Shown piece after piece: positions 1-64,000 of a stretch of DNA of 64,000 bases (positions within the stretch are counted from its first letter, which is position 1; every line of letters begins with the position of its first letter). Where the stretch lies: IMG/VR virus record IMGVR_UViG_3300032242_002920, positions 1-64,000 of that record. One strand, 5' to 3'. The stretch is from a virus. The notes beneath the pieces were generated by a model. It was not told where the DNA came from. It ran no database searches and saw only the letters and a program-made list of their open reading frames with translations. The position numbers and the translations under genes were made by a program.

Positions 1-241
1 AAACCTTTACCCCGGCCCTATAAACCCCATAGTAAAGATATGGTAAAGGCTGAGGATCCTTTACCTCCCCTTTGAAGTTGGTGGATAGGGTAACCCCCGG
101 TTTCCTTTGATTCCCCCTAGACGGGGGTGTTCGCTTAGGAGCGGGTCCCCTTTTGGAATAAATAAATGGGTCCCCTTTTGATGGTACCAAATATTTTGGG
201 TCCCTTAGGGTCCCATAAATAAAAAATAAAAAGTGGTTCCC
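1..241. other. Left-edge non-coding region with short repeats
   Basis: I see no convincing gene here. The octamer CCTTTACC occurs at 4-11 and 58-65, and its complement GGTAAAGG at 42-49. The 13-mer GGGTCCCCTTTTG occurs at 143-155 and 168-180, and its core GGGTCCC again at 198-204 and 208-214. The region lies downstream of the minus-strand gene at 242-502 and of whatever precedes the window, so it probably holds termination or regulatory signals. Confidence 0.5.
42..65. terminator. Hairpin, possible terminator
   Basis: GGTAAAGG (42-49) pairs with CCTTTACC (58-65) across an 8-base loop, giving a perfect 8-bp stem. The sequence after it on the plus strand is pyrimidine-rich but has no clean T-run. 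It could terminate a plus-strand transcript entering from the left or the minus-strand gene at 242-502. A regulatory dyad is equally possible. Confidence 0.35.
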
Positions 242-502
242 TTAGGCGGGTAGTTGGGCTTGGGCTTGTTCGCCCTCGCCACCTTCAAGGACAATGCTCA
301 TGTCAACACGGGGGTTGTTTTCGAGTGCCATCTTCAGGCCTTCGACAATTTGCCCAGCTTCCAGTCCTTGGTACACTTGTCCGTTGAATGTGACAGTGTA
401 GAGGGCTTGTGGTCCCCTAACGTCTTGGAAATTTACCCAACTTGGGATGTCTTCCATGCTTTCACGGATGATTTGTGCGTGTGAGCTATGCTCCATACAC
501 AT
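242..502 (-). CDS. Hypothetical protein, 86 aa
   Basis: I do not recognise this protein. It is acidic, with a compact middle (SWVNFQDVRGPQALYTVTFNG) and an Ala/Gln/Glu-rich end. The minus reading is preferred to the overlapping plus-strand frame because it gives an ordinary soluble composition. Its ATG lies beside the divergent nuclease gene at 570. No clear Shine-Dalgarno sequence precedes the start, so translation may be leaderless. The function is unknown. Confidence 0.55.
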   Translation of the reverse strand: MCMEHSSHAQIIRESMEDIPSWVNFQDVRGPQALYTVTFNGQVYQGLEAGQIVEGLKMALENNPRVDMSIVLEGGEGEQAQAQLPA

Positions 503-534
503 TATGCCGCGTTTTGCGTGTAAAACAATAGGGC

Positions 535-563
535 TTGTGTTTTAAAACCTTTTGTGTTACAAT
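535..563 (+). promoter_or_regulatory. Sigma70-type promoter for the GIY-YIG-like gene
   Basis: TTGTGT (535-540) and TACAAT (558-563) are separated by exactly 17 bp. The -10 box ends 6 bp before the ATG at 570, so transcription would begin at or next to the start codon. There is no Shine-Dalgarno sequence between them, which fits a leaderless mRNA of the kind common in actinobacteria. The start site is inferred, not measured. Confidence 0.6.
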
Positions 564-569
564 CGGATC

Positions 570-1088
570 ATGTCTATAAAGTTAACACAAAACAAATATG
601 ATGAAGTAGCAGATAAAATTGATTGCACTTGGGTTGATCCCTATCAGGGTGCCCATACGCCTTCAACAATTCGTTGTAACAAGTGCGAGTTTGAGTGGAA
701 GGTTCGCGTTTATGATGCACGACGGGCTTCTGGTTGTAAGAGATGCGGCCCTAAGCGCTTTAAGAATGATGAGCCTGCTTACTTGTACCTCATGGAAGAC
801 GGCAAGGGTGCGGTTAAGGTTGGCGTGACGGGTAAGTTCCAACGTCGTAATCGCATTTCAAAGCTGTCTGCTTATGGTTGGAAGCTTGTTGATTGTTGGG
901 AGTTTGACAGAGGTGAAGATGCTCACAAGGTTGAGCAGGAGATCCTTTCATGGTGGCGTAATGATTTGGACCTTCCTCCAGCCTATGAGGGTGAGTTCTC
1001 TAACGGCGTTAAAGGCGCTTCTGAGACAGTTGACACAAGTAAGATTTCAAAAGAAGAAATCATTAAGAGAATCGAAGGACTTATTTAA
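570..1088 (+). CDS. Putative zinc-finger GIY-YIG-like nuclease
   Basis: This 172-aa protein has two parts. Residues 30-65 carry CxxC pairs (C36/C39 and C56/C59) resembling the treble-clef or zinc-ribbon found in front of phage nucleases. Residues 70-130 carry YLYLMEDG, then KVGVT (83-87), arginines R92/R93 and a downstream glutamate in HKVEQE. This is the pattern of the T5orf172/MUG113 branch of the GIY-YIG superfamily. Free-standing members are often homing-type endonucleases, so mobility is possible but not shown. A TTG start 18 bases upstream is possible, but the ATG at 570 fits the promoter better. Confidence 0.65.
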   Translation: MSIKLTQNKYDEVADKIDCTWVDPYQGAHTPSTIRCNKCEFEWKVRVYDARRASGCKRCGPKRFKNDEPAYLYLMEDGKGAVKVGVTGKFQRRNRISKLSAYGWKLVDCWEFDRGEDAHKVEQEILSWWRNDLDLPPAYEGEFSNGVKGASETVDTSKISKEEIIKRIEGLI

Positions 1089-1103
1089 GTCGCGCCCAAT
1101 CAT

Positions 1104-1142
1104 CCCGGATTGCTTGCAATCGTTTCAGGATTGCCTTCCGGG
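1104..1142 (+). promoter_or_regulatory. Bulged stem-loop after the nuclease gene
   Basis: CCCGGA (1104-1109) can pair with TCCGGG (1137-1142), and inside it GCAATC (1116-1121) pairs with GATTGC (1129-1134). The two nested helices are separated by unpaired bases. The structure lies 16 bases after the nuclease stop and ends just before a GTG that may start a small membrane protein. It may act as a terminator-like element or control that start. Confidence 0.4.
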
Positions 1143-1274
1143 GTGACAAGCGTGAGGCTTGCGTTCCTTCAGATTGCTCTCAGCGTCATTTTAACAGCCT
1201 TCTGGCTAATTCTAATTAAATATTCGGGTGCAGGCAAGGTCCGAAGGGATAAATTTTTAAAACAAGGATTTTAA
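1143..1274 (+). CDS. Possible small single-pass membrane protein, 43 aa
   Basis: A GTG-initiated frame encodes 43 residues with one strongly hydrophobic stretch (residues 6-27, including LQIALSVILTAFWLILI) followed by a basic tail (KVRRDKFLKQ). A single helix with positive residues after it is typical of tiny phage membrane proteins. The start is uncertain: no good Shine-Dalgarno sequence is seen and the GTG abuts a stem-loop. The frame could be spurious, but it runs to within 3 bases of the next small gene. Confidence 0.35.
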   Translation: MTSVRLAFLQIALSVILTAFWLILIKYSGAGKVRRDKFLKQGF

Positions 1275-1276
1275 AC

Positions 1277-1438
1277 ATGATATACCATACTGAAGATAAA
1301 CAAAGTTTCATTTGGGTTTTTAATGATGAAGAAACCAAAGAGACAAGATTGCATTGGGGAACTTACGACAAAGGTACAAGGGCATACAAGGGAAGCGTAA
1401 CTCTACCCAAGAATACTGCAAAATTCTTTACTAAATAA
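1277..1438 (+). CDS. Small hypothetical protein, 53 aa
   Basis: A complete frame starts at ATG 1277, with AAGGA at 1264-1268 as a plausible ribosome-binding site. The product reads MIYHTEDKQSFIWVFNDEE and continues with aromatic and charged residues typical of a small folded domain (LHWGTYDKGTRAYKG). There are no Cys pairs or membrane segments. I do not recognise the family. It is followed by about 110 bases with no gene before the 408-aa gene. Confidence 0.55.
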   Translation: MIYHTEDKQSFIWVFNDEETKETRLHWGTYDKGTRAYKGSVTLPKNTAKFFTK

Positions 1439-1549
1439 TGATTAGTTAAGAAAGCCTGTAAAATCGAAGGGGAATTTTTCTTTTTTAGGGGCTGCGCCAC
1501 TTTTCGACCGAAAACCTAATAAGATAGAAAGAACTAATAGTTAAATATT

Positions 1550-2776
1550 ATGGAAAATAAAGACGGATACGAGCTTGACCCGACTCTTGAAACGGTACTT
1601 GAAGAGCAAATGATTGAAGGTGGCGTTCCTGAAAGCGAAGTTGCTCCAAGCATTAAAGATATTGAAGAGGCTATGGACGAAAGGCTCAAGGAGAAGAAAG
1701 GCAATCAGGAATATGACGCCGAAGCGTATGCTAGTGTACCTGAGGAGTTTAATCAAAAGTTAATTGAACTTATGGGCCACATGCGAGCCGCAGGCGTTCC
1801 GCAAGAAACCATTATGTATGAGATTAGAGACCTCATCGACATTTATGTAAACTCAGCTACTAACAATATGGAAAGTAACAATCAGGTAATTAGCATGGAT
1901 AACAATTCAAAAGCCAGCAAGTACGATCACAAGTTTGAGGAGTACAAAGAGGAACTTCGTGCTAAAGGCAAGAAGAAGCATCATGGAGAAAAGGAGTCTA
2001 ATGTGAGTCTTGACCGTCAAACGATGCCAAATGAGCATCTTGGCTGGTATGCCGAAGATGATGACAATGCGGGTTACACCGACGAAGAACTTTATGCTAT
2101 TGATAATCCCGCCGAACCTTCTGCTGCTGAAAAGGTAGCCGAATATCTTGATAAGTATGACGAAGAGGGTAGCGAACTTTGGACCCATCTTTGGGAGGGC
2201 AGCCGCGCTCTTTCTAATGGAAACGTTGAAGACGGTTCCGCTCACTTGCGCATCCTTATTGAAATTTTCCAAAATCTTTTGGCTCAACTTGATCAGGGAC
2301 ATACTGCTAAGACTTCTGCCAGCGAGCCTATGGGACTTGATACAAAGGGATGGACTATTACTGATTATCAATGGGGTCAAACAAATCGTCCCGATTACCT
2401 TGAATATGTTTTGTTGGAGCATCCAACGCAGGGTTGGATTCAGGCCGATGGTATCGACATTGATTACGAAGGTGGAACCGTTAATTTCTCTACAGAAACA
2501 CACGGACTTCCTTCTGGTCCTTATGAAAACCTTGTTGACATTGATCGTGGAAACACTCAAGCATCATTTAAAACCGTTGGTTACTTTTCACCACAGAATG
2601 ATACCGACGTTCCTGATGTAACATTTGACGCACAGGATGCCCCATCAGATATCATTGATATTGTAAATTCATATGTTTCTGAGGATGAAAGCATCAACGA
2701 GGCAATTGATACTCATCTTGCCGAAAATCCGCCAGAGCCTGATTGGGACTCAATGCCCGGAGGGGCTGACTGGTAA
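1550..2776 (+). CDS. Hypothetical acidic protein, 408 aa
   Basis: I do not recognise this protein. Residues 1-60 are very acidic and helical. A helical segment around 65-100 (FNQKLIELMGHMRAAGVPQETIMYEIRDLI) follows. A Lys/Glu-rich linker precedes a C-terminal half with several Trp-Tyr patches (GWTITDYQWGQ, LEHPTQGWIQADG) that suggest a beta-rich domain. No catalytic motif is evident. The start has no Shine-Dalgarno sequence; the upstream bases TAATAGTTAAATATT are AT-rich. The stop overlaps the next start (TAATG), so the two genes are probably co-translated. Confidence 0.75.
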   Translation: MENKDGYELDPTLETVLEEQMIEGGVPESEVAPSIKDIEEAMDERLKEKKGNQEYDAEAYASVPEEFNQKLIELMGHMRAAGVPQETIMYEIRDLIDIYVNSATNNMESNNQVISMDNNSKASKYDHKFEEYKEELRAKGKKKHHGEKESNVSLDRQTMPNEHLGWYAEDDDNAGYTDEELYAIDNPAEPSAAEKVAEYLDKYDEEGSELWTHLWEGSRALSNGNVEDGSAHLRILIEIFQNLLAQLDQGHTAKTSASEPMGLDTKGWTITDYQWGQTNRPDYLEYVLLEHPTQGWIQADGIDIDYEGGTVNFSTETHGLPSGPYENLVDIDRGNTQASFKTVGYFSPQNDTDVPDVTFDAQDAPSDIIDIVNSYVSEDESINEAIDTHLAENPPEPDWDSMPGGADW

Positions 2777-3210
2777 TGGATGAAGGGCGTGAGTTCTACC
2801 AATCTGGGGGATTCACTAAAGGGCCAAACGGATGGCTCGTTTATGTTCAACCAGCAGGGGGTCAAAGGCCCCCTCAAGCGGGAGATTGGGCAGAAATCGT
2901 TCAGCGCACAAAGTCTTTTGCTCGTCCCGTTCCTGTTACTCTGGTAAATGATGTTGGAGGGGCTTGGACTTTCCGTAATGGTCATCATCCAGACGTTGCA
3001 GAACCTGTTACAGCGGCAGTAGAAGATTTTCCTCATCCGCATAGGCAGCCTGCAATGCAACCTAGAAAGCGAACTCGTCCCGGACAAGTTCCCGCTCCGC
3101 CAGCGCTTTGTTTATCACCAGTCGGTCAACAGCCTGAAGTATCACCTGAAGAAGAGCCACCAGAAGAGCCGCAGCAACAGCAACCTTGGTGGAAAAGATT
3201 AGGACCATGA
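2776..3210 (+). CDS. Hypothetical proline-rich protein, 144 aa
   Basis: Translationally coupled to the 408-aa gene by a TAATG overlap. The N-terminal half has Gly/Trp/Phe spacing suggesting a small beta fold (GGFTKGPNGWLVYVQPAGG, VGGAWTFRNGHH). The C-terminal third is low-complexity Pro/Glu/Gln (EEEPPEEPQQQQPWW). No family is recognised. The last four bases overlap the ATGA start of the next small gene. Confidence 0.7.
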   Translation: MDEGREFYQSGGFTKGPNGWLVYVQPAGGQRPPQAGDWAEIVQRTKSFARPVPVTLVNDVGGAWTFRNGHHPDVAEPVTAAVEDFPHPHRQPAMQPRKRTRPGQVPAPPALCLSPVGQQPEVSPEEEPPEEPQQQQPWWKRLGP

Positions 3211-3350
3211 GACTGTTTAAAAGGTGTAAAGGTCTTATCAAGTATAATTCGGCTTATCTTGCTAACCAAGAAGCCGCTAATCATATTGGACGCTGGTCAT
3301 TTTATAAATGCAGGCGATGCAAAGTTTGGCATATAAAAGAGTATAAATAA
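3207..3350 (+). CDS. Small CxxC protein, 47 aa
   Basis: An ATGA overlap with the preceding gene supports this short frame. The 47 residues are basic and end with YKCRRCKVWHIKEYK, a CxxC knuckle, with another Cys at position 7, so a partial zinc-ribbon is plausible. The stop codon lies in the left arm of the terminator hairpin at 3347-3373. It resembles the many short Cys-rich phage proteins of unknown role. Confidence 0.6.
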   Translation: MRLFKRCKGLIKYNSAYLANQEAANHIGRWSFYKCRRCKVWHIKEYK

Positions 3351-3373
3351 GGGCCGCATATAGCGGCCCTTAT
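3347..3373. terminator. Bidirectional terminator between convergent genes
   Basis: An 11-bp stem (arms 3347-3357 and 3363-3373, core GGGCCGC/GCGGCCC) closes a 5-base ATATA loop. It lies between the plus-strand gene ending at 3350 and the minus-strand gene ending at 3394. T-rich sequence follows on the minus-strand side, so termination of the minus gene is best supported, with the plus operon probably also stopped. Confidence 0.75.
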
Positions 3374-3393
3374 CATTTGCTATCTTGTATTGC

Positions 3394-4383
3394 TTATCGT
3401 ACTGGGCGAACGTCAATAATCTTGAAATCGCCAGCGGCGCTAGCTGATGCTGGGGCGACAATAACAGCGAGAGGAAGCTGATCCTTAAGAAGATCGGCAA
3501 ACCTAACTCCTGCCAAAGCTGCCTGAGTACCAGTAGCAGTGGCTGCGGTACCAGCGAGAACGCCGTAGGTAACCGAGTTTGGATTAGAAACGTCAACATA
3601 AAGAAGATCGTTCCTTAGCTTATTGGTAGTACCCGCAACTGCAAGGGCGCTTGTTGCATCCGCAGCAACGGCAATCGAATAAAGAGTCTGATTGTCAGCA
3701 TTACGAATTTCACCAACGCCAACCGAGATCTTTAGAGTGCTTGATGAGTAAGTACCAGCAGTTGCCTTAAGGCCAGTATTGACCTGAAGATCGCCGGGTG
3801 CACTTGTAAGGGCACCAGTATGGTAAACAGCACCAATTGATGAGTGATAGGCAAGCTCCTTAGCGGATACGGGATCATTTAGATCGACGTATACGTTTGA
3901 ATTAGACCTAACAACCTGCTTACCAATACGAACGGCCTGTGAGCGATTAAACGCACGGACTGGAAGGTAATCAGGGGTATCACGAACATCAGTACGAGGG
4001 CTGATAGTAGCAACAGTTGAATCAGAAACTGCAATTGTTGCAATTGGGAACTGTGACGATGACCCAATGGCGGGAGCAACAGCGGTTGCGGCTGTAAGAA
4101 CAGGCGTACCGGTGATGATCTTAAATGGAGCAGTTGCAAGTGTGCTTGTATCAACAACTACAAGATCAATACGCTTATAACCAGTTGAAGCGTAAGCAAT
4201 AACTCCTGAAATGGCAGCGCCTACAACAGAGGTGTAAGCAGAGTTGCCATAAGTTGTGGTACCCGGAGTACGAGTCCGATATACACCAGATGATACTGTT
4301 ACGGTATCGTTTGTATTAGTTGTGGTGCCTTGAGTAACCTCAAAACCACCAATAATATCATAGCTAGTATTTGCTAAAGACAT
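3394..4383 (-). CDS. Fibre-like virion structural protein, 329 aa
   Basis: The protein is rich in Ser, Thr, Ala and Val and low in charge, like a beta-structured virion protein. Residues 70-120 carry YKRIDLVVVDTSTL..FKIITGTPV..PAIGSSSQFPIATIAV. This resembles a module widespread in phage tail and receptor-binding proteins, where a value is followed by a short GTPxx loop. A related pattern recurs near the C-terminus (NKLRNDLLYVDVS, PLAVIVAPAS). The Shine-Dalgarno AAGGAAA lies 9 bases before the ATG. It is the only fibre-like gene outside the main adhesion module, which suggests an accessory or swapped adhesin. The precise role is unknown. Confidence 0.6.
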   Translation of the reverse strand: MSLANTSYDIIGGFEVTQGTTTNTNDTVTVSSGVYRTRTPGTTTYGNSAYTSVVGAAISGVIAYASTGYKRIDLVVVDTSTLATAPFKIITGTPVLTAATAVAPAIGSSSQFPIATIAVSDSTVATISPRTDVRDTPDYLPVRAFNRSQAVRIGKQVVRSNSNVYVDLNDPVSAKELAYHSSIGAVYHTGALTSAPGDLQVNTGLKATAGTYSSSTLKISVGVGEIRNADNQTLYSIAVAADATSALAVAGTTNKLRNDLLYVDVSNPNSVTYGVLAGTAATATGTQAALAGVRFADLLKDQLPLAVIVAPASASAAGDFKIIDVRPVR

Positions 4384-4480
4384 TTAACATATTTCCTTTA
4401 TTTATGTAATTGGCCTTCCGAAGCAATCTCCGGTTGGTTGTTCCAATTACTATTTGTATAGATTAACCATGCTAAATTAA

Positions 4481-4840
4481 TTAAAATGTAGCAGGCTCTC
4501 GAAGACGATCTTCAAGTGGTTTAATGTGGGTGACGAGGACCGTAATGCCTTCGTCAGCAAATCGGGTTGCTTCACTAACTGCACCCGTTTCACTATCAGC
4601 CCAAATAAAAACTCTTTTGGAATGTTTGATAGGGTCAATACCCTTACGGGTATAAATATCAACAGCCCATAAATCACAAAATTTACCGCGTTCATTTTGA
4701 ACTTGATTTGCACAATGAGTAAAGGTGTGTTCACCAGCCCAATATGGCTTGTTTAAAACATGAACGGATCCGCCTTGACCAGATCTTACGAGTTCTGCAA
4801 ACCCGTTTAAATCATTTTCACTTGACTTCCGAATATTCAT
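4481..4840 (-). CDS. Hypothetical protein, 119 aa
   Basis: An unrecognised soluble protein. The C-terminal half (KRVFIWADSETGAVSEATRFADEGITVLVTHIKPLEDRLREP) has a strand-helix-strand look typical of small alpha/beta domains, but no catalytic signature. AGAAGGAT precedes the ATG. Its start lies inside the end of the upstream 83-aa gene (23-base overlap), so the two are probably co-translated in the ThyX-led minus operon. Confidence 0.65.
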   Translation of the reverse strand: MNIRKSSENDLNGFAELVRSGQGGSVHVLNKPYWAGEHTFTHCANQVQNERGKFCDLWAVDIYTRKGIDPIKHSKRVFIWADSETGAVSEATRFADEGITVLVTHIKPLEDRLREPATF

Positions 4841-5069
4841 TCCGCAATCCTTCTAGATCAGTAACATTAAGATCGTGCTTAACTCGATAAATAATACGAG
4901 CTACCTTTGCAATCATATCACCATCGCCGTGAGCAAAATCTTCTGAACGAATCATTGCATCAGCAATAGCAAGCAACGCCTCGGTATCAACTGAGGCAAG
5001 ATCAAGACGAGCCTTTTTAAGGTCCTCTGGATCAATAAACTTCTTTCCCAACGCGTACTTGTAATTCAT
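4818..5069 (-). CDS. Hypothetical helical protein, 83 aa
   Basis: A small, mostly helical, mildly acidic protein (PEDLKKARLDLASVDTEALL). The Shine-Dalgarno AAAGGAAA sits correctly before the ATG. It lies 12 bases downstream of thyX on the same strand. No motif identifies its function. Confidence 0.65.
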   Translation of the reverse strand: MNYKYALGKKFIDPEDLKKARLDLASVDTEALLAIADAMIRSEDFAHGDGDMIAKVARIIYRVKHDLNVTDLEGLRNEYSEVK

Positions 5070-5081
5070 TTCGTTTCCTTT

Positions 5082-5756
5082 CTAAGGGGCTATAAAGCCG
5101 TTATATTCAAATGCTTCTGCTGTGGCGGGCATAACCTCGGCCCAAAGCTCATAAAGCGCCTCAGCATACGCTCTAATTTCGTACATGGCACTGGATGCCA
5201 TTCGCAACTCTAAGAAATTCATAAGACTTCTAGCGTTGCAACTAAAGTAAAATTCTGTATAAGTATTAAGTGGCAGCACAATTCTTGCCTGCTCCTTAGC
5301 AATTCCTGCCTCAAGCAAATCTTGATAATGCTTGTAAGCATTCTTAGAATGCAGCATAACTGAACTTCTTACATGATCAGTTTGAAAATCATCTCCGTCT
5401 TCAAAGCTATAAGACCCCGGCTTTCCTTCCTGAGTCCTAGCTATTTCAGGAATATAAAAATCTGGTCTTAATTCAACATATCTACCCGATTCTTCATTGT
5501 ATGAAAAACCAATGCGATGTCTTTCCCATTCACGAACAACAAAGATTGGTGCGCGTACATGAAACTTGAAATAGTTGTGTTCAAATGGACTACCGTGTTG
5601 TTCACGCATTAGAAAACCAAGAACGCGTTTTTCCTCATCGCCAAAACCGTCTGACTGCTTGGCAAATGACACTTTAGCGGCATTAACTACACTTAGGTCC
5701 GAACCGCTGTGATTTTCTAAATCTACCCATCCATGTGGGGGAAATACTTTAATCAT
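5082..5756 (-). CDS. thyX: Flavin-dependent thymidylate synthase ThyX
   Basis: ThyX makes dTMP from dUMP with FAD, NADPH and methylenetetrahydrofolate, supplying thymidine for phage DNA synthesis. The 224 residues match the family length. The signature RHR is at 79-81, followed by IGFSYNEESGRY. The C-terminal nucleotide-binding stretch is QARIVLPLNTYTEFYFSCNARSLMNFLELR. The spacing from RHR to the signature serine is eight residues (S90), where the textbook motif has seven, so this belongs to a variant with one extra residue. The gene is the best-identified member of a minus-strand operon with short overlaps on both sides. Confidence 0.93.
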   Translation of the reverse strand: MIKVFPPHGWVDLENHSGSDLSVVNAAKVSFAKQSDGFGDEEKRVLGFLMREQHGSPFEHNYFKFHVRAPIFVVREWERHRIGFSYNEESGRYVELRPDFYIPEIARTQEGKPGSYSFEDGDDFQTDHVRSSVMLHSKNAYKHYQDLLEAGIAKEQARIVLPLNTYTEFYFSCNARSLMNFLELRMASSAMYEIRAYAEALYELWAEVMPATAEAFEYNGFIAP

Positions 5757-5985
5757 TTTGTTTTATTCCCATCATTGTCCATATTAATGAACTTATTATA
5801 CCAGAGGCTGCCGAAAACCACAAGTTTAATGTTAAATCAGTTATTGAATATAATACAAGCATACTGCCCGTGATTAAACAAGTGCTTCGTGGCGGATATC
5901 TTTTTTCAAAAATAGCAGGAAGAAGCGCTATCGTAAAAATGATAGAACCCACTGTAAAAACAATATCTTGCCAATGTTCAATCAT
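5749..5985 (-). CDS. Small multi-pass membrane protein, 78 aa
   Basis: Three hydrophobic segments are visible: DIVFTVGSIIFTIALLPAIF, the STCLITGSMLVLYSI region, and LWFSAASGIISSLIWTMMGI. The short loop KRYPPRS between the first two is typical of a positive cytoplasmic loop. I start it at ATG 5985, because a longer frame to 6075 would lie almost entirely inside the upstream gene. It overlaps the upstream stop by 8 bases and the thyX start by 8. Many caudoviruses carry such proteins beside metabolic genes. The role is unknown. Confidence 0.65.
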   Translation of the reverse strand: MIEHWQDIVFTVGSIIFTIALLPAIFEKRYPPRSTCLITGSMLVLYSITDLTLNLWFSAASGIISSLIWTMMGIKQND

Positions 5986-6241
5986 ATACCTTTGAAATGG
6001 CTTGTCGAACGCTATGGATCTCTTCCATAACTTTATCATCTTTGGCATCTTGCGCAATTGTATAAGCTTGCCCAAGGCCTTGAATAATATCGTTCATTTC
6101 AACTAATTGATTACTATGTGGGGTTTTAATACGAGCGGCATCAAGGTCTGAGCAAATGCTTACCGTAACCTTTTCGGTCTTTGACTGCATTGAAAAACAA
6201 AGCCCCTTGTTATTGATATAATTACGAAGTCTTTTGAACAT
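5978..6241 (-). CDS. Hypothetical protein, 87 aa
   Basis: First gene of the minus-strand thyX operon, with AAAGGAC before the ATG. The N-terminus is basic (MFKRLRNYINNK) and the C-terminal half is a predicted helix (IIQGLGQAYTIAQDAKDDKVMEEIHSVRQAISKV). No family is recognised. The divergent gene starts at 6316, so 6242-6315 must hold both promoters. Confidence 0.65.
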   Translation of the reverse strand: MFKRLRNYINNKGLCFSMQSKTEKVTVSICSDLDAARIKTPHSNQLVEMNDIIQGLGQAYTIAQDAKDDKVMEEIHSVRQAISKVYD

Positions 6242-6315
6242 ACTGTCCTTTCATTGGTTAGTTTTAAAATGATATCACATCCTATCGAATGCGTCAATCC
6301 TTGTACTTAATTCGT

Positions 6316-6807
6316 ATGAGCAAATGGAATTTAAGCCATAGGCCCGATGCCGATTGGGGAGAGGACGATTCTTCAGGCAAGGCCGTACAACCAGATCATT
6401 ATCCAAACATAGCTCGCCCCGGCGGAGGGTATCCAGAGGGCAAGGGTCATAAGACTGATGCCTTTTGTAATAAGTGTAAGGATCAACTTGTTGACGGCTC
6501 ATGTTTGCGCTGCGATTGGGGTCCACAAAATCGTTCTGTTCCCGTTAAAAATTTCCCACTTGATCCATTTGAGGATGATAAAGCAGGCATTCGTGCCGGT
6601 AAATTTGTACCAACTGAGCATGGTGAACCAATTAATAAAGATGAATTTGGACCAGACGATTGGTATTACGAAATCGACACTAAATATAATCCGCCTAAAT
6701 TTTGGATTATGTATCCCGCACAAAATGCCGGTAGATTAATTACTAAAGAAGAGTTAGACCGAAAACTATCAGAAGATTCCGGTCAATTGTCTCTTTGGAA
6801 TTTTTAA
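6316..6807 (+). CDS. Zinc-ribbon protein, 163 aa
   Basis: A single zinc-ribbon (CNKCKDQLVDGSCLRC, about residues 51-66) lies between Pro/Gly-rich linkers. The C-terminal half has aromatic patches (WYYEIDTKYNPPKFWIMYP) and ends with LSLWNF. The ATG at 6316 is chosen over one at 6289 because it directly follows an AT-rich box (TACTTAATTCGT) with no Shine-Dalgarno sequence, as at other leaderless-looking starts in this window. The gene converges with the repair-like gene, and the stops overlap by 4 bases. The function is unknown. Confidence 0.65.
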   Translation: MSKWNLSHRPDADWGEDDSSGKAVQPDHYPNIARPGGGYPEGKGHKTDAFCNKCKDQLVDGSCLRCDWGPQNRSVPVKNFPLDPFEDDKAGIRAGKFVPTEHGEPINKDEFGPDDWYYEIDTKYNPPKFWIMYPAQNAGRLITKEELDRKLSEDSGQLSLWNF

Positions 6808-7223
6808 TAACCCTCTTTAGTAGGCCAAAAGTATGGAAGTTCTGGAAGATCGTTCCAAAACTGTTCATACCAAGTAGGCTCCTTATGAAATAAGTTTGAG
6901 CGATGTGATTTGTGAATGCGTTCATCGCCCCACCATGCAGGTAGATTGTTATCTGCGCCAAATGCTGCAATGCGACCCTCAAGGTCGGTATTGTCAGCGC
7001 CATCACGCAAACGCCATTCACGACAAATGGCAAGGCTGTAAGAAACGAGACCGCCGACGTGACCGCGCCACATATGAACAGCAGGATGATTTTGCCAACC
7101 GTAAGTGTCATCGGTAATAGCGCGTAGAATCTGAAATGATTCAATACGCTGTTTGTTGAGCCGCTTGTTGTCTAGAACCTCAGCACAAAGTTTAAAATCA
7201 TCATATGGTACAAATGTTTGCAT
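6804..7223 (-). CDS. MSMEG_6728/DenV-like DNA repair protein
   Basis: The 139 residues match the pattern of the MSMEG_6728 family, related to the pyrimidine-dimer DNA glycosylase (Pyr_excise) fold. MQTFVPYDDF is followed by VLDNKRLNKQRIESFQILRAI, YGWQNHPAVHMWRGH, an ICREW helix, and the C-terminal HKSHRSNLFHKEPTWYEQFW. The last stretch recalls the ARLDEKIAQRPTWYKYYG end of T4 DenV. A role in repair of damaged DNA is plausible, but activity has not been established for most members. AGAAGG precedes the ATG. It is downstream of the 63-aa gene with a 2-base gap. Confidence 0.75.
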   Translation of the reverse strand: MQTFVPYDDFKLCAEVLDNKRLNKQRIESFQILRAITDDTYGWQNHPAVHMWRGHVGGLVSYSLAICREWRLRDGADNTDLEGRIAAFGADNNLPAWWGDERIHKSHRSNLFHKEPTWYEQFWNDLPELPYFWPTKEGY

Positions 7224-7225
7224 TA

Positions 7226-7417
7226 TTAGCCTTCTGTAGGAGGTGTAACCATTTCAATTGTAGCAGATTGAACGAGCCTATTAGCAAGACGTTGAGCGTC
7301 TGACTTTTTAATACCATCGCCCTGATATACTCTGCGTCCATCTTCTCCAATAACCGCCCAGCGGCTACCATCGTCTTTTGGACCCTTTTCCTTAAATGCT
7401 ACCTTCTTCTTTTTCAT
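7226..7417 (-). CDS. Small basic hypothetical protein, 63 aa
   Basis: Lys-rich N-terminus (MKKKKVAFKEKGPKDD), then GSRWAVIGEDGRRVYQGDG and a helix KKSDAQRLANRLVQSA. The pattern suggests a small single-domain protein, perhaps nucleic-acid associated, but no family is recognised. AAGGACGG precedes the ATG. It leads a two-gene minus operon with the DenV-like gene, transcribed from the TATAAT at 7430-7435. Confidence 0.6.
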   Translation of the reverse strand: MKKKKVAFKEKGPKDDGSRWAVIGEDGRRVYQGDGIKKSDAQRLANRLVQSATIEMVTPPTEG

Positions 7418-7429
7418 ATTCCGTCCTTT

Positions 7430-7455
7430 ATTATATATGGAGACCTTTTAAGGTC
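7430..7455 (-). promoter_or_regulatory. Minus-strand promoter with overlapping dyad
   Basis: On the minus strand, TATAAT (7430-7435) lies just upstream of the Shine-Dalgarno of the gene starting at 7417. Immediately upstream, GACCTT (7442-7447) and AAGGTC (7450-7455) form an inverted repeat with a 2-bp centre, placed where the spacer and -35 region should be. A repressor or activator site is the simplest reading. Confidence 0.5.
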
Positions 7456-7482
7456 ATTTCGTCATTATACACATTTTGACGC

Positions 7483-7525
7483 AAATTACAAGTCGATTGT
7501 AATTTTAACAAACATCTGATATGAT
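7483..7525 (+). promoter_or_regulatory. Extended -10 promoter overlapped by a 9-bp dyad
   Basis: TTGTAA (7497-7502), a 17-bp spacer and TATGAT (7520-7525) form a good sigma70-type promoter, with TG one base before the -10 box. A perfect inverted repeat, AAATTACAA (7483-7491) and TTGTAATTT (7497-7505) with a 5-bp spacer, covers the -35 box. This is the classic arrangement of a repressor operator. A short hairpin (GCCAT/ATGGC, 7533-7546) follows in the leader. It drives the gene at 7573 and the small-gene operon behind it. Confidence 0.65.
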
Positions 7526-7572
7526 GTAAGACGCCATCAATATGGCATGTAATTTATAAAGAAAGAGAAGAT

Positions 7573-7890
7573 ATGTTTGATAGTACAGTAGAACTTATTG
7601 GAGCATCCGTTGGTGCCGTTGAAACTGAAACCGGCAAGGAAGGCGTTCTTGAACTTGTTCTTGTAAGCGGACTTACTTTCCCAATTCAGGGACCAGATGG
7701 TAACCCTCTTCGCGTTCCAAGTGGGCAGTATCGTTTCCAGCTTACCAAGAGTCAGGCTCTTGAGTTCTTTAACAAGGTTAAGGAAACTGCTGATGATCTT
7801 CCTGAGGGTAGCAATTTAGTCGTGCCTACAAGTCAGGACGAAGTAGACAAGGTTGTTAAGACAATCGAGGAGATCAAGAAGGATGGATAA
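7573..7890 (+). CDS. Hypothetical protein, 105 aa
   Basis: First gene of an operon of small genes running to about 11.6 kb. AAAGAGAAG precedes the ATG. The N-terminal 60 residues are beta-rich (VELIGASVGAVET, LELVLVSGLTFPIQGPDGNPLRVPSGQYRFQLTKSQ) and the C-terminus is helical (DEVDKVVKTIEEIKK). No enzyme signature is seen. Its last 8 bases overlap the next gene. Confidence 0.7.
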   Translation: MFDSTVELIGASVGAVETETGKEGVLELVLVSGLTFPIQGPDGNPLRVPSGQYRFQLTKSQALEFFNKVKETADDLPEGSNLVVPTSQDEVDKVVKTIEEIKKDG

Positions 7891-8155
7891 CGAAACTAAG
7901 GCGATTATTAGAACGCTTGAATTAGGCAACGAGTCTAAGGCTCAAGAGTTATCAATTGCTTATCAAAGAATCGTTGACCTTGAGCAGCAGGTGGCCGATC
8001 TGACAGGATCGGATCCCGCTTATATTACTAATGAATCTCAAGTAGATTTTATCAAGCGTATTGCGGCTTCAAGTTCTAAGTTTGCAAAAGAAGCTCAGGA
8101 CATTATTGACGCAATTGATAATCCCCCTGCACCTACGCCAGATCCAAATGCCTAA
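7883..8155 (+). CDS. Coiled-coil hypothetical protein, 90 aa
   Basis: The ATG at 7883 overlaps the previous stop, so I prefer it to an in-frame start at 7853 buried inside that gene. The residues IIRTLELGNESKAQELSIAYQRIVDLEQQVADL look like a coiled coil, followed by a second helix and a Pro-rich tail (NPPAPTPDPNA). The function is unknown. Its end overlaps the next gene by 8 bases. Confidence 0.65.
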   Translation: MDNETKAIIRTLELGNESKAQELSIAYQRIVDLEQQVADLTGSDPAYITNESQVDFIKRIAASSSKFAKEAQDIIDAIDNPPAPTPDPNA

Positions 8156-8327
8156 GTTTCCACCTAAAGTTATTAAGATTGCAAATTGCGAAGATTGTAG
8201 CTTGACAATTAGAGAAGGAATTTCTACTTGTCAAAACTGTGGGTCTAGAGATTTTCAGACCCACAGTTACATTCTTGAATCTTTAGTAAAAAATGAATTA
8301 AAAGATAGTGAGTTATCAATTGCATAA
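8148..8327 (+). CDS. Small zinc-ribbon protein, 59 aa
   Basis: Starts at ATG 8148 overlapping the upstream stop. CEDCSLTIREGISTCQNCGS gives two CxxC knuckles, a compact zinc-ribbon of the type found in RNA-polymerase-associated or nucleic-acid-binding miniproteins. The remaining helix is charged (YILESLVKNELKDSELSIA). Role unknown. Confidence 0.6.
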   Translation: MPKFPPKVIKIANCEDCSLTIREGISTCQNCGSRDFQTHSYILESLVKNELKDSELSIA

Positions 8328-8559
8328 TAACGCCAAATCATTTAATTGCCTTGAATGTCAAGGTGACTTGGTACCTGTATCAAAAGATGTACAGTTTAAA
8401 CAAGCATATGATTACAAGCTCACAACTATATATTATTATTATAAATGTGTCGATTGTAAGAAAATGTTTGATGAGCGAATTAGTTCTACTGGACTAAGAC
8501 ATCTCTCTATAGCAAATAGAGAGAAGGCAGAAAAGCTAGCAGTTCAGCCGCTTAATTAG
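8308..8559 (+). CDS. Small zinc-ribbon protein, 83 aa
   Basis: A GTG start at 8308 lies inside the end of the previous gene. Two CxxC pairs (CLEC near 14-17 and CVDC near 47-50) are separated by about 30 residues containing a YYYYK strand, consistent with a four-Cys zinc-ribbon. The C-terminal helix is Ala/Lys-rich. It is the second such protein in this operon. The function is unknown. Confidence 0.6.
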   Translation: MSYQLHNNAKSFNCLECQGDLVPVSKDVQFKQAYDYKLTTIYYYYKCVDCKKMFDERISSTGLRHLSIANREKAEKLAVQPLN

Positions 8560-8560
8560 T

Positions 8561-8848
8561 ATGAAACACATTCCAGAAGAAAGTCGGATTTATCGGAGTT
8601 GGAGTTATGATCCTCATTTAGATGAGGCATCAATTGACTCTAGAAACGAATCGGATCAAAATGGATATGTTTATCGTATTGATGGCGGTTGGCGGCTAAC
8701 TGATAAGGATCATAATGCAGTTGATGATCCCTACATCGTAAGAAAAGTAATGGATTCTCTTAGGGGCGATCAGCCCGCGCCAGAGGGTCCAAATGATTAT
8801 AATTTTGAAAAACTACACTATGGGCGACCATTGCCCATGAAAGGATAG
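8561..8848 (+). CDS. Hypothetical protein, 95 aa
   Basis: Unrecognised. It is rich in Asp, Tyr and Arg, with two tryptophan-containing patches (YRSWSYDPHLDE and YRIDGGWRLTDKDHN). It starts one base after the previous stop and ends two bases before the MazG-like gene, so it is clearly part of the operon. No motifs were found. Confidence 0.65.
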   Translation: MKHIPEESRIYRSWSYDPHLDEASIDSRNESDQNGYVYRIDGGWRLTDKDHNAVDDPYIVRKVMDSLRGDQPAPEGPNDYNFEKLHYGRPLPMKG

Positions 8849-8850
8849 TA

Positions 8851-9216
8851 ATGTCTAAGTTAGGTAGAAAGATTACTGATTTATCCGCAGAAATTTGCGA
8901 TATTTCAGATGAAAAGGGTTTTTGGGACATTGAGGACATCAGCGAATTTGCCATTGTTCCAATTAAACTTGCCCTTATTGGGGATGAAGTAAGCGAAGCT
9001 CTCAAGGTTCATCGTGAAGAGTATGAGGGTGTTGAAGGTCCTATGCTTAATCACATGACCGAGCAGCAGGAGAAAGATTTTACAGAGGAGCTTGCGGATA
9101 TTGTTATTCGCACCCTTGACCTCGCTGGCGGCCTTGGCCTTGATATCGGTCATTCAATTACCGATAAAATTAAGAAGAATAAGAAGCGCCCGCACAGGCA
9201 CGGTAAGAGGTACTAA
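8851..9216 (+). CDS. MazG-like nucleotide pyrophosphohydrolase
   Basis: The 121 residues show the all-alpha NTP pyrophosphatase signature. A first helix carries EVSEALKVHREE (ExxE) and a second carries FTEELADIVIRTLDLAGGLGLDI (EExxD), the acidic residues that bind magnesium in MazG/dUTPase-like enzymes. Such proteins hydrolyse (d)NTPs to monophosphates and, in phages, can tune nucleotide pools or (p)ppGpp. The substrate is not predictable here. AAAGGA precedes the ATG. The stop overlaps the next start (TAATG). Confidence 0.8.
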   Translation: MSKLGRKITDLSAEICDISDEKGFWDIEDISEFAIVPIKLALIGDEVSEALKVHREEYEGVEGPMLNHMTEQQEKDFTEELADIVIRTLDLAGGLGLDIGHSITDKIKKNKKRPHRHGKRY

Positions 9217-11558
9217 TGTGGGAAGAGCTTAACACTATCGACATTACTTCGGCGTTTGTTGGTATTACAACGCCGTTGCCTGATATTATTGCTCAAATTC
9301 AACAGCTAGGTTGGGAAGTAGACAGCATTAATTTTAAAAATAATGCTTTTACGGCAGTTGGAAAGAGTCAAGCTGGTGAAAAGCTCGAAACTACAGGGAA
9401 CACTGAAGCTACAGCCGCTGGCAACTTGCTAGCGGCTATTCAGCGTCAACAGAGTATGCGGATGGTATTTAATACCCGAGTTGCCGCTTGGGATGATCCG
9501 TTTATAGATTTGCAAGAAGCGGTCGCTCACGAATACGCAGATGCTAAAGCGTATGATAAAAAAGCAGCATCAGCATGGACGGAGCTTGCAGAAGATTGCA
9601 GAAGGCGCGTTGAAATTATTCAAAGCGAGATTAAAATTGAAATTACTAATAACCCCATTCCATATAAAAGCTTTTCAGAAATGGCGGAAGATATTACGGA
9701 AAAGGGGCATTTCATTGTATCTAGAGCTAATGCCTCTCATCCTATTTGGAGTGTAAATCAAGTTGTAGACTTTCGCATTGCGCATGATATTTTAGGTCAC
9801 GCTGCTGCTGGCGGAGATTGGTCTTGGTTCGGTATCAATAGAGCATTTCAGGCACACGCACCACTTCTTACTTATACGGCACAAAAAGCCCTGTTTACAG
9901 AAGTCATTGGCCAAGGGGCGTTTAATTCTTATTACGGATCTATCGCTCCTCAAAAAATTGCCTTTCTCAAGATTTTTGACAATCCGGAAGACGGGGATGA
10001 ACCTTATCATCACCCCGTTCATCCTTCGCAAACCGTAATTCCCGGAGGAATGGCAAAAATCCCCGTTGAAGATAATTTTAAGGAAGCCTCATTGGACGGT
10101 TTTGTTGATCCAAACGAAGGATATCAAACGGGTATTGAACCAACTGAGGACAATGCATATAATTGGCACAGAATCAAAGATTCTCAAGGTAGAATGGTCG
10201 ATCCATTAAACAGTTACGAATTGCAAAATGTTGTTAATAACATTAAATCTGATTGGCATAAACTGGACGAATCTAGTCAAGAGCAAGCGGTTGCTAATGC
10301 TTTTAGAAATTCATTGCTTAAGCCGGGTAAGCACGAGCGCGCACACGCCCAACACTATCAAGCTATTAATCATCTTCCCGGATCAGTTGACGATCCTTCA
10401 AGGTATTGGGACGCTTTAACTCACGCTAGGGATACCCATAATACTGCGCGGGGATTTATGCAAGCTAACAAAGAACTTGATCAATACCTCATGCCGCTTA
10501 AAAGGCATATTCAAAGCATGAACCCAACTTTGAGACATGATGAAATTGGTAACATTGCAGATCATCATCTTTTGAATATGAGGGCTGAAGAGGAGCGCGA
10601 AGCTAAAAAGAAGCTTGGAGACGATGCAAGCGCAGAGGATATTCATAGAGAAGCTATTAAAAGGTTGCTTAAACGACTTAAAAGAATGACTAATACCAAA
10701 GTCAACCAAGATTATGACTTTGGTAATGAAAAAATGTTTTTTGAATCTAAGCATCCGGACCCAAGTGTTTATCCTTCGCCTCTGGCGCACCACGTCAAGC
10801 CAATTTCAGATATTTCTAAAAATATTAAAGATGTTACCAAGGCAGCCGTAGAAGATATTGAAAAAGGTGGCAAGGGTCATCATTTTAGGTCATCTTTGAT
10901 GAAGCAATATTACGAAGATCTTGATCCTCATCAAATTGATGAGGCTTGGTTTTATTTAGCCCCAGAGACCAGTCAGCTTGGAGCCGTCACGCCGGACATT
11001 TTAAAAGCTTTAGGGCGAAAGAAGGATGATCTCAACCTTAGAGATTATTTTAAAGCTGAGCGCGAGTTACAGGCCGCTAGAGACGCCTCTGGTTACGGTC
11101 ACATGCCTTTGGGACAATTTTCAAAAGGATTAAAAAATACAATGCGTCAAACTCCGGGACATCATCCAAGCAAAAGTCATTTGCATCCGCTTCGACCAAC
11201 TCCTCATACCGAAGTTAATTGGAGTAAACGTGAAAATAAATCGGAAAAACCAAGAGTGCCCGGATGGTTTAATACTACAAAAGATGCTCGTAAACAAGTT
11301 GCAAGCGAGTGGGATAGAGCAGAAGGAATCAAACATCCAAAGGGCGCAATTCCATTTAAAAAGAAAGCTGATGTCGATGCTGCATTTTCAACATTCTTGA
11401 CTCCATTTTTTCATGATCCAAATTCTGGAAAACGAGTAAACGGTATGCCGGGACAAACGCTTATGCAACATATGAGAGAATCAATGGGTCTAACAACTCC
11501 AGAAGTTTGGGTAATGAATCCTCAAACCGGAAAGGAAATGAATAATTATGGATCTTGA
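9216..11558 (+). CDS. Large protein with an HDxxGH motif, 780 aa
   Basis: I do not recognise the whole protein. A conserved-looking core at about 95-255 contains HEYADAKAY, then FRIAHDILGHAAAGGDWSWFGINRAFQAH (H190 and H195) and LFTEVIGQ (E229). His-x4-His followed by Glu about 35 residues later recalls the iron site of aromatic amino acid hydroxylases (HDxxGH...E), although the remaining sequence gives no clear match. Residues 350-780 are hydrophilic and helical, with many His-rich stretches (GHHPSKSHLHPLRPTPH). It sits between the MazG-like gene and the fibre genes. It could be a virion protein or an enzyme. Confidence 0.6.
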   Translation: MWEELNTIDITSAFVGITTPLPDIIAQIQQLGWEVDSINFKNNAFTAVGKSQAGEKLETTGNTEATAAGNLLAAIQRQQSMRMVFNTRVAAWDDPFIDLQEAVAHEYADAKAYDKKAASAWTELAEDCRRRVEIIQSEIKIEITNNPIPYKSFSEMAEDITEKGHFIVSRANASHPIWSVNQVVDFRIAHDILGHAAAGGDWSWFGINRAFQAHAPLLTYTAQKALFTEVIGQGAFNSYYGSIAPQKIAFLKIFDNPEDGDEPYHHPVHPSQTVIPGGMAKIPVEDNFKEASLDGFVDPNEGYQTGIEPTEDNAYNWHRIKDSQGRMVDPLNSYELQNVVNNIKSDWHKLDESSQEQAVANAFRNSLLKPGKHERAHAQHYQAINHLPGSVDDPSRYWDALTHARDTHNTARGFMQANKELDQYLMPLKRHIQSMNPTLRHDEIGNIADHHLLNMRAEEEREAKKKLGDDASAEDIHREAIKRLLKRLKRMTNTKVNQDYDFGNEKMFFESKHPDPSVYPSPLAHHVKPISDISKNIKDVTKAAVEDIEKGGKGHHFRSSLMKQYYEDLDPHQIDEAWFYLAPETSQLGAVTPDILKALGRKKDDLNLRDYFKAERELQAARDASGYGHMPLGQFSKGLKNTMRQTPGHHPSKSHLHPLRPTPHTEVNWSKRENKSEKPRVPGWFNTTKDARKQVASEWDRAEGIKHPKGAIPFKKKADVDAAFSTFLTPFFHDPNSGKRVNGMPGQTLMQHMRESMGLTTPEVWVMNPQTGKEMNNYGS

Positions 11559-11613
11559 ATTGGATTTAGACATTGAATCTATTGAAATTACTCTCGAAGA
11601 CATTGGTTTATAG
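11548..11613 (+). CDS. Possible 21-aa acidic leader-like peptide
   Basis: A short frame starting inside the end of the 780-aa gene, with AAAGGAAAT 6 bases upstream of its ATG. The 21 residues are an acidic amphipathic pattern (LDLDIESIEITLEDIG). It ends 26 bases before the next gene. It is too short to judge by composition. The good ribosome-binding site is the only support. Confidence 0.3.
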   Translation: MDLELDLDIESIEITLEDIGL

Positions 11614-11639
11614 CTGAAACCTAACTGGTAATTAGTAGC

Positions 11640-11987
11640 ATGACTTTAATACCAGATACATACGATTTTACAATTTGGCAGGGTGCAAGCTTTTATGAAA
11701 CTTTAACTGTATATAGTGATGCAGGGACAACTATTCGCAATTTGTCAAATTGCACAGTAACCATGAATGTTACAAAGCAACCCAAGGGAGACTTGCTTAT
11801 TGCTTTAAGTACAAGTAATGGCAAAATTACCCTTGATGGACCAAATGGAATTATACGCTTGGCGCTGTCCGCATCTGATACTTCAAATATTCAGTGGAAA
11901 CGCGGATATTATGAAATTTCAATTGTTGATAATGGTAATAATATTACAGATATCATTATGTACGGCAATATTACTGTGGAGAAGTAA
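11640..11987 (+). CDS. Fibre-cassette small protein A1 (BppU-N-like), 115 aa
   Basis: A beta-rich small protein that begins MTLIPDTYDFTIWQGASFYETLTV and continues with the alternating pattern seen at the N-terminus of phage baseplate upper proteins (polarised input strand, then LSNCTVTMNV, then ITLDGPNGIIRLALS). It is paralogous over its full length to the 138-aa protein at 13302. It directly precedes a fibre (TAATG overlap), so it probably anchors or assembles that fibre. The upstream bases GTAATTAGTAGC abut the ATG with no Shine-Dalgarno sequence, and they resemble the box before the 13302 paralogue. Confidence 0.65.
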   Translation: MTLIPDTYDFTIWQGASFYETLTVYSDAGTTIRNLSNCTVTMNVTKQPKGDLLIALSTSNGKITLDGPNGIIRLALSASDTSNIQWKRGYYEISIVDNGNNITDIIMYGNITVEK

Positions 11988-13267
11988 TGGGTCAGGTATC
12001 AGTAACAAAAAACGTAGTAAAAGTTAATAGCAATGTAGGTAAATCTTCTATTAACGTTAATCTTAATACTGGTCCCAAGGGCGATACGGGCGCCGTTTCT
12101 ATTGTATCTCCAATTACTAATACTGGAACTGCAACAAATGCTATTATTGGAATTGATCAATCATTAATTTCAATTAATCCATCGCAAGTTATTGGCACGG
12201 CAGTCGTTACTACTGACAGTCGTTTAAGTGATTCGCGTACACCAACCGCGCATACACACGCAGCTACCGATATCACGAGCGGAACTTTTGACATTGCTCG
12301 CCTTCCAGTTGTCATTTCTGGTACAAGTAATGCAACTCAAGTAGTTAGAGCAGATGATTCACGGTTGTCAGATAACAGAAATCCCAAGTTTGATTATTCA
12401 TTAACTGGTGCTAGGGTTATTGGTTACGATTTAAATGAAACCCCATTTTCTAACATTACTGGTCAAGCGGGCGATGTTTATATTGGCAGGAGGTCTATTA
12501 CAGATATTACTGATCGTTCTACAACTCGTCGTTCTCCCGCCTTATATATTCAAAATACCAGTACTAATTGGCAGGAATTTATACCCCTTGGATTAAACGT
12601 AACGAATAACGGGAGTTCTTCAACTTCAACTAATTTTAGTACTTATACGGTTAGTTCAAAAAGTGTTACTGCGGCTCAATGGACCGGTTCATCTACATCG
12701 GGCAATCCAATTATTGATGTTGCGGGACTACCGGATGCTATGACATGGGATCCGGGTAGCGCAATTAACAACCTTTCAGGAAAAGCTAACTCTATTGCTA
12801 TTACGGGAACACAGTCTGGCAATGTTATTGATCCAAATAATAAATCGTTTACTGGAACTAACAAAATTATAGATTCGTTATATTTTGCGCTTAATAAAAG
12901 CAATACATTTACTGGTACTCAAACCTTTTCTGCCAGTCAAACTAAAATTCAGAATGAACTTGTTGTTGGTGGCGGCACATCCGGTGCGGTTACCTTGCCT
13001 TACCTTGCAATTACAGGTGCCACGACATTGGGCGCTACACATTATACAGTTAACTGCACAAGTGCCGGTTTTACAGTTACATTGCCAACGGCAGTAGGTA
13101 TTACGGGACGTACTTATGTCATTAAAAATACAGCCGCGTCTGGAACAATAACTATCGCAACAACTTCTTCGCAATTGATCGATGGAGCGTCTACTAAATC
13201 TCTGACTACTCAATATTCATCTTTGGTTGTTCAATCAACCGGATCAGGCTGGATCGTTATCAACTGA
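11987..13267 (+). CDS. Tail fibre protein 1, 426 aa
   Basis: A fibre by composition and modules. The N-terminus (QVSVTKNVVKVNSN) leads into a short collagen-like GPKGDTG. Repeated DSRLSDSRTPTAHTHAATDI units and a TFTGTQTFSASQTKI segment are typical of trimeric tail fibres. The C-terminus (HYTVNCTSAGFTVTLPTAVGITGRTYVIKNTAASGTITI) resembles a common phage tip domain. It probably binds the host surface. It is partnered with the small protein encoded just upstream, and is related to the fibre at 13715. Confidence 0.75.
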   Translation: MGQVSVTKNVVKVNSNVGKSSINVNLNTGPKGDTGAVSIVSPITNTGTATNAIIGIDQSLISINPSQVIGTAVVTTDSRLSDSRTPTAHTHAATDITSGTFDIARLPVVISGTSNATQVVRADDSRLSDNRNPKFDYSLTGARVIGYDLNETPFSNITGQAGDVYIGRRSITDITDRSTTRRSPALYIQNTSTNWQEFIPLGLNVTNNGSSSTSTNFSTYTVSSKSVTAAQWTGSSTSGNPIIDVAGLPDAMTWDPGSAINNLSGKANSIAITGTQSGNVIDPNNKSFTGTNKIIDSLYFALNKSNTFTGTQTFSASQTKIQNELVVGGGTSGAVTLPYLAITGATTLGATHYTVNCTSAGFTVTLPTAVGITGRTYVIKNTAASGTITIATTSSQLIDGASTKSLTTQYSSLVVQSTGSGWIVIN

Positions 13268-13288
13268 TAACTGGATGATTACCTAGCA

Positions 13289-13301
13289 TATAATAAATAA
13301 C
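13289..13301 (+). promoter_or_regulatory. TATAAT box abutting a leaderless start
   Basis: TATAAT (13289-13294) is followed by 7 bases and then ATG 13302. There is no Shine-Dalgarno sequence and no clear -35 box. The 12 bases before the ATG, ATAATAAATAAC, match those before the genes at 21266, 39506 and 56771. A late promoter giving a leaderless mRNA is inferred. Confidence 0.55.
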
Positions 13302-13718
13302 ATGACCGTAATTCCAGATAAACATACTTTTGCCATTTGGCAGGGCGCAACTTTTTACGAAGTTTTAACATTGTTTGATTCAATGGATGCGACACAACCT
13401 CGTGATCTTACAGGCTATGCTGCCGAAATGATTATTCGTGACAAACCAAATGGAGAGGCGTTATTAACTTTATCTACTATTGCAAATGGTGGGTCAATGA
13501 CCAATGGAATTCATCCGTCTGATGTAGGGTGCAGTATTACGCTTGGATCCTCATCAAGCGCCGATACAAAGGGCAAAATTACTTTGAAGATTACATCATC
13601 AGTAACGTCTCTTTTGACTTGGAAAAGCGGAGTTTATGATTTAACCATTTCTGAAGCGTCGGGCACTGGTAATACAGACGCGCTTCTCTACGGAGGGATT
13701 AAGGTTAATGGCGTATGA
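13302..13718 (+). CDS. Fibre-cassette small protein A2 (BppU-N-like), 138 aa
   Basis: Clear paralogue of the protein at 11640: MTVIPDKHTFAIWQGATFYEVLTLF aligns with its start, and DLTGYAAEMIIRDKPNGEALLTLST with its middle. An extra loop near residues 65-90 explains the added length. It overlaps the next fibre gene by ATGA. Upstream DNA and the first codons also resemble those of the first copy, so the whole two-gene cassette was probably duplicated. Likely role: baseplate-to-fibre adaptor. Confidence 0.65.
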   Translation: MTVIPDKHTFAIWQGATFYEVLTLFDSMDATQPRDLTGYAAEMIIRDKPNGEALLTLSTIANGGSMTNGIHPSDVGCSITLGSSSSADTKGKITLKITSSVTSLLTWKSGVYDLTISEASGTGNTDALLYGGIKVNGV

Positions 13719-15934
13719 ACTTAGAGGTAGATGGTACTAAGAAGATCATCCTTGTTGAAAACAATCAAGGATTAAATCTAGTTACTCAAAGCAAGCAGGT
13801 CAACCTTGCCCTTTCAGGTGTTACAGAAAAGGGTCCGCAGGGATTAAAAGGCGACCAAGGTGATCGCGGCCTTGTCGGACCATCCGGCATTGCTTACGTT
13901 GCAACTAATATTAGCAATCAAGAGGTTGCTCTTGACCCTGCTCCTATTTATTATTTGCCATACAATCAAAAAATTGTATTTCAAATATCTCAGCCGGGAA
14001 CGGGAGATAATTTTATTGTATTAGGCGACGATTCTCGTCTTACCGATTCTCGAATTCCAAAAGGAGCCGCTGGCGGAGATTTAACGGGAACTTATCCAAA
14101 TCCTACGCTTCAGTCTATTACAAATCAAAGAACCAATTTGGTTATTTATAAAACTTTAATTGATACAAAAGGTAGAATTACATCTTCTGTTCAAGCAACT
14201 GCCAGCGACCTTGGACTTGGTAATGTTGATAATACTAGAGATCTTGATAAACCTATTTCTGATTTAACTCAAACAGAATTAAATAGAAAACTTTATTCTT
14301 CAACGGCAGCAACAACATACACTCGTCTTGACGATAGTAAATTAACTCCACAAGCTCAATCAACCGCCAGTGTTCGCGCAATTGAAGGTACTGGATCAAA
14401 AATTACCGTTGCCGCTAGCGATCACACGCACACTGCTATCAATAATGACATTTCTTTAGGCGGACACAGATTAACTGGGGTTATTACTGATGCCGTCAGC
14501 CAGCCTACAGATGCAGCAAATAAACAATACGTAGATAGCTTTGCCGCTGGTATTAAACCACACGCCGCTGTTAAAGCAACTACAACCGGATCCGAAACTT
14601 ACACTGTTACAGGAACCGCAGTTTCACAAATTACGGGAACAACTATTGATAGTTATAGCCCCGCGATTGGAGAAAGAATCCTTATCAAAAATGCGCCTGC
14701 AAATGGGTCAAGTGGATTGGGATCTTTAACAGAAACTCAATCAAAATTAAATGGCGCTTATGTGATTACTGACAATACAACAAATTTGAACGTTCAAAGG
14801 GCAGATGATATGGGAGGCCCTCCAACTTCAAGCACAAGTTGGAGCCAAGTTGTAGGTGCGTACTTCTTTGTGGAAAATGGTGGCTCTCAAACAAATACGT
14901 CTTGGTCAGCCAATGTACTAAACACCGGATCAGAGGTTATTGGCGCTTCTTTAATTGGGTTTTCTAAATTTTCTAGCACGAATATTCAAGCCGGTAACGG
15001 TATCACTAAATCTGGATCAACCATTTCGGTTAAGCCAAATGCCACTACTGGCGCTAATAATGCAAATACTATTCAAGTTGATGGTAATGGCGTTGCCGTA
15101 AATTTGGATTCTACTAAGGGACTCTACTCAACAACAAGTGGAGCGGGAATTCAATTAGATACCAATTCCGGACTTGCATTTAATGGAACCTCTGGGGCGT
15201 TAAAACTTTCTTCAACAATTAATGGTTCTGGGTTAAATTACTCAAGCGGACAACTTAGTATTGCTGCCAATCAATCTAGTACAATTACTACACTTGGTAA
15301 TGTCACTCTTGGAAATATTACTACCGGATCGGTTAACTCTGGTAGTAGCGCGATTACTGGTGGATCAATTACGGGCAGTAGCCTTTCTCTTGGCAGTGGA
15401 AATATGACTACCACCGGTAACGTTTCGGGCGTTTGGGCAGGAACTGCGGTAGATGTAGCTCACGGAGGAACGGGAGCAAACAATGCGACGGACGCTAGAG
15501 GCAATCTTGGCGTCGGTAATGTTGGTAAACAAGGCTCTCTTACATTTAAAACAACACAAAGTTTTGCCATTCAAGGTAACGTTGTAACTAATTCGAGCCT
15601 GCCAATGCCTTCGTTTTTTGCAGTAAAAGCATTTCCTACTAATTGTGTTACAACGCTAGATCAAGTTATTTATAAAATAGGCGACGGTACAACGGGAGCT
15701 TGGGTACAATTTGCAATTGTTAATGCTGGATCTACTGCATTTACTACATCAACCTCTCCAACGGGAACGCCACCTGCTGCCAATTTAACAGGCACGTCCT
15801 CTCAATCAGTTACAACAAATAATTCAATTGGCGATACTTATAACGAAATTGCCTTGAATGTAATCCAAATTAATGGATCGCCTAAAAATCTTTCAGTAAC
15901 ATTAGTATTTAAACACATCTACTCTCCTTCTTGA
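13715..15934 (+). CDS. Tail fibre protein 2, 739 aa
   Basis: Order of modules: an N-terminal adaptor; six collagen-like triplets (GPQGLKGDQGDRGLVGPSG, residues 40-58); DSRLTDSRIPKGAAGGDLTGTYPNP; then an AANKQYVDSFAAGIKPH block that opens a widespread fibre module (GERILIKNAPANG...NGAYVIT...RADDMGG). Gly/Ser/Thr-rich repeats follow, and a C-terminal tip. The same ANKxYVD module recurs in the fibre at 21562. It is longer than fibre 1 but built on the same N-terminal plan. A role in host recognition is inferred. Confidence 0.75.
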   Translation: MNLEVDGTKKIILVENNQGLNLVTQSKQVNLALSGVTEKGPQGLKGDQGDRGLVGPSGIAYVATNISNQEVALDPAPIYYLPYNQKIVFQISQPGTGDNFIVLGDDSRLTDSRIPKGAAGGDLTGTYPNPTLQSITNQRTNLVIYKTLIDTKGRITSSVQATASDLGLGNVDNTRDLDKPISDLTQTELNRKLYSSTAATTYTRLDDSKLTPQAQSTASVRAIEGTGSKITVAASDHTHTAINNDISLGGHRLTGVITDAVSQPTDAANKQYVDSFAAGIKPHAAVKATTTGSETYTVTGTAVSQITGTTIDSYSPAIGERILIKNAPANGSSGLGSLTETQSKLNGAYVITDNTTNLNVQRADDMGGPPTSSTSWSQVVGAYFFVENGGSQTNTSWSANVLNTGSEVIGASLIGFSKFSSTNIQAGNGITKSGSTISVKPNATTGANNANTIQVDGNGVAVNLDSTKGLYSTTSGAGIQLDTNSGLAFNGTSGALKLSSTINGSGLNYSSGQLSIAANQSSTITTLGNVTLGNITTGSVNSGSSAITGGSITGSSLSLGSGNMTTTGNVSGVWAGTAVDVAHGGTGANNATDARGNLGVGNVGKQGSLTFKTTQSFAIQGNVVTNSSLPMPSFFAVKAFPTNCVTTLDQVIYKIGDGTTGAWVQFAIVNAGSTAFTTSTSPTGTPPAANLTGTSSQSVTTNNSIGDTYNEIALNVIQINGSPKNLSVTLVFKHIYSPS

Positions 15935-15938
15935 TAAT

Positions 15939-18900
15939 ATGATTACTCAACGGCTTAAAGTAGAAAAAGACCAAGCCGGTAATCCCACCGGAAATATTAT
16001 TAAAGACGATGGTTCTTTATTTACTGCATTTGGTCACAATTATGATAACCCTCGTAGTCAAATTATTGAAGATTCTTGGAATAAAGAACTATACGCTGGC
16101 GGCTTTAAAGGCGCTAATCATATTGCTAATGTTAGCAACTATCGTCAAGTAGACGCTGGTATTATTAATTTTGGTGGATTGTTAGTTCAAACTTATGAAG
16201 TTACATTAACAACTGATGGTAATCATAATTTTGCACCAAATGACAAAATTGTTTTAAGTAATGTTAATGGTACATATGAGAAAGCGCAAGCTTTTGATAT
16301 TAACGGATACATTGCAGATGCAAATACGCCCAGAATTACCTCAGTTTCATCTGATAATTTAACTATTAAATACACCATTGGCTGGCCCGTAGGATCGGTA
16401 CCATCTGATATTCCCGCTTTAAATAATGTTACAACATCGGTAACTGGATTAATTGTTGCTCCGTCAACAATAGAATCAGACCTTGCTATTTTAAATTTAA
16501 ATAAAAGTAATATTATTCGCATTTGTCTGCAATTAGACAAATTTATGACAGATAAAAATACTCCAAATCAAGACCAATTAAATAAATTATATGAGTTTTG
16601 TGATCTGGCCGCTAAATATGATATTTATGTTATTATTAATGGCGCTAACACTTGGGTTGCCGCAAACCAACCAGATTGGTTGATAGGAATTACCGAAGAG
16701 GATCGCTGGCTTACGCAGGCCAATTTTTGGAAAGCTATTGCAAGTAAAATCGGGGGTCATCCTGCGGTTGCATGGTATAGTTTAATTAATGAACCAATTG
16801 ATCAATACGATGACGCAGTTATTAGCGCATACTCTTCGGCATCTGGAATAGAAATCCACGTTACACAAACTGACGATGGAACATTTGACTCTTATTCTGT
16901 ATTTGCGGGTCGAGTCGGAAAACCCGGTTATGCTTTAATGTCTAACGGATCGGGAATTGAATTAATTCAATATCAAGATCTTCAAGTTGCTAGTGATCCA
17001 CTCAATACAGATGTGGACACTGTATTTGTAGCAAATTTGATTGGTATTACTAGGTCTGCGTATGGATCCAATCCGACAATCAATGATGCCAATGTTGTTG
17101 GTTCTTATATATCGTTAATCGATAAAAAACCAGATGTTACAAATCTTCAAATTACAAACATTGATGCAGTTCAAAGTACTGCATTAATTGATTTAGCTCC
17201 AAGTAATTCGTTTCAACCATTTCAAATACAAACAAATCAATATCAAAATAAATTTGGATTTGTTGGTAGTGATTATGCTGCTGCAACAAAAGCGGCATCA
17301 AGTGTTAATTGGGGAGGAGACGATCTACTGGGAGCAAATATTCCCGTTGGAGCAAGTAACAAGACGAATCGTTATTCAACGCAATTATCACTTGCAGTTG
17401 GACTAACGGAAGTTAATCATGCTATTTCAGGATCAGTTTTATCCTCAAATATCAATGTTTTTGGAGTACCGTTTGGTTATGGCCAAGTTTTAAATGCGCG
17501 AGGACAGGGCGCGTCAAGTGATTATGCAAATGGTAATACTTTTAAAATTAATTCAGTAAATTTTGGAACAAATGACTTTTTATCTTATGGAACTCCCTAT
17601 GGATACAACACCCAATTTTTCATTAATTCATTGCGCACCATTTTAAGTAGGTTGAGATCAAACGCAGTTAATGAATTTACTGGACTTTCTGGATTTTCAA
17701 CAGTATCTTTAAATAGCGCCTCCGGCGGAGATTATCAGCAGTATTCCGGAGGTGGAACAAAAACTGTCACATTTTCAACAGGATCGGGATTTATAGGCGG
17801 AACGATTGCTATTGGATTTATGGTAGAAAACAATGCCAATGTTCAAGCTAAGATTGCCGTAAATAGTAAGTCATATAATCAAAGTTTAATATCCGGAATT
17901 GACACTCGGCCCGGAATCACGGCACCAGTTGTAAAAAGAATTCCAAACCTACCCGCTGGTGCCAACAACATTACAATTACCTTTACCGTTACATCTGGTA
18001 ACGCATGTTTAGATTATTGGCAAATTGAATCAAGTAATCCGGCACCGATTATTGTTCATAATATAGCTGAATTGCAAGTTGCACCAATCACAATTTCAAG
18101 TGCGCCAACTGCTAGTGGTTATACGTACACATATACAACAAGTACAAATCATAACTTGTTTATTGGAGAATCGGTAAATATTAGCGGTATTGCGGCAGGA
18201 ACAAATTATAACAGTTTTAACGGAACGTTCACTGTTGTAGACACTCCATCTTTAAATCAATTTACGGTAACGGGGTCAACATTAAATCCTACTGCCACTG
18301 CAATTAGCAGCGCTCAAGTAATTGCCAATTATCAGGTTTCTGCAATACGTAATTGGAATCAAGAAATTGCCAATTTGGTTTCAACGGAATTTTTTGATGG
18401 AACCGTTTTTTATTTTGATGTTAACGACAGTTCTGTGTTAAATACCGGTTCGTATGTTAACTCGCCAATTACCTCGCCCAATCCTAATATTTCTTCTGAC
18501 TATTTAAATCCCAACGACACTGGTCATGCAAAAATTTCCGCAGGATGTAAAAACCTTCTTAATATTAATGGTTTTGGTGCAGTTAATGGCGTATCTGTTA
18601 CTGGCACTTCTTATACTTACACGACGGTAATTGAGCATGGATTAAATGTTGGAGACTTAGTTGTTATTAAAAATGCCACCCCATCAACTTGTAATGGAGC
18701 GTTTACTGTAAATGCAATAACTACTAAAACTTTTACAGTTAGCGGAATTGCCAATCCAGTTGGCTTATCTGCCGCAGGTGCAAGTTATGCCCAGTGCCTC
18801 GTTCAACCCAATACAACATATTTCATTTCAACTACAAATTCATCAAATATTCCTTCATCAAGTAGGGTGGGATTTACAACTGCGTCTATTGCCGGAGAAA

Positions 18901-21242
18901 CAAATTTCTTTGGTCAATCTAAAGTTGATTCTAATTTAAGATATCAAATTATTTTATCTAATACCAATCAAGTTAAAACGACGTTTTCTTCAGAAAATTG
19001 TTTAATTGTTGACAATACACAGTGGTTAAGAAGTCCATACAATGGAACTGACCGTCATTATTCTCCATATTTGACACTAACTCCAAAATCGCGTAATAAA
19101 TTTACTATTGCAAGACAGTGGATAAATCAGATTAAATCTGCAATTCATAATAACGATGTTAACACTCCTGTAACTTTTGGCACCATTTACGTAGATGCAA
19201 ACGGAGGTGCGGGTGCAGGATTTAGCGTAGATAACACTCGCGATTTGATTGACATTTTAAGTCCACATCAATACGTTGGAGGAATTTTTGGCAATCAAAC
19301 TATTGATGATAATGTATCTACGCTAGCGGCGTGTTACAACAATTATGATAAGCCGGTTTTCTTAGAAGAAGGCGCGATACCTCAAGGCGGAACTTATATA
19401 AATGCATTTGTGACATCTCCAAGAACGGTTGCCAATTATATTTTAAGAAGTAAAAAATATCTTGCTGGTGCTTTAAATAACTATCAGGCTAAAGGCGTTT
19501 GGGTTACCGATCCATTTAATTCAAATTATCAAGTCACCTTTGATTTATTAAAACCGTTTATGAATGATGCCTTATCAAATGATTTTGGAACAGATCCCTC
19601 CGATGGTTCCACTTTTGGTCAATCTACACCTTTCTTATCTTTAAGTTCGACTAATATTCCAAAGCGAAAAGGTCGTAGGTACCTTGTTCCATCAATTGAT
19701 AAAAATAGAATTCAATCATCGGCAAAAGCAATTTCTGGTTCATCCGATTGCTTACCTAGGGGAACTTATAAGTATATTGTAACCGCAGTTGTTAGCGGAA
19801 AGGAATTACCGGCATATCCGTCTGCTCAATGTTCGGTTAACATTTCTTCTGATAATAAATATTATGCGGAAATTGATTGGTCCCTGCCACTAGACGAATA
19901 CTCCATCGCTCAAATTGATTCATATAGAATTTATCGATATTCAGATTCTAATAACCAGTATTTGTTAGTAGGCATATCTCCTGCATATCTTGATAACACT
20001 TATATCGACAATTACTACAGCAATAGCTCTAGTGGATACTATCACGGGTTTCTTTTTTCAGATTTGGCCAAAACTATGACAACCAATACTACAAGAATTT
20101 ATATTAAGGATAATCAAAATTCTTTCTTTTTAGATTCAGGTGGATGTCGGATTGGTACACAAGATCTTGCTTATAACGCAAAGACTTACGAAAGCTCTTC
20201 AAATACATGGTATTTGACAATTTCAAATCACACCGGTTCTGACAATTCTCACTCTCTTGGAACAAACGTTTATCCGACATTTTCTCAATTTACAGACAAT
20301 AAGGGTTTGATAGATTTTTCACCCAACGCTTATACATATTCCGGATTTGTACCGATTCCAATTGATCCGTTGGCTCCTTCAAATTTTTATGGCGTTGACA
20401 TTGATGCTTCCTATATTGCTCAAACGCATTTAACTAAATCAATTTCTACAACGTCGCCCACATTTTCTCAAATGAGTTCTATATATTATAACGGAACAAA
20501 ACCCTTGGGATCAAAAATTATTTTAAATTTAAATAGCATCAATGTTAGCGCAAATCAAACGATTAATACATTAAAAACTGTAACAAATCTTAAAGTTACT
20601 AAATCTTCGTCTTCATCTGGTGGCAATACTGATCCGACTGGCACGGAAATTATGCAAGTAAAATTGTTTAGATCTCAAGATGTTATTAATAATCAAGATC
20701 AAAGCGGAGCAAGGATTTTAGTTAATAACAATTCTACTCCAACTGCGAATCAATGGTTTAATTCAGGACAACATACATGGTCGATTCCAATTGCAACTGG
20801 CACTTCGAGCTTTCCTATTAATTGGGGAACAAGCGGCTATGATTCAAACGGACAATTATTTATAAATTTCCTTGATGTTTATGATCTTTCGTCTGAGCCG
20901 CAACAGGGTCAATATGTTTCTGGGCCGGGTATAGCTCTTGGATCAACGATATTTTTTAGCGCTTATGTTAACACTCAAGATAATGGTCTTTATCATTATC
21001 AAATTCTTTTATCAAATTCAACCACTTCTGATCAAAGTGCGGCAAATGTAACGCTTACATTTACTGACGGTGACCCCAGAGCAGCATTGGACGGACTTGA
21101 ATTGCATTTTCTTCCAGATGATGGAACGAATTACAGTCCGGGAAATGATCCAAATAATTTAAGCCTTTATACTTCATATGTAGAAGTTAAATTAACAGAG
21201 ACATTATCAAGAGTTGGGACTCCCGTCGCGACAATTGTATAG
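15939..21242 (+). CDS. Giant fibre/enzyme: GH5-like domain split by an SGNH-like hydrolase, 1767 aa
   Basis: Residues 25-290 look like the first half of a GH5 (cellulase-like) barrel, ending at AVAWYSLINEPIDQ with the acid/base-type NEP (N284-E285-P286). Residues 440-870 resemble an SGNH/GDSL esterase: FVGSDYA (S444), NFGTND (N545, D546) and NPNDTGH (D860, H863). Two beta-modules lie inside or beside it (715-800 and 885-940). The barrel then appears to resume at about 1053: FTIARQWINQIKSAI, PVTFGT, SPHQYVG (H1110, Y1112) and KPVFLEEGA with the nucleophile-like E1143. An Fn3-like module follows (about 1270-1365), then fibre-like sequence. It probably degrades surface glycans and removes acyl groups at the tail tip. 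Confidence 0.7.
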   Translation: MITQRLKVEKDQAGNPTGNIIKDDGSLFTAFGHNYDNPRSQIIEDSWNKELYAGGFKGANHIANVSNYRQVDAGIINFGGLLVQTYEVTLTTDGNHNFAPNDKIVLSNVNGTYEKAQAFDINGYIADANTPRITSVSSDNLTIKYTIGWPVGSVPSDIPALNNVTTSVTGLIVAPSTIESDLAILNLNKSNIIRICLQLDKFMTDKNTPNQDQLNKLYEFCDLAAKYDIYVIINGANTWVAANQPDWLIGITEEDRWLTQANFWKAIASKIGGHPAVAWYSLINEPIDQYDDAVISAYSSASGIEIHVTQTDDGTFDSYSVFAGRVGKPGYALMSNGSGIELIQYQDLQVASDPLNTDVDTVFVANLIGITRSAYGSNPTINDANVVGSYISLIDKKPDVTNLQITNIDAVQSTALIDLAPSNSFQPFQIQTNQYQNKFGFVGSDYAAATKAASSVNWGGDDLLGANIPVGASNKTNRYSTQLSLAVGLTEVNHAISGSVLSSNINVFGVPFGYGQVLNARGQGASSDYANGNTFKINSVNFGTNDFLSYGTPYGYNTQFFINSLRTILSRLRSNAVNEFTGLSGFSTVSLNSASGGDYQQYSGGGTKTVTFSTGSGFIGGTIAIGFMVENNANVQAKIAVNSKSYNQSLISGIDTRPGITAPVVKRIPNLPAGANNITITFTVTSGNACLDYWQIESSNPAPIIVHNIAELQVAPITISSAPTASGYTYTYTTSTNHNLFIGESVNISGIAAGTNYNSFNGTFTVVDTPSLNQFTVTGSTLNPTATAISSAQVIANYQVSAIRNWNQEIANLVSTEFFDGTVFYFDVNDSSVLNTGSYVNSPITSPNPNISSDYLNPNDTGHAKISAGCKNLLNINGFGAVNGVSVTGTSYTYTTVIEHGLNVGDLVVIKNATPSTCNGAFTVNAITTKTFTVSGIANPVGLSAAGASYAQCLVQPNTTYFISTTNSSNIPSSSRVGFTTASIAGETNFFGQSKVDSNLRYQIILSNTNQVKTTFSSENCLIVDNTQWLRSPYNGTDRHYSPYLTLTPKSRNKFTIARQWINQIKSAIHNNDVNTPVTFGTIYVDANGGAGAGFSVDNTRDLIDILSPHQYVGGIFGNQTIDDNVSTLAACYNNYDKPVFLEEGAIPQGGTYINAFVTSPRTVANYILRSKKYLAGALNNYQAKGVWVTDPFNSNYQVTFDLLKPFMNDALSNDFGTDPSDGSTFGQSTPFLSLSSTNIPKRKGRRYLVPSIDKNRIQSSAKAISGSSDCLPRGTYKYIVTAVVSGKELPAYPSAQCSVNISSDNKYYAEIDWSLPLDEYSIAQIDSYRIYRYSDSNNQYLLVGISPAYLDNTYIDNYYSNSSSGYYHGFLFSDLAKTMTTNTTRIYIKDNQNSFFLDSGGCRIGTQDLAYNAKTYESSSNTWYLTISNHTGSDNSHSLGTNVYPTFSQFTDNKGLIDFSPNAYTYSGFVPIPIDPLAPSNFYGVDIDASYIAQTHLTKSISTTSPTFSQMSSIYYNGTKPLGSKIILNLNSINVSANQTINTLKTVTNLKVTKSSSSSGGNTDPTGTEIMQVKLFRSQDVINNQDQSGARILVNNNSTPTANQWFNSGQHTWSIPIATGTSSFPINWGTSGYDSNGQLFINFLDVYDLSSEPQQGQYVSGPGIALGSTIFFSAYVNTQDNGLYHYQILLSNSTTSDQSAANVTLTFTDGDPRAALDGLELHFLPDDGTNYSPGNDPNNLSLYTSYVEVKLTETLSRVGTPVATIV

Positions 21243-21252
21243 ACTGCCAAAC

Positions 21253-21265
21253 TATAATATATGAA
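21253..21265 (+). promoter_or_regulatory. TATAAT box abutting a leaderless start
   Basis: TATAAT (21253-21258) precedes ATG 21266 by 7 bases. The 12 bases before the ATG, ATAATATATGAA, belong to the shared start-proximal motif. No Shine-Dalgarno or -35 sequence is visible. Confidence 0.55.
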
Positions 21266-21562
21266 ATGCCAAACAAGATTAAATTAGAAAATCCAAATTA
21301 CGCAGTTAACCTAACTTTGACCAATGGTTTAAACTCTGCCGGTATTGGCAAATCAGATGAAAACTACGTTCATACGCAAACTCAAGTAAATCAAAGTTCA
21401 ACTTGGAATGTCAACCATAATCTTGGCAAATACTGCTCCGTAACAGTTGTAGACAATAATAACGACGTAATTATTGGCGAAATTCACTACGTTGACACAA
21501 ACAACGTGATTTTAACATTTAATTCAACAACTCCCGTTTGGGGATGGGCTTACTGTAACTAA
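21266..21562 (+). CDS. Small virion protein, fibre tip-like, 98 aa
   Basis: The last 65 residues, opening with VHTQTQVNQSSTWNVNHNLG and ending ILTFNSTTPVWGWAYCN, match a small domain commonly found at the C-terminus of phage fibres (a short helix, then the HNLG turn, then beta strands). Here it stands as its own gene. The stop overlaps the next start (TAATG), so it is made with the next fibre and may cap or be a partner for it. Confidence 0.6.
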   Translation: MPNKIKLENPNYAVNLTLTNGLNSAGIGKSDENYVHTQTQVNQSSTWNVNHNLGKYCSVTVVDNNNDVIIGEIHYVDTNNVILTFNSTTPVWGWAYCN

Positions 21563-23019
21563 TGGCAATTAAATTTTATACAAATATCAATTTAAATCGT
21601 AGTCAATTACAAAATGTGGCTATTGAAAATGCTAGCACCGATCCCGGAACGACCACTCTGGGTCACTTTTATTTTAATACAACTAATAATCGCATTGCTA
21701 TTAATAAAGGAACTAGCGTAAGTCCTAGCTGGGTTCAAATTCCTTACGCTGGCAGCATTGTCAATACAGATTTTGCTTCACAGGCTACTGCAAATAGAGT
21801 TCTTGCTTCTCCAACGAGTGGTAGTGGAACGCCAACATTCCGACAAATTGTAGTTGGCGATATTGATACAACTTCTGTAAGACTTGATACCGTTGGTTCG
21901 GCAACTGGAACAATTTCCGCTGGTACGAGCGGCGTACCTCAAAAAATTCAATACGTTGCCACCCCTACTGCCGATAATGATGCGGCCAATAAAAGTTATG
22001 TTGATGCTGCCGTTGCTAATCTTAATGTTCACGCCCCCGTTGTAGCAGCTACCACGGCAGACCTCGGAAATAGCTATACCGCGCCAAACGGAAACGGCAT
22101 TGGAGCTTATCTTACTGTTACGGCAACTAGTTCAACTTTGACAATTGATGGCAAGTTACTTACGGCGGGAACCAACTATACCGGCGACAGAATTCTTGTT
22201 AAAAATCAAACAACTCAAACCCAAAATGGCGTTTATTACCTTGATAGTTTTCCAACTTCATCTACCGCCAAACTTATTCGTGACACGGATTATGATGGAA
22301 GCGTTACTGGTGAAGTTGCAAACGGTGATTACATTTTCGTTCTTTACGGTGGTCAAAAATCAACTGCTTGGATTCAATCCGGCACCAACCCTCTTACTGT
22401 TGGCACAAGCAATCTTACATTTACTCAGTTTACACAACTTGCTTCATATACAGGAAGCAATGGCGTTAAACTTGTAAACGGTACTGATTTTCAAATTGAT
22501 AATACGACCGTTCCTGTCGCATCAAGCACTGGTAGCGGTAAATTTGTTCTTGATACTTCGCCAACTCTTACTACTCCAACAATTGGTGTTGCAACTGCAA
22601 CATCGGTAAATAAAGTTACAATTACCGCACCATCTTCATCTGCAACTTTAACACTTTTCAATGGATCGACCCTTGCAACAGGCAATGCCAACTCGGTTAC
22701 ATTTTCAGGAGTATCTGGCGGTTCTAATGTCAATGTTCCTTCATCAGGTACACTTGCAACCACTCCAACTGGAACTAATCAAAGTCTTCCAACTAAGTAT
22801 GTAACAACCTTTAATGCCACGTCTGGAAACGTATCAAAGGTTATCCCTCAAGCAACTCACGGACTTTCATCTAATAGAAATCTTATTGTTCAAGTTTCTG
22901 ATTCCTCTGGCAATGTCGTGTATACTGATATTGTTATTAGTGCGGCAGGTCAAGTTACTATTACATTTGCAGATGTTGCAGCAAGTTACGATACATACGA
23001 TATTACCATCATTGGTTAA
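21562..23019 (+). CDS. Tail fibre protein 3, 485 aa
   Basis: The N-terminus has INLNRSQLQNVAIENAS and GHFYFNTTNNRIAI, typical of the start of many fibres. An AANKSYVDAAVANLNVHAP block leads into the fibre module (GDRILVKNQTTQTQNGVYYL, RDTDYDG, GDYIFVLYGG). A tip with THGLSSNRNLIVQVSDSSGNVV and QVTITFADVAASYDTYDITIIG follows. The module is shared with fibre 2. It lies between the 98-aa tip-like gene and fibre 4. Confidence 0.75.
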   Translation: MAIKFYTNINLNRSQLQNVAIENASTDPGTTTLGHFYFNTTNNRIAINKGTSVSPSWVQIPYAGSIVNTDFASQATANRVLASPTSGSGTPTFRQIVVGDIDTTSVRLDTVGSATGTISAGTSGVPQKIQYVATPTADNDAANKSYVDAAVANLNVHAPVVAATTADLGNSYTAPNGNGIGAYLTVTATSSTLTIDGKLLTAGTNYTGDRILVKNQTTQTQNGVYYLDSFPTSSTAKLIRDTDYDGSVTGEVANGDYIFVLYGGQKSTAWIQSGTNPLTVGTSNLTFTQFTQLASYTGSNGVKLVNGTDFQIDNTTVPVASSTGSGKFVLDTSPTLTTPTIGVATATSVNKVTITAPSSSATLTLFNGSTLATGNANSVTFSGVSGGSNVNVPSSGTLATTPTGTNQSLPTKYVTTFNATSGNVSKVIPQATHGLSSNRNLIVQVSDSSGNVVYTDIVISAAGQVTITFADVAASYDTYDITIIG

Positions 23020-23033
23020 AGTAAAGGGGCAGA

Positions 23034-25841
23034 ATGTCCGCTAAGTTTAAAAATGGTATAGATGTAAACTCGCAGAAAATTACCTCTGTTGCAGATCCTG
23101 CTGCATCAACTGATGCTACAACGAAGAATTACGTTGATACTCAAGATGCTCTTAATGCTAAATTAGCCTCTGCTAATACTTTTACTGCTGCTAACACTAT
23201 TGCCCCTACTTCTACAACCGCAGTACCCTTAACACTTAAGGGTACCTCAAGTCTTGGATCATCTCTTTCTGGTTTGGTAGTAACTACTTCAAACGCAACC
23301 GCCACTGCAACATTAACTGCCACCGGAGGTAGTCTTTCCGCAACAGGCCTTCAGCCTTATACTACATATGCCATTTCTTCCTCTGGTATTCCCAGCATAA
23401 CTAAAGATCCAACTGTAGCTTCTGGTCAAACCGGTTATACAGCATATACTTTTACTACTCGCGGCACTATTTCAACTTCAACAACGGTTGGTACTGATCC
23501 CGGTTCAAGTGGTACAACAATTACCGTTGCCAGCACCGCAGGTTTTTCATATACTGGAACAATTCAAATTGATAGTGAGCAAATTACTTATACGGGTTTA
23601 ACGGGAACAACTTTTACTGGATGCACTAGAGGCGCAAATTCTACAACTGCTGCTGCTCACACTGCTGGGGCAACGGTTACTTTTGCAGGTATGCCAATAT
23701 TTTTGAGTCCAACTCCTTCTGGTGTTACAGCCGCAACTAATGCTGCCGCAACAGTAACTTTATCTGCCGATATATCCGATGTAAGTGATGTTAATAATAA
23801 TGTGTTGGCAAAATTTGATCAAACTGGTTCATTAACTTTAAATAATGGTTTGATTATTAATAGGAGCATGTATACAGCAACATGGCCAGTTGTCATTAAT
23901 ACTGAAAGTTCATCATTTAGCTCTTCAGCAACAACGTATTATTACACCGTTGTTCCAGTATTTTCAAATGGCGACGGATTTGTAGCAACAACAAATGCAT
24001 CTACAACTTCAACCGCTTCTGGTTATGTGAGGCAAACGCAAACTACAGTTAATAATACAAATACCGTTACTTTGAATTGGGTTCAAACTGCGGGCGCGAT
24101 TGGTTACAAAATTTATCGCAATACGTCCAACGCTTTTACTGCATCCGGTCTACTTTTAACCACAATTACTAGCGGATCAATTACATCTTACAAAGATACA
24201 GGAACAAGTACTTCGGGTGCCGCTCCAGCCGGGGTATCATCAATGAACCAATACGCTTTTGCAATTTACGATCATGCCGGTACTGCTGCGTTTACCGTCA
24301 ACAGGGCTTTTGCAAATACTGCTATCAACAACGGTCTACAAGTTGGGCAGTCTGGCTCTGGCGGCGCTGGTACTTTGGTTTCGCCATCTTATGCCCTAAA
24401 CACGCAAGGAAGCTCGTCTACTGCTATTCCATTACTTGCTAGGTCAAGAGTTGATCAAACTCTAGATATTTTAAGAATTTCAGATCAAAATAACAGCATT
24501 TATGCTTCATTTGATAATTTTGGCAATTTAAAAAATAATGGTACAAATGTTTATGTTAATGCTTTGTCAGTTCCTTCTCCTTCTGCTGCATTGGCTTCGG
24601 GAGGATCGTTAACGGTTAGCACACAATACAATTATCAGGTTACGGCTGTTAACCCTCAGGGAGAAACAACGGTTAGCTCAACTGTAAATGTTACCCCCAC
24701 ATCCGGTAACCAGACTGCATCATTGTCTTGGACGCAAATTCCCGGTGCTTCTGGCTATAAAATTTATAGAGCGACTGGTGCAAGTCCAACATGGACGGGC
24801 GCACAATACATTCCAGTATCTGGAACTCAACAAACAACTGCTAGCTCTACAACAACAAATACATATAACGATACAGGAACAACTCCGTTTTCATCAGCAT
24901 CTGTATCGGGAACGACTGTCACTCTTACAACGTCTGTGGCTCACGGACTTTATGGCGGTCAACTTGTTTCTTTTTCAGGGTTTGCAAATAATGCAGGCAC
25001 GAACTGGACAACTCTTAACTCTGGTTCTTATGCAGTTTCTCTCAATAGCTCAACACAGTTTACTATTACTGTTTCATCTAGCACACCAACAAGTACCGCT
25101 ACATTAACAAATGCTTATTTTGCCGGTACCGCTCCAACCGCTCCTACTGGAACTAAATTAATTACTCAAGCTTGGAATGGTCAAACAGGAAATATTCAAG
25201 AATGGCAAAACAGTTCTGGTACTGCATTAACTAAAGTTGATGCCTCTGGCAATTTAACTGCGGCATCTATTATTAAAACTGGAGGAACATCATCTCAACT
25301 TCTCAAAGCAGATGGATCTGTTGTAAACTATGCCTCGCCTTGGGTAACTGTTTCTGAAAAATCAGGAACCATATCGGCAATTAACGGATTTCAATATATT
25401 CTTGGTAATAATAACGCAACCGTAATTAGTACAGCAACTACTGGCGCGGGTCACACTTTTTATCTCGATCCAGCCGATTATACAGTTAGCGGATTTACTA
25501 CTAACTGGAGGTTAATAGTTACTGGTCTAACAAATACCAATACCACAATTAGCGGTTCAACCAGAGTCGTTGCTTCGCTTTATCCAGCCGTTGCTGCAAC
25601 AACAACAACAGCGGGAAGCACCGCTCCGTCTATCAACGGATTACTTCAATATTTAGCAACTAATGTTCCGGCAGTAAGCGCGACATATTCGTTAATTAAT
25701 GCCACTAGCTCTACTTATACTTCAACATTTAATGGTGCCGGACTTTATGCATTAACAATATATGCACCATCGGGTTCAATCAGTGGCACAAACTTTGCCG
25801 CACAGTTTACAGTTCAATTACAAGTAAGATATACTGCTTAA
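23034..25841 (+). CDS. Tail fibre protein 4 with Fn3-like repeats, 935 aa
   Basis: Preceded by AAAGGGGC as ribosome-binding site. After a short DATTKNYVDTQ start, several modules follow: a GTIQIDSEQITYTG...FTGCTRGANST module near 178-220; an Fn3-like module near 292-410 (TTYYYTVVPVFSNGDG...GAIGYKIYRNTS); a second near 514-625 (TQYNYQVTAVNPQGET...GASGYKIYRAT); and an AHGLYGGQLVSFSG module near 634. The C-terminus carries a GLTNTNTTISGST tip. Fn3-like modules bind carbohydrate weakly in some phages. A host-binding role is inferred. Confidence 0.7.
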   Translation: MSAKFKNGIDVNSQKITSVADPAASTDATTKNYVDTQDALNAKLASANTFTAANTIAPTSTTAVPLTLKGTSSLGSSLSGLVVTTSNATATATLTATGGSLSATGLQPYTTYAISSSGIPSITKDPTVASGQTGYTAYTFTTRGTISTSTTVGTDPGSSGTTITVASTAGFSYTGTIQIDSEQITYTGLTGTTFTGCTRGANSTTAAAHTAGATVTFAGMPIFLSPTPSGVTAATNAAATVTLSADISDVSDVNNNVLAKFDQTGSLTLNNGLIINRSMYTATWPVVINTESSSFSSSATTYYYTVVPVFSNGDGFVATTNASTTSTASGYVRQTQTTVNNTNTVTLNWVQTAGAIGYKIYRNTSNAFTASGLLLTTITSGSITSYKDTGTSTSGAAPAGVSSMNQYAFAIYDHAGTAAFTVNRAFANTAINNGLQVGQSGSGGAGTLVSPSYALNTQGSSSTAIPLLARSRVDQTLDILRISDQNNSIYASFDNFGNLKNNGTNVYVNALSVPSPSAALASGGSLTVSTQYNYQVTAVNPQGETTVSSTVNVTPTSGNQTASLSWTQIPGASGYKIYRATGASPTWTGAQYIPVSGTQQTTASSTTTNTYNDTGTTPFSSASVSGTTVTLTTSVAHGLYGGQLVSFSGFANNAGTNWTTLNSGSYAVSLNSSTQFTITVSSSTPTSTATLTNAYFAGTAPTAPTGTKLITQAWNGQTGNIQEWQNSSGTALTKVDASGNLTAASIIKTGGTSSQLLKADGSVVNYASPWVTVSEKSGTISAINGFQYILGNNNATVISTATTGAGHTFYLDPADYTVSGFTTNWRLIVTGLTNTNTTISGSTRVVASLYPAVAATTTTAGSTAPSINGLLQYLATNVPAVSATYSLINATSSTYTSTFNGAGLYALTIYAPSGSISGTNFAAQFTVQLQVRYTA

Positions 25842-25879
25842 CCTACTAAATACTCTACTACGAAGGAATAACTTATAGA

Positions 25880-26659
25880 ATGGCATATATTGGCGTCAAT
25901 ATTTACTCTTATAACAGCGGCATCACCTATGACAAGGGAGATATCGTAGCAGATTCATCTGCGGCACAGGTTTATGGAACTGTAACCGCTGCTATTGCAG
26001 GCGCGACTCAATTAACTCTTACTGCGACTGCTGGTACCCCGGCAGTTGGTATGGTCATTTCATCCTTAAATGGAGTCGGCATTCCCGCCGGTACTACTAT
26101 CACCTCAGTCTCAGGATCTAGCTCATATACGGTTGGTTTGAGTCAAGCTTTGACCGTGCCGCTTGCTAACGGTTCTAGGGTTGGAGCCGCCCTTTATTGG
26201 CAGTCCGCTGTCAATAACAATAAGGGTAATACTCCATCAGTATCTTCTCCTTTTTGGACCGCTCAACCAGTTGCCGCTGATGCTACGGTTAACCTTGCAC
26301 AAAACGGACTTACGCCTTATACTTGGGTATTTGATGGCACTAACGGTACGCTTACTACCGATGCCCTTAAAGTTGAAACGCATGATAAATTTACTGGAAC
26401 CGTTTTTAATACTGGAGCCGCTGGCAACCTTTACATTCAGCAAAGCTCGGATGGTAAGAACTGGGATTATGTCTCTTCGGCAGTAGCAACTGCATCGGCA
26501 ACCATCGATAATCGTTACGGCACACTTGCCGGTTTCTCAAATAAGTTTTCAGAAGAAGTAATTGCACCCTACATTCGACTTAAGTTTGTTTACGCTGCTA
26601 CTCTTCCAACAGTATTTAGGCTCAACGCCCGCACATCTGACTCTGGCGTTAAGTATTAG
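25880..26659 (+). CDS. Fibre-tip protein with interrupted chitin-binding-like module, 259 aa
   Basis: Residues 1-130 look like a CBM5/12-type module (ITYDKGDIV... YWQSAVNNNKGNTPSVSSPFWT) split by an insert (about residues 35-105) with TLTATAGTPAVGMVISS and PAGTTITSVSG. The C-terminal half is a beta-sandwich-like tip (FTGTVFNTGAAGNLYIQQSSDGKNWDYVSS... YIRLKFVYAA) seen in phage fibres. AAGGAA lies upstream, and the bases ATAACTTATAGA abut the ATG. A carbohydrate-binding role is inferred. It closes the adhesion module. Confidence 0.6.
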   Translation: MAYIGVNIYSYNSGITYDKGDIVADSSAAQVYGTVTAAIAGATQLTLTATAGTPAVGMVISSLNGVGIPAGTTITSVSGSSSYTVGLSQALTVPLANGSRVGAALYWQSAVNNNKGNTPSVSSPFWTAQPVAADATVNLAQNGLTPYTWVFDGTNGTLTTDALKVETHDKFTGTVFNTGAAGNLYIQQSSDGKNWDYVSSAVATASATIDNRYGTLAGFSNKFSEEVIAPYIRLKFVYAATLPTVFRLNARTSDSGVKY

Positions 26660-26667
26660 GTGACATT

Positions 26668-29600
26668 ATGGATCATAAAGGTCCTGAGCACCATTACGAC
26701 GAAATTGAATGCCCCGGATGCGGATCATTCTTTCAACAGGGAGAGATTCAACCAGAGACGGTTCACAATAGCTGCCCAGATTGCGGCTATGATCTCCGTT
26801 CTGGTACCGGAGGTCGTCCTTATCGAGGCCAACCCTCGCCTGTTAATTCAGAAATGACCGAGCGTAATACTCCACTTGATGGAGCATCAGGTGATAGAGG
26901 CGGAAATCCTCTTGGCGAAGGCATCCTTGCTGGGCTTAAGGATAAAATGAATTGGGAAGAAATTGCTGAGCTTGATGAAGCAACTGAACCTGCCGGTCTT
27001 GGCGAAACTCATCCAGTCAAGGATAATCAGTGGAAACCCGGTGATCGCTCAGACCGCGCCAATGGTAGAGACGAAATGCTTGGTTCCGTGCGCAAATCAA
27101 ATGAGGATTGGGATCAAATTATTGAAGATTTTGAACAAGCTTCTGAAAGGGCTAAAGAGGTCAATGATCTTGAACGCGTCGCTGTTGCTAGTTGGTTAGA
27201 ACATACCGGCGCAGAAGAGTTTCCAATTGACCACCTTGGGTGGGACATCGTTGACGTTGTAGAGCCTTCTAAGGAGTTTACAGAGGCTTCTAATAAATAT
27301 TCGATGCCACTCCCCAAAGGTATTACAGATAATTTACACGAGGCTTTAATTAAAACTAACGCTTGGGTCGAAAATCCAGAGGAAAATGGCAAACTTCGTC
27401 CTTATAAAGAGTACTGGTCTGTGATCAGGCCAAAGACAAGTCAAGGATCAATTCAAATCGGAGTAGAAGACCCTCACATGGCGGATATTATTAATGATGT
27501 AGCTAGAACAGATAACCTGTCTGCTTTAAGTAAAGCTAGCAATACTAAAAATTCAGCATTTCTTGCAGCCCTTCCCGAATTAGCGGCTGGATTAGCTGCT
27601 GGTACAGTGGGATTAGGCGATGTTGCCGGAGTTGCTGGCCCTGCGCTTGCCGGTCATGCCTTAATGAGCGGAGTTGAGGACGTTGCTAACGAGGCACTTG
27701 GCGATCCCGGTCAAATTCCAAATATGCCAATGCAAGATGCTGCTGCTGGCGGACCCGGAAGCGGAGTAACTTCTTCTCATATTGCCACTTACGGCGATGA
27801 ATACGAGCATCCAAGCTCAATTACTCGTCGTATTGAAGATCCCGTTAATGGTGGCATTGACCCACATCAGCGTACAGATGAAAGCAATGATGATTGGGCT
27901 TATGACATGCTTGATGTAAACGAAATGGGTCAATCTAAAGATCCTAAAGGGGCAGATGACGTTAAAGAGCGTCATAAGAGGATGTTTACAACTAACGAGG
28001 ATAAAAAGACTGAAAAGAATCTAGCCGATTCCGAATCAATTCAAAAGTTTCTTAATTTTCTTCCGCTTGTTATGGAATTTTTTAATTCTCCTGAGCCGGG
28101 AGCAGAAGACCCAATCATGCAATCAATTCATGAGGGACTTAATGCAGAGTTTCCCGGTTACCTAGGCGAAGCCGTCCCAGAGGAAGAAAATCAAATTCTT
28201 CTCTTTTTTGGAGACGAGCCAAAGAAAGGTGATAAGAAAAGCAATGCTTTTGGACCCTCTTCTTTGGTAACTGATACGCCAGCTTCTTCACAAATGTCGC
28301 TAGGACAAGAGCATCCTACAACTATGAATAAATGTCATAATTGTGGCGCTGTATTAGACGCATCAGATAAAATTTGCCCCAAGTGCAGTGCTGCTAACGC
28401 GATGGGCGATTCAGCAGAATCGGGTTCTAGCCCAGCTTGGCCTTATGGAACTGCACAAAATCTCGTTCAACCTTACATGGGCAAAGTTCGCACGGCATCG
28501 GATCAGCAAGGTCCGCATACTGATGCTCAACAAGCTGCCGTCGCTGATCTTTTGATTGAACAGGGTCGCGAAGATGAAGTTGGAAACATGCTTGAAAAGC
28601 CTTATGAATATCATGAGGAATTGGCAATTGTTCAAAAGAAAGATCCACTTTTAGGTGAAGATCCAGAAGATCAACCAATGCCTCCAATGGAACAACCTGT
28701 TCAAAATCAAGGTATGCCTCCGGGAATTCCGCCAATGCAAGCTCCAACTCCCGGAGATTTAGGAGGAGGAATGCCTTCACCAATTGCATCTTCTATGCTT
28801 AAAGCTGCATTTAAGTATGGATCTGATAACGTTGCTGGAACTTGTCCAAAATGCGATAGTCATACTACTAAAATGGTTCAACAAGATGGCGTTTCTAAAT
28901 GTCATACTTGCAAGCATCAATGGCAAGATGAAACTTTTGAAAAAGCAGATGGCGACTCTAGCAATGCCAGCACTACGGCAAGTTTTTATCAATCTTTAAA
29001 TATTGATGAGCTTGGAAGCCCCGAGCCTGTTAGTCACATCGACTCATTTAGTGAACCTGAAGAAGAGATTGAAATTGATGATAGTTCACATACTTGGAAA
29101 GACGAGGATGGGGACGATATTCAGGAAGGAAAGGAATATGAAATCTATGCTAATGATTACGATATTCCAGATGTTGGTCGCGTAAATGAAGTCAAGCCAG
29201 ATGCGATTAGCTATACAATTGATAGCGACGGCGGCCTGCAAACAACTATTGAAATTGATCGAAAAGAAGCCGATCTTAATGGTTACCGTTTTGTTCCTGC
29301 CAACGAAGTTTCAGAGTCAAATCCCCATGGAATTGAACAAAATATGGATTCTAAGCCAGTGCCAGTTCCCGGAGAGAGCACAGATCTTTCAACGCCACAT
29401 AGAGAAATTGGAGCGTCAGCTAAAATGTCAAATTACGAACAACTTATCCAAGAAGCCCGCAATTGGCTTCTTGAGCTTGATGGACCCGCAGTCTTCAGAG
29501 AATTTGAAGGCCTAGATTGGGAAGATTACGCTGATGAAATTAACGCCTTGTCTCCTGATCAAGTGCATCAAGCAATTGATACCCATTATGGTGGAGGCTG

Positions 29601-29805
29601 GAATGAGTTTATTAGTAATTTACAACCCGGCCCACCTCCATCGGGTCCAATTATTGGTAAAACTGCCGGTAAACATTATACCCCAATGGAGCAGCGCGAG
29701 CTTATTGACGAATATGGTCAAGCCCGCAATGCTGATAAATTAGACCTTGAGGGAACGCATTACATTGAGTCTTCGCTCGATGATTCTTTTCTTTTCGGTT
29801 GCTAA
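26668..29805 (+). CDS. Large zinc-ribbon head-module protein, 1045 aa
   Basis: I do not recognise the full protein. Three zinc-ribbons are visible: C15/C18/C36/C39; C556/C559 with a second pair near 571-574; and C726/C729 with a pair near 744-747. A hydrophobic Gly/Ala stretch near 295-330 (LPELAAGLAAGTVGLGDVAGVAGPALAG) could be membrane-active. Long acidic linkers and a Pro/Met/Gln-rich region (near 665-705) fill much of the rest, and a helical C-terminal domain ends GTHYIESSLDDSFLFGC. AGGTGA precedes the ATG. Its place upstream of the prohead protease suggests an internal head protein, scaffold or ejected protein. Confidence 0.5.
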   Translation: MDHKGPEHHYDEIECPGCGSFFQQGEIQPETVHNSCPDCGYDLRSGTGGRPYRGQPSPVNSEMTERNTPLDGASGDRGGNPLGEGILAGLKDKMNWEEIAELDEATEPAGLGETHPVKDNQWKPGDRSDRANGRDEMLGSVRKSNEDWDQIIEDFEQASERAKEVNDLERVAVASWLEHTGAEEFPIDHLGWDIVDVVEPSKEFTEASNKYSMPLPKGITDNLHEALIKTNAWVENPEENGKLRPYKEYWSVIRPKTSQGSIQIGVEDPHMADIINDVARTDNLSALSKASNTKNSAFLAALPELAAGLAAGTVGLGDVAGVAGPALAGHALMSGVEDVANEALGDPGQIPNMPMQDAAAGGPGSGVTSSHIATYGDEYEHPSSITRRIEDPVNGGIDPHQRTDESNDDWAYDMLDVNEMGQSKDPKGADDVKERHKRMFTTNEDKKTEKNLADSESIQKFLNFLPLVMEFFNSPEPGAEDPIMQSIHEGLNAEFPGYLGEAVPEEENQILLFFGDEPKKGDKKSNAFGPSSLVTDTPASSQMSLGQEHPTTMNKCHNCGAVLDASDKICPKCSAANAMGDSAESGSSPAWPYGTAQNLVQPYMGKVRTASDQQGPHTDAQQAAVADLLIEQGREDEVGNMLEKPYEYHEELAIVQKKDPLLGEDPEDQPMPPMEQPVQNQGMPPGIPPMQAPTPGDLGGGMPSPIASSMLKAAFKYGSDNVAGTCPKCDSHTTKMVQQDGVSKCHTCKHQWQDETFEKADGDSSNASTTASFYQSLNIDELGSPEPVSHIDSFSEPEEEIEIDDSSHTWKDEDGDDIQEGKEYEIYANDYDIPDVGRVNEVKPDAISYTIDSDGGLQTTIEIDRKEADLNGYRFVPANEVSESNPHGIEQNMDSKPVPVPGESTDLSTPHREIGASAKMSNYEQLIQEARNWLLELDGPAVFREFEGLDWEDYADEINALSPDQVHQAIDTHYGGGWNEFISNLQPGPPPSGPIIGKTAGKHYTPMEQRELIDEYGQARNADKLDLEGTHYIESSLDDSFLFGC

Positions 29806-29841
29806 CCTTGAAAACACCTTCGAACTAGAAAGTAAAAAGTG

Positions 29842-30756
29842 ATGGAATATACAACACGCACAGTAACATCTTCCGAGGGTCTTTCACAGACCGAGGCCCT
29901 CATTTCCCTTCAGGAGCATCCTGAATTTAAGTCCGGTACTCGTATTACCGGCATTTACAACCAAGGCGGTCGCTGGATTGCTAAACTTGAAGAGCCTAAG
30001 GTTGCCAATGAGAATCCTTTTGAAGAGGATATTGAGGAATCACCCGCTGAACTTCATGAAGAAAAGCATGAGGAGCATGAGGAATCAGAATCTCCCCTTG
30101 AAGAGCTTGAAGAGCATGAGGGCGAGGATCACGAAGATTCAGAAGAAAAGAAGATCAAGCAACTTGAAAAAAAGATTGACCTTCTTCTTGATGCCCTTGG
30201 AATTAGCGAAAAAGGCGAAGAGCCTAAGCTTCCAGAGGCTCCCGATGCCCCTGCTGCCGACCTTCCTGCCGCTCCAGCCCCTAAGGGCGGTCCAGCAAAG
30301 TCCGATCCACTTCCTCCCGGATCTGGCGCAAAACTTAAGCCCGGTGAGGTTCCCAACAAGCCCGGTATGACTCCAGTTGGCGCTCCTGCGTTTGCTTCTG
30401 TCAAAACTGCTGGCTGTGATGGTTCTTGTGACGAGGGTTCTTGCGAACATTGCGATAAACAGCGCAAGGAAGCTACCTCAGTTCCACCAAATGCTGTTGG
30501 CATGAGCGCTACTGATAGTGCTGCAACCGCACCTGAATCAAATGAGGCAGATTGCGCCCGCTGTGGTGGATCCGATCCTAGTTGCACTCAATGCTCAGGT
30601 CAAACTGTAGCTTCTTTTACAGCTTCAAGGTTAGATCCTGAGCGCGAATTGACTATCCGTCAAGCTAAGGCTGGACTTGAAAATGAATTTAAGGGATTCA
30701 AAGTTTCAAGAATTAAGCGCGATGGAGATTACCTTCACGCCCTAATTTCACGATAA
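29842..30756 (+). CDS. Acidic Cys-rich head-module protein, 304 aa
   Basis: The N-terminal 55 residues form a small domain (TSSEGLSQTEALISLQEHPEF, then ITGIYNQGGRWIAKLEEPK). Residues 60-130 are a very acidic Glu/His coiled-coil-like region. A Pro/Ala-rich linker follows, then clusters of cysteines (CDGSCDEGSCEHCDKQ and CARCGGSDPSCTQCSGQ) likely to bind zinc, then a C-terminal helix-strand repeat (LTIRQAKAGLENEFKGFKVSRIKRDGDYLHALIS). An in-frame GTG sits one codon upstream. It may be a scaffold or core partner of the neighbouring protease. Unproven. Confidence 0.55.
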   Translation: MEYTTRTVTSSEGLSQTEALISLQEHPEFKSGTRITGIYNQGGRWIAKLEEPKVANENPFEEDIEESPAELHEEKHEEHEESESPLEELEEHEGEDHEDSEEKKIKQLEKKIDLLLDALGISEKGEEPKLPEAPDAPAADLPAAPAPKGGPAKSDPLPPGSGAKLKPGEVPNKPGMTPVGAPAFASVKTAGCDGSCDEGSCEHCDKQRKEATSVPPNAVGMSATDSAATAPESNEADCARCGGSDPSCTQCSGQTVASFTASRLDPERELTIRQAKAGLENEFKGFKVSRIKRDGDYLHALISR

Positions 30757-30757
30757 A

Positions 30758-30934
30758 ATGGTTCCTACTCCCGAGGAGATTATTATCAAAGAGTTTAATA
30801 CTCTTCGGGGCAGAATTCTTGGCCTTATTGAATCTTGGGGTTTACCTGAGAAGCAAGAACGCGGTTGCAAGGCTACTTTTAAATCTTTAACTTATGATGC
30901 TGAACGGGCAATCAAGGATACTATAACTAAATAA
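30758..30934 (+). CDS. Small helical protein, 58 aa
   Basis: A complete short frame one base after the previous stop: it begins MVPTPEEIIIKEFNTLRGRI and continues LGLIESWGLPEKQERGCKATFKSL in two amphipathic helices joined by the turn GLPEKQERG. The composition and the tight packing argue for a real gene, although no strong Shine-Dalgarno sequence is seen. Unknown function within the head module. Confidence 0.55.
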   Translation: MVPTPEEIIIKEFNTLRGRILGLIESWGLPEKQERGCKATFKSLTYDAERAIKDTITK

Positions 30935-30963
30935 TTTAGTTTATCCGTCACTTAAGAGGCGAT

Positions 30964-33864
30964 ATGGCATTTACAAAATACGCCTCTTTAGAGGTCAGCA
31001 AAATTTTAGACGTTAAGGGATCGGCAGAAAGAGACGCATCTGCGTCTCTTTCTAAGATTGCTGCATTTGAAGATTATCGCACTGAAGATGGTTATCTTTA
31101 CGCTCGTATTCGAGCCATTTCTTCAAGGGTTAACAAGAATCATGACGGTTGGCCTTCTGTAGAACTTGCCGGTAGTCAAGATATTTTTGATCATCATACT
31201 GCTAACTCTGAATCTGGCTTTACTGTTAGCGCTAGCAAGGATGCTGAATATGGTTTTTCAACTTTCCTTGGCAAGCCAATCTTTGTAGATCATCACAATT
31301 CAGACCCCTCTCGTGCGCGTGGGGTTATTGTTGATGCCAAACTTCATGTTGAAGATCACAAAACTGCTGCGCAAAAGGATTCATATTACCAAAATGCTCC
31401 TGCCAATCATACCCCTCCAACTTGGGTCGAGCTTCTTCTTGAAGTTGATGCAAAATCATTTCCCAAGCTTGCTAAAGCAATTATCAATGGATCAAAAAAT
31501 GCCAAGAGTGGCATCGACGGTTTTAGCATGGGTTGCGACGTAGAGCGTTCTGTTTGCAATATTTGCAAGAACTCTGCTACTACTCCCGATGAATTTTGCA
31601 ACCACGTTCGCATGAAAGGCGCAATTTGCGATTATATCGATCCTGAAACGGGTCATAAAACTTCTAAGAAATCATATGAGGATTGCTACGGCATTAAGTT
31701 TTTTGAGATTTCAGCAGTATTTGATCCCGCCGATGAGACCGCTCTTATCCGCGAGGTTCGTAGTTCTACACAAAAGACCGCTGAGAGGGCATTGAATCAT
31801 TCTGGCGAGTGTTCTCGTTGCGGTGACATTCATGATCCTCATGGCGAGCCTGATGAGCATGGTAATCGTCACATTGTTGAGCTTGGTATTTGCTCTAATT
31901 GCAATGAGGACGATATGGACACAACATATGGTGACATTCACGGCCTGCCAGAGGTTGAGATTAAGCATTTAGGAAATGTAAAGGAAGCTTCTATGAATAA
32001 ATTTGCTCCAATTAGTGAGTATGACAAGTATTTTGGTGGCGCTGGCGCTGCTAAGAAGGCTCATGATTCAATGATTGATCAGTATGGCGAGGAAAAGGGC
32101 AAGGAAGTTTTTTACGCTACCATGAATAAAAAGAAGAATAAGCAGGAAAAGAACGCATCAGAAGGATTTGTTCCGCCAGAGTCAGTTCAGAATAATGCTC
32201 GTCGCGGCCTTGAAATGGCTGAGGCTGGAGAGGCTGGCGACGGTCTTGAATCTGCAACCAAGGGTCGCGCTCACGACATTGCTTCTGGTAAGGCTCTTTC
32301 TTTAGATCATGTTAAGCGTATGCATTCATTCTTTGAACGTCATGACAAGACCCGTCCCGATGATGGCGGCAAGGGTAATTCTCCTTGGAAGACCGCTTGG
32401 ATGCTTTGGGGAGGAGATTCTGGTCGTTCTTGGGCAGAATCAGTCGTAGGCAAAGAAGTCGGTCATGATAAGAGCGAAAAAACTTCTAATGATAAACCTC
32501 AATTTACTAAAACTCGTGCGCCCGAAGATGTTGACACTTTGCGTGAAGACACAATTTGCGAAATTTGTGGTTCAACTATGGACGGTCCACAATGCGACGT
32601 ATGTGGATATGAAGAAGAGCCTAAGGGATTTAGTGATCCAGACCTTAATGCTGCTAAAAAGCATGACGAGGAAGAGGCTAATGAAGAAACCTTTAGTAAT
32701 CTTGACGTTGATACTATTAATTTGCCTACCGTCGCTCATGTAACTGATACGGAAGAGTTGAAAACCGACTTTAAGGTATCACAAATTAATAAAATTGAAA
32801 AACCAATACTTCCAGTTCAAGGCCCTCCAGCCTCGAACGAGCCGAAGGATCATGTTGTGAAGGACCAAAAGGCACCCGTCACATCATCATCAGTTCGCAC
32901 CGCATTGGATTTCCTTGCGGCTGCTGGTAACAGAAAAAGGAACAACATGGAAACACATATCGCTGACGCAATGACAAGCGCACCAGCAGTTGCTAAACCC
33001 GACTATAGTACAGAAGTTGAGGGTGTAGGCGGCGTTGGTGGAGCTTCGAATGAAGACGCATCCAAGGCTGACGCTCAGGTAAATGTTACCGAAATCGGTG
33101 GCGTTTCTGGCGTTGGTACTGGCGATGAAAAGACAGTAGAAGTTGATCAGGGCGATGAGCACTCAAAGAACATTGAAGTTATCCATACGGATACCTTCCA
33201 TGGCGATAAGGGTGATTCACTCGGTCAGCAAGATCCTGTAACTGACGTAAGTTCTTATCAGGTATTTAATTCTGATAGTTTTACGCCACTTAAGCATCAT
33301 GAGGAACCAGCCAAGAAGTCTTCTTGGGTAGTTTCTGATGTTAAGGGAACGGAGCCTTCTGACCCAATGGGCAAGGCTCAAGATCGCATCGACGTATCGC
33401 ATGGCGATGCGCACTCCATCACAACTCAGGATTCTGGCCCAACTAAGACTTGGACCGGCACTGAAGGTAATGGCGTAACCCGTCAAGCTGATCCGGTAGA
33501 TTCAAAGGATGAATCCTTCTACCACGAACAGAATAGTAAGGAGTTTTATCCAACTGGCGTATCTGATAAGGATTATGCTTTTGGTGATAAGAACTCGCAT
33601 CTCATGACAGCATTTAAACTTGCTGACACCGAGATCGAACTTGGTCTACTTGATGCTTCTCAGAAGTATCAGCGTGTGGCTGAGCTTGAAAAGGCAGCGC
33701 CCTCGATTGTTGAGGCTTCGCTTGAATACGCATCTCGCGTAAAGACGGCTGGTCTCAAGAAGTCGGCGCGGACAGCCCGGAGACTTCCGTCTCTGGTTAG
33801 GGAGGCAAGTACTGCTCCCGAGTCAACTCAGACTGATTCAGATGATTCAGCTCTGTTCATGTAA
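30964..33864 (+). CDS. Prohead protease fused to a long multi-domain tail, 966 aa
   Basis: Residues 40-265 look like an S78-type capsid maturation protease: GYLYARIRAISSRVNKNHDGWPS, PIFVDHHNSDPSRARGVIVDA (candidate catalytic His 110 or 111), GIDGFSMGCDV (Ser188), then FFEISAVFDPADE. A Cys cluster (C198-C212) is inserted after the serine. Later pieces are a KAHDSMIDQYGEEKGKEVFYATMNKK motif (about 360-390), a segment containing NNARRGLEMAEAGEAG and WMLWGGDSGRSWAESV known from other phage proteins, and a zinc-ribbon (CEICGSTMDGPQCDVCG). An acidic low-complexity region and a helical end follow. The tail may be scaffold removed on maturation. Confidence 0.75.
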   Translation: MAFTKYASLEVSKILDVKGSAERDASASLSKIAAFEDYRTEDGYLYARIRAISSRVNKNHDGWPSVELAGSQDIFDHHTANSESGFTVSASKDAEYGFSTFLGKPIFVDHHNSDPSRARGVIVDAKLHVEDHKTAAQKDSYYQNAPANHTPPTWVELLLEVDAKSFPKLAKAIINGSKNAKSGIDGFSMGCDVERSVCNICKNSATTPDEFCNHVRMKGAICDYIDPETGHKTSKKSYEDCYGIKFFEISAVFDPADETALIREVRSSTQKTAERALNHSGECSRCGDIHDPHGEPDEHGNRHIVELGICSNCNEDDMDTTYGDIHGLPEVEIKHLGNVKEASMNKFAPISEYDKYFGGAGAAKKAHDSMIDQYGEEKGKEVFYATMNKKKNKQEKNASEGFVPPESVQNNARRGLEMAEAGEAGDGLESATKGRAHDIASGKALSLDHVKRMHSFFERHDKTRPDDGGKGNSPWKTAWMLWGGDSGRSWAESVVGKEVGHDKSEKTSNDKPQFTKTRAPEDVDTLREDTICEICGSTMDGPQCDVCGYEEEPKGFSDPDLNAAKKHDEEEANEETFSNLDVDTINLPTVAHVTDTEELKTDFKVSQINKIEKPILPVQGPPASNEPKDHVVKDQKAPVTSSSVRTALDFLAAAGNRKRNNMETHIADAMTSAPAVAKPDYSTEVEGVGGVGGASNEDASKADAQVNVTEIGGVSGVGTGDEKTVEVDQGDEHSKNIEVIHTDTFHGDKGDSLGQQDPVTDVSSYQVFNSDSFTPLKHHEEPAKKSSWVVSDVKGTEPSDPMGKAQDRIDVSHGDAHSITTQDSGPTKTWTGTEGNGVTRQADPVDSKDESFYHEQNSKEFYPTGVSDKDYAFGDKNSHLMTAFKLADTEIELGLLDASQKYQRVAELEKAAPSIVEASLEYASRVKTAGLKKSARTARRLPSLVREASTAPESTQTDSDDSALFM

Positions 33865-33897
33865 AAATTAAGGAAATATTACTTTATTTTTACATAC

Positions 33898-33940
33898 CGC
33901 CGTCTAGAAACAATTGAAACGGCGTAGCGCCATAAGGCGT
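33898..33940 (+). promoter_or_regulatory. Two hairpins in the leader of the decoration gene
   Basis: CGCCGT (33898-33903) pairs with ACGGCG (33919-33924), and immediately after, GCGCC (33927-33931) pairs with GGCGT (33936-33940, one G-U) around an ATAA loop. They lie 38 bases before the ATG at 33979. Possible roles are mRNA stabilisation or an RNA-processing site feeding the abundant capsid transcripts. Confidence 0.35.
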
Positions 33941-33978
33941 GAAACTAATCACAAAAAAGAAATAGGAATAATACAAAT

Positions 33979-34584
33979 ATGCTTAGACTAAAGAATCTAG
34001 CTAATAAGTATCAGAAGCGCACTTGTCGGCCAGTATATGCCAATACTCAGGCTACGCCGTTTGCTGCGTCTCTGGACGATTCATTCCGTAGCTCGGGAGC
34101 ACTTGTGCTTCCCAAGAACAGCAGTGGTACTGCTGGTGCTGGTAACAACCCATCGGCTGTTACTCGTACCGCTGACGCATTTACCTCCAAGAACTCACTT
34201 GTCCCCGGACTTGTTCTTGTCAAGGTAGCAGGATCTGAAAAGGTCACTGTTGCTGCTGGTCTTGCAGGCACCGCTGAGCGCCCATTTGGTCTTCTTGCCA
34301 ACTTTGTTGGTGGAGATCTAGATGAGGGCTTCTCTGGTGACTCGCTACAGAATGAAGTAGGCGTATGGCGCGGTCCCGACGCAGTTTTCGAGATCCTCGC
34401 TCCTGCTTACGATGACACCAATATGGCGTCAACACTCACAACTAACGCAGGTACTGCAACAGCAACACCTCTTTATGCACAGGCTGATGGTCGCCTTGGC
34501 ATTAGCTCCGGTTCTTCAAGGACCGTCGTTGCTTATCTGCTTAAGCAAGAGACAAATCGTATTCTTGTGGACCTCGCGGTATAA
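33979..34584 (+). CDS. Candidate capsid decoration protein, 201 aa
   Basis: The N-terminus is basic (MLRLKNLANKYQKRTCR). The rest is Ala/Gly/Ser/Thr/Val-rich and beta-like (LVPGLVLVKVAGSEKVTVAAGLAGTAERPFGLLANFVGG), a composition common in head decoration or stabilising proteins. Its position between the protease and the major capsid gene is the usual place for such a protein. Codon use is richer in G+C than in the fibres, matching the capsid gene and high expression. AGGAA lies upstream of the ATG. Confidence 0.6.
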   Translation: MLRLKNLANKYQKRTCRPVYANTQATPFAASLDDSFRSSGALVLPKNSSGTAGAGNNPSAVTRTADAFTSKNSLVPGLVLVKVAGSEKVTVAAGLAGTAERPFGLLANFVGGDLDEGFSGDSLQNEVGVWRGPDAVFEILAPAYDDTNMASTLTTNAGTATATPLYAQADGRLGISSGSSRTVVAYLLKQETNRILVDLAV

Positions 34585-34593
34585 GAAAGGAAT

Positions 34594-35682
34594 ATGATAA
34601 ATATGTCACTTGAATTAACATCACGTAAGGCTGTTTCATCAGCCGATTACGAGGCCAAGCTTGCTAATGCTCCTAAGCTTAGCAAGGAGGCCAAGGCTCA
34701 GAAGCTTCAGTCAATCCTAAAGGATTCATCGAACGCTATGCGCCGCATCGGTCAGGGCATGATCGGCCCAATCCAGATCCGTCTTCGTTATGAGGGCATT
34801 ACTCGTAATGTTCTTATTGAGGATACTCTGGAGCGCGGTCCACTTATGCCTTACGACATCCTTGACGATCTGGGACGGGCTTATATCCTTAACCAGACCG
34901 ACTCGGAAGTTAAGATCACCCCATTCGAGGGCAAGCAGGCTTTCCCTCAGCTTTTCCGTATCGCTACGTTCCCACGTATCCGTAAGGAAGACCTCTACTA
35001 CCTTCGCGTAAACGCTGTTGAGTACGCACAGGATGAGAGCCGTCAGGCAATCCAGAAGCAGGAGGACGCTCGTCTTATCCTTCTTCTTGAGGCTGCCATT
35101 GCTGAGCTTGGTTCAGCCCGCACTGCCACAGGTTCAAATGCCGTCACTGGCGTTGCTCCTACAGGTGGTCGTCAGACAGGTATCGCTGCTGGTTCATCAG
35201 GTGAGCAGACCGTTCTCATTGGAGACGGCAACCCACTTGAGCCTAGCGATTTCTATCAGGCCGTATCACAGATCGAGATCAACCAGCTTGAAGCTCGTCG
35301 TATCCTCATTCACCCTGCGGATGCCCGTGACTTCTACAACTGGGATCTCAATGTAACCGGCTTTGAGTTCAAGGATAAGGTATTTGGTGGAGAGAAGATC
35401 ACCACATTTGGTGAGTTCCAGATCCAGCGTTCGATCATCGTCCCACAGGGCGAGGTTTTCCTTACCGCTGAGCCTGACTACGTTGGTGTCTTCCCCGTCA
35501 TGTACTCACTTGACGTTGAGGAGAATCACTCCGTTGAAACATTCTGGAAGGGATGGGTCATGGACGAACTCGTTGGTATGCTTATTCTTAACGCTCGCGG
35601 TCTTTCGCGCATTGTTAAGGGTAGCTCGAACCCTGTTTCGCCAACCTACCCAACCAAGCTGGACATCTCAGGTCTTTCCTGA
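34594..35682 (+). CDS. Major capsid protein
   Basis: The 362 residues include the block FPQLFRIATFPRIRKEDLYYLRVNAVEYAQDESRQAIQKQEDARLI, which matches major capsid proteins of large myoviruses of Gram-positive hosts. The later ILIHPADARDFYNWD and EVFLTAEPDYVGVFPVMYSLDVEE also fit. Such proteins have the HK97 fold. The gene is visibly more G+C rich than its neighbours, with a narrow codon choice, as expected for the most abundant virion protein. AAAGG lies 3 bases before ATG 34594 and 12 before ATG 34603, so either could be the start. A strong terminator follows. Confidence 0.85.
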   Translation: MINMSLELTSRKAVSSADYEAKLANAPKLSKEAKAQKLQSILKDSSNAMRRIGQGMIGPIQIRLRYEGITRNVLIEDTLERGPLMPYDILDDLGRAYILNQTDSEVKITPFEGKQAFPQLFRIATFPRIRKEDLYYLRVNAVEYAQDESRQAIQKQEDARLILLLEAAIAELGSARTATGSNAVTGVAPTGGRQTGIAAGSSGEQTVLIGDGNPLEPSDFYQAVSQIEINQLEARRILIHPADARDFYNWDLNVTGFEFKDKVFGGEKITTFGEFQIQRSIIVPQGEVFLTAEPDYVGVFPVMYSLDVEENHSVETFWKGWVMDELVGMLILNARGLSRIVKGSSNPVSPTYPTKLDISGLS

Positions 35683-35708
35683 TTCTAGCTATCCTCTTTG
35701 AGGTAAAG

Positions 35709-35737
35709 AAAAGGCCCCCAGAAATGGGGGCCTTTTT
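35709..35737. terminator. Strong bidirectional intrinsic terminator
   Basis: A perfect 11-bp stem (35709-35719 with 35726-35736, core GGCCCCC/GGGGGCC), a 6-base loop and a run of five T's (35733-35737) follow the capsid gene. On the minus strand a TTTTCTTT tract follows the same stem. It therefore ends both the head operon and the convergent lysis operon. Confidence 0.9.
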
Positions 35738-35757
35738 ATTTGTCTAAATGTTTAAAT

Positions 35758-36309
35758 TTATGCAAGACCTAGGCCGGTCACATGCCTAGTTCGATATTGA
35801 TGATAAGTATTAGTTTGAGTAGTGTAATAATAGCACTGAGATCCAGTTTTTGGTGACCAGCAGGTTCTTGATTCGCCACTTTCTTTTGAAATTGGGTGAT
35901 CCCATCTAATGTGAGTACCAAACCACCATAATTCCATAAATATATGAGATGCTTTGTAATAAATTACAACACCGGCATCTTTATAATTTGCACCCTTACC
36001 GGCTCCACCAAAACTAGAAAAAGTCGTGCTAATTGGGTTAGCTGGTAATCCACCGTGCCATTGAGATTTAAGTCCAGCTTTATAAGTAACGTAAGCTATG
36101 GAAGAAGAGCAATCGTAAGCTTTATTTAATCTTGTATATTGATAATCTCCATGAGATCCTCCATATACGTATGGTTTTTTATAAATTTGATTGCCATGTT
36201 GAATTAAAGCTGAAAGAACATTGTACGAATGCTGAGCCTTTGCATTCAAATTATGAATGTCAGTGTGGATAAAAGCTCTGCCGTTTTGAGTTCCAATTTT
36301 ATTCGCCAT
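35758..36309 (-). CDS. NlpC/P60-like peptidoglycan hydrolase, 183 aa
   Basis: KKPYVYGGSHGDYQYTRLNKAYDCSSSIAYV matches the NlpC/P60 (CHAP-like) pattern with the catalytic-type cysteine C67, and ASHIFMEL supplies a candidate histidine (H122). No signal peptide is visible, so release would need a holin or the membrane-targeted partner. It lies behind the secreted hydrolase on the minus strand. The upstream bases TTTAATAGAC abut the ATG without a Shine-Dalgarno sequence. It is a candidate endolysin, probably cutting cross-links or stem peptides. Confidence 0.7.
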   Translation of the reverse strand: MANKIGTQNGRAFIHTDIHNLNAKAQHSYNVLSALIQHGNQIYKKPYVYGGSHGDYQYTRLNKAYDCSSSIAYVTYKAGLKSQWHGGLPANPISTTFSSFGGAGKGANYKDAGVVIYYKASHIFMELWWFGTHIRWDHPISKESGESRTCWSPKTGSQCYYYTTQTNTYHQYRTRHVTGLGLA

Positions 36310-36342
36310 GTCTATTAAATTTCAGATACAATCAATTTTAAT

Positions 36343-37260
36343 TTATAAATTGATAGGGTGCCTAGCAACATAGGCGCTATTGTCTACTGTAGCGGCCTGC
36401 CACCTAGACGGGTGCGCGCCTGACGTGTCAAATCTAAGTCCGGCAACGTACATGTAAGCATGACCGGAATTAGCGTAAACAGTAACCCACTTACCCGTTC
36501 CTGCGCGACCCCATGATTCTAATGATCCTGAGTCCATTGGAGTATCAAGTAGTTTTGCTCCGTGAAGAGCATATGATACCGAACCAGAACAATCATAACC
36601 CGAGTCTAAAAAAGATCCGTGGCCACCGCCCCATAGGTAAGGAAGAGTATTAATTTGATTTCCAGCCCAAATAACGCGTTTAACGGATTCTGGAGCATTA
36701 TTGGGGGCATATGCCACATTATTATAAAAAATTGCTCTAGAACCCATTACAATGGGTCTGAGAGGGTCTAGGCTAACCTTATAGGCGATCCTAGCGCGAA
36801 TCTTTTTAATTTTAGTTTTCCACTTGTATGTGTAGAAGTGAACAACGGGATTATTCCAATTATTCATTTGAATTCCACAGTGAACCCAAATGTCAAGTTG
36901 AGAACCCCAGCCAATGTGATCCTCTACCCTAAAGTAGTGTTTGCCATAAATAGCTTTAGGAAAATAAATATTCGTTCCTAATGGAAGAAAATTGTTGGCA
37001 ACTTCGCCAAACCTTGGCGTTGTTCCCATTGATGTGCTACCGCCACCACCTGAAGCATCACAACCTTCGGTAGAATAAGCAGTTGCTTGAACCGTAAACG
37101 ATTGAATTGGCACTCGTACACGATATTTTTGCGTCTTAATTACTACAGGACCCGGAATTGTTGTTGTAGGGATCTGTACTGTATTGGCTTTCGCCGTTTC
37201 AGGGGCAACAAATGTACCCAGAATAGCAGCAACAACTACTGCCGTTTTTGAATAAAGCAT
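36343..37260 (-). CDS. Secreted 3D-domain and NlpC/P60-like hydrolase, 305 aa
   Basis: Residues 1-26 are a signal peptide (YSKTAVVVAAILGTFVAPETAKA). Residues 50-130 carry a 3D (RlpA-like) domain: FTVQATAYSTEGCDASGG..MGTTPRFGEVANNFLPLGTNIYF..VEDHIG..LDIWV. The C-terminal 120 residues hold an NlpC/P60-like domain: LPYLWGGGHGSFLDSGYDCSGSVSY with its nucleophile-type Cys, and SGHAYMYV with His. ATG 37260 has AAGGAAAC at proper spacing; an in-frame GTG at 37278 does not. The architecture resembles actinobacterial cell-wall remodelling enzymes. Export through the host Sec system is inferred, so it could act from outside before or during lysis. Confidence 0.75.
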   Translation of the reverse strand: MLYSKTAVVVAAILGTFVAPETAKANTVQIPTTTIPGPVVIKTQKYRVRVPIQSFTVQATAYSTEGCDASGGGGSTSMGTTPRFGEVANNFLPLGTNIYFPKAIYGKHYFRVEDHIGWGSQLDIWVHCGIQMNNWNNPVVHFYTYKWKTKIKKIRARIAYKVSLDPLRPIVMGSRAIFYNNVAYAPNNAPESVKRVIWAGNQINTLPYLWGGGHGSFLDSGYDCSGSVSYALHGAKLLDTPMDSGSLESWGRAGTGKWVTVYANSGHAYMYVAGLRFDTSGAHPSRWQAATVDNSAYVARHPINL

Positions 37261-37558
37261 AAAGTTTCCTTGGAACACACCCTCTTGTCCTACATTTACT
37301 TCGCAAGCCCGTCTACTTTACAGCTAGACTTTAAACTACTTGGGCTGAGTGAGACCAGTGGAATAACTCCTTTCGTTCGTTTTAGAAAAACAAAAACCAA
37401 ATATCGGCTTGTGCAGATACTATACCAGATAGCACTGTATTAATCAAGCTTCACTTTGGCTTACTATTTACATGGTCGGTTCGCTGAGATAATCAGTGGC
37501 AAAGTCTCGTTAGTAGTATCAAGTTAAGTCATATATTGTTATAGAAAGAGAGAAATTT
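37261..37558. other. Intergenic region with divergent promoters
   Basis: About 300 bases without a gene separate the minus-strand lysis pair from the plus-strand connector operon. TATAGA-like and TATACC-like boxes occur near the plus-strand start, and AAAGAGAG gives that gene a ribosome-binding site. A long imperfect inverted region with AGCCC and GGGCT ends lies near 37300-37345. I cannot pick out one unambiguous promoter. No tRNA or ORF is seen. Confidence 0.4.
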
Positions 37559-38173
37559 ATGCCACCTAAGAAAGTATCCCCTAGGGGTCAGGCTGCTGAA
37601 CCTGCCGGAGCTAAGGCGACACCTGCCAAGCGCACGGCAACAAAGGCTAAGCCAGCCCCCAAGAAAAGTGCACCATCTAATACAAATAAGTACGTGCGGA
37701 ATGTTCGTGGAGTCGATGTTCGTGTAACATTTGATTCCGGTCGCAGGATTCAGCTTGCACCTCGCGGTCAGCGCAATGATATGACTGCGATTAGTAAAGA
37801 AGAATTGGATGATCCAATTTTCCTTAACAATCTCGGAATGCTTTACGAAGTTATTTCATCTTCTGAAGCTAATGAAATTCGTGAAAAGCAAGCAACTAAC
37901 GCATCGTCATACACCCATCCTCGTCCAGAGCACATTCTGACAACAGAGCATGGTAAGCCAAGTGACTTTGGAGGTATCGCTCCTTCAAATGTTGAGCAAA
38001 GTATTACCATCGGACATCTTACAGAAACCGAGGGTAGAAACAATGAACAGAAGTCTATTGAGGTAACTCGTAGCGTTCAGCCAGAAAGGGTTGACGTTCC
38101 CGGATCTGCCTCATCGGACCAATATGGAGCATCAATTTCAGTTGCTCCACTACCCCCAATTAGTGAACGTTAA
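37559..38173 (+). CDS. Basic-tailed structural protein, 204 aa
   Basis: A lysine/alanine/proline-rich N-terminus (MPPKKVSPRG..ATPAKRTATKAKPAPKKSA) precedes a small beta domain (VRNVRGVDVRVTFDSGRRIQLAPRGQRNDMTAI) and a helical-acidic tail. Such basic-tailed proteins occur beside capsid genes of large actinophages and might contact DNA or the capsid interior. It begins the neck-tail operon. Function unproven. Confidence 0.55.
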   Translation: MPPKKVSPRGQAAEPAGAKATPAKRTATKAKPAPKKSAPSNTNKYVRNVRGVDVRVTFDSGRRIQLAPRGQRNDMTAISKEELDDPIFLNNLGMLYEVISSSEANEIREKQATNASSYTHPRPEHILTTEHGKPSDFGGIAPSNVEQSITIGHLTETEGRNNEQKSIEVTRSVQPERVDVPGSASSDQYGASISVAPLPPISER

Positions 38174-38187
38174 AATAAAGGAATAAT

Positions 38188-38478
38188 ATGATCGATTACA
38201 ATCGAGTAAGTCGCGATATTACTGAATCATACAAGCATACTGTTGAGCAGTCCATTGAAGAGACCAAGGCTCATCTTGCAAAGCTTGAAGGTTATCTTAA
38301 AGAAGTAACTGACTTTCTTAACAAGGCGGTTTCAACTGCAACTGAAGTCGCAGAAGTTGCGGTAGAAGAAGTTGTTGAGACTGTAAAGAAGGCCGCCCCT
38401 AAGAAGGCTGTCGCCAAGAAGGTTGAGTCTAAGGTAGAGGAAGTTTCTGCCGAAGAGCCTGAAGCAGACAAGAAGTAA
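38188..38478 (+). CDS. Helical Lys/Glu-rich protein, 96 aa
   Basis: A predicted long helix (YKHTVEQSIEETKAHLAKLEGYLKEVTDFLN) leads into a low-complexity KKAAPKKAVAKKVES...EEVSAEEPEADKK tail. AAAGGA lies before the ATG. It resembles small phage coiled-coil proteins with charged tails. It ends 23 bases before a terminator-like hairpin, so it closes a short transcript with the preceding gene. Confidence 0.6.
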   Translation: MIDYNRVSRDITESYKHTVEQSIEETKAHLAKLEGYLKEVTDFLNKAVSTATEVAEVAVEEVVETVKKAAPKKAVAKKVESKVEEVSAEEPEADKK

Positions 38479-38501
38479 TTTTAATTGCATATGATTTTGC
38501 G

Positions 38502-38528
38502 AATGAGCCGTCTAAATGACGGCTCATT
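38502..38528 (+). terminator. Intrinsic terminator-like hairpin
   Basis: An 11-bp stem (38502-38512 with 38518-38528, core GAGCCGTC/GACGGCTC) closes a 5-base TAAAT loop, followed by TTGTTATG. The T-tract is short, so read-through may be substantial. A new start box lies just downstream, before the gene at 38577. Confidence 0.65.
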
Positions 38529-38576
38529 TGTTATGTCACCTTTTAAGAACCGTTACCTCTAGCAATTAATTATTGC

Positions 38577-39482
38577 ATGAGCCTTGGATATGACAGACAA
38601 ACAAAAATCGTTGCTCTTAACGATTCGGCACGACTTGTTGCTCGTCTTTATGATGATAAAGAACAGCTTTATTCTTATGAAGACCTCGCTGCCGTAACAT
38701 TTACTATTCAAAGGCCCGCTGATCGGGCAAATGACGATAATACTAATCAAAGAAATAATTCTGAGTATGCTAGCCCACCGGAACAAATTGTTCGAGACGG
38801 AGAAATTTTAGAAAATGGAACGGGAGTTGTAGTTCTTGGAGGCACCGGCGAGACCGACCGTTTAGGTCATCATATTGTGGTTGCAACTTTTGAACTGGTT
38901 GATGGAACAATTAAATCAACAAGGTGCGATTTTGAAATATTCGATCCATTTGCAGTTATTGATACACCGATTCGCGTTGTTGCAGATGGCGTTTGGACTA
39001 AACTTGAAGATTGTTTTGATGCAGAAAATGAAGGACCTTGGGTTCAAGATATGACTCTTCATTTTTTCCGTGAAGAAAAGATGGAAAAGTTTATTAACGA
39101 TGCTCTTTTTGATATTAATTATCAAAATCCTCCGACCAATGTTGGCGTAACTGGTTTTGTTGGAGGAGACAATGTTCCAACTTCGGACTATCCGCTTCTT
39201 GTTCAAGCCATTTTTGTTCAAGTTCTTCGTCACATTATGCGTTCTTATGTTGAGCAACCGCTTCCAACTGGAGCGCAAATTGCATATCAAGATCGTCGGG
39301 ACTACCTTCAACGTTGGCAAAGCATGTATGAATTAGAACTTGAACAGTACATGCGTTGGCTTGCCCTTTGGAAGCGCGGTTTCCTTCAGCTTGGTCACAG
39401 CAGACTACTTGTATCCGCCAAAGCTGGTCGCCTCATTCCTGCTCCAATGCGAGCAAGGTCTGTTGGACGCGGTTATTGGTAA
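38577..39482 (+). CDS. Putative head-tail connector protein, 301 aa
   Basis: The N-terminus is beta-rich (VALNDSARLVARLYDDKEQL.YSYEDLAAVTFTIQRP...IVVATFELVDGTIKSTRCDFEI). The C-terminal half is helical with aromatic surface (YPLLVQAIFVQVLRHIMRSYVEQPLPTGAQIAYQDRRDYLQRWQ). This order, and the position right after the capsid and before the neck genes, are those of adaptor or stopper proteins in large myoviruses. No Shine-Dalgarno sequence precedes the ATG; TTAATTATTGC abuts it. Confidence 0.55.
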   Translation: MSLGYDRQTKIVALNDSARLVARLYDDKEQLYSYEDLAAVTFTIQRPADRANDDNTNQRNNSEYASPPEQIVRDGEILENGTGVVVLGGTGETDRLGHHIVVATFELVDGTIKSTRCDFEIFDPFAVIDTPIRVVADGVWTKLEDCFDAENEGPWVQDMTLHFFREEKMEKFINDALFDINYQNPPTNVGVTGFVGGDNVPTSDYPLLVQAIFVQVLRHIMRSYVEQPLPTGAQIAYQDRRDYLQRWQSMYELELEQYMRWLALWKRGFLQLGHSRLLVSAKAGRLIPAPMRARSVGRGYW

Positions 39483-39493
39483 AACTACGACAC

Positions 39494-39505
39494 TTAATAT
39501 ATACA
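39494..39505 (+). promoter_or_regulatory. TAATAT box abutting a leaderless start
   Basis: The 12 bases before ATG 39506 are TTAATATATACA, aligning base for base with TTAATATATGAC before 56771 and ATAATATATGAA before 21266. No Shine-Dalgarno sequence is present. A late promoter is inferred. Confidence 0.55.
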
Positions 39506-39961
39506 ATGGCAAATATTACAAAATACTTAGAAAAAGCACTTCTTGCGCAAAGCGTTGGCGTTACCAACCCTACTAATAATAATAATTTTTCTGTTAGCGG
39601 TACTTACGCAGCTTTGTTTACAACATCTCCAACTGCTGATTATACCAGCACATATCCAGATGGGGTTGAGGTATCAAATAGTATTGGTTCTCCGGTTTAC
39701 ACAAGGCAAGCAATTACTTGGGGTACGGCTATGAATAATGTAGACCAGACTAATTCTTCTAAAATTCAAAACACCAATTCAATTGTATGGACTGCAAGTG
39801 GCAATTGGGGCACAGTTACTACTATCGGCATTTTTGATAATTCCAATGTTGGATCTGGTAACCTCCTTTGGTTTGGACCGCTTTCAGCAAGTGCAACATT
39901 GGGATCAAGCGGTGACACATTAACATTGTCATCTGGAACCTTAACCTTGACCCTTGCATAA
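39506..39961 (+). CDS. Small virion protein, 151 aa
   Basis: Ser/Thr/Gly/Asn-rich beta-like protein with the phage structural pattern ALFTTSPTADYTSTYPDGVEV, VYTRQAITWG, IVWTASGNWGTVTTIGIFDNS and a TLTLSSGTLTLTLA end. It is similar in style to small baseplate or fibre-type proteins. A longer in-frame reading from 39356 lies inside the previous gene and is rejected. The gene is between two connector candidates, so a neck or collar role is possible. Confidence 0.6.
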   Translation: MANITKYLEKALLAQSVGVTNPTNNNNFSVSGTYAALFTTSPTADYTSTYPDGVEVSNSIGSPVYTRQAITWGTAMNNVDQTNSSKIQNTNSIVWTASGNWGTVTTIGIFDNSNVGSGNLLWFGPLSASATLGSSGDTLTLSSGTLTLTLA

Positions 39962-39970
39962 GGGGTTAAG

Positions 39971-40759
39971 GTGGCTAATTACACCCCAACATCACTTTTA
40001 AGCTCAACCGCAGCGTTGGCTTCTTCTTATGGACTTGCTACTAAAGTTCATAATAATTTGCTATATGCTACTAAATATGTAGGCGAAGAAAACGCTCCGC
40101 AAGATATTAAACGTCTTCGTCGTCAAGTGCATGACATGATGCGTCGTATGGGTCAACCAGTTATTATTAAAAAAATGTTGACCATTAAAGATGTTGAATT
40201 AAATTATGCGATGAGGTCGCCAAATTACGATTCAATTTATGGTCAATCTAGAAATAATGACAATCTTGCTTGGGGCGCAGGATTTGTATCAAAAGAACTT
40301 TCAGAAGATGAATGGATTAATCCCTCAACAGGGGAAATTATTCGATCAGATTATGCTCCCGATTCAAGTTGGCCAAATGCTCCAAAATATCGCGGATTTG
40401 GTCCTAGCATCGTTACCTATCTTATTGAGCCTGATACTCCCCAAGATTACTTTACATTAACCCCTACGGGCGCGATGATTCAAGTGCAGAATGCAGATGT
40501 TACAATGGCGTGGTTTCCTAAAGTAAATGACAATGATCTTATCATTAATGTTGAATTAGACGATTACGGTCATGTTGTTAGCTCCGGACGTAGATATCAG
40601 GCTAAAATGACAAATCCTGTCACAATTCGAGGATTAGATCGTAAGGGTCGCAAAGAATACGAAGGAGATCTTGGTAATAGACACATGGTAAATCAAATGT
40701 ATCAAATGTCCTTGCTTCCTGAAAATCATGTTCTTAATAATGTGGAGATTGATCGATGA
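39971..40759 (+). CDS. Putative neck/head-completion protein, 262 aa
   Basis: Begins with GTG after AAGGGGTTAAG. The product is an ordinary mixed alpha/beta protein (RLRRQVHDMMRRMGQPVIIKKMLTIKDVEL..., later VTMAWFPKVNDNDLIINVELDDYGHVV). It overlaps the next gene by ATGA. Position and length fit a head-closure or neck protein. No diagnostic motif. Confidence 0.5.
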   Translation: MANYTPTSLLSSTAALASSYGLATKVHNNLLYATKYVGEENAPQDIKRLRRQVHDMMRRMGQPVIIKKMLTIKDVELNYAMRSPNYDSIYGQSRNNDNLAWGAGFVSKELSEDEWINPSTGEIIRSDYAPDSSWPNAPKYRGFGPSIVTYLIEPDTPQDYFTLTPTGAMIQVQNADVTMAWFPKVNDNDLIINVELDDYGHVVSSGRRYQAKMTNPVTIRGLDRKGRKEYEGDLGNRHMVNQMYQMSLLPENHVLNNVEIDR

Positions 40760-41418
40760 ATTATTTGCCTGAAAAAACAATTAGGTACAAGACTTATATT
40801 AAAACTGCTTTGGTTGAATCCCTTAGACCCGTTTTTAATCAGCATGTTGATCAAAAATTGCAAGATACTAAAGTCACAATTGATTTTCCTAAGGAGCGCC
40901 AATCGTTTCCATCTGTTGTTGTTAGATTTTATGAAAAAGAAATTTTTAATGCAGGAGTTGGTCACAAAGAGCAAGTTGTTAACGAAGATGGTCAAGTTTT
41001 AAATTTTAAACATTATTTTTACAAAGGAGATATTGAACTAGGTATTTATACTTTATCCGCCTTAGATAGGGACTTAGTTGCAGATACTTTGGTACAAACT
41101 ATTGCAATGGGAGACCTGTCTTCGTACACCAATCAATTTTTTAACAGAATTTATCCACCTAACTCAGACGAATTTCCTGACTCAATCGGACATTTTATTA
41201 ATATAAACAGTGATAAGATTACTGGATTTGGAGAAACTCAAACTTCCGTTCCGTGGGATTCGGAAGACGATTTAGTTTACAACATTTCTTATCGAGTAGA
41301 AGTATTTGGAGAATTCTATAGTCTTCCCCCAGATTTACCGTATTCATATGTTACGGATGTCAAATTGTATCCATTCATTACCGGAGTGGACACATCTTCA
41401 ACAGACAACCCAACATAA
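40756..41418 (+). CDS. Putative tail-completion (terminator) protein, 220 aa
   Basis: Just before the sheath, where tail terminator genes usually sit. The N-terminal helix KTALVESLRPVFNQHVDQKLQDTKVTIDFPKERQSFPSVVVRFYEKEI, followed by strands and LSALDRDLVADTLVQTIAMG, resembles the alpha/beta layout of tail terminator proteins. The ATGA overlap couples it to the preceding gene. Confidence 0.55.
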   Translation: MNYLPEKTIRYKTYIKTALVESLRPVFNQHVDQKLQDTKVTIDFPKERQSFPSVVVRFYEKEIFNAGVGHKEQVVNEDGQVLNFKHYFYKGDIELGIYTLSALDRDLVADTLVQTIAMGDLSSYTNQFFNRIYPPNSDEFPDSIGHFININSDKITGFGETQTSVPWDSEDDLVYNISYRVEVFGEFYSLPPDLPYSYVTDVKLYPFITGVDTSSTDNPT

Positions 41419-41444
41419 ACCTTCTTTATTGTATTTCGCTAACT

Positions 41445-41450
41445 TATAAT
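41445..41450 (+). promoter_or_regulatory. TATAAT box upstream of the sheath gene
   Basis: TATAAT lies 17 bases before the ATG at 41468, leaving a short leader with GAAAGA as a weak ribosome-binding site. No good -35 box is visible. It plausibly starts the sheath-tube transcript. Confidence 0.45.
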
Positions 41451-41467
41451 TTTTGAAAGATATTTAT

Positions 41468-43918
41468 ATGGCCAGAACTTACGACAGACCACCCGGTGTA
41501 AAAGTCACCGAAGTTGCATCTACCAGCGTTGATCCGCTAATTGCCACTCCCGACCTTCTTTGCTTAGTTGGTCCCGCATCAGGAACTATTCAAAAGCAAG
41601 AATTAGTTGGTCCCCTAACTTATGTAACCGTCACCGGTGTAAGCTCTACTGCTGGCAGCAGTACGATTACTGTTACCGGTGGAGCATCTAACCTTTCAGT
41701 AGGGATGCTAGTAGAAAATGCTACCACCCCCGCTAATACAACTAGTCCCTTTGCACCAAATACGACTATTACAAATGTAAGCGGTAGCACAGTTACTTTA
41801 AGTCAAAACGCACTTGCAACCATTTCAAACGCCACAATCACTTGCGGCGTTCCAGTTAAATTTAATAACATTGGTACTACCGACGTACTTACTTTGTCAA
41901 GTGTAACTGCGGTTGCCGACCCGGATTCGACTCAAGCGCCCACTGGATATTCTTCAGCTAGCGGTTATTACAATAACATTGGTACCAGCACATATGGCGT
42001 CGCCAATTTGCAATTTGGATCATATTATTTTAATCCAACAAATCACACAATTGCTCCTAGGGCAGTTATTGCTAAAGCTGCTTTAAAGGCCGATGTTACG
42101 TCAAGTAGCACGACAATTACAGCAATTGGTGATCCAGATCAATTTTGTTCAAGCGGAACGATTATCATTAATGATTCTACAAATGGATCAGAGCAAATTT
42201 CTTATACCGGAATTACTACCCCAGCCGATGAATACCAAACAATTACTCTTTTAAACGCTACCGGCGGAACTTTTACTCTTAGCTTCAATGGCGTCACAAT
42301 TGCAACTCCCCTTAATTCTACTGCAAGTTCAAGTGATGTTCAATCGGCACTAGCCGGATTGTCTACCATTGGTGGTACTGGTAACGTAAGCGTTTCCGGA
42401 TCTAATGGTGGCCCTTATCGGGTTGAATTCAAAGGCAACTTTGCTGGTACAAACGTTCCATCTATTGTTGCAAATGGAGCCGCTCTTACAGGAACCAGTC
42501 CAACAATTACGGTAGCCGTAGCAACTTCCGGGGACAACAGCGAATTTGATTTCACAGGGTGCACAAGAGGAATTAATTCAACAAATGCCGTTGGTCACTC
42601 AGCAGATACCGGCACAAACACTTCAATCCAACAGGGTTTGGCGGTTCCAAGCGGAAGGTCCGTATTTGTTACATACAATTATACTCCGGCTAATTATTAT
42701 CAACCATATCTTATTGATGGCGCTACAACAAGCGACATTGAAAGTCGTTTTGGTCAAGCTGTTTCAAGCACCGATGGTGTGACAGTTATTTCACCACTTT
42801 CGCTTGCTGCTAAAATTGCAATTGAAAACGGTGCCAATCGATTCATCCTTCAACCATTGTTTTATTCGCCCGACACGGATGATGTCATGGCAAATAGGCA
42901 GGCTCCAACTAATGCTCAATCAGTTCTTGCAGATACATGGGCCAAGGTATTCAAAGGACTAAGAAGCCAAAGAAATATTGGCGTAATTGTTCCAATTCTT
43001 GGGCAAACTGCATCTTATACATATGGATCAGATGGAACTACAACTCCGGCAGATTTGACATCAACTGCCGATGCATTGCAAATTAACGTTGCAAAGAAAC
43101 TTCAAGAGCATATTGCATTTGTTGATCAAAATAATCAACAGTACACAATTGGTATTTTTGGCGAAGATTCGACTCAGGCCACAACTGCTCATAATTATGC
43201 TGATCGAGTTACCGTTCTCTTTAATCACATTAAACAACTTCAAACTTATGTAAGCAATAATACTTCCTACAATGAGCGCATGGTATTTATTGCTCAAACC
43301 AAGTTTAGTAAACCATCACTTACCGGCGGAACTACACCAATGTATCTTGGCGGTCAGTATGCCGCAGCAGCTATTGGCGGAATGCTCGTATCTCGCTCAG
43401 TTGCAACGCCTTTAACAAGAAAGGCCCTCGGTTCATTTTCAACTGTTGAAGATCTTAGAACTGATAAGAATAAAACGGAAGATTCTGGCCTTGGATTCTT
43501 GGTTATTGAACAAAAGAGGGATGGCACCATTCAGGTTCGTCATTCGCTTACTACAGATGTTACCAGTGTTGCCAAATCTGAACTTTCGGTTGTTAGGGCT
43601 AAATACTTTATGCTTAATTCTTTGGTTAACACCATTGATACTCAAATTATTGGCAAGATGGTTGCGGACGATGCTGCGCCTATTACAATTCAGACAACAA
43701 TTTCAAATGCCCTTAGAACTCTTCAAGAGGATGGAAATATCGTTGGATTTAGCGGAGTACAGGCAACTCCAAAATCAACGGATCCAACAATTATTGAAGT
43801 ACGATTTAATTATCGCCCAGCATTCCCAATCAACTACATTAATATCGCCTTTACAGTTGACTTAACTACTGGGGCCACATCAGTTACAACTGCGGACCAA
43901 GCTAACTTAGGAGCATAA
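41468..43918 (+). CDS. Tail sheath protein with nested inserted modules, 816 aa
   Basis: Start at ATG 41468 (MARTYDRPPGVKVTEV); an in-frame TTG at 41453 is less likely. The contractile sheath core is split: residues 1-50 and about 395-816, the latter with the C-terminal sheath pattern (YNERMVFIAQTKFSKPSL, YLGGQYAAAAIGGMLVSRSVATPLTRKALGS, DGTIQVRHSLTTDVTSV). Between them are a SVGMLVENATTP module (51-128), a GTIIINDSTNGSEQISYTG module (about 205-385), and within that an unrelated ATGGTFTLSFNGVTIATPL... module (about 255-355). The inserted domains should face outward on the tail surface. Confidence 0.88.
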   Translation: MARTYDRPPGVKVTEVASTSVDPLIATPDLLCLVGPASGTIQKQELVGPLTYVTVTGVSSTAGSSTITVTGGASNLSVGMLVENATTPANTTSPFAPNTTITNVSGSTVTLSQNALATISNATITCGVPVKFNNIGTTDVLTLSSVTAVADPDSTQAPTGYSSASGYYNNIGTSTYGVANLQFGSYYFNPTNHTIAPRAVIAKAALKADVTSSSTTITAIGDPDQFCSSGTIIINDSTNGSEQISYTGITTPADEYQTITLLNATGGTFTLSFNGVTIATPLNSTASSSDVQSALAGLSTIGGTGNVSVSGSNGGPYRVEFKGNFAGTNVPSIVANGAALTGTSPTITVAVATSGDNSEFDFTGCTRGINSTNAVGHSADTGTNTSIQQGLAVPSGRSVFVTYNYTPANYYQPYLIDGATTSDIESRFGQAVSSTDGVTVISPLSLAAKIAIENGANRFILQPLFYSPDTDDVMANRQAPTNAQSVLADTWAKVFKGLRSQRNIGVIVPILGQTASYTYGSDGTTTPADLTSTADALQINVAKKLQEHIAFVDQNNQQYTIGIFGEDSTQATTAHNYADRVTVLFNHIKQLQTYVSNNTSYNERMVFIAQTKFSKPSLTGGTTPMYLGGQYAAAAIGGMLVSRSVATPLTRKALGSFSTVEDLRTDKNKTEDSGLGFLVIEQKRDGTIQVRHSLTTDVTSVAKSELSVVRAKYFMLNSLVNTIDTQIIGKMVADDAAPITIQTTISNALRTLQEDGNIVGFSGVQATPKSTDPTIIEVRFNYRPAFPINYINIAFTVDLTTGATSVTTADQANLGA

Positions 43919-43921
43919 TAA

Positions 43922-44542
43922 ATGGCAGGAGATCTTAACGGAGCGCAAAATCGCGCAAGAGTAGGCGGCTCTGGTTTTACCGTCTTTACATGGGGTAATA
44001 AACCAATCCTTTTTGCTCGTCAGATTTCGCATCAGTCACCAATGCCCGTTGGCGCTGGTACCGTGCCAATTCATCCAATGGATGAGCCATATCCAGTTGA
44101 GCTTATTACACCTCAGGCCGCTTCAATGGGCACCCTTGTACTTGAGCTTTACGAACTTTATGGCGCACAAGTTTGGGAGCGTCTTGCTGACTATCTTGGT
44201 GGAGACGTTAGGGCCACTGGTACCGGTAGAGGTCCAGTAGACATTGTAGGCATCTTTCAAGCAGTTGCTAATACTCCAGACCCAATTCGCATTGTCAAGT
44301 ACGTCAAGCCACCACAAATTCGCGGCAAGAAAATGGCTCCTTACACAGAGGAATATCACAACTGCGTGATTTCTCAGGTAATGGACGGCGAAACAATTGA
44401 AGTTGGTACGATGGAAGTCATCAAACAACTTACTGTTAATTACACTTACATGACTCGTGGCGGCCAGAATAAGGTTGTCGATGGTTCTAAGTCTAAGAAC
44501 CTTGGCGGAGTATCTAACTCCGTTACTACGTCGTTTGTGTGA
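43922..44542 (+). CDS. Tail tube protein
   Basis: The 206 residues lie directly after the sheath, the usual order. The pattern RVGGSGFTVFTWGNKPILFARQISHQSPMPVGAGTVPIHPMDEPYPVELITPQAASMGTLVLELYELYG, with a later VISQVMDGETIEVGTMEVIKQLTVNYTYMTRGGQ, fits the beta-barrel tube subunit of contractile phages. AGGAG within the end of the sheath gene serves as the ribosome-binding site. The tube is built around the tape measure and pushed through the wall when the sheath contracts. Confidence 0.8.
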   Translation: MAGDLNGAQNRARVGGSGFTVFTWGNKPILFARQISHQSPMPVGAGTVPIHPMDEPYPVELITPQAASMGTLVLELYELYGAQVWERLADYLGGDVRATGTGRGPVDIVGIFQAVANTPDPIRIVKYVKPPQIRGKKMAPYTEEYHNCVISQVMDGETIEVGTMEVIKQLTVNYTYMTRGGQNKVVDGSKSKNLGGVSNSVTTSFV

Positions 44543-44551
44543 TTTACGCTC

Positions 44552-44586
44552 TATAATTTATAGAAAAGTTTCCAGATTATTCTGGA
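44552..44586 (+). promoter_or_regulatory. TATAAT box and leader hairpin before the chaperone gene
   Basis: TATAAT (44552-44557) is followed by a 6-bp hairpin, TCCAGA (44571-44576) and TCTGGA (44581-44586) around TTAT. A good Shine-Dalgarno AAGGAG (44593-44598) stands 8 bases before ATG 44607. The hairpin has no T-tract, so it is more likely a leader or attenuation element than a terminator. Confidence 0.45.
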
Positions 44587-44606
44587 TCAGTTAAGGAGCG
44601 TCTTAT

Positions 44607-45131
44607 ATGGTAGAGGAAAACGTTGATCGTTTCCCTGATGAAGTTGTACAGGATGTAGATGGTTTACTATGGTTAGGTTTCCTTGAAGAAACCGTTGAGT
44701 TTTGTGGTCACGAATTTGTTATTCGTACACTTAAACTTGAAGATGAAATGCTTGCTGGCCTAGCAACTAAAGATTATAAAGATTCCGTTTCTCAAGGTAA
44801 GGCTTGGGTTGCGGCTCAGGTCGGAATGGCTCTTGTTTCTGTTGATGGAGATGAAAGTTTTTGTCCTCAAGCTAGTCCAAATAAAACAGATTATGCACGA
44901 GCTAGATTCAAGTATGTTACCAGCAATTGGTATGAACCTACAATTAATTACATTTATGTTAAGTATCTCGAATTGTTAGAACGACAAGAAGCAGTACTGA
45001 GAGAAATGGAAAATTTATCTCAAGAGGGTCGGATTTCGTATATGGCCTCGCCCGACTCTTCGACAAAGAAGGCAGATTCAATGCCGGAGGCAGCAATCAT
45101 GGAGTTTCTGGAGGACGAGGACGAGGATTAA
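44607..45131 (+). CDS. Tail assembly chaperone (G-like), 174 aa
   Basis: Located between the tube and the tape measure, the classical place of the tail assembly chaperones. The protein is acidic, with a TFVIRTLK-like strand-helix start (ETVEFCGHEFVIRTLKLEDEMLAGLATKDYKD) and a helical middle. Near its end an in-phase slippery heptamer (45011-45017) allows -1 frameshifting into the frame that runs to 45373. Both forms are expected to bind the tape measure before tube polymerisation. Confidence 0.75.
   Translation: MVEENVDRFPDEVVQDVDGLLWLGFLEETVEFCGHEFVIRTLKLEDEMLAGLATKDYKDSVSQGKAWVAAQVGMALVSVDGDESFCPQASPNKTDYARARFKYVTSNWYEPTINYIYVKYLELLERQEAVLREMENLSQEGRISYMASPDSSTKKADSMPEAAIMEFLEDEDED
45011..45017 (+). 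other. Programmed -1 frameshift site AAATTTA
   Basis: The heptamer AAATTTA is in exact register (A AAT TTA, codons GAA AAT TTA). The -1 frame is open from 44963 to the stop at 45371-45373. Slippage would give ENL then ISRGSDFVYGLARLFDKEG and a 255-aa fusion. The same heptamer works in retroviral gag-pol shifting. Obvious strong downstream structure was not identified by eye. Confidence 0.75.
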
Positions 45132-45160
45132 ACGCCGTTCAAAGGAGACTTTTAGTTTAT

Positions 45161-45373
45161 ATGCTTGAAAGAGATTCTGAAAGAGAGCAAAAAATTAGAG
45201 AAGATGATTTTAAATCTCTTGTATTTGCTAATAATCCAGATCTTTATCAATCAATTTATGGTGAAGATTCAGAAGTTATTGACGAGGAAAGCCTTGAACA
45301 CGTCATTCCAGACTCAGATCAAGATTTTAATAAATTAATGCGTGAGCTTCAACAACTTGGAGTGATTGAATAA
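45161..45373 (+). CDS. C-terminal part of the chaperone fusion (T-like), 70 aa if independent
   Basis: Alone, this is a 70-aa acidic helical protein (ERDSEREQKIREDDFKSLVFANNPDLYQ, then a Glu/Asp-rich end). It is read in the -1 frame of the preceding gene, and the open frame continues upstream without a stop, encoding an ordinary sequence (GGRGRGLNAVQRRLLVYMLERD). I therefore take it as the frameshift extension rather than a separate gene. The ATG at 45161 has AAGGAG 13 bases upstream, so a separate start cannot be excluded. Confidence 0.7.
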   Translation: MLERDSEREQKIREDDFKSLVFANNPDLYQSIYGEDSEVIDEESLEHVIPDSDQDFNKLMRELQQLGVIE

Positions 45374-45375
45374 TT

Positions 45376-45693
45376 TTAAGAAAAAATCTCATCTATAATT
45401 TTATTAATTCTAGCCTGACGCTCTTCTTCAAGTTCTTGACGCACTTTGGCTCTAAGAGCTTCCAAGTCTTCGGGGTTAGTAGGAGTTGGCGGGCCTCCCG
45501 CTGGAACATTAAAAATTGCGTCGGGCAGAGAGATAAGAAAAAATTCAACTATTGCCCAAAAAATTCCAACTGGAATTACGATTGGAGCAAGCAAAATAGC
45601 TTGCCAAATCGTCAGTTCGTTAAAAAGCCCAAATGCTCCGGCTGCTTTGCGATATTCGTATTCTAGATTTCCCATAGTTAGAGATACTACCAT
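45376..45693 (-). CDS. Minus-strand membrane protein with coiled-coil tail, 105 aa
   Basis: A hydrophobic block near 28-54 (TIWQAILLAPIVIPVGIFWAIVEFFLI) is followed by a Pro-rich turn and a charged helix (DLEALRAKVRQELEEERQARINKIIDEIF). The minus reading gives a coherent membrane protein, and the plus frames there look like shadows. The upstream minus bases TATTATGATGCGGT abut the ATG, suggesting a leaderless start; another ATG is at 45675. It interrupts the plus-strand tail operon. A holin or inner-membrane factor is possible but unproven. Confidence 0.6.
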   Translation of the reverse strand: MVVSLTMGNLEYEYRKAAGAFGLFNELTIWQAILLAPIVIPVGIFWAIVEFFLISLPDAIFNVPAGGPPTPTNPEDLEALRAKVRQELEEERQARINKIIDEIFS

Positions 45694-45723
45694 ACCGCAT
45701 CATAATAATCAAGAGAATCTATA

Positions 45724-47487
45724 ATGCCTGAACAAAATCCAGAAAATCCCGGTTTTGATCCCACTATTTTGTCGGCTGCGGTTGCAGACGGCTTAGCTCG
45801 GGCAATGGAAAATCCTTCTGTTAAAGAAGCAATTGCCAAAATCATTGAGCATAAAGACAAAGGCGATTCAGGTCGCAACCTAAGTACGGCTGAAAAGGTT
45901 CAAAAAGCCGTTAGTACTAGTAGGCAAAGATTTACTGATGGCGACGAAAGACATACTAGTGGGGTCTCTTCTAGTGCCTCACGCGCCTCCAGAGGCCTTT
46001 TAGCGGGTCTTAGAGGCGAAAAGCTTTCAGAAGGGGAATACTACTCGGTTCCGCCCGGATTTGGAAATATGAGCGGTCGTATCACTGCTCAAAATGTTGC
46101 GCAAATGATCGCTAACAGACAGTACGCACGTATTGAAAATGCGGCACCCGGAAGCGCTGAACAGGAAGCGGCTATTCGTGGTTATAATAGGGCGTCTTAT
46201 TTTCAAAATGAATTAATTCCTATGGCCAAAGCTGGTCAGCAATTTTATAGACAATTTGCTCAACCAACGTATCGTAAAATGCAAGACATTTCGGCATACG
46301 GCGGAACTCAAATTACCGGTCCAGTAGGAGGCAACATTGGTACCTCTGGGTTTGGATTTAGAAATCCATTTAACGCAGCTTTTAGTCAAGGTTTAGGCAT
46401 TAAAATGCATCAAATGGGCGAGGCTTTGGCACCCGGACTAAATATGCAGCAAATGCAACAAATTGATAACACCTTATTTGGAATGGGATTTAATTTTAAT
46501 AATCCAAGATTTAGTCCTATGGAAAAAGCCTTAGAGAATATTACTCAATATAATCCTGCAATTGATACTGGGCTTGCTGGTCAAACTATGAATTATGCTG
46601 GTCGATATGGAACTACCGAAGATATTGCAAAATTAACTAGTACTATTGAAAATCTTGGCAAAGTGGCTGCTGGCAGTAACGTAAGTATTACTCAACTTCA
46701 ACAGCAGATTGTTTCTTACCAGCAAACTGCGGGTATGAGGGGCGGGCTTGCTACGCAATCGGGTCAGGCCGCCTCATATCTTGCAGAAAGATTTCCGGGA
46801 ATGGATCCAAGCATGTTTTCAAATCTTGCGGCCACTAATCCAATGGTTCAACAATATGCTATGAAAATGGGATATCAATCATATCAAGTTGGAGCAATGA
46901 ACGGTAAAGAATTGTCTCAAGCTACTATGGGCGGAATTGGCGACGCATGGAAGCAAATTACTGGTCGCGATATTATGCACCTTGACCCGCACTATCTTAA
47001 CACCAAAGAGGGAAGAAAAGCGCTGGGAACATTGCAGGGACTTTATGGTTTCAATGTCGATGCAAATCAGTTGCAAAATCTCATAAAAAATGAGAAAAAT
47101 AGACAGCGAGCGGATTCAGCATTGACTGAACTTGGCAACATTAAAACGCACAAATATAAATCTAGTCCGGGGCCACATTTTCACGATGCTAAAAAGTATC
47201 ACGATCCAGATCAAGCAGATTTATCAAGCGTTTCTCACGTACTTGCAACTGCTGGTTATAAAAAATCTGATATTGATAAAATTATGGATGATGTAACCGG
47301 ACCCGGAGGAACGCTCAAACAAGGTTGGCGAGATAAGATTCGACAAAAAATTGACCAACGTAGAACCGGGGATAAGCCTGCGAAAAATGATATTGACAGA
47401 ATGATCAAATCTTTGAATGATGCGGCCAATGCTGCCAAGGATTGGAAAAACAATAATCCAGATCCGCCAAGAAAGAATGGTGGTTGA
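45724..47487 (+). CDS. Tape measure protein, 587 aa
   Basis: Position after the chaperones, length, and a largely helical Gln/Met/Ala/Gly composition identify it (QNVAQMIANRQYARIENAAPG, MQQMQQIDNTLFGMGFNF, ITQLQQQIVSYQQTAGM). No clear membrane helix or enzyme domain is seen. By the usual rule of about 1.5 angstrom per residue it would set a tail of roughly 90 nm. The C-terminus is Lys/Asp-rich. AAGAGAAT lies upstream of the ATG. Confidence 0.75.
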   Translation: MPEQNPENPGFDPTILSAAVADGLARAMENPSVKEAIAKIIEHKDKGDSGRNLSTAEKVQKAVSTSRQRFTDGDERHTSGVSSSASRASRGLLAGLRGEKLSEGEYYSVPPGFGNMSGRITAQNVAQMIANRQYARIENAAPGSAEQEAAIRGYNRASYFQNELIPMAKAGQQFYRQFAQPTYRKMQDISAYGGTQITGPVGGNIGTSGFGFRNPFNAAFSQGLGIKMHQMGEALAPGLNMQQMQQIDNTLFGMGFNFNNPRFSPMEKALENITQYNPAIDTGLAGQTMNYAGRYGTTEDIAKLTSTIENLGKVAAGSNVSITQLQQQIVSYQQTAGMRGGLATQSGQAASYLAERFPGMDPSMFSNLAATNPMVQQYAMKMGYQSYQVGAMNGKELSQATMGGIGDAWKQITGRDIMHLDPHYLNTKEGRKALGTLQGLYGFNVDANQLQNLIKNEKNRQRADSALTELGNIKTHKYKSSPGPHFHDAKKYHDPDQADLSSVSHVLATAGYKKSDIDKIMDDVTGPGGTLKQGWRDKIRQKIDQRRTGDKPAKNDIDRMIKSLNDAANAAKDWKNNNPDPPRKNGG

Positions 47488-47489
47488 TT

Positions 47490-48260
47490 ATGGCTGGATC
47501 TAAAGATAAAATTGTTTTTTCTCATCCCGCTTTAAGTGATGATTTGACCGTTGATGTCAATCCAGATTCCATTACTTGGTCTTATGGATTAAACACTCAA
47601 AATTATCCAACATTCGGTGGAGAAGTTGTTCAAATTCTTTCAATGTTTATTGAGGACATGACTATCACCGGTACAGTTGGTTCGTATGCAAAAATGGAAA
47701 AAATTTATAGTTGGTTTGTTGCTTATATGGAAAGGGCGACGCAAGGAAAAAGTCAGGCATACGATACAACTCCAGTCACGTTTTGGTACCCGACTCGTGG
47801 ATGGAAATTTTTAATTCAACCTAAAGCCGCCCCCGGCTTTAAATATGGCAAAGATGTTGTTGCTCCTACATGGTCGGTATCTGCCGCTGTTGTTGAATCT
47901 CCAGAAAGTTTTCAAAATACCTTGCAATCTACGGCTGAGGCTCAGGCTATGCAAGACCCTGAATTTAAACCATTTGGTACAGCTACTGCTCGTATTGGAT
48001 ACAGCGAATTTAATCCTTGGACAACACCAAATACTGGTAAGTCCTATAAGGAAGGTGCAACCAAAGAATATTATGCAGAATTAAGTGGTGCTAATGGCCC
48101 ATTTAATTCATTTATGAAATCTTGGCTTGGAGAAGGGTCGTCTGTTGCAGAAGCACTTGGAGCTAATTATTCTAAACCAGCATTTATGAATCCGGGTGCC
48201 GCCAAGGATGGCGCTCGTCGTCCTGATGGAACCACTCCCAAAACTCAAGGCGGTCAATAA
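47490..48260 (+). CDS. Baseplate-proximal tail protein, 256 aa
   Basis: Begins DKIVFSHPALSDDLTVDVNPDSITWSYGLNTQNYPTFGGEVVQILSMFIEDMTITGTVG, a tube-like strand pattern, with a later TPVTFWYPTRGWKFLIQPKAAPGFKYG. This fits a distal-tail or tube-initiator protein immediately after the tape measure. ATG 47490 is preferred to an in-frame TTG at 47484 that overlaps the previous stop. The Ser/Pro-rich C-terminus is probably flexible. Confidence 0.55.
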   Translation: MAGSKDKIVFSHPALSDDLTVDVNPDSITWSYGLNTQNYPTFGGEVVQILSMFIEDMTITGTVGSYAKMEKIYSWFVAYMERATQGKSQAYDTTPVTFWYPTRGWKFLIQPKAAPGFKYGKDVVAPTWSVSAAVVESPESFQNTLQSTAEAQAMQDPEFKPFGTATARIGYSEFNPWTTPNTGKSYKEGATKEYYAELSGANGPFNSFMKSWLGEGSSVAEALGANYSKPAFMNPGAAKDGARRPDGTTPKTQGGQ

Positions 48261-49076
48261 ATGGCTGATAAAATTAAATATACTACACAAGACGCAGCTT
48301 TTTTAAATAGACAAGTTGGTCCACGACCTGATTTGGGTTGGGCGGTTAATAGTCCAGACATCAGTGCTAATGATAGTAAAAATTGGACCGTTCAATTAGT
48401 TAAAGCAAATAAAAAATATCTTAACCTTTGGGTTGAAGAAGCAGATATTGATTTTTCAATGTCCGGAACTACTGGTCAAAGTCGTTATAGAAGAGAATTT
48501 TATCCGCACTCTTTTAACGAACCTACATTGGTGCTAAAGGGTCGTATGCCAAATCAAAGAGAGTATAACAAATTAGCGGCGTTTGTTCGCGAGTCTCATT
48601 CAGAAGCACTTAATGCCAATGTTAATTACTCTGAAAAATCAGCAGGAAAGAAAGCTTACCCTACGGTTTCTTTAATTATGAGACCCCATGCCCCTGAAAA
48701 TCGTTTTCCAAGAACTCAAAAAGGTGGTCACCGGGGAATGCAACTTGAAGGATACATTAAATCGATTGCTGCGGGAGCACAAAAATTTGAATTCGCACCT
48801 GCATTTGAAATTCAATTTATTGTTGCGTCATCCGCCGTTTCTTCTGGAATTGGAATTTATCAAGATGATCTCGACCCCGGCTCTCAAGTTGTTAGTTGGA
48901 TGTCTATTTTTAAAGACGGTTATCTTGGTGCCAAATCTGGTTATCAAATTAAAGAGGCGATTGGACAAAGTACTCCGGGTTATTATATTAATGCTGCCGG
49001 AGAATCCGTTATTGAGCAACCTAAAGGTGCGCAAATTAATCACCGAGGCGTGGTTCCAAACGATTTAAGTAAATAA
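48261..49076 (+). CDS. Baseplate-proximal tail protein, 271 aa
   Basis: Starts directly after the previous stop, with AAGGCGG as ribosome-binding site. The middle has WTVQLVKANKKYLNLWVEEADIDFSMSGTTGQSRYRREFYPHSFNEPTLVLKGRMPNQREYNKLAAFVRESH, which looks like a second tube-like domain. It precedes the hub paralogues and may join tube and hub. No enzyme motif. Confidence 0.55.
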   Translation: MADKIKYTTQDAAFLNRQVGPRPDLGWAVNSPDISANDSKNWTVQLVKANKKYLNLWVEEADIDFSMSGTTGQSRYRREFYPHSFNEPTLVLKGRMPNQREYNKLAAFVRESHSEALNANVNYSEKSAGKKAYPTVSLIMRPHAPENRFPRTQKGGHRGMQLEGYIKSIAAGAQKFEFAPAFEIQFIVASSAVSSGIGIYQDDLDPGSQVVSWMSIFKDGYLGAKSGYQIKEAIGQSTPGYYINAAGESVIEQPKGAQINHRGVVPNDLSK

Positions 49077-49077
49077 T

Positions 49078-50700
49078 ATGAAAAGACTAGTTTATTCGCC
49101 TTCAGTTAAAGCGTGGGTAAAATCTGATTCAGGAGTAATAGATTTAAGTCCATATATCACTGATTGCAAAATTGAAAGAAAAGTAAATGATATAAGTACC
49201 GCTGAAATTACCTTTAGAAATCCTAGGGTATTACAAGACGGTAAACCTCGTTTTATGTTCACCGAAAAAACAAAAAACGATGGAACTGTTGGACCCGTTT
49301 TTCATCCTATGGACCCCATCACAATTGTTTTAAAAAGACTTGATGGCAAACCCGTTCAAGTATTTACGGGATATTGCGACAACGTGCCATATGTTCAGTT
49401 GTTTCCCGGAACTGCAAAAATTACTGCATCTTGTACTCTTAAAAGACTTCTTTACACTTATTGGGATCCGGGACTTGTTTTTGTTCGTGATTTTATGAAA
49501 AATTATGGATGGAGTTTAGGTGGCGATGGAGTAGTTCGACGCGGAAGTGGTGATTCGTATTTAACAGACACCACAAAAATTACTAATAATCAATTAAATG
49601 ATTCCAGTATTGGCAATTTGGTTTATGTTGTTTTAAATGAAATCGGTGGCTGGGATCCAAGTAATATTTTTATTGAACCACTTCCAGAAAATATTGGCGG
49701 AATTATCAGTCAATTATTTGATCAAATTGTAAGCGATAATAAAAAAGTTAATGCTGACATAGCAAAAGTGTTACAAGACATTGTTGGTAGCGGATCTTTT
49801 GGTACGTCAGGAACAGGATCGGGTATTTCAAATCAAACCACCGGCACGGTAACCATTATTGGTGACAGTATTACATACTACAGTGAAACTGCAATTCAGA
49901 ATGCAATATCAAACGCTCAAATTTTTGCGCAGATAGGAAAGCATATGAAACTTGATGCGGGAACAACTAACGGTGGAGATTCTGGATTAAAAATTCTTAA
50001 AGATAATAAAAATTCGCTTGGCGATGTTGTTGTTATTGCCTTGGGAACAAATGATGAAGACGTAAAAAATCCATCAACGTTTGAAGGTTGGATCGATCAA
50101 GCAATGCAAATTATTGGTTCTACTAAAACCGCCGTATTTGTTACTGTAACAAATAATGATAATGTTAACAATGCTATTAGAAATAGGGTTGCAAAATTTA
50201 ATAATTTAAAAATTGCCGATTGGAAATCAAAGGCACAACTTGGACCAGATGGCATTCACCCTACCGCTCACGGTCAAAAGGTATTTGCAAAAACTATAGC
50301 AGATGTTGTTAATTCAATTTTACCTGCAAACCCAGAAGCTACTACGGGAACTGCGGTTTACGAAGGAATTCGTATGGCGTCTTGGATTGTTCCAATTCTT
50401 AAATGGGCAAGGCAACATGGTTGGAATGGAACAATTATAAATGGATATAGATCATACGCTAAGCAAAAAGAACTTCATGACGCATGGATTGCAAGAGGCA
50501 AAACTGGTCTTCCGGCAGCCGCGCCGGGTACAAGTAATCACGAAGGAAGCGAGTTTCCTCGCGGTGCTGTCGATGTAGATGAAGCTTCCGCTCCCGAATT
50601 AAGTAGAATTCTTTTAAGTGGGCCATACGCTACTACTTTGGTATACGCTGGAGATGCTGACGTTGTTCACTTTTCACATCCTCATAACGGTGGATTTTAA
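49078..50700 (+). CDS. Baseplate hub paralogue 1 with SGNH and M15 domains, 540 aa
   Basis: Residues 1-243 are the shared hub domain (YSPSVKAWVKSDSG..DLSPYITDC, FHPMDPITIV, VQVFTGYCDNVPYVQLFPG, ASCTLKRLLYTYWDPG). It resembles the N-terminal half of gp27/late-control-D hubs of actinophages. A Gly/Ser linker leads to an SGNH hydrolase (G262-D263-S264; G323-T-N325-D326; D391-x-x-H394). Residues 425-540 carry an M15-type carboxypeptidase: INGYRSYAKQKELHDAW, TSNHEGSEFPRGAVDV (H488, D499) and VVHFSHP (H531). It could de-acylate and cut peptidoglycan at the point of penetration. Confidence 0.8.
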   Translation: MKRLVYSPSVKAWVKSDSGVIDLSPYITDCKIERKVNDISTAEITFRNPRVLQDGKPRFMFTEKTKNDGTVGPVFHPMDPITIVLKRLDGKPVQVFTGYCDNVPYVQLFPGTAKITASCTLKRLLYTYWDPGLVFVRDFMKNYGWSLGGDGVVRRGSGDSYLTDTTKITNNQLNDSSIGNLVYVVLNEIGGWDPSNIFIEPLPENIGGIISQLFDQIVSDNKKVNADIAKVLQDIVGSGSFGTSGTGSGISNQTTGTVTIIGDSITYYSETAIQNAISNAQIFAQIGKHMKLDAGTTNGGDSGLKILKDNKNSLGDVVVIALGTNDEDVKNPSTFEGWIDQAMQIIGSTKTAVFVTVTNNDNVNNAIRNRVAKFNNLKIADWKSKAQLGPDGIHPTAHGQKVFAKTIADVVNSILPANPEATTGTAVYEGIRMASWIVPILKWARQHGWNGTIINGYRSYAKQKELHDAWIARGKTGLPAAAPGTSNHEGSEFPRGAVDVDEASAPELSRILLSGPYATTLVYAGDADVVHFSHPHNGGF

Positions 50701-51978
50701 ATGAAACGCCTTGTATATAGCCCTTCAGTTAAAGCGTGGGTAAAAACTGATTCTGGTGTTGTAGATCTTAGTCCGTATATTATTAACTGTACAATTAAAA
50801 GAAATATTGACGATGTTAGTAAAGCTGAAATTACTTTTAGAAATCCTAAAGTAATTCAAAGCGGTAAAAACAGATTCATGTTTACTGAACACGAAGATGA
50901 AAATGGTCAAATCAAACCAGTTTTTCACCCCATGGATCCTATCACAATTGTTATGGAAAGAGTTGCAAATAAACCCGTTCAAGTATTTACCGGTTATTGC
51001 GATACAACTCCATATGTTCAATTATTTCCGGGTGCCGCTAAAATTAACGCGTCTTGTACTTTAAAGAGACTTTTGTATACGTACTGGGATCCCGGCCTTC
51101 TTTTTGTTCGCGATTTTATGAAAAATTACGGATGGACTATTGGTAATAACGGTCAAGCCGTAAATGAAAAACTTTCGACAAAAGCAGAAAATTTTGCTGA
51201 TAAACCGGCTAAATCGGTCAATCTTAATGATTCTAGTATCGGCAATTTAGTTTATGCAACTCTTAATGAAATTGGCGGCTGGGACCCAAGTAATATTTAC
51301 ATTCAACCTTTGCCCGACAATATTGCAACAACTGTATCCAAACTTTTTGACGAAATTGTTCAAGAAGACAAAAATATTGAAGAAAGTTTAGCGGATGTTA
51401 TGCAAAAAATTGTTGGTAGTGGAAGTTATGGAACTCTAGGTACCGTGAATGGTAGCAGTCAAGCATCTACTGGGGGTGGTGGAAGCGTTGGAACGGCCCC
51501 CGTTGCGGCGGCAAATGCCCCACAATTATTACAAAAATTAATTAACGAATGTAATCGTATTGCAAATCATAGGACCTATTATTCTCAAGCGCACAGAAAT
51601 GGTTCCGCTGGTGTTCAACAACCAAATAAAGCCAGTGACGGGTCGTATTATTTTGACTGCTCTAGTTTTGTATCATATATAATGAATTTCATCGGACATT
51701 ATGGGGGCAATATGACTTGGGCAGAAGTTTCAGGATGGTTTCAAAGTAGCTGGGGTAAACAGGGCAAGGGTAAATACTTAACTGTTTGGGCTAACCCGGA
51801 GCACGTTTTCTTAGAGATTAAAGATCAAAATGGATCGTCTAAATTTATTGGAACTTCGAGTTATATTGAGGGGCAAAATCCCGATTCAAATAGTCCCGTT
51901 GGTCACAGTCATACAGTTGGTTGGATGGGCAGTTATACCACTGATGCGTTTACTCCTAAGCACATTCCGGGGTTTTAA
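50701..51978 (+). CDS. Baseplate hub paralogue 2 with NlpC/P60 domain, 425 aa
   Basis: Residues 1-245 repeat the shared hub domain with high protein similarity to the neighbours. A Gly/Ser/Ala-rich linker (246-275) is followed by an NlpC/P60 or amidase-type domain: helix LLQKLINECNRIANHRTYYSQ, then GSYYFDCSSFVSYI (nucleophile C320) and NPEHVFLEI (H368). It starts immediately after the first paralogue. It probably hydrolyses stem or cross-link peptides. Confidence 0.8.
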   Translation: MKRLVYSPSVKAWVKTDSGVVDLSPYIINCTIKRNIDDVSKAEITFRNPKVIQSGKNRFMFTEHEDENGQIKPVFHPMDPITIVMERVANKPVQVFTGYCDTTPYVQLFPGAAKINASCTLKRLLYTYWDPGLLFVRDFMKNYGWTIGNNGQAVNEKLSTKAENFADKPAKSVNLNDSSIGNLVYATLNEIGGWDPSNIYIQPLPDNIATTVSKLFDEIVQEDKNIEESLADVMQKIVGSGSYGTLGTVNGSSQASTGGGGSVGTAPVAAANAPQLLQKLINECNRIANHRTYYSQAHRNGSAGVQQPNKASDGSYYFDCSSFVSYIMNFIGHYGGNMTWAEVSGWFQSSWGKQGKGKYLTVWANPEHVFLEIKDQNGSSKFIGTSSYIEGQNPDSNSPVGHSHTVGWMGSYTTDAFTPKHIPGF

Positions 51979-53207
51979 TGAAACGATTAGTTTATTCACC
52001 GTCAATTAAAGTTTGGGTAAAAACAGATTCGGGCGTTGTTGATTTAAGTCCATATGTCGTCAATTGCAGAATTGAACGCAAAATTGATGACGTAAGTTTT
52101 GCCGAAGTTGAATTTCGAAATCCTAAAATTACTCAAAATGGTAAAAATCGATTTATGTTTACTGAGCATGAAACTGACGGTAAGGTACTGCCAGTTTTTC
52201 ATCCCATGGATCCAATTACCATAGTTGTTGAAAGATTAGCTGGCAAACCCGTACAAGTGTTTACTGGTTATTGTGATACGGTTCCAGACGTTCAATTATT
52301 TCCGGGAACGGCAACAATTAAAGCATCTTGTACTCTTAAAAGATTACTTTATACGTACTGGGATCCGGGACTTCCTTTCGTTCAAGAATTTTTAAAAAAT
52401 TATGGATGGAATTTAGACATGACAACCGGTAAAGCTGGAAAACCATTAAGTACGGAAAATCAAAATGTTTCTAAAGTAAATAAATTAAACGATTCTAGTA
52501 TTGGTAATTTGGTTTACGCGGTTTTAAATGAAATCGGCGGTTGGGATCCGAGTAATATTTTTATTCAACCATTACCCGGAAATATTGCAGACATCGTTTC
52601 AAAACTTTTTGATGAAATAGCAAAAGAAAACAAAAATGTTAATAAAGAAATTGCAGACGTTTTACAAAAAATTGTTGGCAATGGTACATTTGGAACAGCT
52701 TCAGCAGGAGGCGGAGGTGGTAGCGCTCCCGGAGGCGAGCCGGGAACAAGTGGCGCGGTTCATAATTTAAGACAAAAAATCAACATTATACGCGCATCCG
52801 CAAATCAATATGGCATTCCACCTGAGTTTCCTCTTGCAGTTGCTATTGTTGAAACCAGTTTGGAAGATAATGCGGATACTGGAACTTATCATGGTTGGTA
52901 CCAATGGGCAAGTTCTGAATCCTATGTTGGTCAACCAACTTTGGATATGTCAAAGGCGCACGACCTTGGTTATGCATCAGGGCAATTTTGCAGAGCAGCC
53001 AAAGCTCGTGAAAAATACAAACAATATGGGTACCCAACATGGGCTAGATCTTGTCAGTTAAATCCATCTAGCGTTAATAACGCTGCGACGCATGGAATAT
53101 ACGGGGCCTTTAATCCAAACCCAGATAGCAATGCATTGTACAGTGACGCTAGATTTCCAGAATTTATTAATCAAGCTAAAGAATATTTAAGACAGTATCC
53201 AAACTAG
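51978..53207 (+). CDS. Baseplate hub paralogue 3 with transglycosylase-like domain, 409 aa
   Basis: Residues 1-240 are the third copy of the shared hub domain. After a Gly-rich linker (241-260) comes a lysozyme/SLT-like domain: helix KINIIRASANQYGIPPEFPLAVAIVETSLEDNADTGTYHGWYQW, with E292 in the place of the catalytic acid, then a long helical region. It is expected to cut the glycan strand between MurNAc and GlcNAc. It overlaps the previous stop (TAATG). Confidence 0.78.
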   Translation: MKRLVYSPSIKVWVKTDSGVVDLSPYVVNCRIERKIDDVSFAEVEFRNPKITQNGKNRFMFTEHETDGKVLPVFHPMDPITIVVERLAGKPVQVFTGYCDTVPDVQLFPGTATIKASCTLKRLLYTYWDPGLPFVQEFLKNYGWNLDMTTGKAGKPLSTENQNVSKVNKLNDSSIGNLVYAVLNEIGGWDPSNIFIQPLPGNIADIVSKLFDEIAKENKNVNKEIADVLQKIVGNGTFGTASAGGGGGSAPGGEPGTSGAVHNLRQKINIIRASANQYGIPPEFPLAVAIVETSLEDNADTGTYHGWYQWASSESYVGQPTLDMSKAHDLGYASGQFCRAAKAREKYKQYGYPTWARSCQLNPSSVNNAATHGIYGAFNPNPDSNALYSDARFPEFINQAKEYLRQYPN

Positions 53208-53256
53208 CAAAGTAGCATTACCTTTAGAGTAATAAGAGAAAGATAGGAATAAAATT

Positions 53257-54777
53257 ATGAGAGCAAATGCGCCCGCAGGCGGACCGGCAACACCGGCAGT
53301 AAAGAAACCCGCTAATATTTTTCCACAAGGAACTAGTCAAAACGTTCATAAGATTCAAACTGATGCGGGAACGTATGGTGCGTCGGTTAACGGAAATACA
53401 GTTAAATATCAAACGTATGTAATACACACTGCGGGAACCCATTTTGATGTTGCAGCCCCTGTTAAATGTTTAGTCGCATCAGTTAAAAATTCGGGTAATA
53501 ATAAAAAAGTTTTAATTCAATTTTTAGAAACCATCGGTCTTTATAAAGCCGGTGATTATATGTCAATTTCTGCGCTTTCTGGCAGTATTAGCATTGGACA
53601 TCAATACAAAAAGGGCGCAGTTATTGGAACCAGTAGTGATAATACGGTTTCTATTGCTATGAATCCATCAGGAGCCAAAAATGGACGTATTACTCTTGAT
53701 GGAGCGGCTGACCCAGCAAAATTTGTTGATTATGCTCAAGGAGTGGCCGATGCAGCCGGGAATCCAACTAGTGCAACTAGTGCAACTGGAACTAATAATG
53801 ATACTGCTAGCGCTGGTGGAACGGACGTAGGTTCCATTGCAAAAGCTGCGGCATTTTCTACATTTTTTACACTGCCGGGTATCTTCAATACTTATGAATC
53901 TCAAAGTTTAACTGGTCAAAGAAGCTTAATGAATGATCAGCCACTTATGCCATTTATTCAACAATTATGTGGAGCTTGCCTTAGGCATTTTATGTCTACT
54001 CCTACCGGCGATTTCTTTGCATTTTATCCAGATTATTTTGGCGGATTAGGTAAAACCGCCTATTGGCTTATTGAAGACATTGAAGTTATAAATGGAAGTA
54101 TTGAATTATCTGACGATCAATTGGCAACTCATGTTTACGTTGTTGGAGACATTGTTGGAGCGCCATCCGGTGCGCTTGGAGGTAATGGTATTGATACATT
54201 AGATCGTTTAAACACGGGTGGAGTGGTAACTATTTTCAATGCATTTATGGCTGATTTCTTAAATGGTACAGATGTTTCTGGAGCCGCTAAAGTAGATAAA
54301 ACAAAGTACCCAACTCTTGCTGACAAAGCTGACGCCATCGCGTTCCTTCAAAAGTATGGGGCCAGACCATATTACGAAGAACAACCTACAGTTCGAGCGC
54401 CCATTTATGAAGCATTTTTAGCTTATCAAAAATTTTGTTTAAAATGGTCCGATCAATTTAAAACGACGTTTGAATTTACTTTTATGCCTGAACTTTATCC
54501 GGGCGGTTTAGTTGCATTTCCAGAGCATGGTTTGCAATGTTATGTTAACTCCGTAACGCATAACTGTTCTTACGAAACAGGATTTACTACAACTGCTGAA
54601 TTATCAGCGCCCTCTGCATTTAAGGGTGGCGATGGCAATCCACTTGATCCGGATAAAGCATGGGTTCACGCTGGCATGATTAGGTCTTGGCCAACCGATG
54701 ACAATGTTGGCGCTTTTACAGGAGCTACGGATACGGATCCAGCCCAACAAAAAACTAAGGGCAAGGGCAAGAAATAA
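53257..54777 (+). CDS. Second-half hub protein with degenerate M23-like domain, 506 aa
   Basis: The C-terminal part, with FAFYPDYFGGLGKTAYWLIEDIEVINGSIELSDDQLATHVYVVGDI, resembles the second half of actinophage late-control-D/gp27-like hubs, which the three paralogues lack. Residues 50-140 resemble the duplicated hybrid motif of M23 peptidases (GTHFDVAAPVKCLVASV, then ISIGHQYKKGAVIG). The HxxxD and HxH metal residues are not conserved, so this part is probably inactive or structural. It stands right after the three paralogues with AGGAA before the ATG, so it likely completes one hub together with them. Confidence 0.65.
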   Translation: MRANAPAGGPATPAVKKPANIFPQGTSQNVHKIQTDAGTYGASVNGNTVKYQTYVIHTAGTHFDVAAPVKCLVASVKNSGNNKKVLIQFLETIGLYKAGDYMSISALSGSISIGHQYKKGAVIGTSSDNTVSIAMNPSGAKNGRITLDGAADPAKFVDYAQGVADAAGNPTSATSATGTNNDTASAGGTDVGSIAKAAAFSTFFTLPGIFNTYESQSLTGQRSLMNDQPLMPFIQQLCGACLRHFMSTPTGDFFAFYPDYFGGLGKTAYWLIEDIEVINGSIELSDDQLATHVYVVGDIVGAPSGALGGNGIDTLDRLNTGGVVTIFNAFMADFLNGTDVSGAAKVDKTKYPTLADKADAIAFLQKYGARPYYEEQPTVRAPIYEAFLAYQKFCLKWSDQFKTTFEFTFMPELYPGGLVAFPEHGLQCYVNSVTHNCSYETGFTTTAELSAPSAFKGGDGNPLDPDKAWVHAGMIRSWPTDDNVGAFTGATDTDPAQQKTKGKGKK

Positions 54778-56720
54778 TGGCTATTAAACATTTTGTTAAT
54801 CCATCGTTGGGTCCTAGACAAATGGGGCTTATTACAACTGTTGAACCTGCAACTCGCAAAATTGAAGCAAAATTAAAAGATGGTGGAGAGATTGCAGTTT
54901 CGCTCTTTGATATTCCTCCATTTTTTGTTTGGCCTAAAGTGGGCGACCTTTGGATTATTCGTAAAGATGGTGGATATTGGAAACTTGATACTAAAATTGA
55001 TACGGATAAAGAATACCCTGTAGATAATTTAAATGCAGGCGAGGGTAAAATTAGCGCGGACATTATCAAAACACCGTCTGGTAAAAACGTCGTCGTTGTT
55101 GATAAAACAAATGGCACTAACGGCCAAGTTGTTCAATATAAAGATGGCGCATGGATTCTTGGAGAAGTTGTAACCAGCGGAGGGTCCAGTACAGATATTC
55201 AGGCTACTGTAGCTGGGTCAGCCGCCGGAACAGATCCAACAGTAACAAAAAGAGTTGTTGGAACAACAACTTATTTTGATTTTACAATTCCTAGCGGAGC
55301 AACTGGCGCACAAGGTAATCCCGGAGCCGTTCAAACTGTTACCACATCTTCTGGGTCTGGTATCACAATTGGAGGAACCGGTGCTAATCCAACTGTAAGC
55401 ATTGACACAACAAAAGTTGCAACTTATAGCGGATCTACTCTTGCATCTGGAATCACATCATCTTCTTTAACCAAAATTGGCACATTGTCATCTGGCGCTG
55501 GAACGGCTTTTGTTAAAACAGACGGAAGCGGAAATTTAACTACTGATTCAAATACATATCTTACTGGCAACCAAACTATTACTATGTCAGGAGATGTTTC
55601 CGGTAGCGGTACAACTTCAATTACTAATATGGCAATTGGTTCTGGTAAAGTTACAGATTCTATGATTAATGCCGGTATAACTACCGGTAACGCCAGTCCT
55701 ACGTCGGGAGCCGCATCTTCGCTTCTTGTCAGCGCGGGGAACGCCCTTGGTTCTACAATTACTTCAACTAATCCAGTTATAGATAAATCATATCTTAATA
55801 ATACAATCGCTTCAACGGTTGATATTTCTACTGCCGCAATCTCGACTGGTACAAAAATTGTAAACATTGGAACCAATTCTGCTGCTGGTTCAACGACCAA
55901 TATTAATATTGGCTCGCAAGCAGGAACCGCTGGTTTAAATATATATTCTGGAGCGACAACTGCCGCAATGTCTTTTGGCGTATATGGATCGACGCCATTA
56001 ATTAGCTTCGGAACCAGTGCTTTGATAACTGACATTAATATGAATAGTCATAAAGTTACAAATGTTACAGATCCAACTTCCGCTCAAGATGCGACGACTA
56101 AGAATTATGTCGATTATAATGGAAGATTAAATTTTTCTACAACTGGTTACACTGCTAAGGCATCAATTGTGTGTGTGCAACAAAGACCGGAAATAGTTCA
56201 AGGTGTAACAAATATCAGTTTATCAACTGCGGGTTATACCTATTATGTCAAGTTTATTCCATCTACATCTATTACCGTTACTGCCGGATCTTCTACGGTT
56301 AAAGTATATAATACATTAAGCTCTAATTCAACTTTTAATGGTAAAATCAGATTTTATGATAGTTCGGGTAATTATTTGCTTAATTCTGGTTTAACTACAG
56401 TTGTAGAAACTTCTACAATTACATTAAGTGGAGGCGCGGGACTTAAAACTGGAACTTTTGGCGGAGGTATGACTGGCACCGCCTCTCTAACAGCGGGAAC
56501 GGTTTATTGGGCTGGAATTTGGGTTCCAACTACTGCAACTGGTACGGCCCCGGTTCTTTCTGATTCTTCATATTTACAAAATCAAGCTTGGTACGGTACC
56601 GGATTAACACTTGCTAATGCGGATTATTATGTATCAACTTCTACAAGTACCGGAAATCCACCCGCGACTATAACAGGTGCATCTGCAACTCAGGGTCCAT
56701 TTATTCTTATTACTCCATAA
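54777..56720 (+). CDS. OB-fold baseplate spike fused to a fibre, 647 aa
   Basis: The N-terminal 75 residues (GLITTVEPATRKIEAKLKDGGEIAVSLFDIPPFFVWPKVGDLWIIRKDGGYWKLD) look like the OB-fold of spike/gpV/gp5-like proteins that seat on the hub. The rest is fibre-like: GATGAQGNPGA, NPTVSIDTTKV, TGNQTITMSGDVSGSG, DINMNSHKVTNVTDPTSAQDATTKNYVDYNG and a beta tip. So the spike carries its own fibre rather than an ordinary needle. The TAATG overlap couples it to the hub gene. Confidence 0.65.
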   Translation: MAIKHFVNPSLGPRQMGLITTVEPATRKIEAKLKDGGEIAVSLFDIPPFFVWPKVGDLWIIRKDGGYWKLDTKIDTDKEYPVDNLNAGEGKISADIIKTPSGKNVVVVDKTNGTNGQVVQYKDGAWILGEVVTSGGSSTDIQATVAGSAAGTDPTVTKRVVGTTTYFDFTIPSGATGAQGNPGAVQTVTTSSGSGITIGGTGANPTVSIDTTKVATYSGSTLASGITSSSLTKIGTLSSGAGTAFVKTDGSGNLTTDSNTYLTGNQTITMSGDVSGSGTTSITNMAIGSGKVTDSMINAGITTGNASPTSGAASSLLVSAGNALGSTITSTNPVIDKSYLNNTIASTVDISTAAISTGTKIVNIGTNSAAGSTTNINIGSQAGTAGLNIYSGATTAAMSFGVYGSTPLISFGTSALITDINMNSHKVTNVTDPTSAQDATTKNYVDYNGRLNFSTTGYTAKASIVCVQQRPEIVQGVTNISLSTAGYTYYVKFIPSTSITVTAGSSTVKVYNTLSSNSTFNGKIRFYDSSGNYLLNSGLTTVVETSTITLSGGAGLKTGTFGGGMTGTASLTAGTVYWAGIWVPTTATGTAPVLSDSSYLQNQAWYGTGLTLANADYYVSTSTSTGNPPATITGASATQGPFILITP

Positions 56721-56758
56721 CTTGAATCACACGCTTCACATATGACAAATACGCGCAG

Positions 56759-56770
56759 TTAATATATGAC
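56759..56770 (+). promoter_or_regulatory. TAATAT box abutting a leaderless start
   Basis: TTAATATATGAC directly precedes ATG 56771, matching the motif before 39506, 21266 and 13302. No Shine-Dalgarno sequence is present in the 50-base gap after the spike gene. Confidence 0.55.
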
Positions 56771-57220
56771 ATGACTTGGAGTTTAAAATTAACAGCAGAT
56801 GGAGATTTGGCTCTAGGTAGCCATGGATTTGCCGAGGTTGCGAATGAAGAAAAACTTATTCAAGATTTGCGATGCGAATTATTGGAACCTAAAGGGTTAA
56901 ATCCTTTAAACCCTCAATATGGTTCAAACCTTGAAGGCGAATTGTCTTCTGATTTTATGACAACTGACAATGAGCTAATGACAAGGATTGAGGCCGATAT
57001 TATGGAGGTTATTAAAAGTTACCAAGACCGACAGCTTGCTAGGGCAAAATACGACAAAATGGTTAGAGGTTCAGCCACTTTGACTCCAAAAGAAGTAGTG
57101 GTTGCCGCTCAAATTTCAAATTTTGTTCCTAATCAAACAAGCGTAAATGTTACCGTAGACATTACCACTGCTTCGTCAAGTCCAACTCAATACCCCGTAC
57201 AACTCAATCTTACAATTTAA
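56771..57220 (+). CDS. Baseplate wedge protein, gpW/gp25-like
   Basis: The 149 residues fit the gp25/gpW family (GDLALGSHGFAEVANEEKLIQDLRCELLEPKGLNPLNPQYGSNLEGELSSDF...). In T4 and Mu-like phages this protein sits in the wedge and helps to trigger sheath contraction. A nearby baseplate J-like gene supports the call. Confidence 0.8.
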   Translation: MTWSLKLTADGDLALGSHGFAEVANEEKLIQDLRCELLEPKGLNPLNPQYGSNLEGELSSDFMTTDNELMTRIEADIMEVIKSYQDRQLARAKYDKMVRGSATLTPKEVVVAAQISNFVPNQTSVNVTVDITTASSSPTQYPVQLNLTI

Positions 57221-57224
57221 TTAA

Positions 57225-60200
57225 ATGGCTACACAAAAACAAATTTCAGAAAGCATTAGACAGCAGTTAAGGATTTTAGATCCTTCAATTTCTGCTGAAG
57301 ACGGTACGCCAGAACGGAAAATTATCGATACGGTAGCGCAAGCAATTGCGGACGCTCAGGTAGACCTTAATGTTCTTAATGGCGCATTTGATGTTGAGGC
57401 TAAATATTCTTCTGATCTTGATAACATGCTTGCAATTTTGGGCTTTGGTCGTCAGCAAGGGTCAAAGGCAACTGGATTTGTTACATTTTCTAGAGCAGAT
57501 GTGGCTACTGCGCCAGTTGTTATTAATGCTAATACAACCATATTTACTCCATCTGGTGGTTCAAATAATACTAGCGTTGTATTTAGAACCACAACAACTG
57601 TCACCCTTCCAATTGGAAGTAAATCAGTTACAGCTCCAATTGAGGCAATTCAAGCGGGAACAATTGGCAACGTTGCTGCCGGTACTATTACCGAAACCGT
57701 TGGTAATCCAATTTATGGTATTACATCAGTAAACAATGATTATCCAACAACTGGTGGACAAGATGCTGAGTCGGATGTTGAATTAAAAGCTCGATTTATG
57801 ACAAATGGGGCCTTTCGTAATGTAGCTGGTACACGCGATCAATATACAGCGCTTGCCCTTTCTACGGTTTCTAAAAAAGCAAATGTTGTAGGACCCATTT
57901 CAACTTATCAAGAGTATATTCAAGTACCGGACAATTCAGATGTTTCTGGTGGCACAGAATACACTACTGCACTATCAAATAACACAAATTCAAAACATAT
58001 TTATGATAATGCGCCATATTTTGTTATGAATGACTCTGGAGTGTCTCCAGTTTATTACAATGCAGACATGGATTTTGTTTTAAATGTTCTTCCTACAAAA
58101 AAGGCAAAGGGGGACGCTTTAAGAAACGTAGCTTCGGTAGATCCAACTTCAACAACTGCTCCAACAATTTATCAGCCTAATGTAACATTTACTAATGTTT
58201 ATACCGATTTAATGACTAATAAACCGGAAGATGCAATCGCTCCCGGAGATACGCTTTTCTTTCAGCATAGTTACATGTCAACTGCTTCAAGAAATGATTA
58301 TGATCGAAATATTTTAAACTGCGTTGATGTATATGTAAATGGAGAAGACGCACAAAATGCAAGTTCCATGATTTCACGCCCCGGAGTTGAAGTCCCGACT
58401 CATTTGTTTACAGACGATGTTTATAGTGCATTTTATGTAAACAATTATCGTCGCGTTGATGAACCGGGTCATAGGCCTGTTAAGGGCAACGTTTATACTC
58501 CGTTGTATAAACAACCTATTATCAATTTGCCCAATCAAATCAGTTTATCAACTGGAACATTTCAAAAGGGCATTCATTATTGGCTGGTTGAAGAAACCAC
58601 AAACCTTTATGGAACAATTAGAGCAAGAAACGGCATTGAATGGTCTTCAACAATCAAAGCTAAAACATCTAATGACCCAGATATTGGTCCATATACTGGG
58701 CCGTATATTGCGGACACTTCAATTTCTAGCACAACGTTATCCGTAGATCTTCCTTCATCTAGTTCAATATCAACCACTACTGCTGCTCAAACTTATACAG
58801 TTACAAATAAACAACTTACGAGCAATGTGGCAAAGCTTACCATTGGAACTCACACGCTAAACGTTAACGATGTAGTTGCTGTGACCGGAGTTGATTCTAC
58901 GTTTAATCAAACTTCGGCAAAAATTACTGCAATTGATTCTACTAGTATTTCTTATCAACTTACAGCATCTAATGTTGCATCTACTAGCTCAAGCGGCACG
59001 GTTACTTTATCAACAATTTATTCTGGTAATAAAACGCCGATTAAATTAACTTCAACGGATTTTCTTCCCGCATCTGGATATATTTTAATTGGTAGTGAAA
59101 TTGTTCAATTTAGTGCAAAAACTGGATCTACTGGCAGTCCGGCAAATACATTAACTATTACGGGAAGAGGACAGTTTGGAACAACTGCCAAAGATATTCC
59201 TGCAAGTGCTACTACTGTTAATGTTCTTTTTCAAGTTGCTCAAGCTTCTGGTTTACCGACTAACGATACATTGTTAATTGGTTCTGAGCAAATTTCATAC
59301 AACCTTCCTGTGGGCACTTCAACTTCCCTAGTTCAGCCAATTTTACGAGGAATTAATGGCAGCTATGTAACTTCTCATAGTAACGGTGATACCGTTTCAG
59401 TATTGTTTACAACAGTTGATAAATCGATTTCAATTGAAAATTATCAATACGACGCAAATATTATCTTATTACAATCATTACTTGATAATAATAAACAAGT
59501 TACTACCGATGTACTTGCTCATAAGGCTAAAACACGTTACTTTAAACCCGATATTACGGTTATGTATTCGCCAAGTGCAAACAAAACAAATATTAATGAA
59601 TCTATTAGAAAATCTTTGGCAAATTATTTTGATACCGTTTACTTTGGTAACGAAATTCAAATGTCAGACATTCTTCAAACTGTTCACAATGTTGGCGGCG
59701 TTGACAATGTAAAATGGTCAAGAGATACCCTTGATGAGCAATCTAAAAATTATGATTCTGATGGTGACGCACGAATTAGAATGGTTGAAACAAATGTATA
59801 CGGCGACCCTGTTGCAACGCCCGTTTTAGATTTGGTAAGGGTTGGCGACGGAATTACGCCAACTGAATATAGACTTTATCTTCCATATTTATCAAAAATT
59901 GATCAAAGTGAACTTTCGGTTCCAACAAATATAACAACATCAACAAGTACTTCAACGGGAACACTCGGTGCAGGAACATATTATTATACTGTTACCGCCA
60001 TTAATGTTAATGGAGAGACTACAGCAGGTACGGCAACCTCTGGAGTTGCGGTTACCGGGTCAACCAATACTGTAACAATTAACTGGAACCCTGTTGATAA
60101 AGCAACCGGTTACAAAGTTTATCGTACCACATTAGCAGGTCCAGATTTTTCAACCGGTAAACTTCTTGTAGCGCAAATTGATGATCAAGGCACAACTTCT

Positions 60201-60818
60201 TTAGATGACGATGGAAGTTATACGCTTACAGCCGGAATTCCTCCTACAACAAACACCGCCATTATAGCAAACATTCATACCGATGTGGTTAGTACGTTTG
60301 ATATTCAATATGCTAATAATCAGCCAATTACAATTCAATATGATGATTTTATTCTTACGACATTTGATGTAAACGCCCTTTATGCTAAGGGTGATATTGT
60401 AATGTATGGAGGCTTGTATTATCAATCGCAAGTTGATAATAATGAAGGCAACGAACCTACTGCAACCTCTAGCTCGTATTGGAAACAAGATACTGTAAAC
60501 AAAATTGGATTCCAAGCAAAAATTAATTCACTTGGTAATGTTGTTAATGTGACAAGTCCCAATAATTTTGTTAGCGGTCCATCTTTTGATAATTATATCA
60601 CAATTAAACTTATTAATCCGGCTTCATCTGATCGTTTGCAAATTACTAATTCTATTATTAATAATGGATATGGTGCATACAATGACGATTTTCAAATTGG
60701 CGATGATGAATTAGTCGCACTTCCAAATGGTACGCAAGATGATGTGGGTAATTTAATAATGTCTTCGGTTATGACCGTCAGAGTAAAATCTCAAAATACT
60801 TGGAGCAATAGAGTATGA
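57225..60818 (+). CDS. Baseplate J-like wedge protein with inserted modules, 1197 aa
   Basis: Residues 1-230 match baseplate J-like proteins (PERKIIDTVAQAIADAQVDLNVLNGAFDVEAKYSSDLDNMLAILGFGRQQG..., PTTGGQDAESDVELKARFM). Later modules are an NTHTLNVNDVVAVTGV-like block near 525, two IGSE(Q)I-S/Y modules (about 618-700), an Fn3-like module (about 903-1002: TYYYTVTAINVNGET...ATGYKVYRTT) and a CBM5/12-like segment (about 1046-1088: ALYAKGDIVMYGGLYYQSQVDNNEG). The family usually is much shorter, so the extras are decorations. It overlaps the next gene by ATGA. Confidence 0.75.
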   Translation: MATQKQISESIRQQLRILDPSISAEDGTPERKIIDTVAQAIADAQVDLNVLNGAFDVEAKYSSDLDNMLAILGFGRQQGSKATGFVTFSRADVATAPVVINANTTIFTPSGGSNNTSVVFRTTTTVTLPIGSKSVTAPIEAIQAGTIGNVAAGTITETVGNPIYGITSVNNDYPTTGGQDAESDVELKARFMTNGAFRNVAGTRDQYTALALSTVSKKANVVGPISTYQEYIQVPDNSDVSGGTEYTTALSNNTNSKHIYDNAPYFVMNDSGVSPVYYNADMDFVLNVLPTKKAKGDALRNVASVDPTSTTAPTIYQPNVTFTNVYTDLMTNKPEDAIAPGDTLFFQHSYMSTASRNDYDRNILNCVDVYVNGEDAQNASSMISRPGVEVPTHLFTDDVYSAFYVNNYRRVDEPGHRPVKGNVYTPLYKQPIINLPNQISLSTGTFQKGIHYWLVEETTNLYGTIRARNGIEWSSTIKAKTSNDPDIGPYTGPYIADTSISSTTLSVDLPSSSSISTTTAAQTYTVTNKQLTSNVAKLTIGTHTLNVNDVVAVTGVDSTFNQTSAKITAIDSTSISYQLTASNVASTSSSGTVTLSTIYSGNKTPIKLTSTDFLPASGYILIGSEIVQFSAKTGSTGSPANTLTITGRGQFGTTAKDIPASATTVNVLFQVAQASGLPTNDTLLIGSEQISYNLPVGTSTSLVQPILRGINGSYVTSHSNGDTVSVLFTTVDKSISIENYQYDANIILLQSLLDNNKQVTTDVLAHKAKTRYFKPDITVMYSPSANKTNINESIRKSLANYFDTVYFGNEIQMSDILQTVHNVGGVDNVKWSRDTLDEQSKNYDSDGDARIRMVETNVYGDPVATPVLDLVRVGDGITPTEYRLYLPYLSKIDQSELSVPTNITTSTSTSTGTLGAGTYYYTVTAINVNGETTAGTATSGVAVTGSTNTVTINWNPVDKATGYKVYRTTLAGPDFSTGKLLVAQIDDQGTTSLDDDGSYTLTAGIPPTTNTAIIANIHTDVVSTFDIQYANNQPITIQYDDFILTTFDVNALYAKGDIVMYGGLYYQSQVDNNEGNEPTATSSSYWKQDTVNKIGFQAKINSLGNVVNVTSPNNFVSGPSFDNYITIKLINPASSDRLQITNSIINNGYGAYNDDFQIGDDELVALPNGTQDDVGNLIMSSVMTVRVKSQNTWSNRV

Positions 60819-62449
60819 GTGCGCCTACTCAAATTGTAAACGTTGAACAAAGTTATTTAATTGAAGCATTAACCAGTTCTTCGTCACCATCTAGTTATTT
60901 AAATTATTTTCCACAGGAAGTTTATAATACTTCTTCTGATTCTAGGCTTTATAAATTTTTGTACGCTCTTTTGGGTCCCGCTGGTGTTTCTTTTTTAAAA
61001 ACTAATTACTTTTATGCTCGAATGCAGTTTGAAGAGCATGGTCTCATGTTTGATCAATTGGATAAGCTTTATGCTAATCCTTTGAGATTTGCTCGTACTG
61101 GCGACGAAACTTATCTTGAAAATTGGAAGGGCATGTTAAGCGTTGATGATTGGAATACTTTAAAATCATTAGACGAATCTTATCGAAATCGCGCCATTGA
61201 TTATCTTCATGCGGCTCGACTTGGAGCCACTATTGAAGGAATGCGGTATGCGGCTCGATCTGGATTAGGGCATGATGCTGCAATTTTGGAAAATTACAAA
61301 AATTTATTTAATCAGCACAGTGATCAAATTTTTGATTACAATTTTGTTGGTTCTTATCACGTAGACGGTACTCAAAGCGTAGAAGAATTTATTGTCATTC
61401 CAATTGATAATGGTTCAGACGCCCCCGTAACAATTGATGCAGAGGCGCAACACCTTGTTAAAAGTGCGACGGATAATTTAAAACCAGTTAATGCAATTCT
61501 TACTATTCAAGATGGTCAAGCGCCCATAGACATCCTTCCAATTAAATCAACGGCAGCTAGTAGCGAATATCATCAAACTATTCGATACGTTACCGGCGCA
61601 CAAAATATTCCTTGGCCTAATTCATCAGATTACTCAAATGATTTTAGCTCAATTTACTGGATTGAAGCTGGTGTTGAAAAAGAAGGTCCAAGAAATCTTG
61701 ATGGTTTTCAACAGCATTATCAGGGATTTCATACTCCAATTAGTATTTCTGCATCTTCTGAGCAACATGGTCAATTTGGTCCAGAATTTACTAAAAAATT
61801 TGCAACTCTTAAAGAGGCGAATTCGCTCATTGCAAGTCAAACAAATTATATTTGGAAGGGAAGCGATGCACTTGCAGATTATGCAGAGCGTTTAAATGTA
61901 ACTACTCAAAACTCTGTTACAAATACAAATTTTATTAATCATATGTATCCAGCCGATTATGCTGGACTCACTAACGTTCCTTCTATTAAATACCAACCGG
62001 CTAAATTTTGGTCATCTGCTGAACGTGATCAAGGATCAGAGACTTTAGAAATCGACCTTGGAGAAGAAAAGGCAATTAACTTTGTTATTTTTGATGCTCT
62101 TAAAGTCCCAGTTACAATTTCAATTCAATATGATGCTTCTGGATTGATTGCATCTGATGGATCAATTCAAAAACAATACAAAGACGTAAAATTTGATTCA
62201 TTTTTTCCTAACAATCAAACATTGGATTATGATCCAAATAGTTTAAATAAATGGGAAACCTTGCCATATGTATTTACAGATCTTAATGATAACATGATTT
62301 TTACAAGATATCTTAAAATTACATTCACTCGAAACGTAACCACTTCTCTTGGTCAATCAAGATTTTTGTATGATACCACAGTTAATCCTCCAATGCAAAA
62401 ACCTTGGTCCGTTGTTGTTAATAATCTTAGGTTAGGTAGGAATGTATGA
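60815..62449 (+). CDS. Baseplate wedge/tail protein, 544 aa
   Basis: Immediately after the J-like protein, in the position of tail protein I or another wedge subunit. The N-terminus reads SYLIEALTSSSSPSSYLNYFPQEVYNTSSDSRLYKFLYALLGPAGVSFLKTNYFYARMQFEEHG. Helical motifs follow in the middle (YLHAARLGATIEGMRYAARSGLGHDAAIL) and a C-terminal beta domain with PAKFWSSAERDQGSETLEIDLGEE (discoidin-like). The ATGA overlap couples it to the next gene. Confidence 0.6.
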   Translation: MSAPTQIVNVEQSYLIEALTSSSSPSSYLNYFPQEVYNTSSDSRLYKFLYALLGPAGVSFLKTNYFYARMQFEEHGLMFDQLDKLYANPLRFARTGDETYLENWKGMLSVDDWNTLKSLDESYRNRAIDYLHAARLGATIEGMRYAARSGLGHDAAILENYKNLFNQHSDQIFDYNFVGSYHVDGTQSVEEFIVIPIDNGSDAPVTIDAEAQHLVKSATDNLKPVNAILTIQDGQAPIDILPIKSTAASSEYHQTIRYVTGAQNIPWPNSSDYSNDFSSIYWIEAGVEKEGPRNLDGFQQHYQGFHTPISISASSEQHGQFGPEFTKKFATLKEANSLIASQTNYIWKGSDALADYAERLNVTTQNSVTNTNFINHMYPADYAGLTNVPSIKYQPAKFWSSAERDQGSETLEIDLGEEKAINFVIFDALKVPVTISIQYDASGLIASDGSIQKQYKDVKFDSFFPNNQTLDYDPNSLNKWETLPYVFTDLNDNMIFTRYLKITFTRNVTTSLGQSRFLYDTTVNPPMQKPWSVVVNNLRLGRNV

Positions 62450-64000
62450 GTACGCCATACACTGCAACTGCAATTTTATATTCTAAGGGTGGCGCATCGA
62501 TTGCAAATTCGCCATTAGCGGATAACCCTAACGCATTTTCTAAAAACTTTAGCCACCCAGTTGTTAAACAAAATCACGTATCTACCGGATATGTATCTGG
62601 TACCGATGGTGCAGTTCAAGAATTTTATTTGCCAAGCGATTACGTTCGCGGAGACAAAGTTCCAGATTTAACTGGTTTTCAAGTTTATTTATCAGTTAAT
62701 GATTCTTCAAAACCCATTTCATACGACATTCAACGTTATGAGGATACATTAGCGGAAAGATTAACAGCTAATATTAAAATTACCGCCGTTACTCCTGCTG
62801 GCAGTGGCGGTAGTGCTACCGTTACGTATACAACACAACTTCCTCATTATTTAAAAATTAATGATAAAATTAAAATTTTTGGATTTGTTCCAAATGGATA
62901 CAACGGAACATATGTTATAACTGCCACCCCAAATTCAACTCAATTTACAGTAACTAGCACAGTAACCGACACTGTAACAACTTATGGAGCAATTGCAGGA
63001 TCTTCAATTTTAAGTAAAACCCTTCTTTATCAGAATAAAACTTATTTTGGCGTAGGTCAATTAAATTTGCGTTCTGTTTCAGTTAAAAATAAAATCAATA
63101 AACATCATAGCAGTCATGGTGAATACACTTACAAATGTACTCGAACAACAAAAGGTATTAAAAAAGGAACTTTGATCAGCATTGTTACTGGTACAAAACT
63201 TGATGGAGTTTTTAAAGTAAAATCGGTTACAACAAAACATGGTAAAACTTCTTTTGTTGTTTGGGGTTCAACGTGGAAATCAAAAACACCTTTGCCAAAA
63301 ATTAATGCTAAAACTTGCAAAGTTTTAGTTTGGTCTAGTACTGATCCTACAATCAAAACTATTGCAAACATTCCCGAAGTGCCCGAAGACGTTGATGATC
63401 GTTACGATTCACCTCAAGGATGGACGGGACTTGTTAAAGGAACGGCAAGCGTTGGTTCCGTTACTGGTGATCAATGGTTAGACGTTAAGTTTAAATCTGT
63501 GACAATTGATTCAGATTGGGTAAATCAAAAATTTAAATTGACGATTTATGGAGACGGTATAGATAAAATTTATTATACTGCTCCTAGTCCAATTAACAAC
63601 GTACAAGCTTTCAAAAAATCAACTAATCAACAAATTGATGCTAGTAGTTCTGCAATATTATTTAAAATGCTAGCATCAACTGCCGATTCGGGTACCGACT
63701 TTTTGTCTAACGCTTATAGATCAATTACAGTTAAAAATGAAATCAACAATATTTTAGATTCAGGGTTTAATTTTTGGTCCTCTAAACCAAATCCTTCAAA
63801 GTATGGAGTTGAAAGTCTTTATTTTGATGTTTCTAATAACAGCGGCGATGCAATTATAATTGATTCAATTTTTGTAGACTCGCTAACTCCCGGAGCAAAT
63901 TTTCATGTTTATTATTCAACTGATAAATCTGGTCCGGGAACCGATGAAAATTCTTGGGATCTTCTTTTATGGACTCCAGTTTCAAAAACTTTTACAACTA
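62446..64000 (+). CDS. Partial baseplate/fibre protein, cut by the window edge
   Basis: An open frame from ATG 62446 runs past the right edge (at least 518 residues), starting STPYTATAILYSKGG. It contains a TTQLPHYLKINDKIKIFGFVPNGYNG module near residue 127, the same type seen in the fibres. Repeated lysine-rich beta segments follow. It is probably a large baseplate or fibre-attachment protein. The end is not in view. Confidence 0.65.
   Translation, partial: MSTPYTATAILYSKGGASIANSPLADNPNAFSKNFSHPVVKQNHVSTGYVSGTDGAVQEFYLPSDYVRGDKVPDLTGFQVYLSVNDSSKPISYDIQRYEDTLAERLTANIKITAVTPAGSGGSATVTYTTQLPHYLKINDKIKIFGFVPNGYNGTYVITATPNSTQFTVTSTVTDTVTTYGAIAGSSILSKTLLYQNKTYFGVGQLNLRSVSVKNKINKHHSSHGEYTYKCTRTTKGIKKGTLISIVTGTKLDGVFKVKSVTTKHGKTSFVVWGSTWKSKTPLPKINAKTCKVLVWSSTDPTIKTIANIPEVPEDVDDRYDSPQGWTGLVKGTASVGSVTGDQWLDVKFKSVTIDSDWVNQKFKLTIYGDGIDKIYYTAPSPINNVQAFKKSTNQQIDASSSAILFKMLASTADSGTDFLSNAYRSITVKNEINNILDSGFNFWSSKPNPSKYGVESLYFDVSNNSGDAIIIDSIFVDSLTPGANFHVYYSTDKSGPGTDENSWDLLLWTPVSKTFTT

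What the first reader, a model, noticed from the sequence alone, without database searches (positions are those of the whole stretch)
49078..54777. Three tandem hub paralogues, each with a different cell-wall enzyme, plus one shared second half
Seen: three adjacent genes share about 240 N-terminal residues (e.g. CTLKRLLYTYWDPG in all) and diverge completely afterwards into SGNH plus M15, NlpC/P60, and a lysozyme-like domain. The next gene has the second half of a gp27/late-control-D-like hub and a degenerate M23-like domain. Known: hubs are normally homotrimers with one associated lysozyme. Inference: this phage may build a mixed hub, or choose among hub subunits, so several bond types in the wall are attacked at once.
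Basis: partly seen in the sequence, partly recalled or inferred. Interest (0 to 1): 0.9.

Follow-up and report, generated by a model that had tools for sequence, protein, structure and literature searches.

The report
Split phage hub carrying three enzymes
This contractile-tailed virus has cut its normally one-piece tail hub into two genes and kept three versions of the front half, each holding a different cell-wall-cutting enzyme, against one shared back half; distant relatives repeat this three-to-one pattern, which suggests that one needle tip may carry a mixed set of enzymes.

Summary
Genes 49078-50700, 50701-51978 and 51978-53207 share a ~240-residue N-half (64-69% identical) and then carry unrelated modules: SGNH plus M15/VanY, NlpC/P60-like, and lysozyme-like. 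Gene 53257-54777 is the matching C-half behind a degenerate M23-like domain. Both halves match opposite ends of one protein (phrog_2810) that is a single chain in mycobacteriophages, Gordonia and Rhodococcus phages and more than 20 viral contigs. The predicted fold matches Mu gp44/T4 gp27/VgrG hubs. So this is a split hub with a triplicated, re-armed N-half. Record-wide, eight split-hub phages have exactly three N-halves and one C-half, including cultured Eggerthella phage LE2-3; exceptions are 1+1, 2+3, and a split pair beside a fused copy. The three enzymes of a phage always differ, modules swap between phages and positions, and scaffolds are under purifying selection (dN/dS 0.04-0.09 between close phages), even one that lost its enzyme. 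Best reading: the trimeric hub is built from three C-half chains plus a mixture, perhaps one each, of the three N-halves. Mixing within one virion is inferred, not shown. I found no report of a split, triplicated phage hub.

The parts
49078..50700 (+). Hub N-half paralogue 1 (540 aa): N-half scaffold 49078-49794, SGNH hydrolase ~49858-50280, M15/VanY-like peptidase ~50395-50697
50701..51978 (+). Hub N-half paralogue 2 (425 aa): N-half scaffold 50701-51423, NlpC/P60-like cysteine peptidase ~51505-51975
51978..53207 (+). Hub N-half paralogue 3 (409 aa): N-half scaffold 51978-52685, lysozyme-like domain ~52770-53204, homologous to the first enzyme of fused hubs
53257..54777 (+). Hub C-half (506 aa): degenerate M23/LytM-like domain ~53404-53712, hub C-half core 53821-54759; only copy in the 132 kb record
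54777..56720 (+). Next gene (647 aa), conserved in position behind the C-half in the relatives; a central spike with a variable distal part is a guess, no family hit
   Evidence: no hits
56771..57220 (+). gp25-like baseplate wedge protein
   Evidence: phrog_2669, E 1.6e-9
57225..60818 (+). Baseplate J-like wedge protein
   Evidence: PF04865 E 4.5e-22
41453..43918 (+). Tail sheath: the phage is contractile-tailed
   Evidence: phrog_2839 E 1.3e-47

Best explanation
These four genes encode a gp27/gp44-type trimeric tail hub whose single ancestral chain (N-half, enzyme or enzymes, M23-like domain, C-half) has been split between the enzyme and the M23-like domain. The single C-half gene makes the common part of the ring. 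The N-half gene was triplicated and each copy was re-armed: SGNH plus M15, NlpC/P60, lysozyme. Three N-half places exist in the hub trimer (pseudo-sixfold ring of three N- and three C-half barrels), and they are most likely filled by a mixture of the three N-half proteins, perhaps one of each, so one tail tip presents enzymes against glycan, stem-peptide and ester or acetyl bonds together. Shown: split of one protein family, triplication, different enzymes, hub-like fold, selection on all three scaffolds, recurrence. Inferred: assembly of all three with the same C-half, mixing within one virion, and the 1:1:1 ratio.
For: Opposite ends of one PHROG. Fused relatives with N-half, lysozyme, M23-like region and C-half in one chain (L034) and 211 phage records with both halves. 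Fold hits to Milano, MuSo2, Mu gp44, T4 gp27 and VgrG hubs. Exactly 3 N + 1 C, record-wide, in the window, L001, L002, L004, L005, L031, L032 and in Eggerthella phage LE2-3, where two N-halves lie ~5 kb from the third. In seven of these no two payloads of one phage match each other; in LE2-3 they hit three different Pfam families. dN/dS 0.04-0.09 for all N scaffolds in two close pairs, including the enzyme-less L004 copy (0.048). In L010 the C side is triplicated instead. No inverted repeats; genes abut. T6SS precedent for mixed VgrG spikes (PMC8668125).
Against: No virion data. Complexes could not be predicted. L044 (1+1), L049 (split pair plus fused copy) and L010 (2+3) show that three N-halves are not obligatory after a split. 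The N tree groups copies by phage at depth, so 'three' is either repeated triplication or old copies that evolved in concert; this cannot be told apart. Serratia VgrG1 and VgrG2 do not mix (PMC4924876), and in A. dhakensis a homotrimer with varied tails suffices (PMC8668125), so paralogy does not prove mixing.
Confidence: 0.6

Rival explanations
1. Alternative homotypic hubs: each virion holds three copies of one N-half, so the burst is a mixed population of virions with different enzymes (bet-hedging).
For: Each N-half could pair with the single C-half on its own; L044 shows that a 1+1 hub exists. Serratia VgrGs stay separate (PMC4924876).
Against: An enzyme-less N-half under purifying selection (L004) would give virions without an N-half enzyme; tightly packed genes suggest co-expression rather than choice; no switch repeats.
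Confidence: 0.2
2. Only one N-half (most likely number 3, with the ancestral lysozyme) is the hub; the other two are accessory tail lysins that attach elsewhere in the baseplate or in a second ring through the same scaffold.
For: Paralogue 3 keeps the payload type of the fused relatives; in LE2-3 two N-halves lie away from the C-half gene.
Against: All three keep the full N-half with the same conserved core; no extra partner gene was seen beside the copies in the loci read.
Confidence: 0.12
3. Redundant duplicates with no combined role, kept only as raw material for enzyme swapping.
For: Payload modules do swap between phages: the gene 2 payload is nearer L004/L005 than L001/L002, against the scaffold tree.
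Against: Synonymous sites near saturation with dN/dS 0.04-0.09; three copies in all eight 3+1 phages, one of them very distant.
Confidence: 0.06

Closest known systems
Fused hub of Ceeclamvirinae mycobacteriophages, Gordonia phage Pupper and Rhodococcus phage E3 (phrog_2810; Myrna gp132, E3 gp119)
   Same: Homologous N-half and C-half with wall enzymes between them (NlpC/P60; SLT_3 plus NlpC/P60), similar gene neighbourhood
   Different: One chain, one gene: every trimer subunit carries the same enzymes
T4 gp27 / Mu gp44 / P2 gpD hub
   Same: Predicted fold and place in the baseplate
   Different: One gene, no split; the T4 lysozyme sits on gp5
Cyanophage A-1(L) hub gp15 and B. thuringiensis phage 0305phi8-36 gp147
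   Same: Hub carrying several wall-degrading domains (PMC10966104, PMC2147016)
   Different: Enzymes fused on one chain; no paralogous half-hubs
T6SS VgrG spikes with different effector domains
   Same: Paralogous subunits of a gp27-like trimer with different C-terminal payloads; mixed trimers proposed in V. cholerae and A. dhakensis (PMC8668125)
   Different: Full-length paralogues rather than half-hubs sharing one partner; bacterial secretion system; mixing not general (PMC4924876)

Membership tests
gp27/gp44-type tail hub | Sequence homology to a recognised virion protein family covering both halves | tested here: met
   phrog_2810, N-halves 47-307, C-half 632-920 of 952
gp27/gp44-type tail hub | Hub fold | tested here: met
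   Fused relative L034 and window C-half both match solved hubs (best E 1.7e-5 and 5.3e-4); models of moderate and low confidence, pLDDT 64 and 53
gp27/gp44-type tail hub | Single chain holding both barrels | tested here: not met
   N-half and C-half are separate genes; hence a variant
gp27/gp44-type tail hub | Gene order near tail sheath, gp25, gpJ | tested here: met
   gp25-like and J-like genes downstream, contractile sheath upstream
gp27/gp44-type tail hub | Trimer in the virion | not testable with these tools
   needs virion structure
VgrG heterotrimer (functional analogy only) | Different paralogues within one trimer | not testable with these tools
   no complex prediction or virion data
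NlpC/P60 peptidase (gene 2 payload) | Family homology and Cys/His motif | tested here: met
   hhalign 99.4%; FDCSSF, EHVF; activity untested
M15/VanY and SGNH (gene 1 payload) | Family profile over curated cut-off | tested here: inconclusive
   E 5.6e-4 and 1.6e-4, both below cut-off; motif residues present
Lysozyme/SLT superfamily (gene 3 payload) | Family profile | tested here: inconclusive
   86% profile-profile to SLT_3-type domains; no Pfam hit over cut-off
M23 peptidase (gene 4 front domain) | Zinc ligands HxxxD and HxH | tested here: not met
   fold resembles LytM but ligands lost: M23-like, probably inactive

The most novel reading that the evidence does not exclude
An obligate 1:1:1 asymmetric phage hub: three non-interchangeable N-half subunits on a C3 ring of one C-half, so that each needle tip always presents three different wall-cutting enzymes, with the enzymes exchanged as cassettes while the three-place scaffold is conserved.
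Probability: 0.35. Interest if true: 0.9.

Novelty: new variant of a known kind. Interest (0 to 1): 0.73.

Why it matters
Phage hubs are treated as homotrimers. A hub cut in two with one half triplicated would let a virus present several enzymes at one puncture point without one very long chain and exchange them as cassettes, and would break the threefold chemical symmetry of the tip. It makes the mixed-spike question, debated for VgrG, testable in a cultured phage (Eggerthella LE2-3), and gives a natural set of wall-enzyme combinations that appear to work together against actinobacterial walls.

Tried and rejected
Recent duplication, assembly artefact or switching cassette: rejected (old paralogues, recurrence, no inverted repeats). 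Single-protein scan of viral contigs with gene 2: no relatives; alignment queries were needed. PDB by sequence: nothing for either half. LE2-3 C-half in viral contigs: none. Genome contigs: three fused copies only. Orthology of N1/N2/N3 beyond window-L001/L002 and L004-L005: not resolvable. Window C-half model has low confidence (pLDDT 53). WhiB as a host marker: absent. Paper searches for split or mixed phage hubs found none.

Full report
What is there. Three abutting ORFs (49078-50700, 50701-51978, 51978-53207) begin with the same ~240-residue domain, 64-69% identical, and then diverge completely; a fourth ORF (53257-54777) follows after 49 bases. PHROG scanning places the shared domain at positions 47-307 and the fourth protein at 632-920 of one 952-position family, phrog_2810. 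In Mycobacterium, Gordonia and Rhodococcus phages that family is a single ORF. The four genes are thus the two ends of one ancestral hub protein, split, with the first end triplicated. Neighbours (sheath, tail assembly chaperone, gp25-like, J-like) fit a contractile tail.

Fold. The fused relative L034 (951 aa; pLDDT 64 overall, about 85-95 over much of its N-half) matches contractile-system hubs: Algoriphagus and Anabaena injection systems, Milano, phage 7-7-1, MuSo2, Mu gp44, VgrG, T4 gp27, best E 1.7e-5. The window C-half alone, at low confidence, also finds Milano, MuSo2, Mu and T4 hubs, and its front domain finds a LytM domain. The mapping of N-half and C-half onto the two alternating barrels of the gp27 ring rests on my reading of the strand pattern and on established knowledge of gp27, not on a computed superposition.

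Enzymes. Gene 1: SGNH plus M15/VanY, weak profile scores but readable catalytic motifs. Gene 2: NlpC/P60-like. Gene 3: lysozyme-like, homologous to the first enzyme of fused hubs. Gene 4: M23-like domain without its metal ligands; L010 has intact M23 at the same place, so the domain decayed and probably became structural. In L034 the order N-half, lysozyme-like, M23-like region, C-half on one chain marks where the split most likely fell; the M23-like label for that stretch of L034 is read from its sequence (no Pfam hit).

Census. Searching whole records with N-half and C-half profiles (loci), the window phage, L001, L002 (= L003), L004, L005, L031 and L032 have three N-halves and one C-half. 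Cultured Eggerthella phage LE2-3 also has three (LE23_91, _92, _104) and one (LE23_105); two of its N-halves sit ~5 kb upstream of the third. Exceptions: L044 1+1; L010 2+3, the three C-halves carrying M23, M23 and NlpC domains; L049 a split pair plus a fused copy. The other records found are single fused genes. Several records are fragments, but the hub loci themselves are complete.

Evolution. The N tree groups copies by phage at depth and by position within the close pairs L001/L002 and L004/L005. Between window and L001 the pairing 1-1, 2-2, 3-3 scores best (479 identical sites against 460 or fewer). So 'three' was either reached repeatedly or is old with concerted change; some positions are alike in all three copies of a phage but differ between phages (for example L, N or Q after CTLKRL). 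Scaffolds are under purifying selection, dN/dS 0.04-0.09 in close pairs, including the L004 copy that has no enzyme (0.048); part of that value may predate the loss. Payload modules move independently: the gene 2 peptidase is closest to those of L004/L005 although the scaffolds group with L001/L002; L001 copy 3 and L031 copy 2 share an unclassified module (E 5e-53); RlpA-like, amidase, SLT and M23 modules recur at different positions. In the seven metagenomic 3+1 phages, the window included, no two payloads of one phage are detectably homologous; in LE2-3 they hit three different Pfam families, two of them related cysteine-peptidase types.

Mechanism. Half a hub cannot by itself make the ring, and only one C-half exists, so the simplest assembly is three C-halves with three N-half places. 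Three different, retained, co-encoded N-halves and a retained enzyme-less copy are what a mixed hub predicts, and resemble the V. cholerae VgrG set in which one paralogue lacks a payload (PMC8668125). What is not shown: that all three are in virions, that they mix in one virion, or the ratio. Homotypic alternatives remain possible, as Serratia VgrGs illustrate (PMC4924876).

Novelty. Multi-enzyme hubs are known as single chains (PMC10966104, PMC2147016). I found no paper describing a split, triplicated phage hub, within an open-access library only. I file it as a new variant of the gp27-type hub.

Noticed in passing
window 36343-37278 (-): 311-aa protein with a C-terminal NlpC/P60-like domain homologous to the gene 2 payload; candidate endolysin, possibly a source of hub payloads.
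   Followed up: partly
L010 7393-14186: Two N-halves and three C-halves in tandem; the C-halves carry intact M23, M23 and NlpC/P60 domains: the mirror arrangement of the window.
   Followed up: partly
L049 8112-13629: A split hub pair directly followed by a complete fused hub gene in one phage.
   Followed up: partly
L047 7679-10903: Fused hub with an SGNH hydrolase inserted inside the N-half, plus SLT_3 and M23 domains: another route to a multi-enzyme hub.
   Followed up: partly
L036 13138-22726 (Eggerthella phage LE2-3): Cultured phage with three N-halves, two of them separated from the third by fibre-like genes; annotated only as tail or baseplate proteins.
   Followed up: yes
L001 8688-9929 and L031 9805-11049: Shared payload module (E 5e-53) with no Pfam hit; possible unrecognised wall enzyme.
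   Followed up: no
L004 6270-7010: N-half copy without any enzyme, conserved scaffold.
   Followed up: yes
L064 (Candidatus Solirubrobacter pratensis contig), L066 (Streptomyces sp. A0642 contig), NZ_CP041653.1 (Streptomyces plasmid record): Hub C-half homologues in cultured-strain genomes (fused, one gene, in L064 and L066; annotated NlpC/P60 protein on the plasmid), suggesting prophages or phage-plasmids of this group.
   Followed up: no
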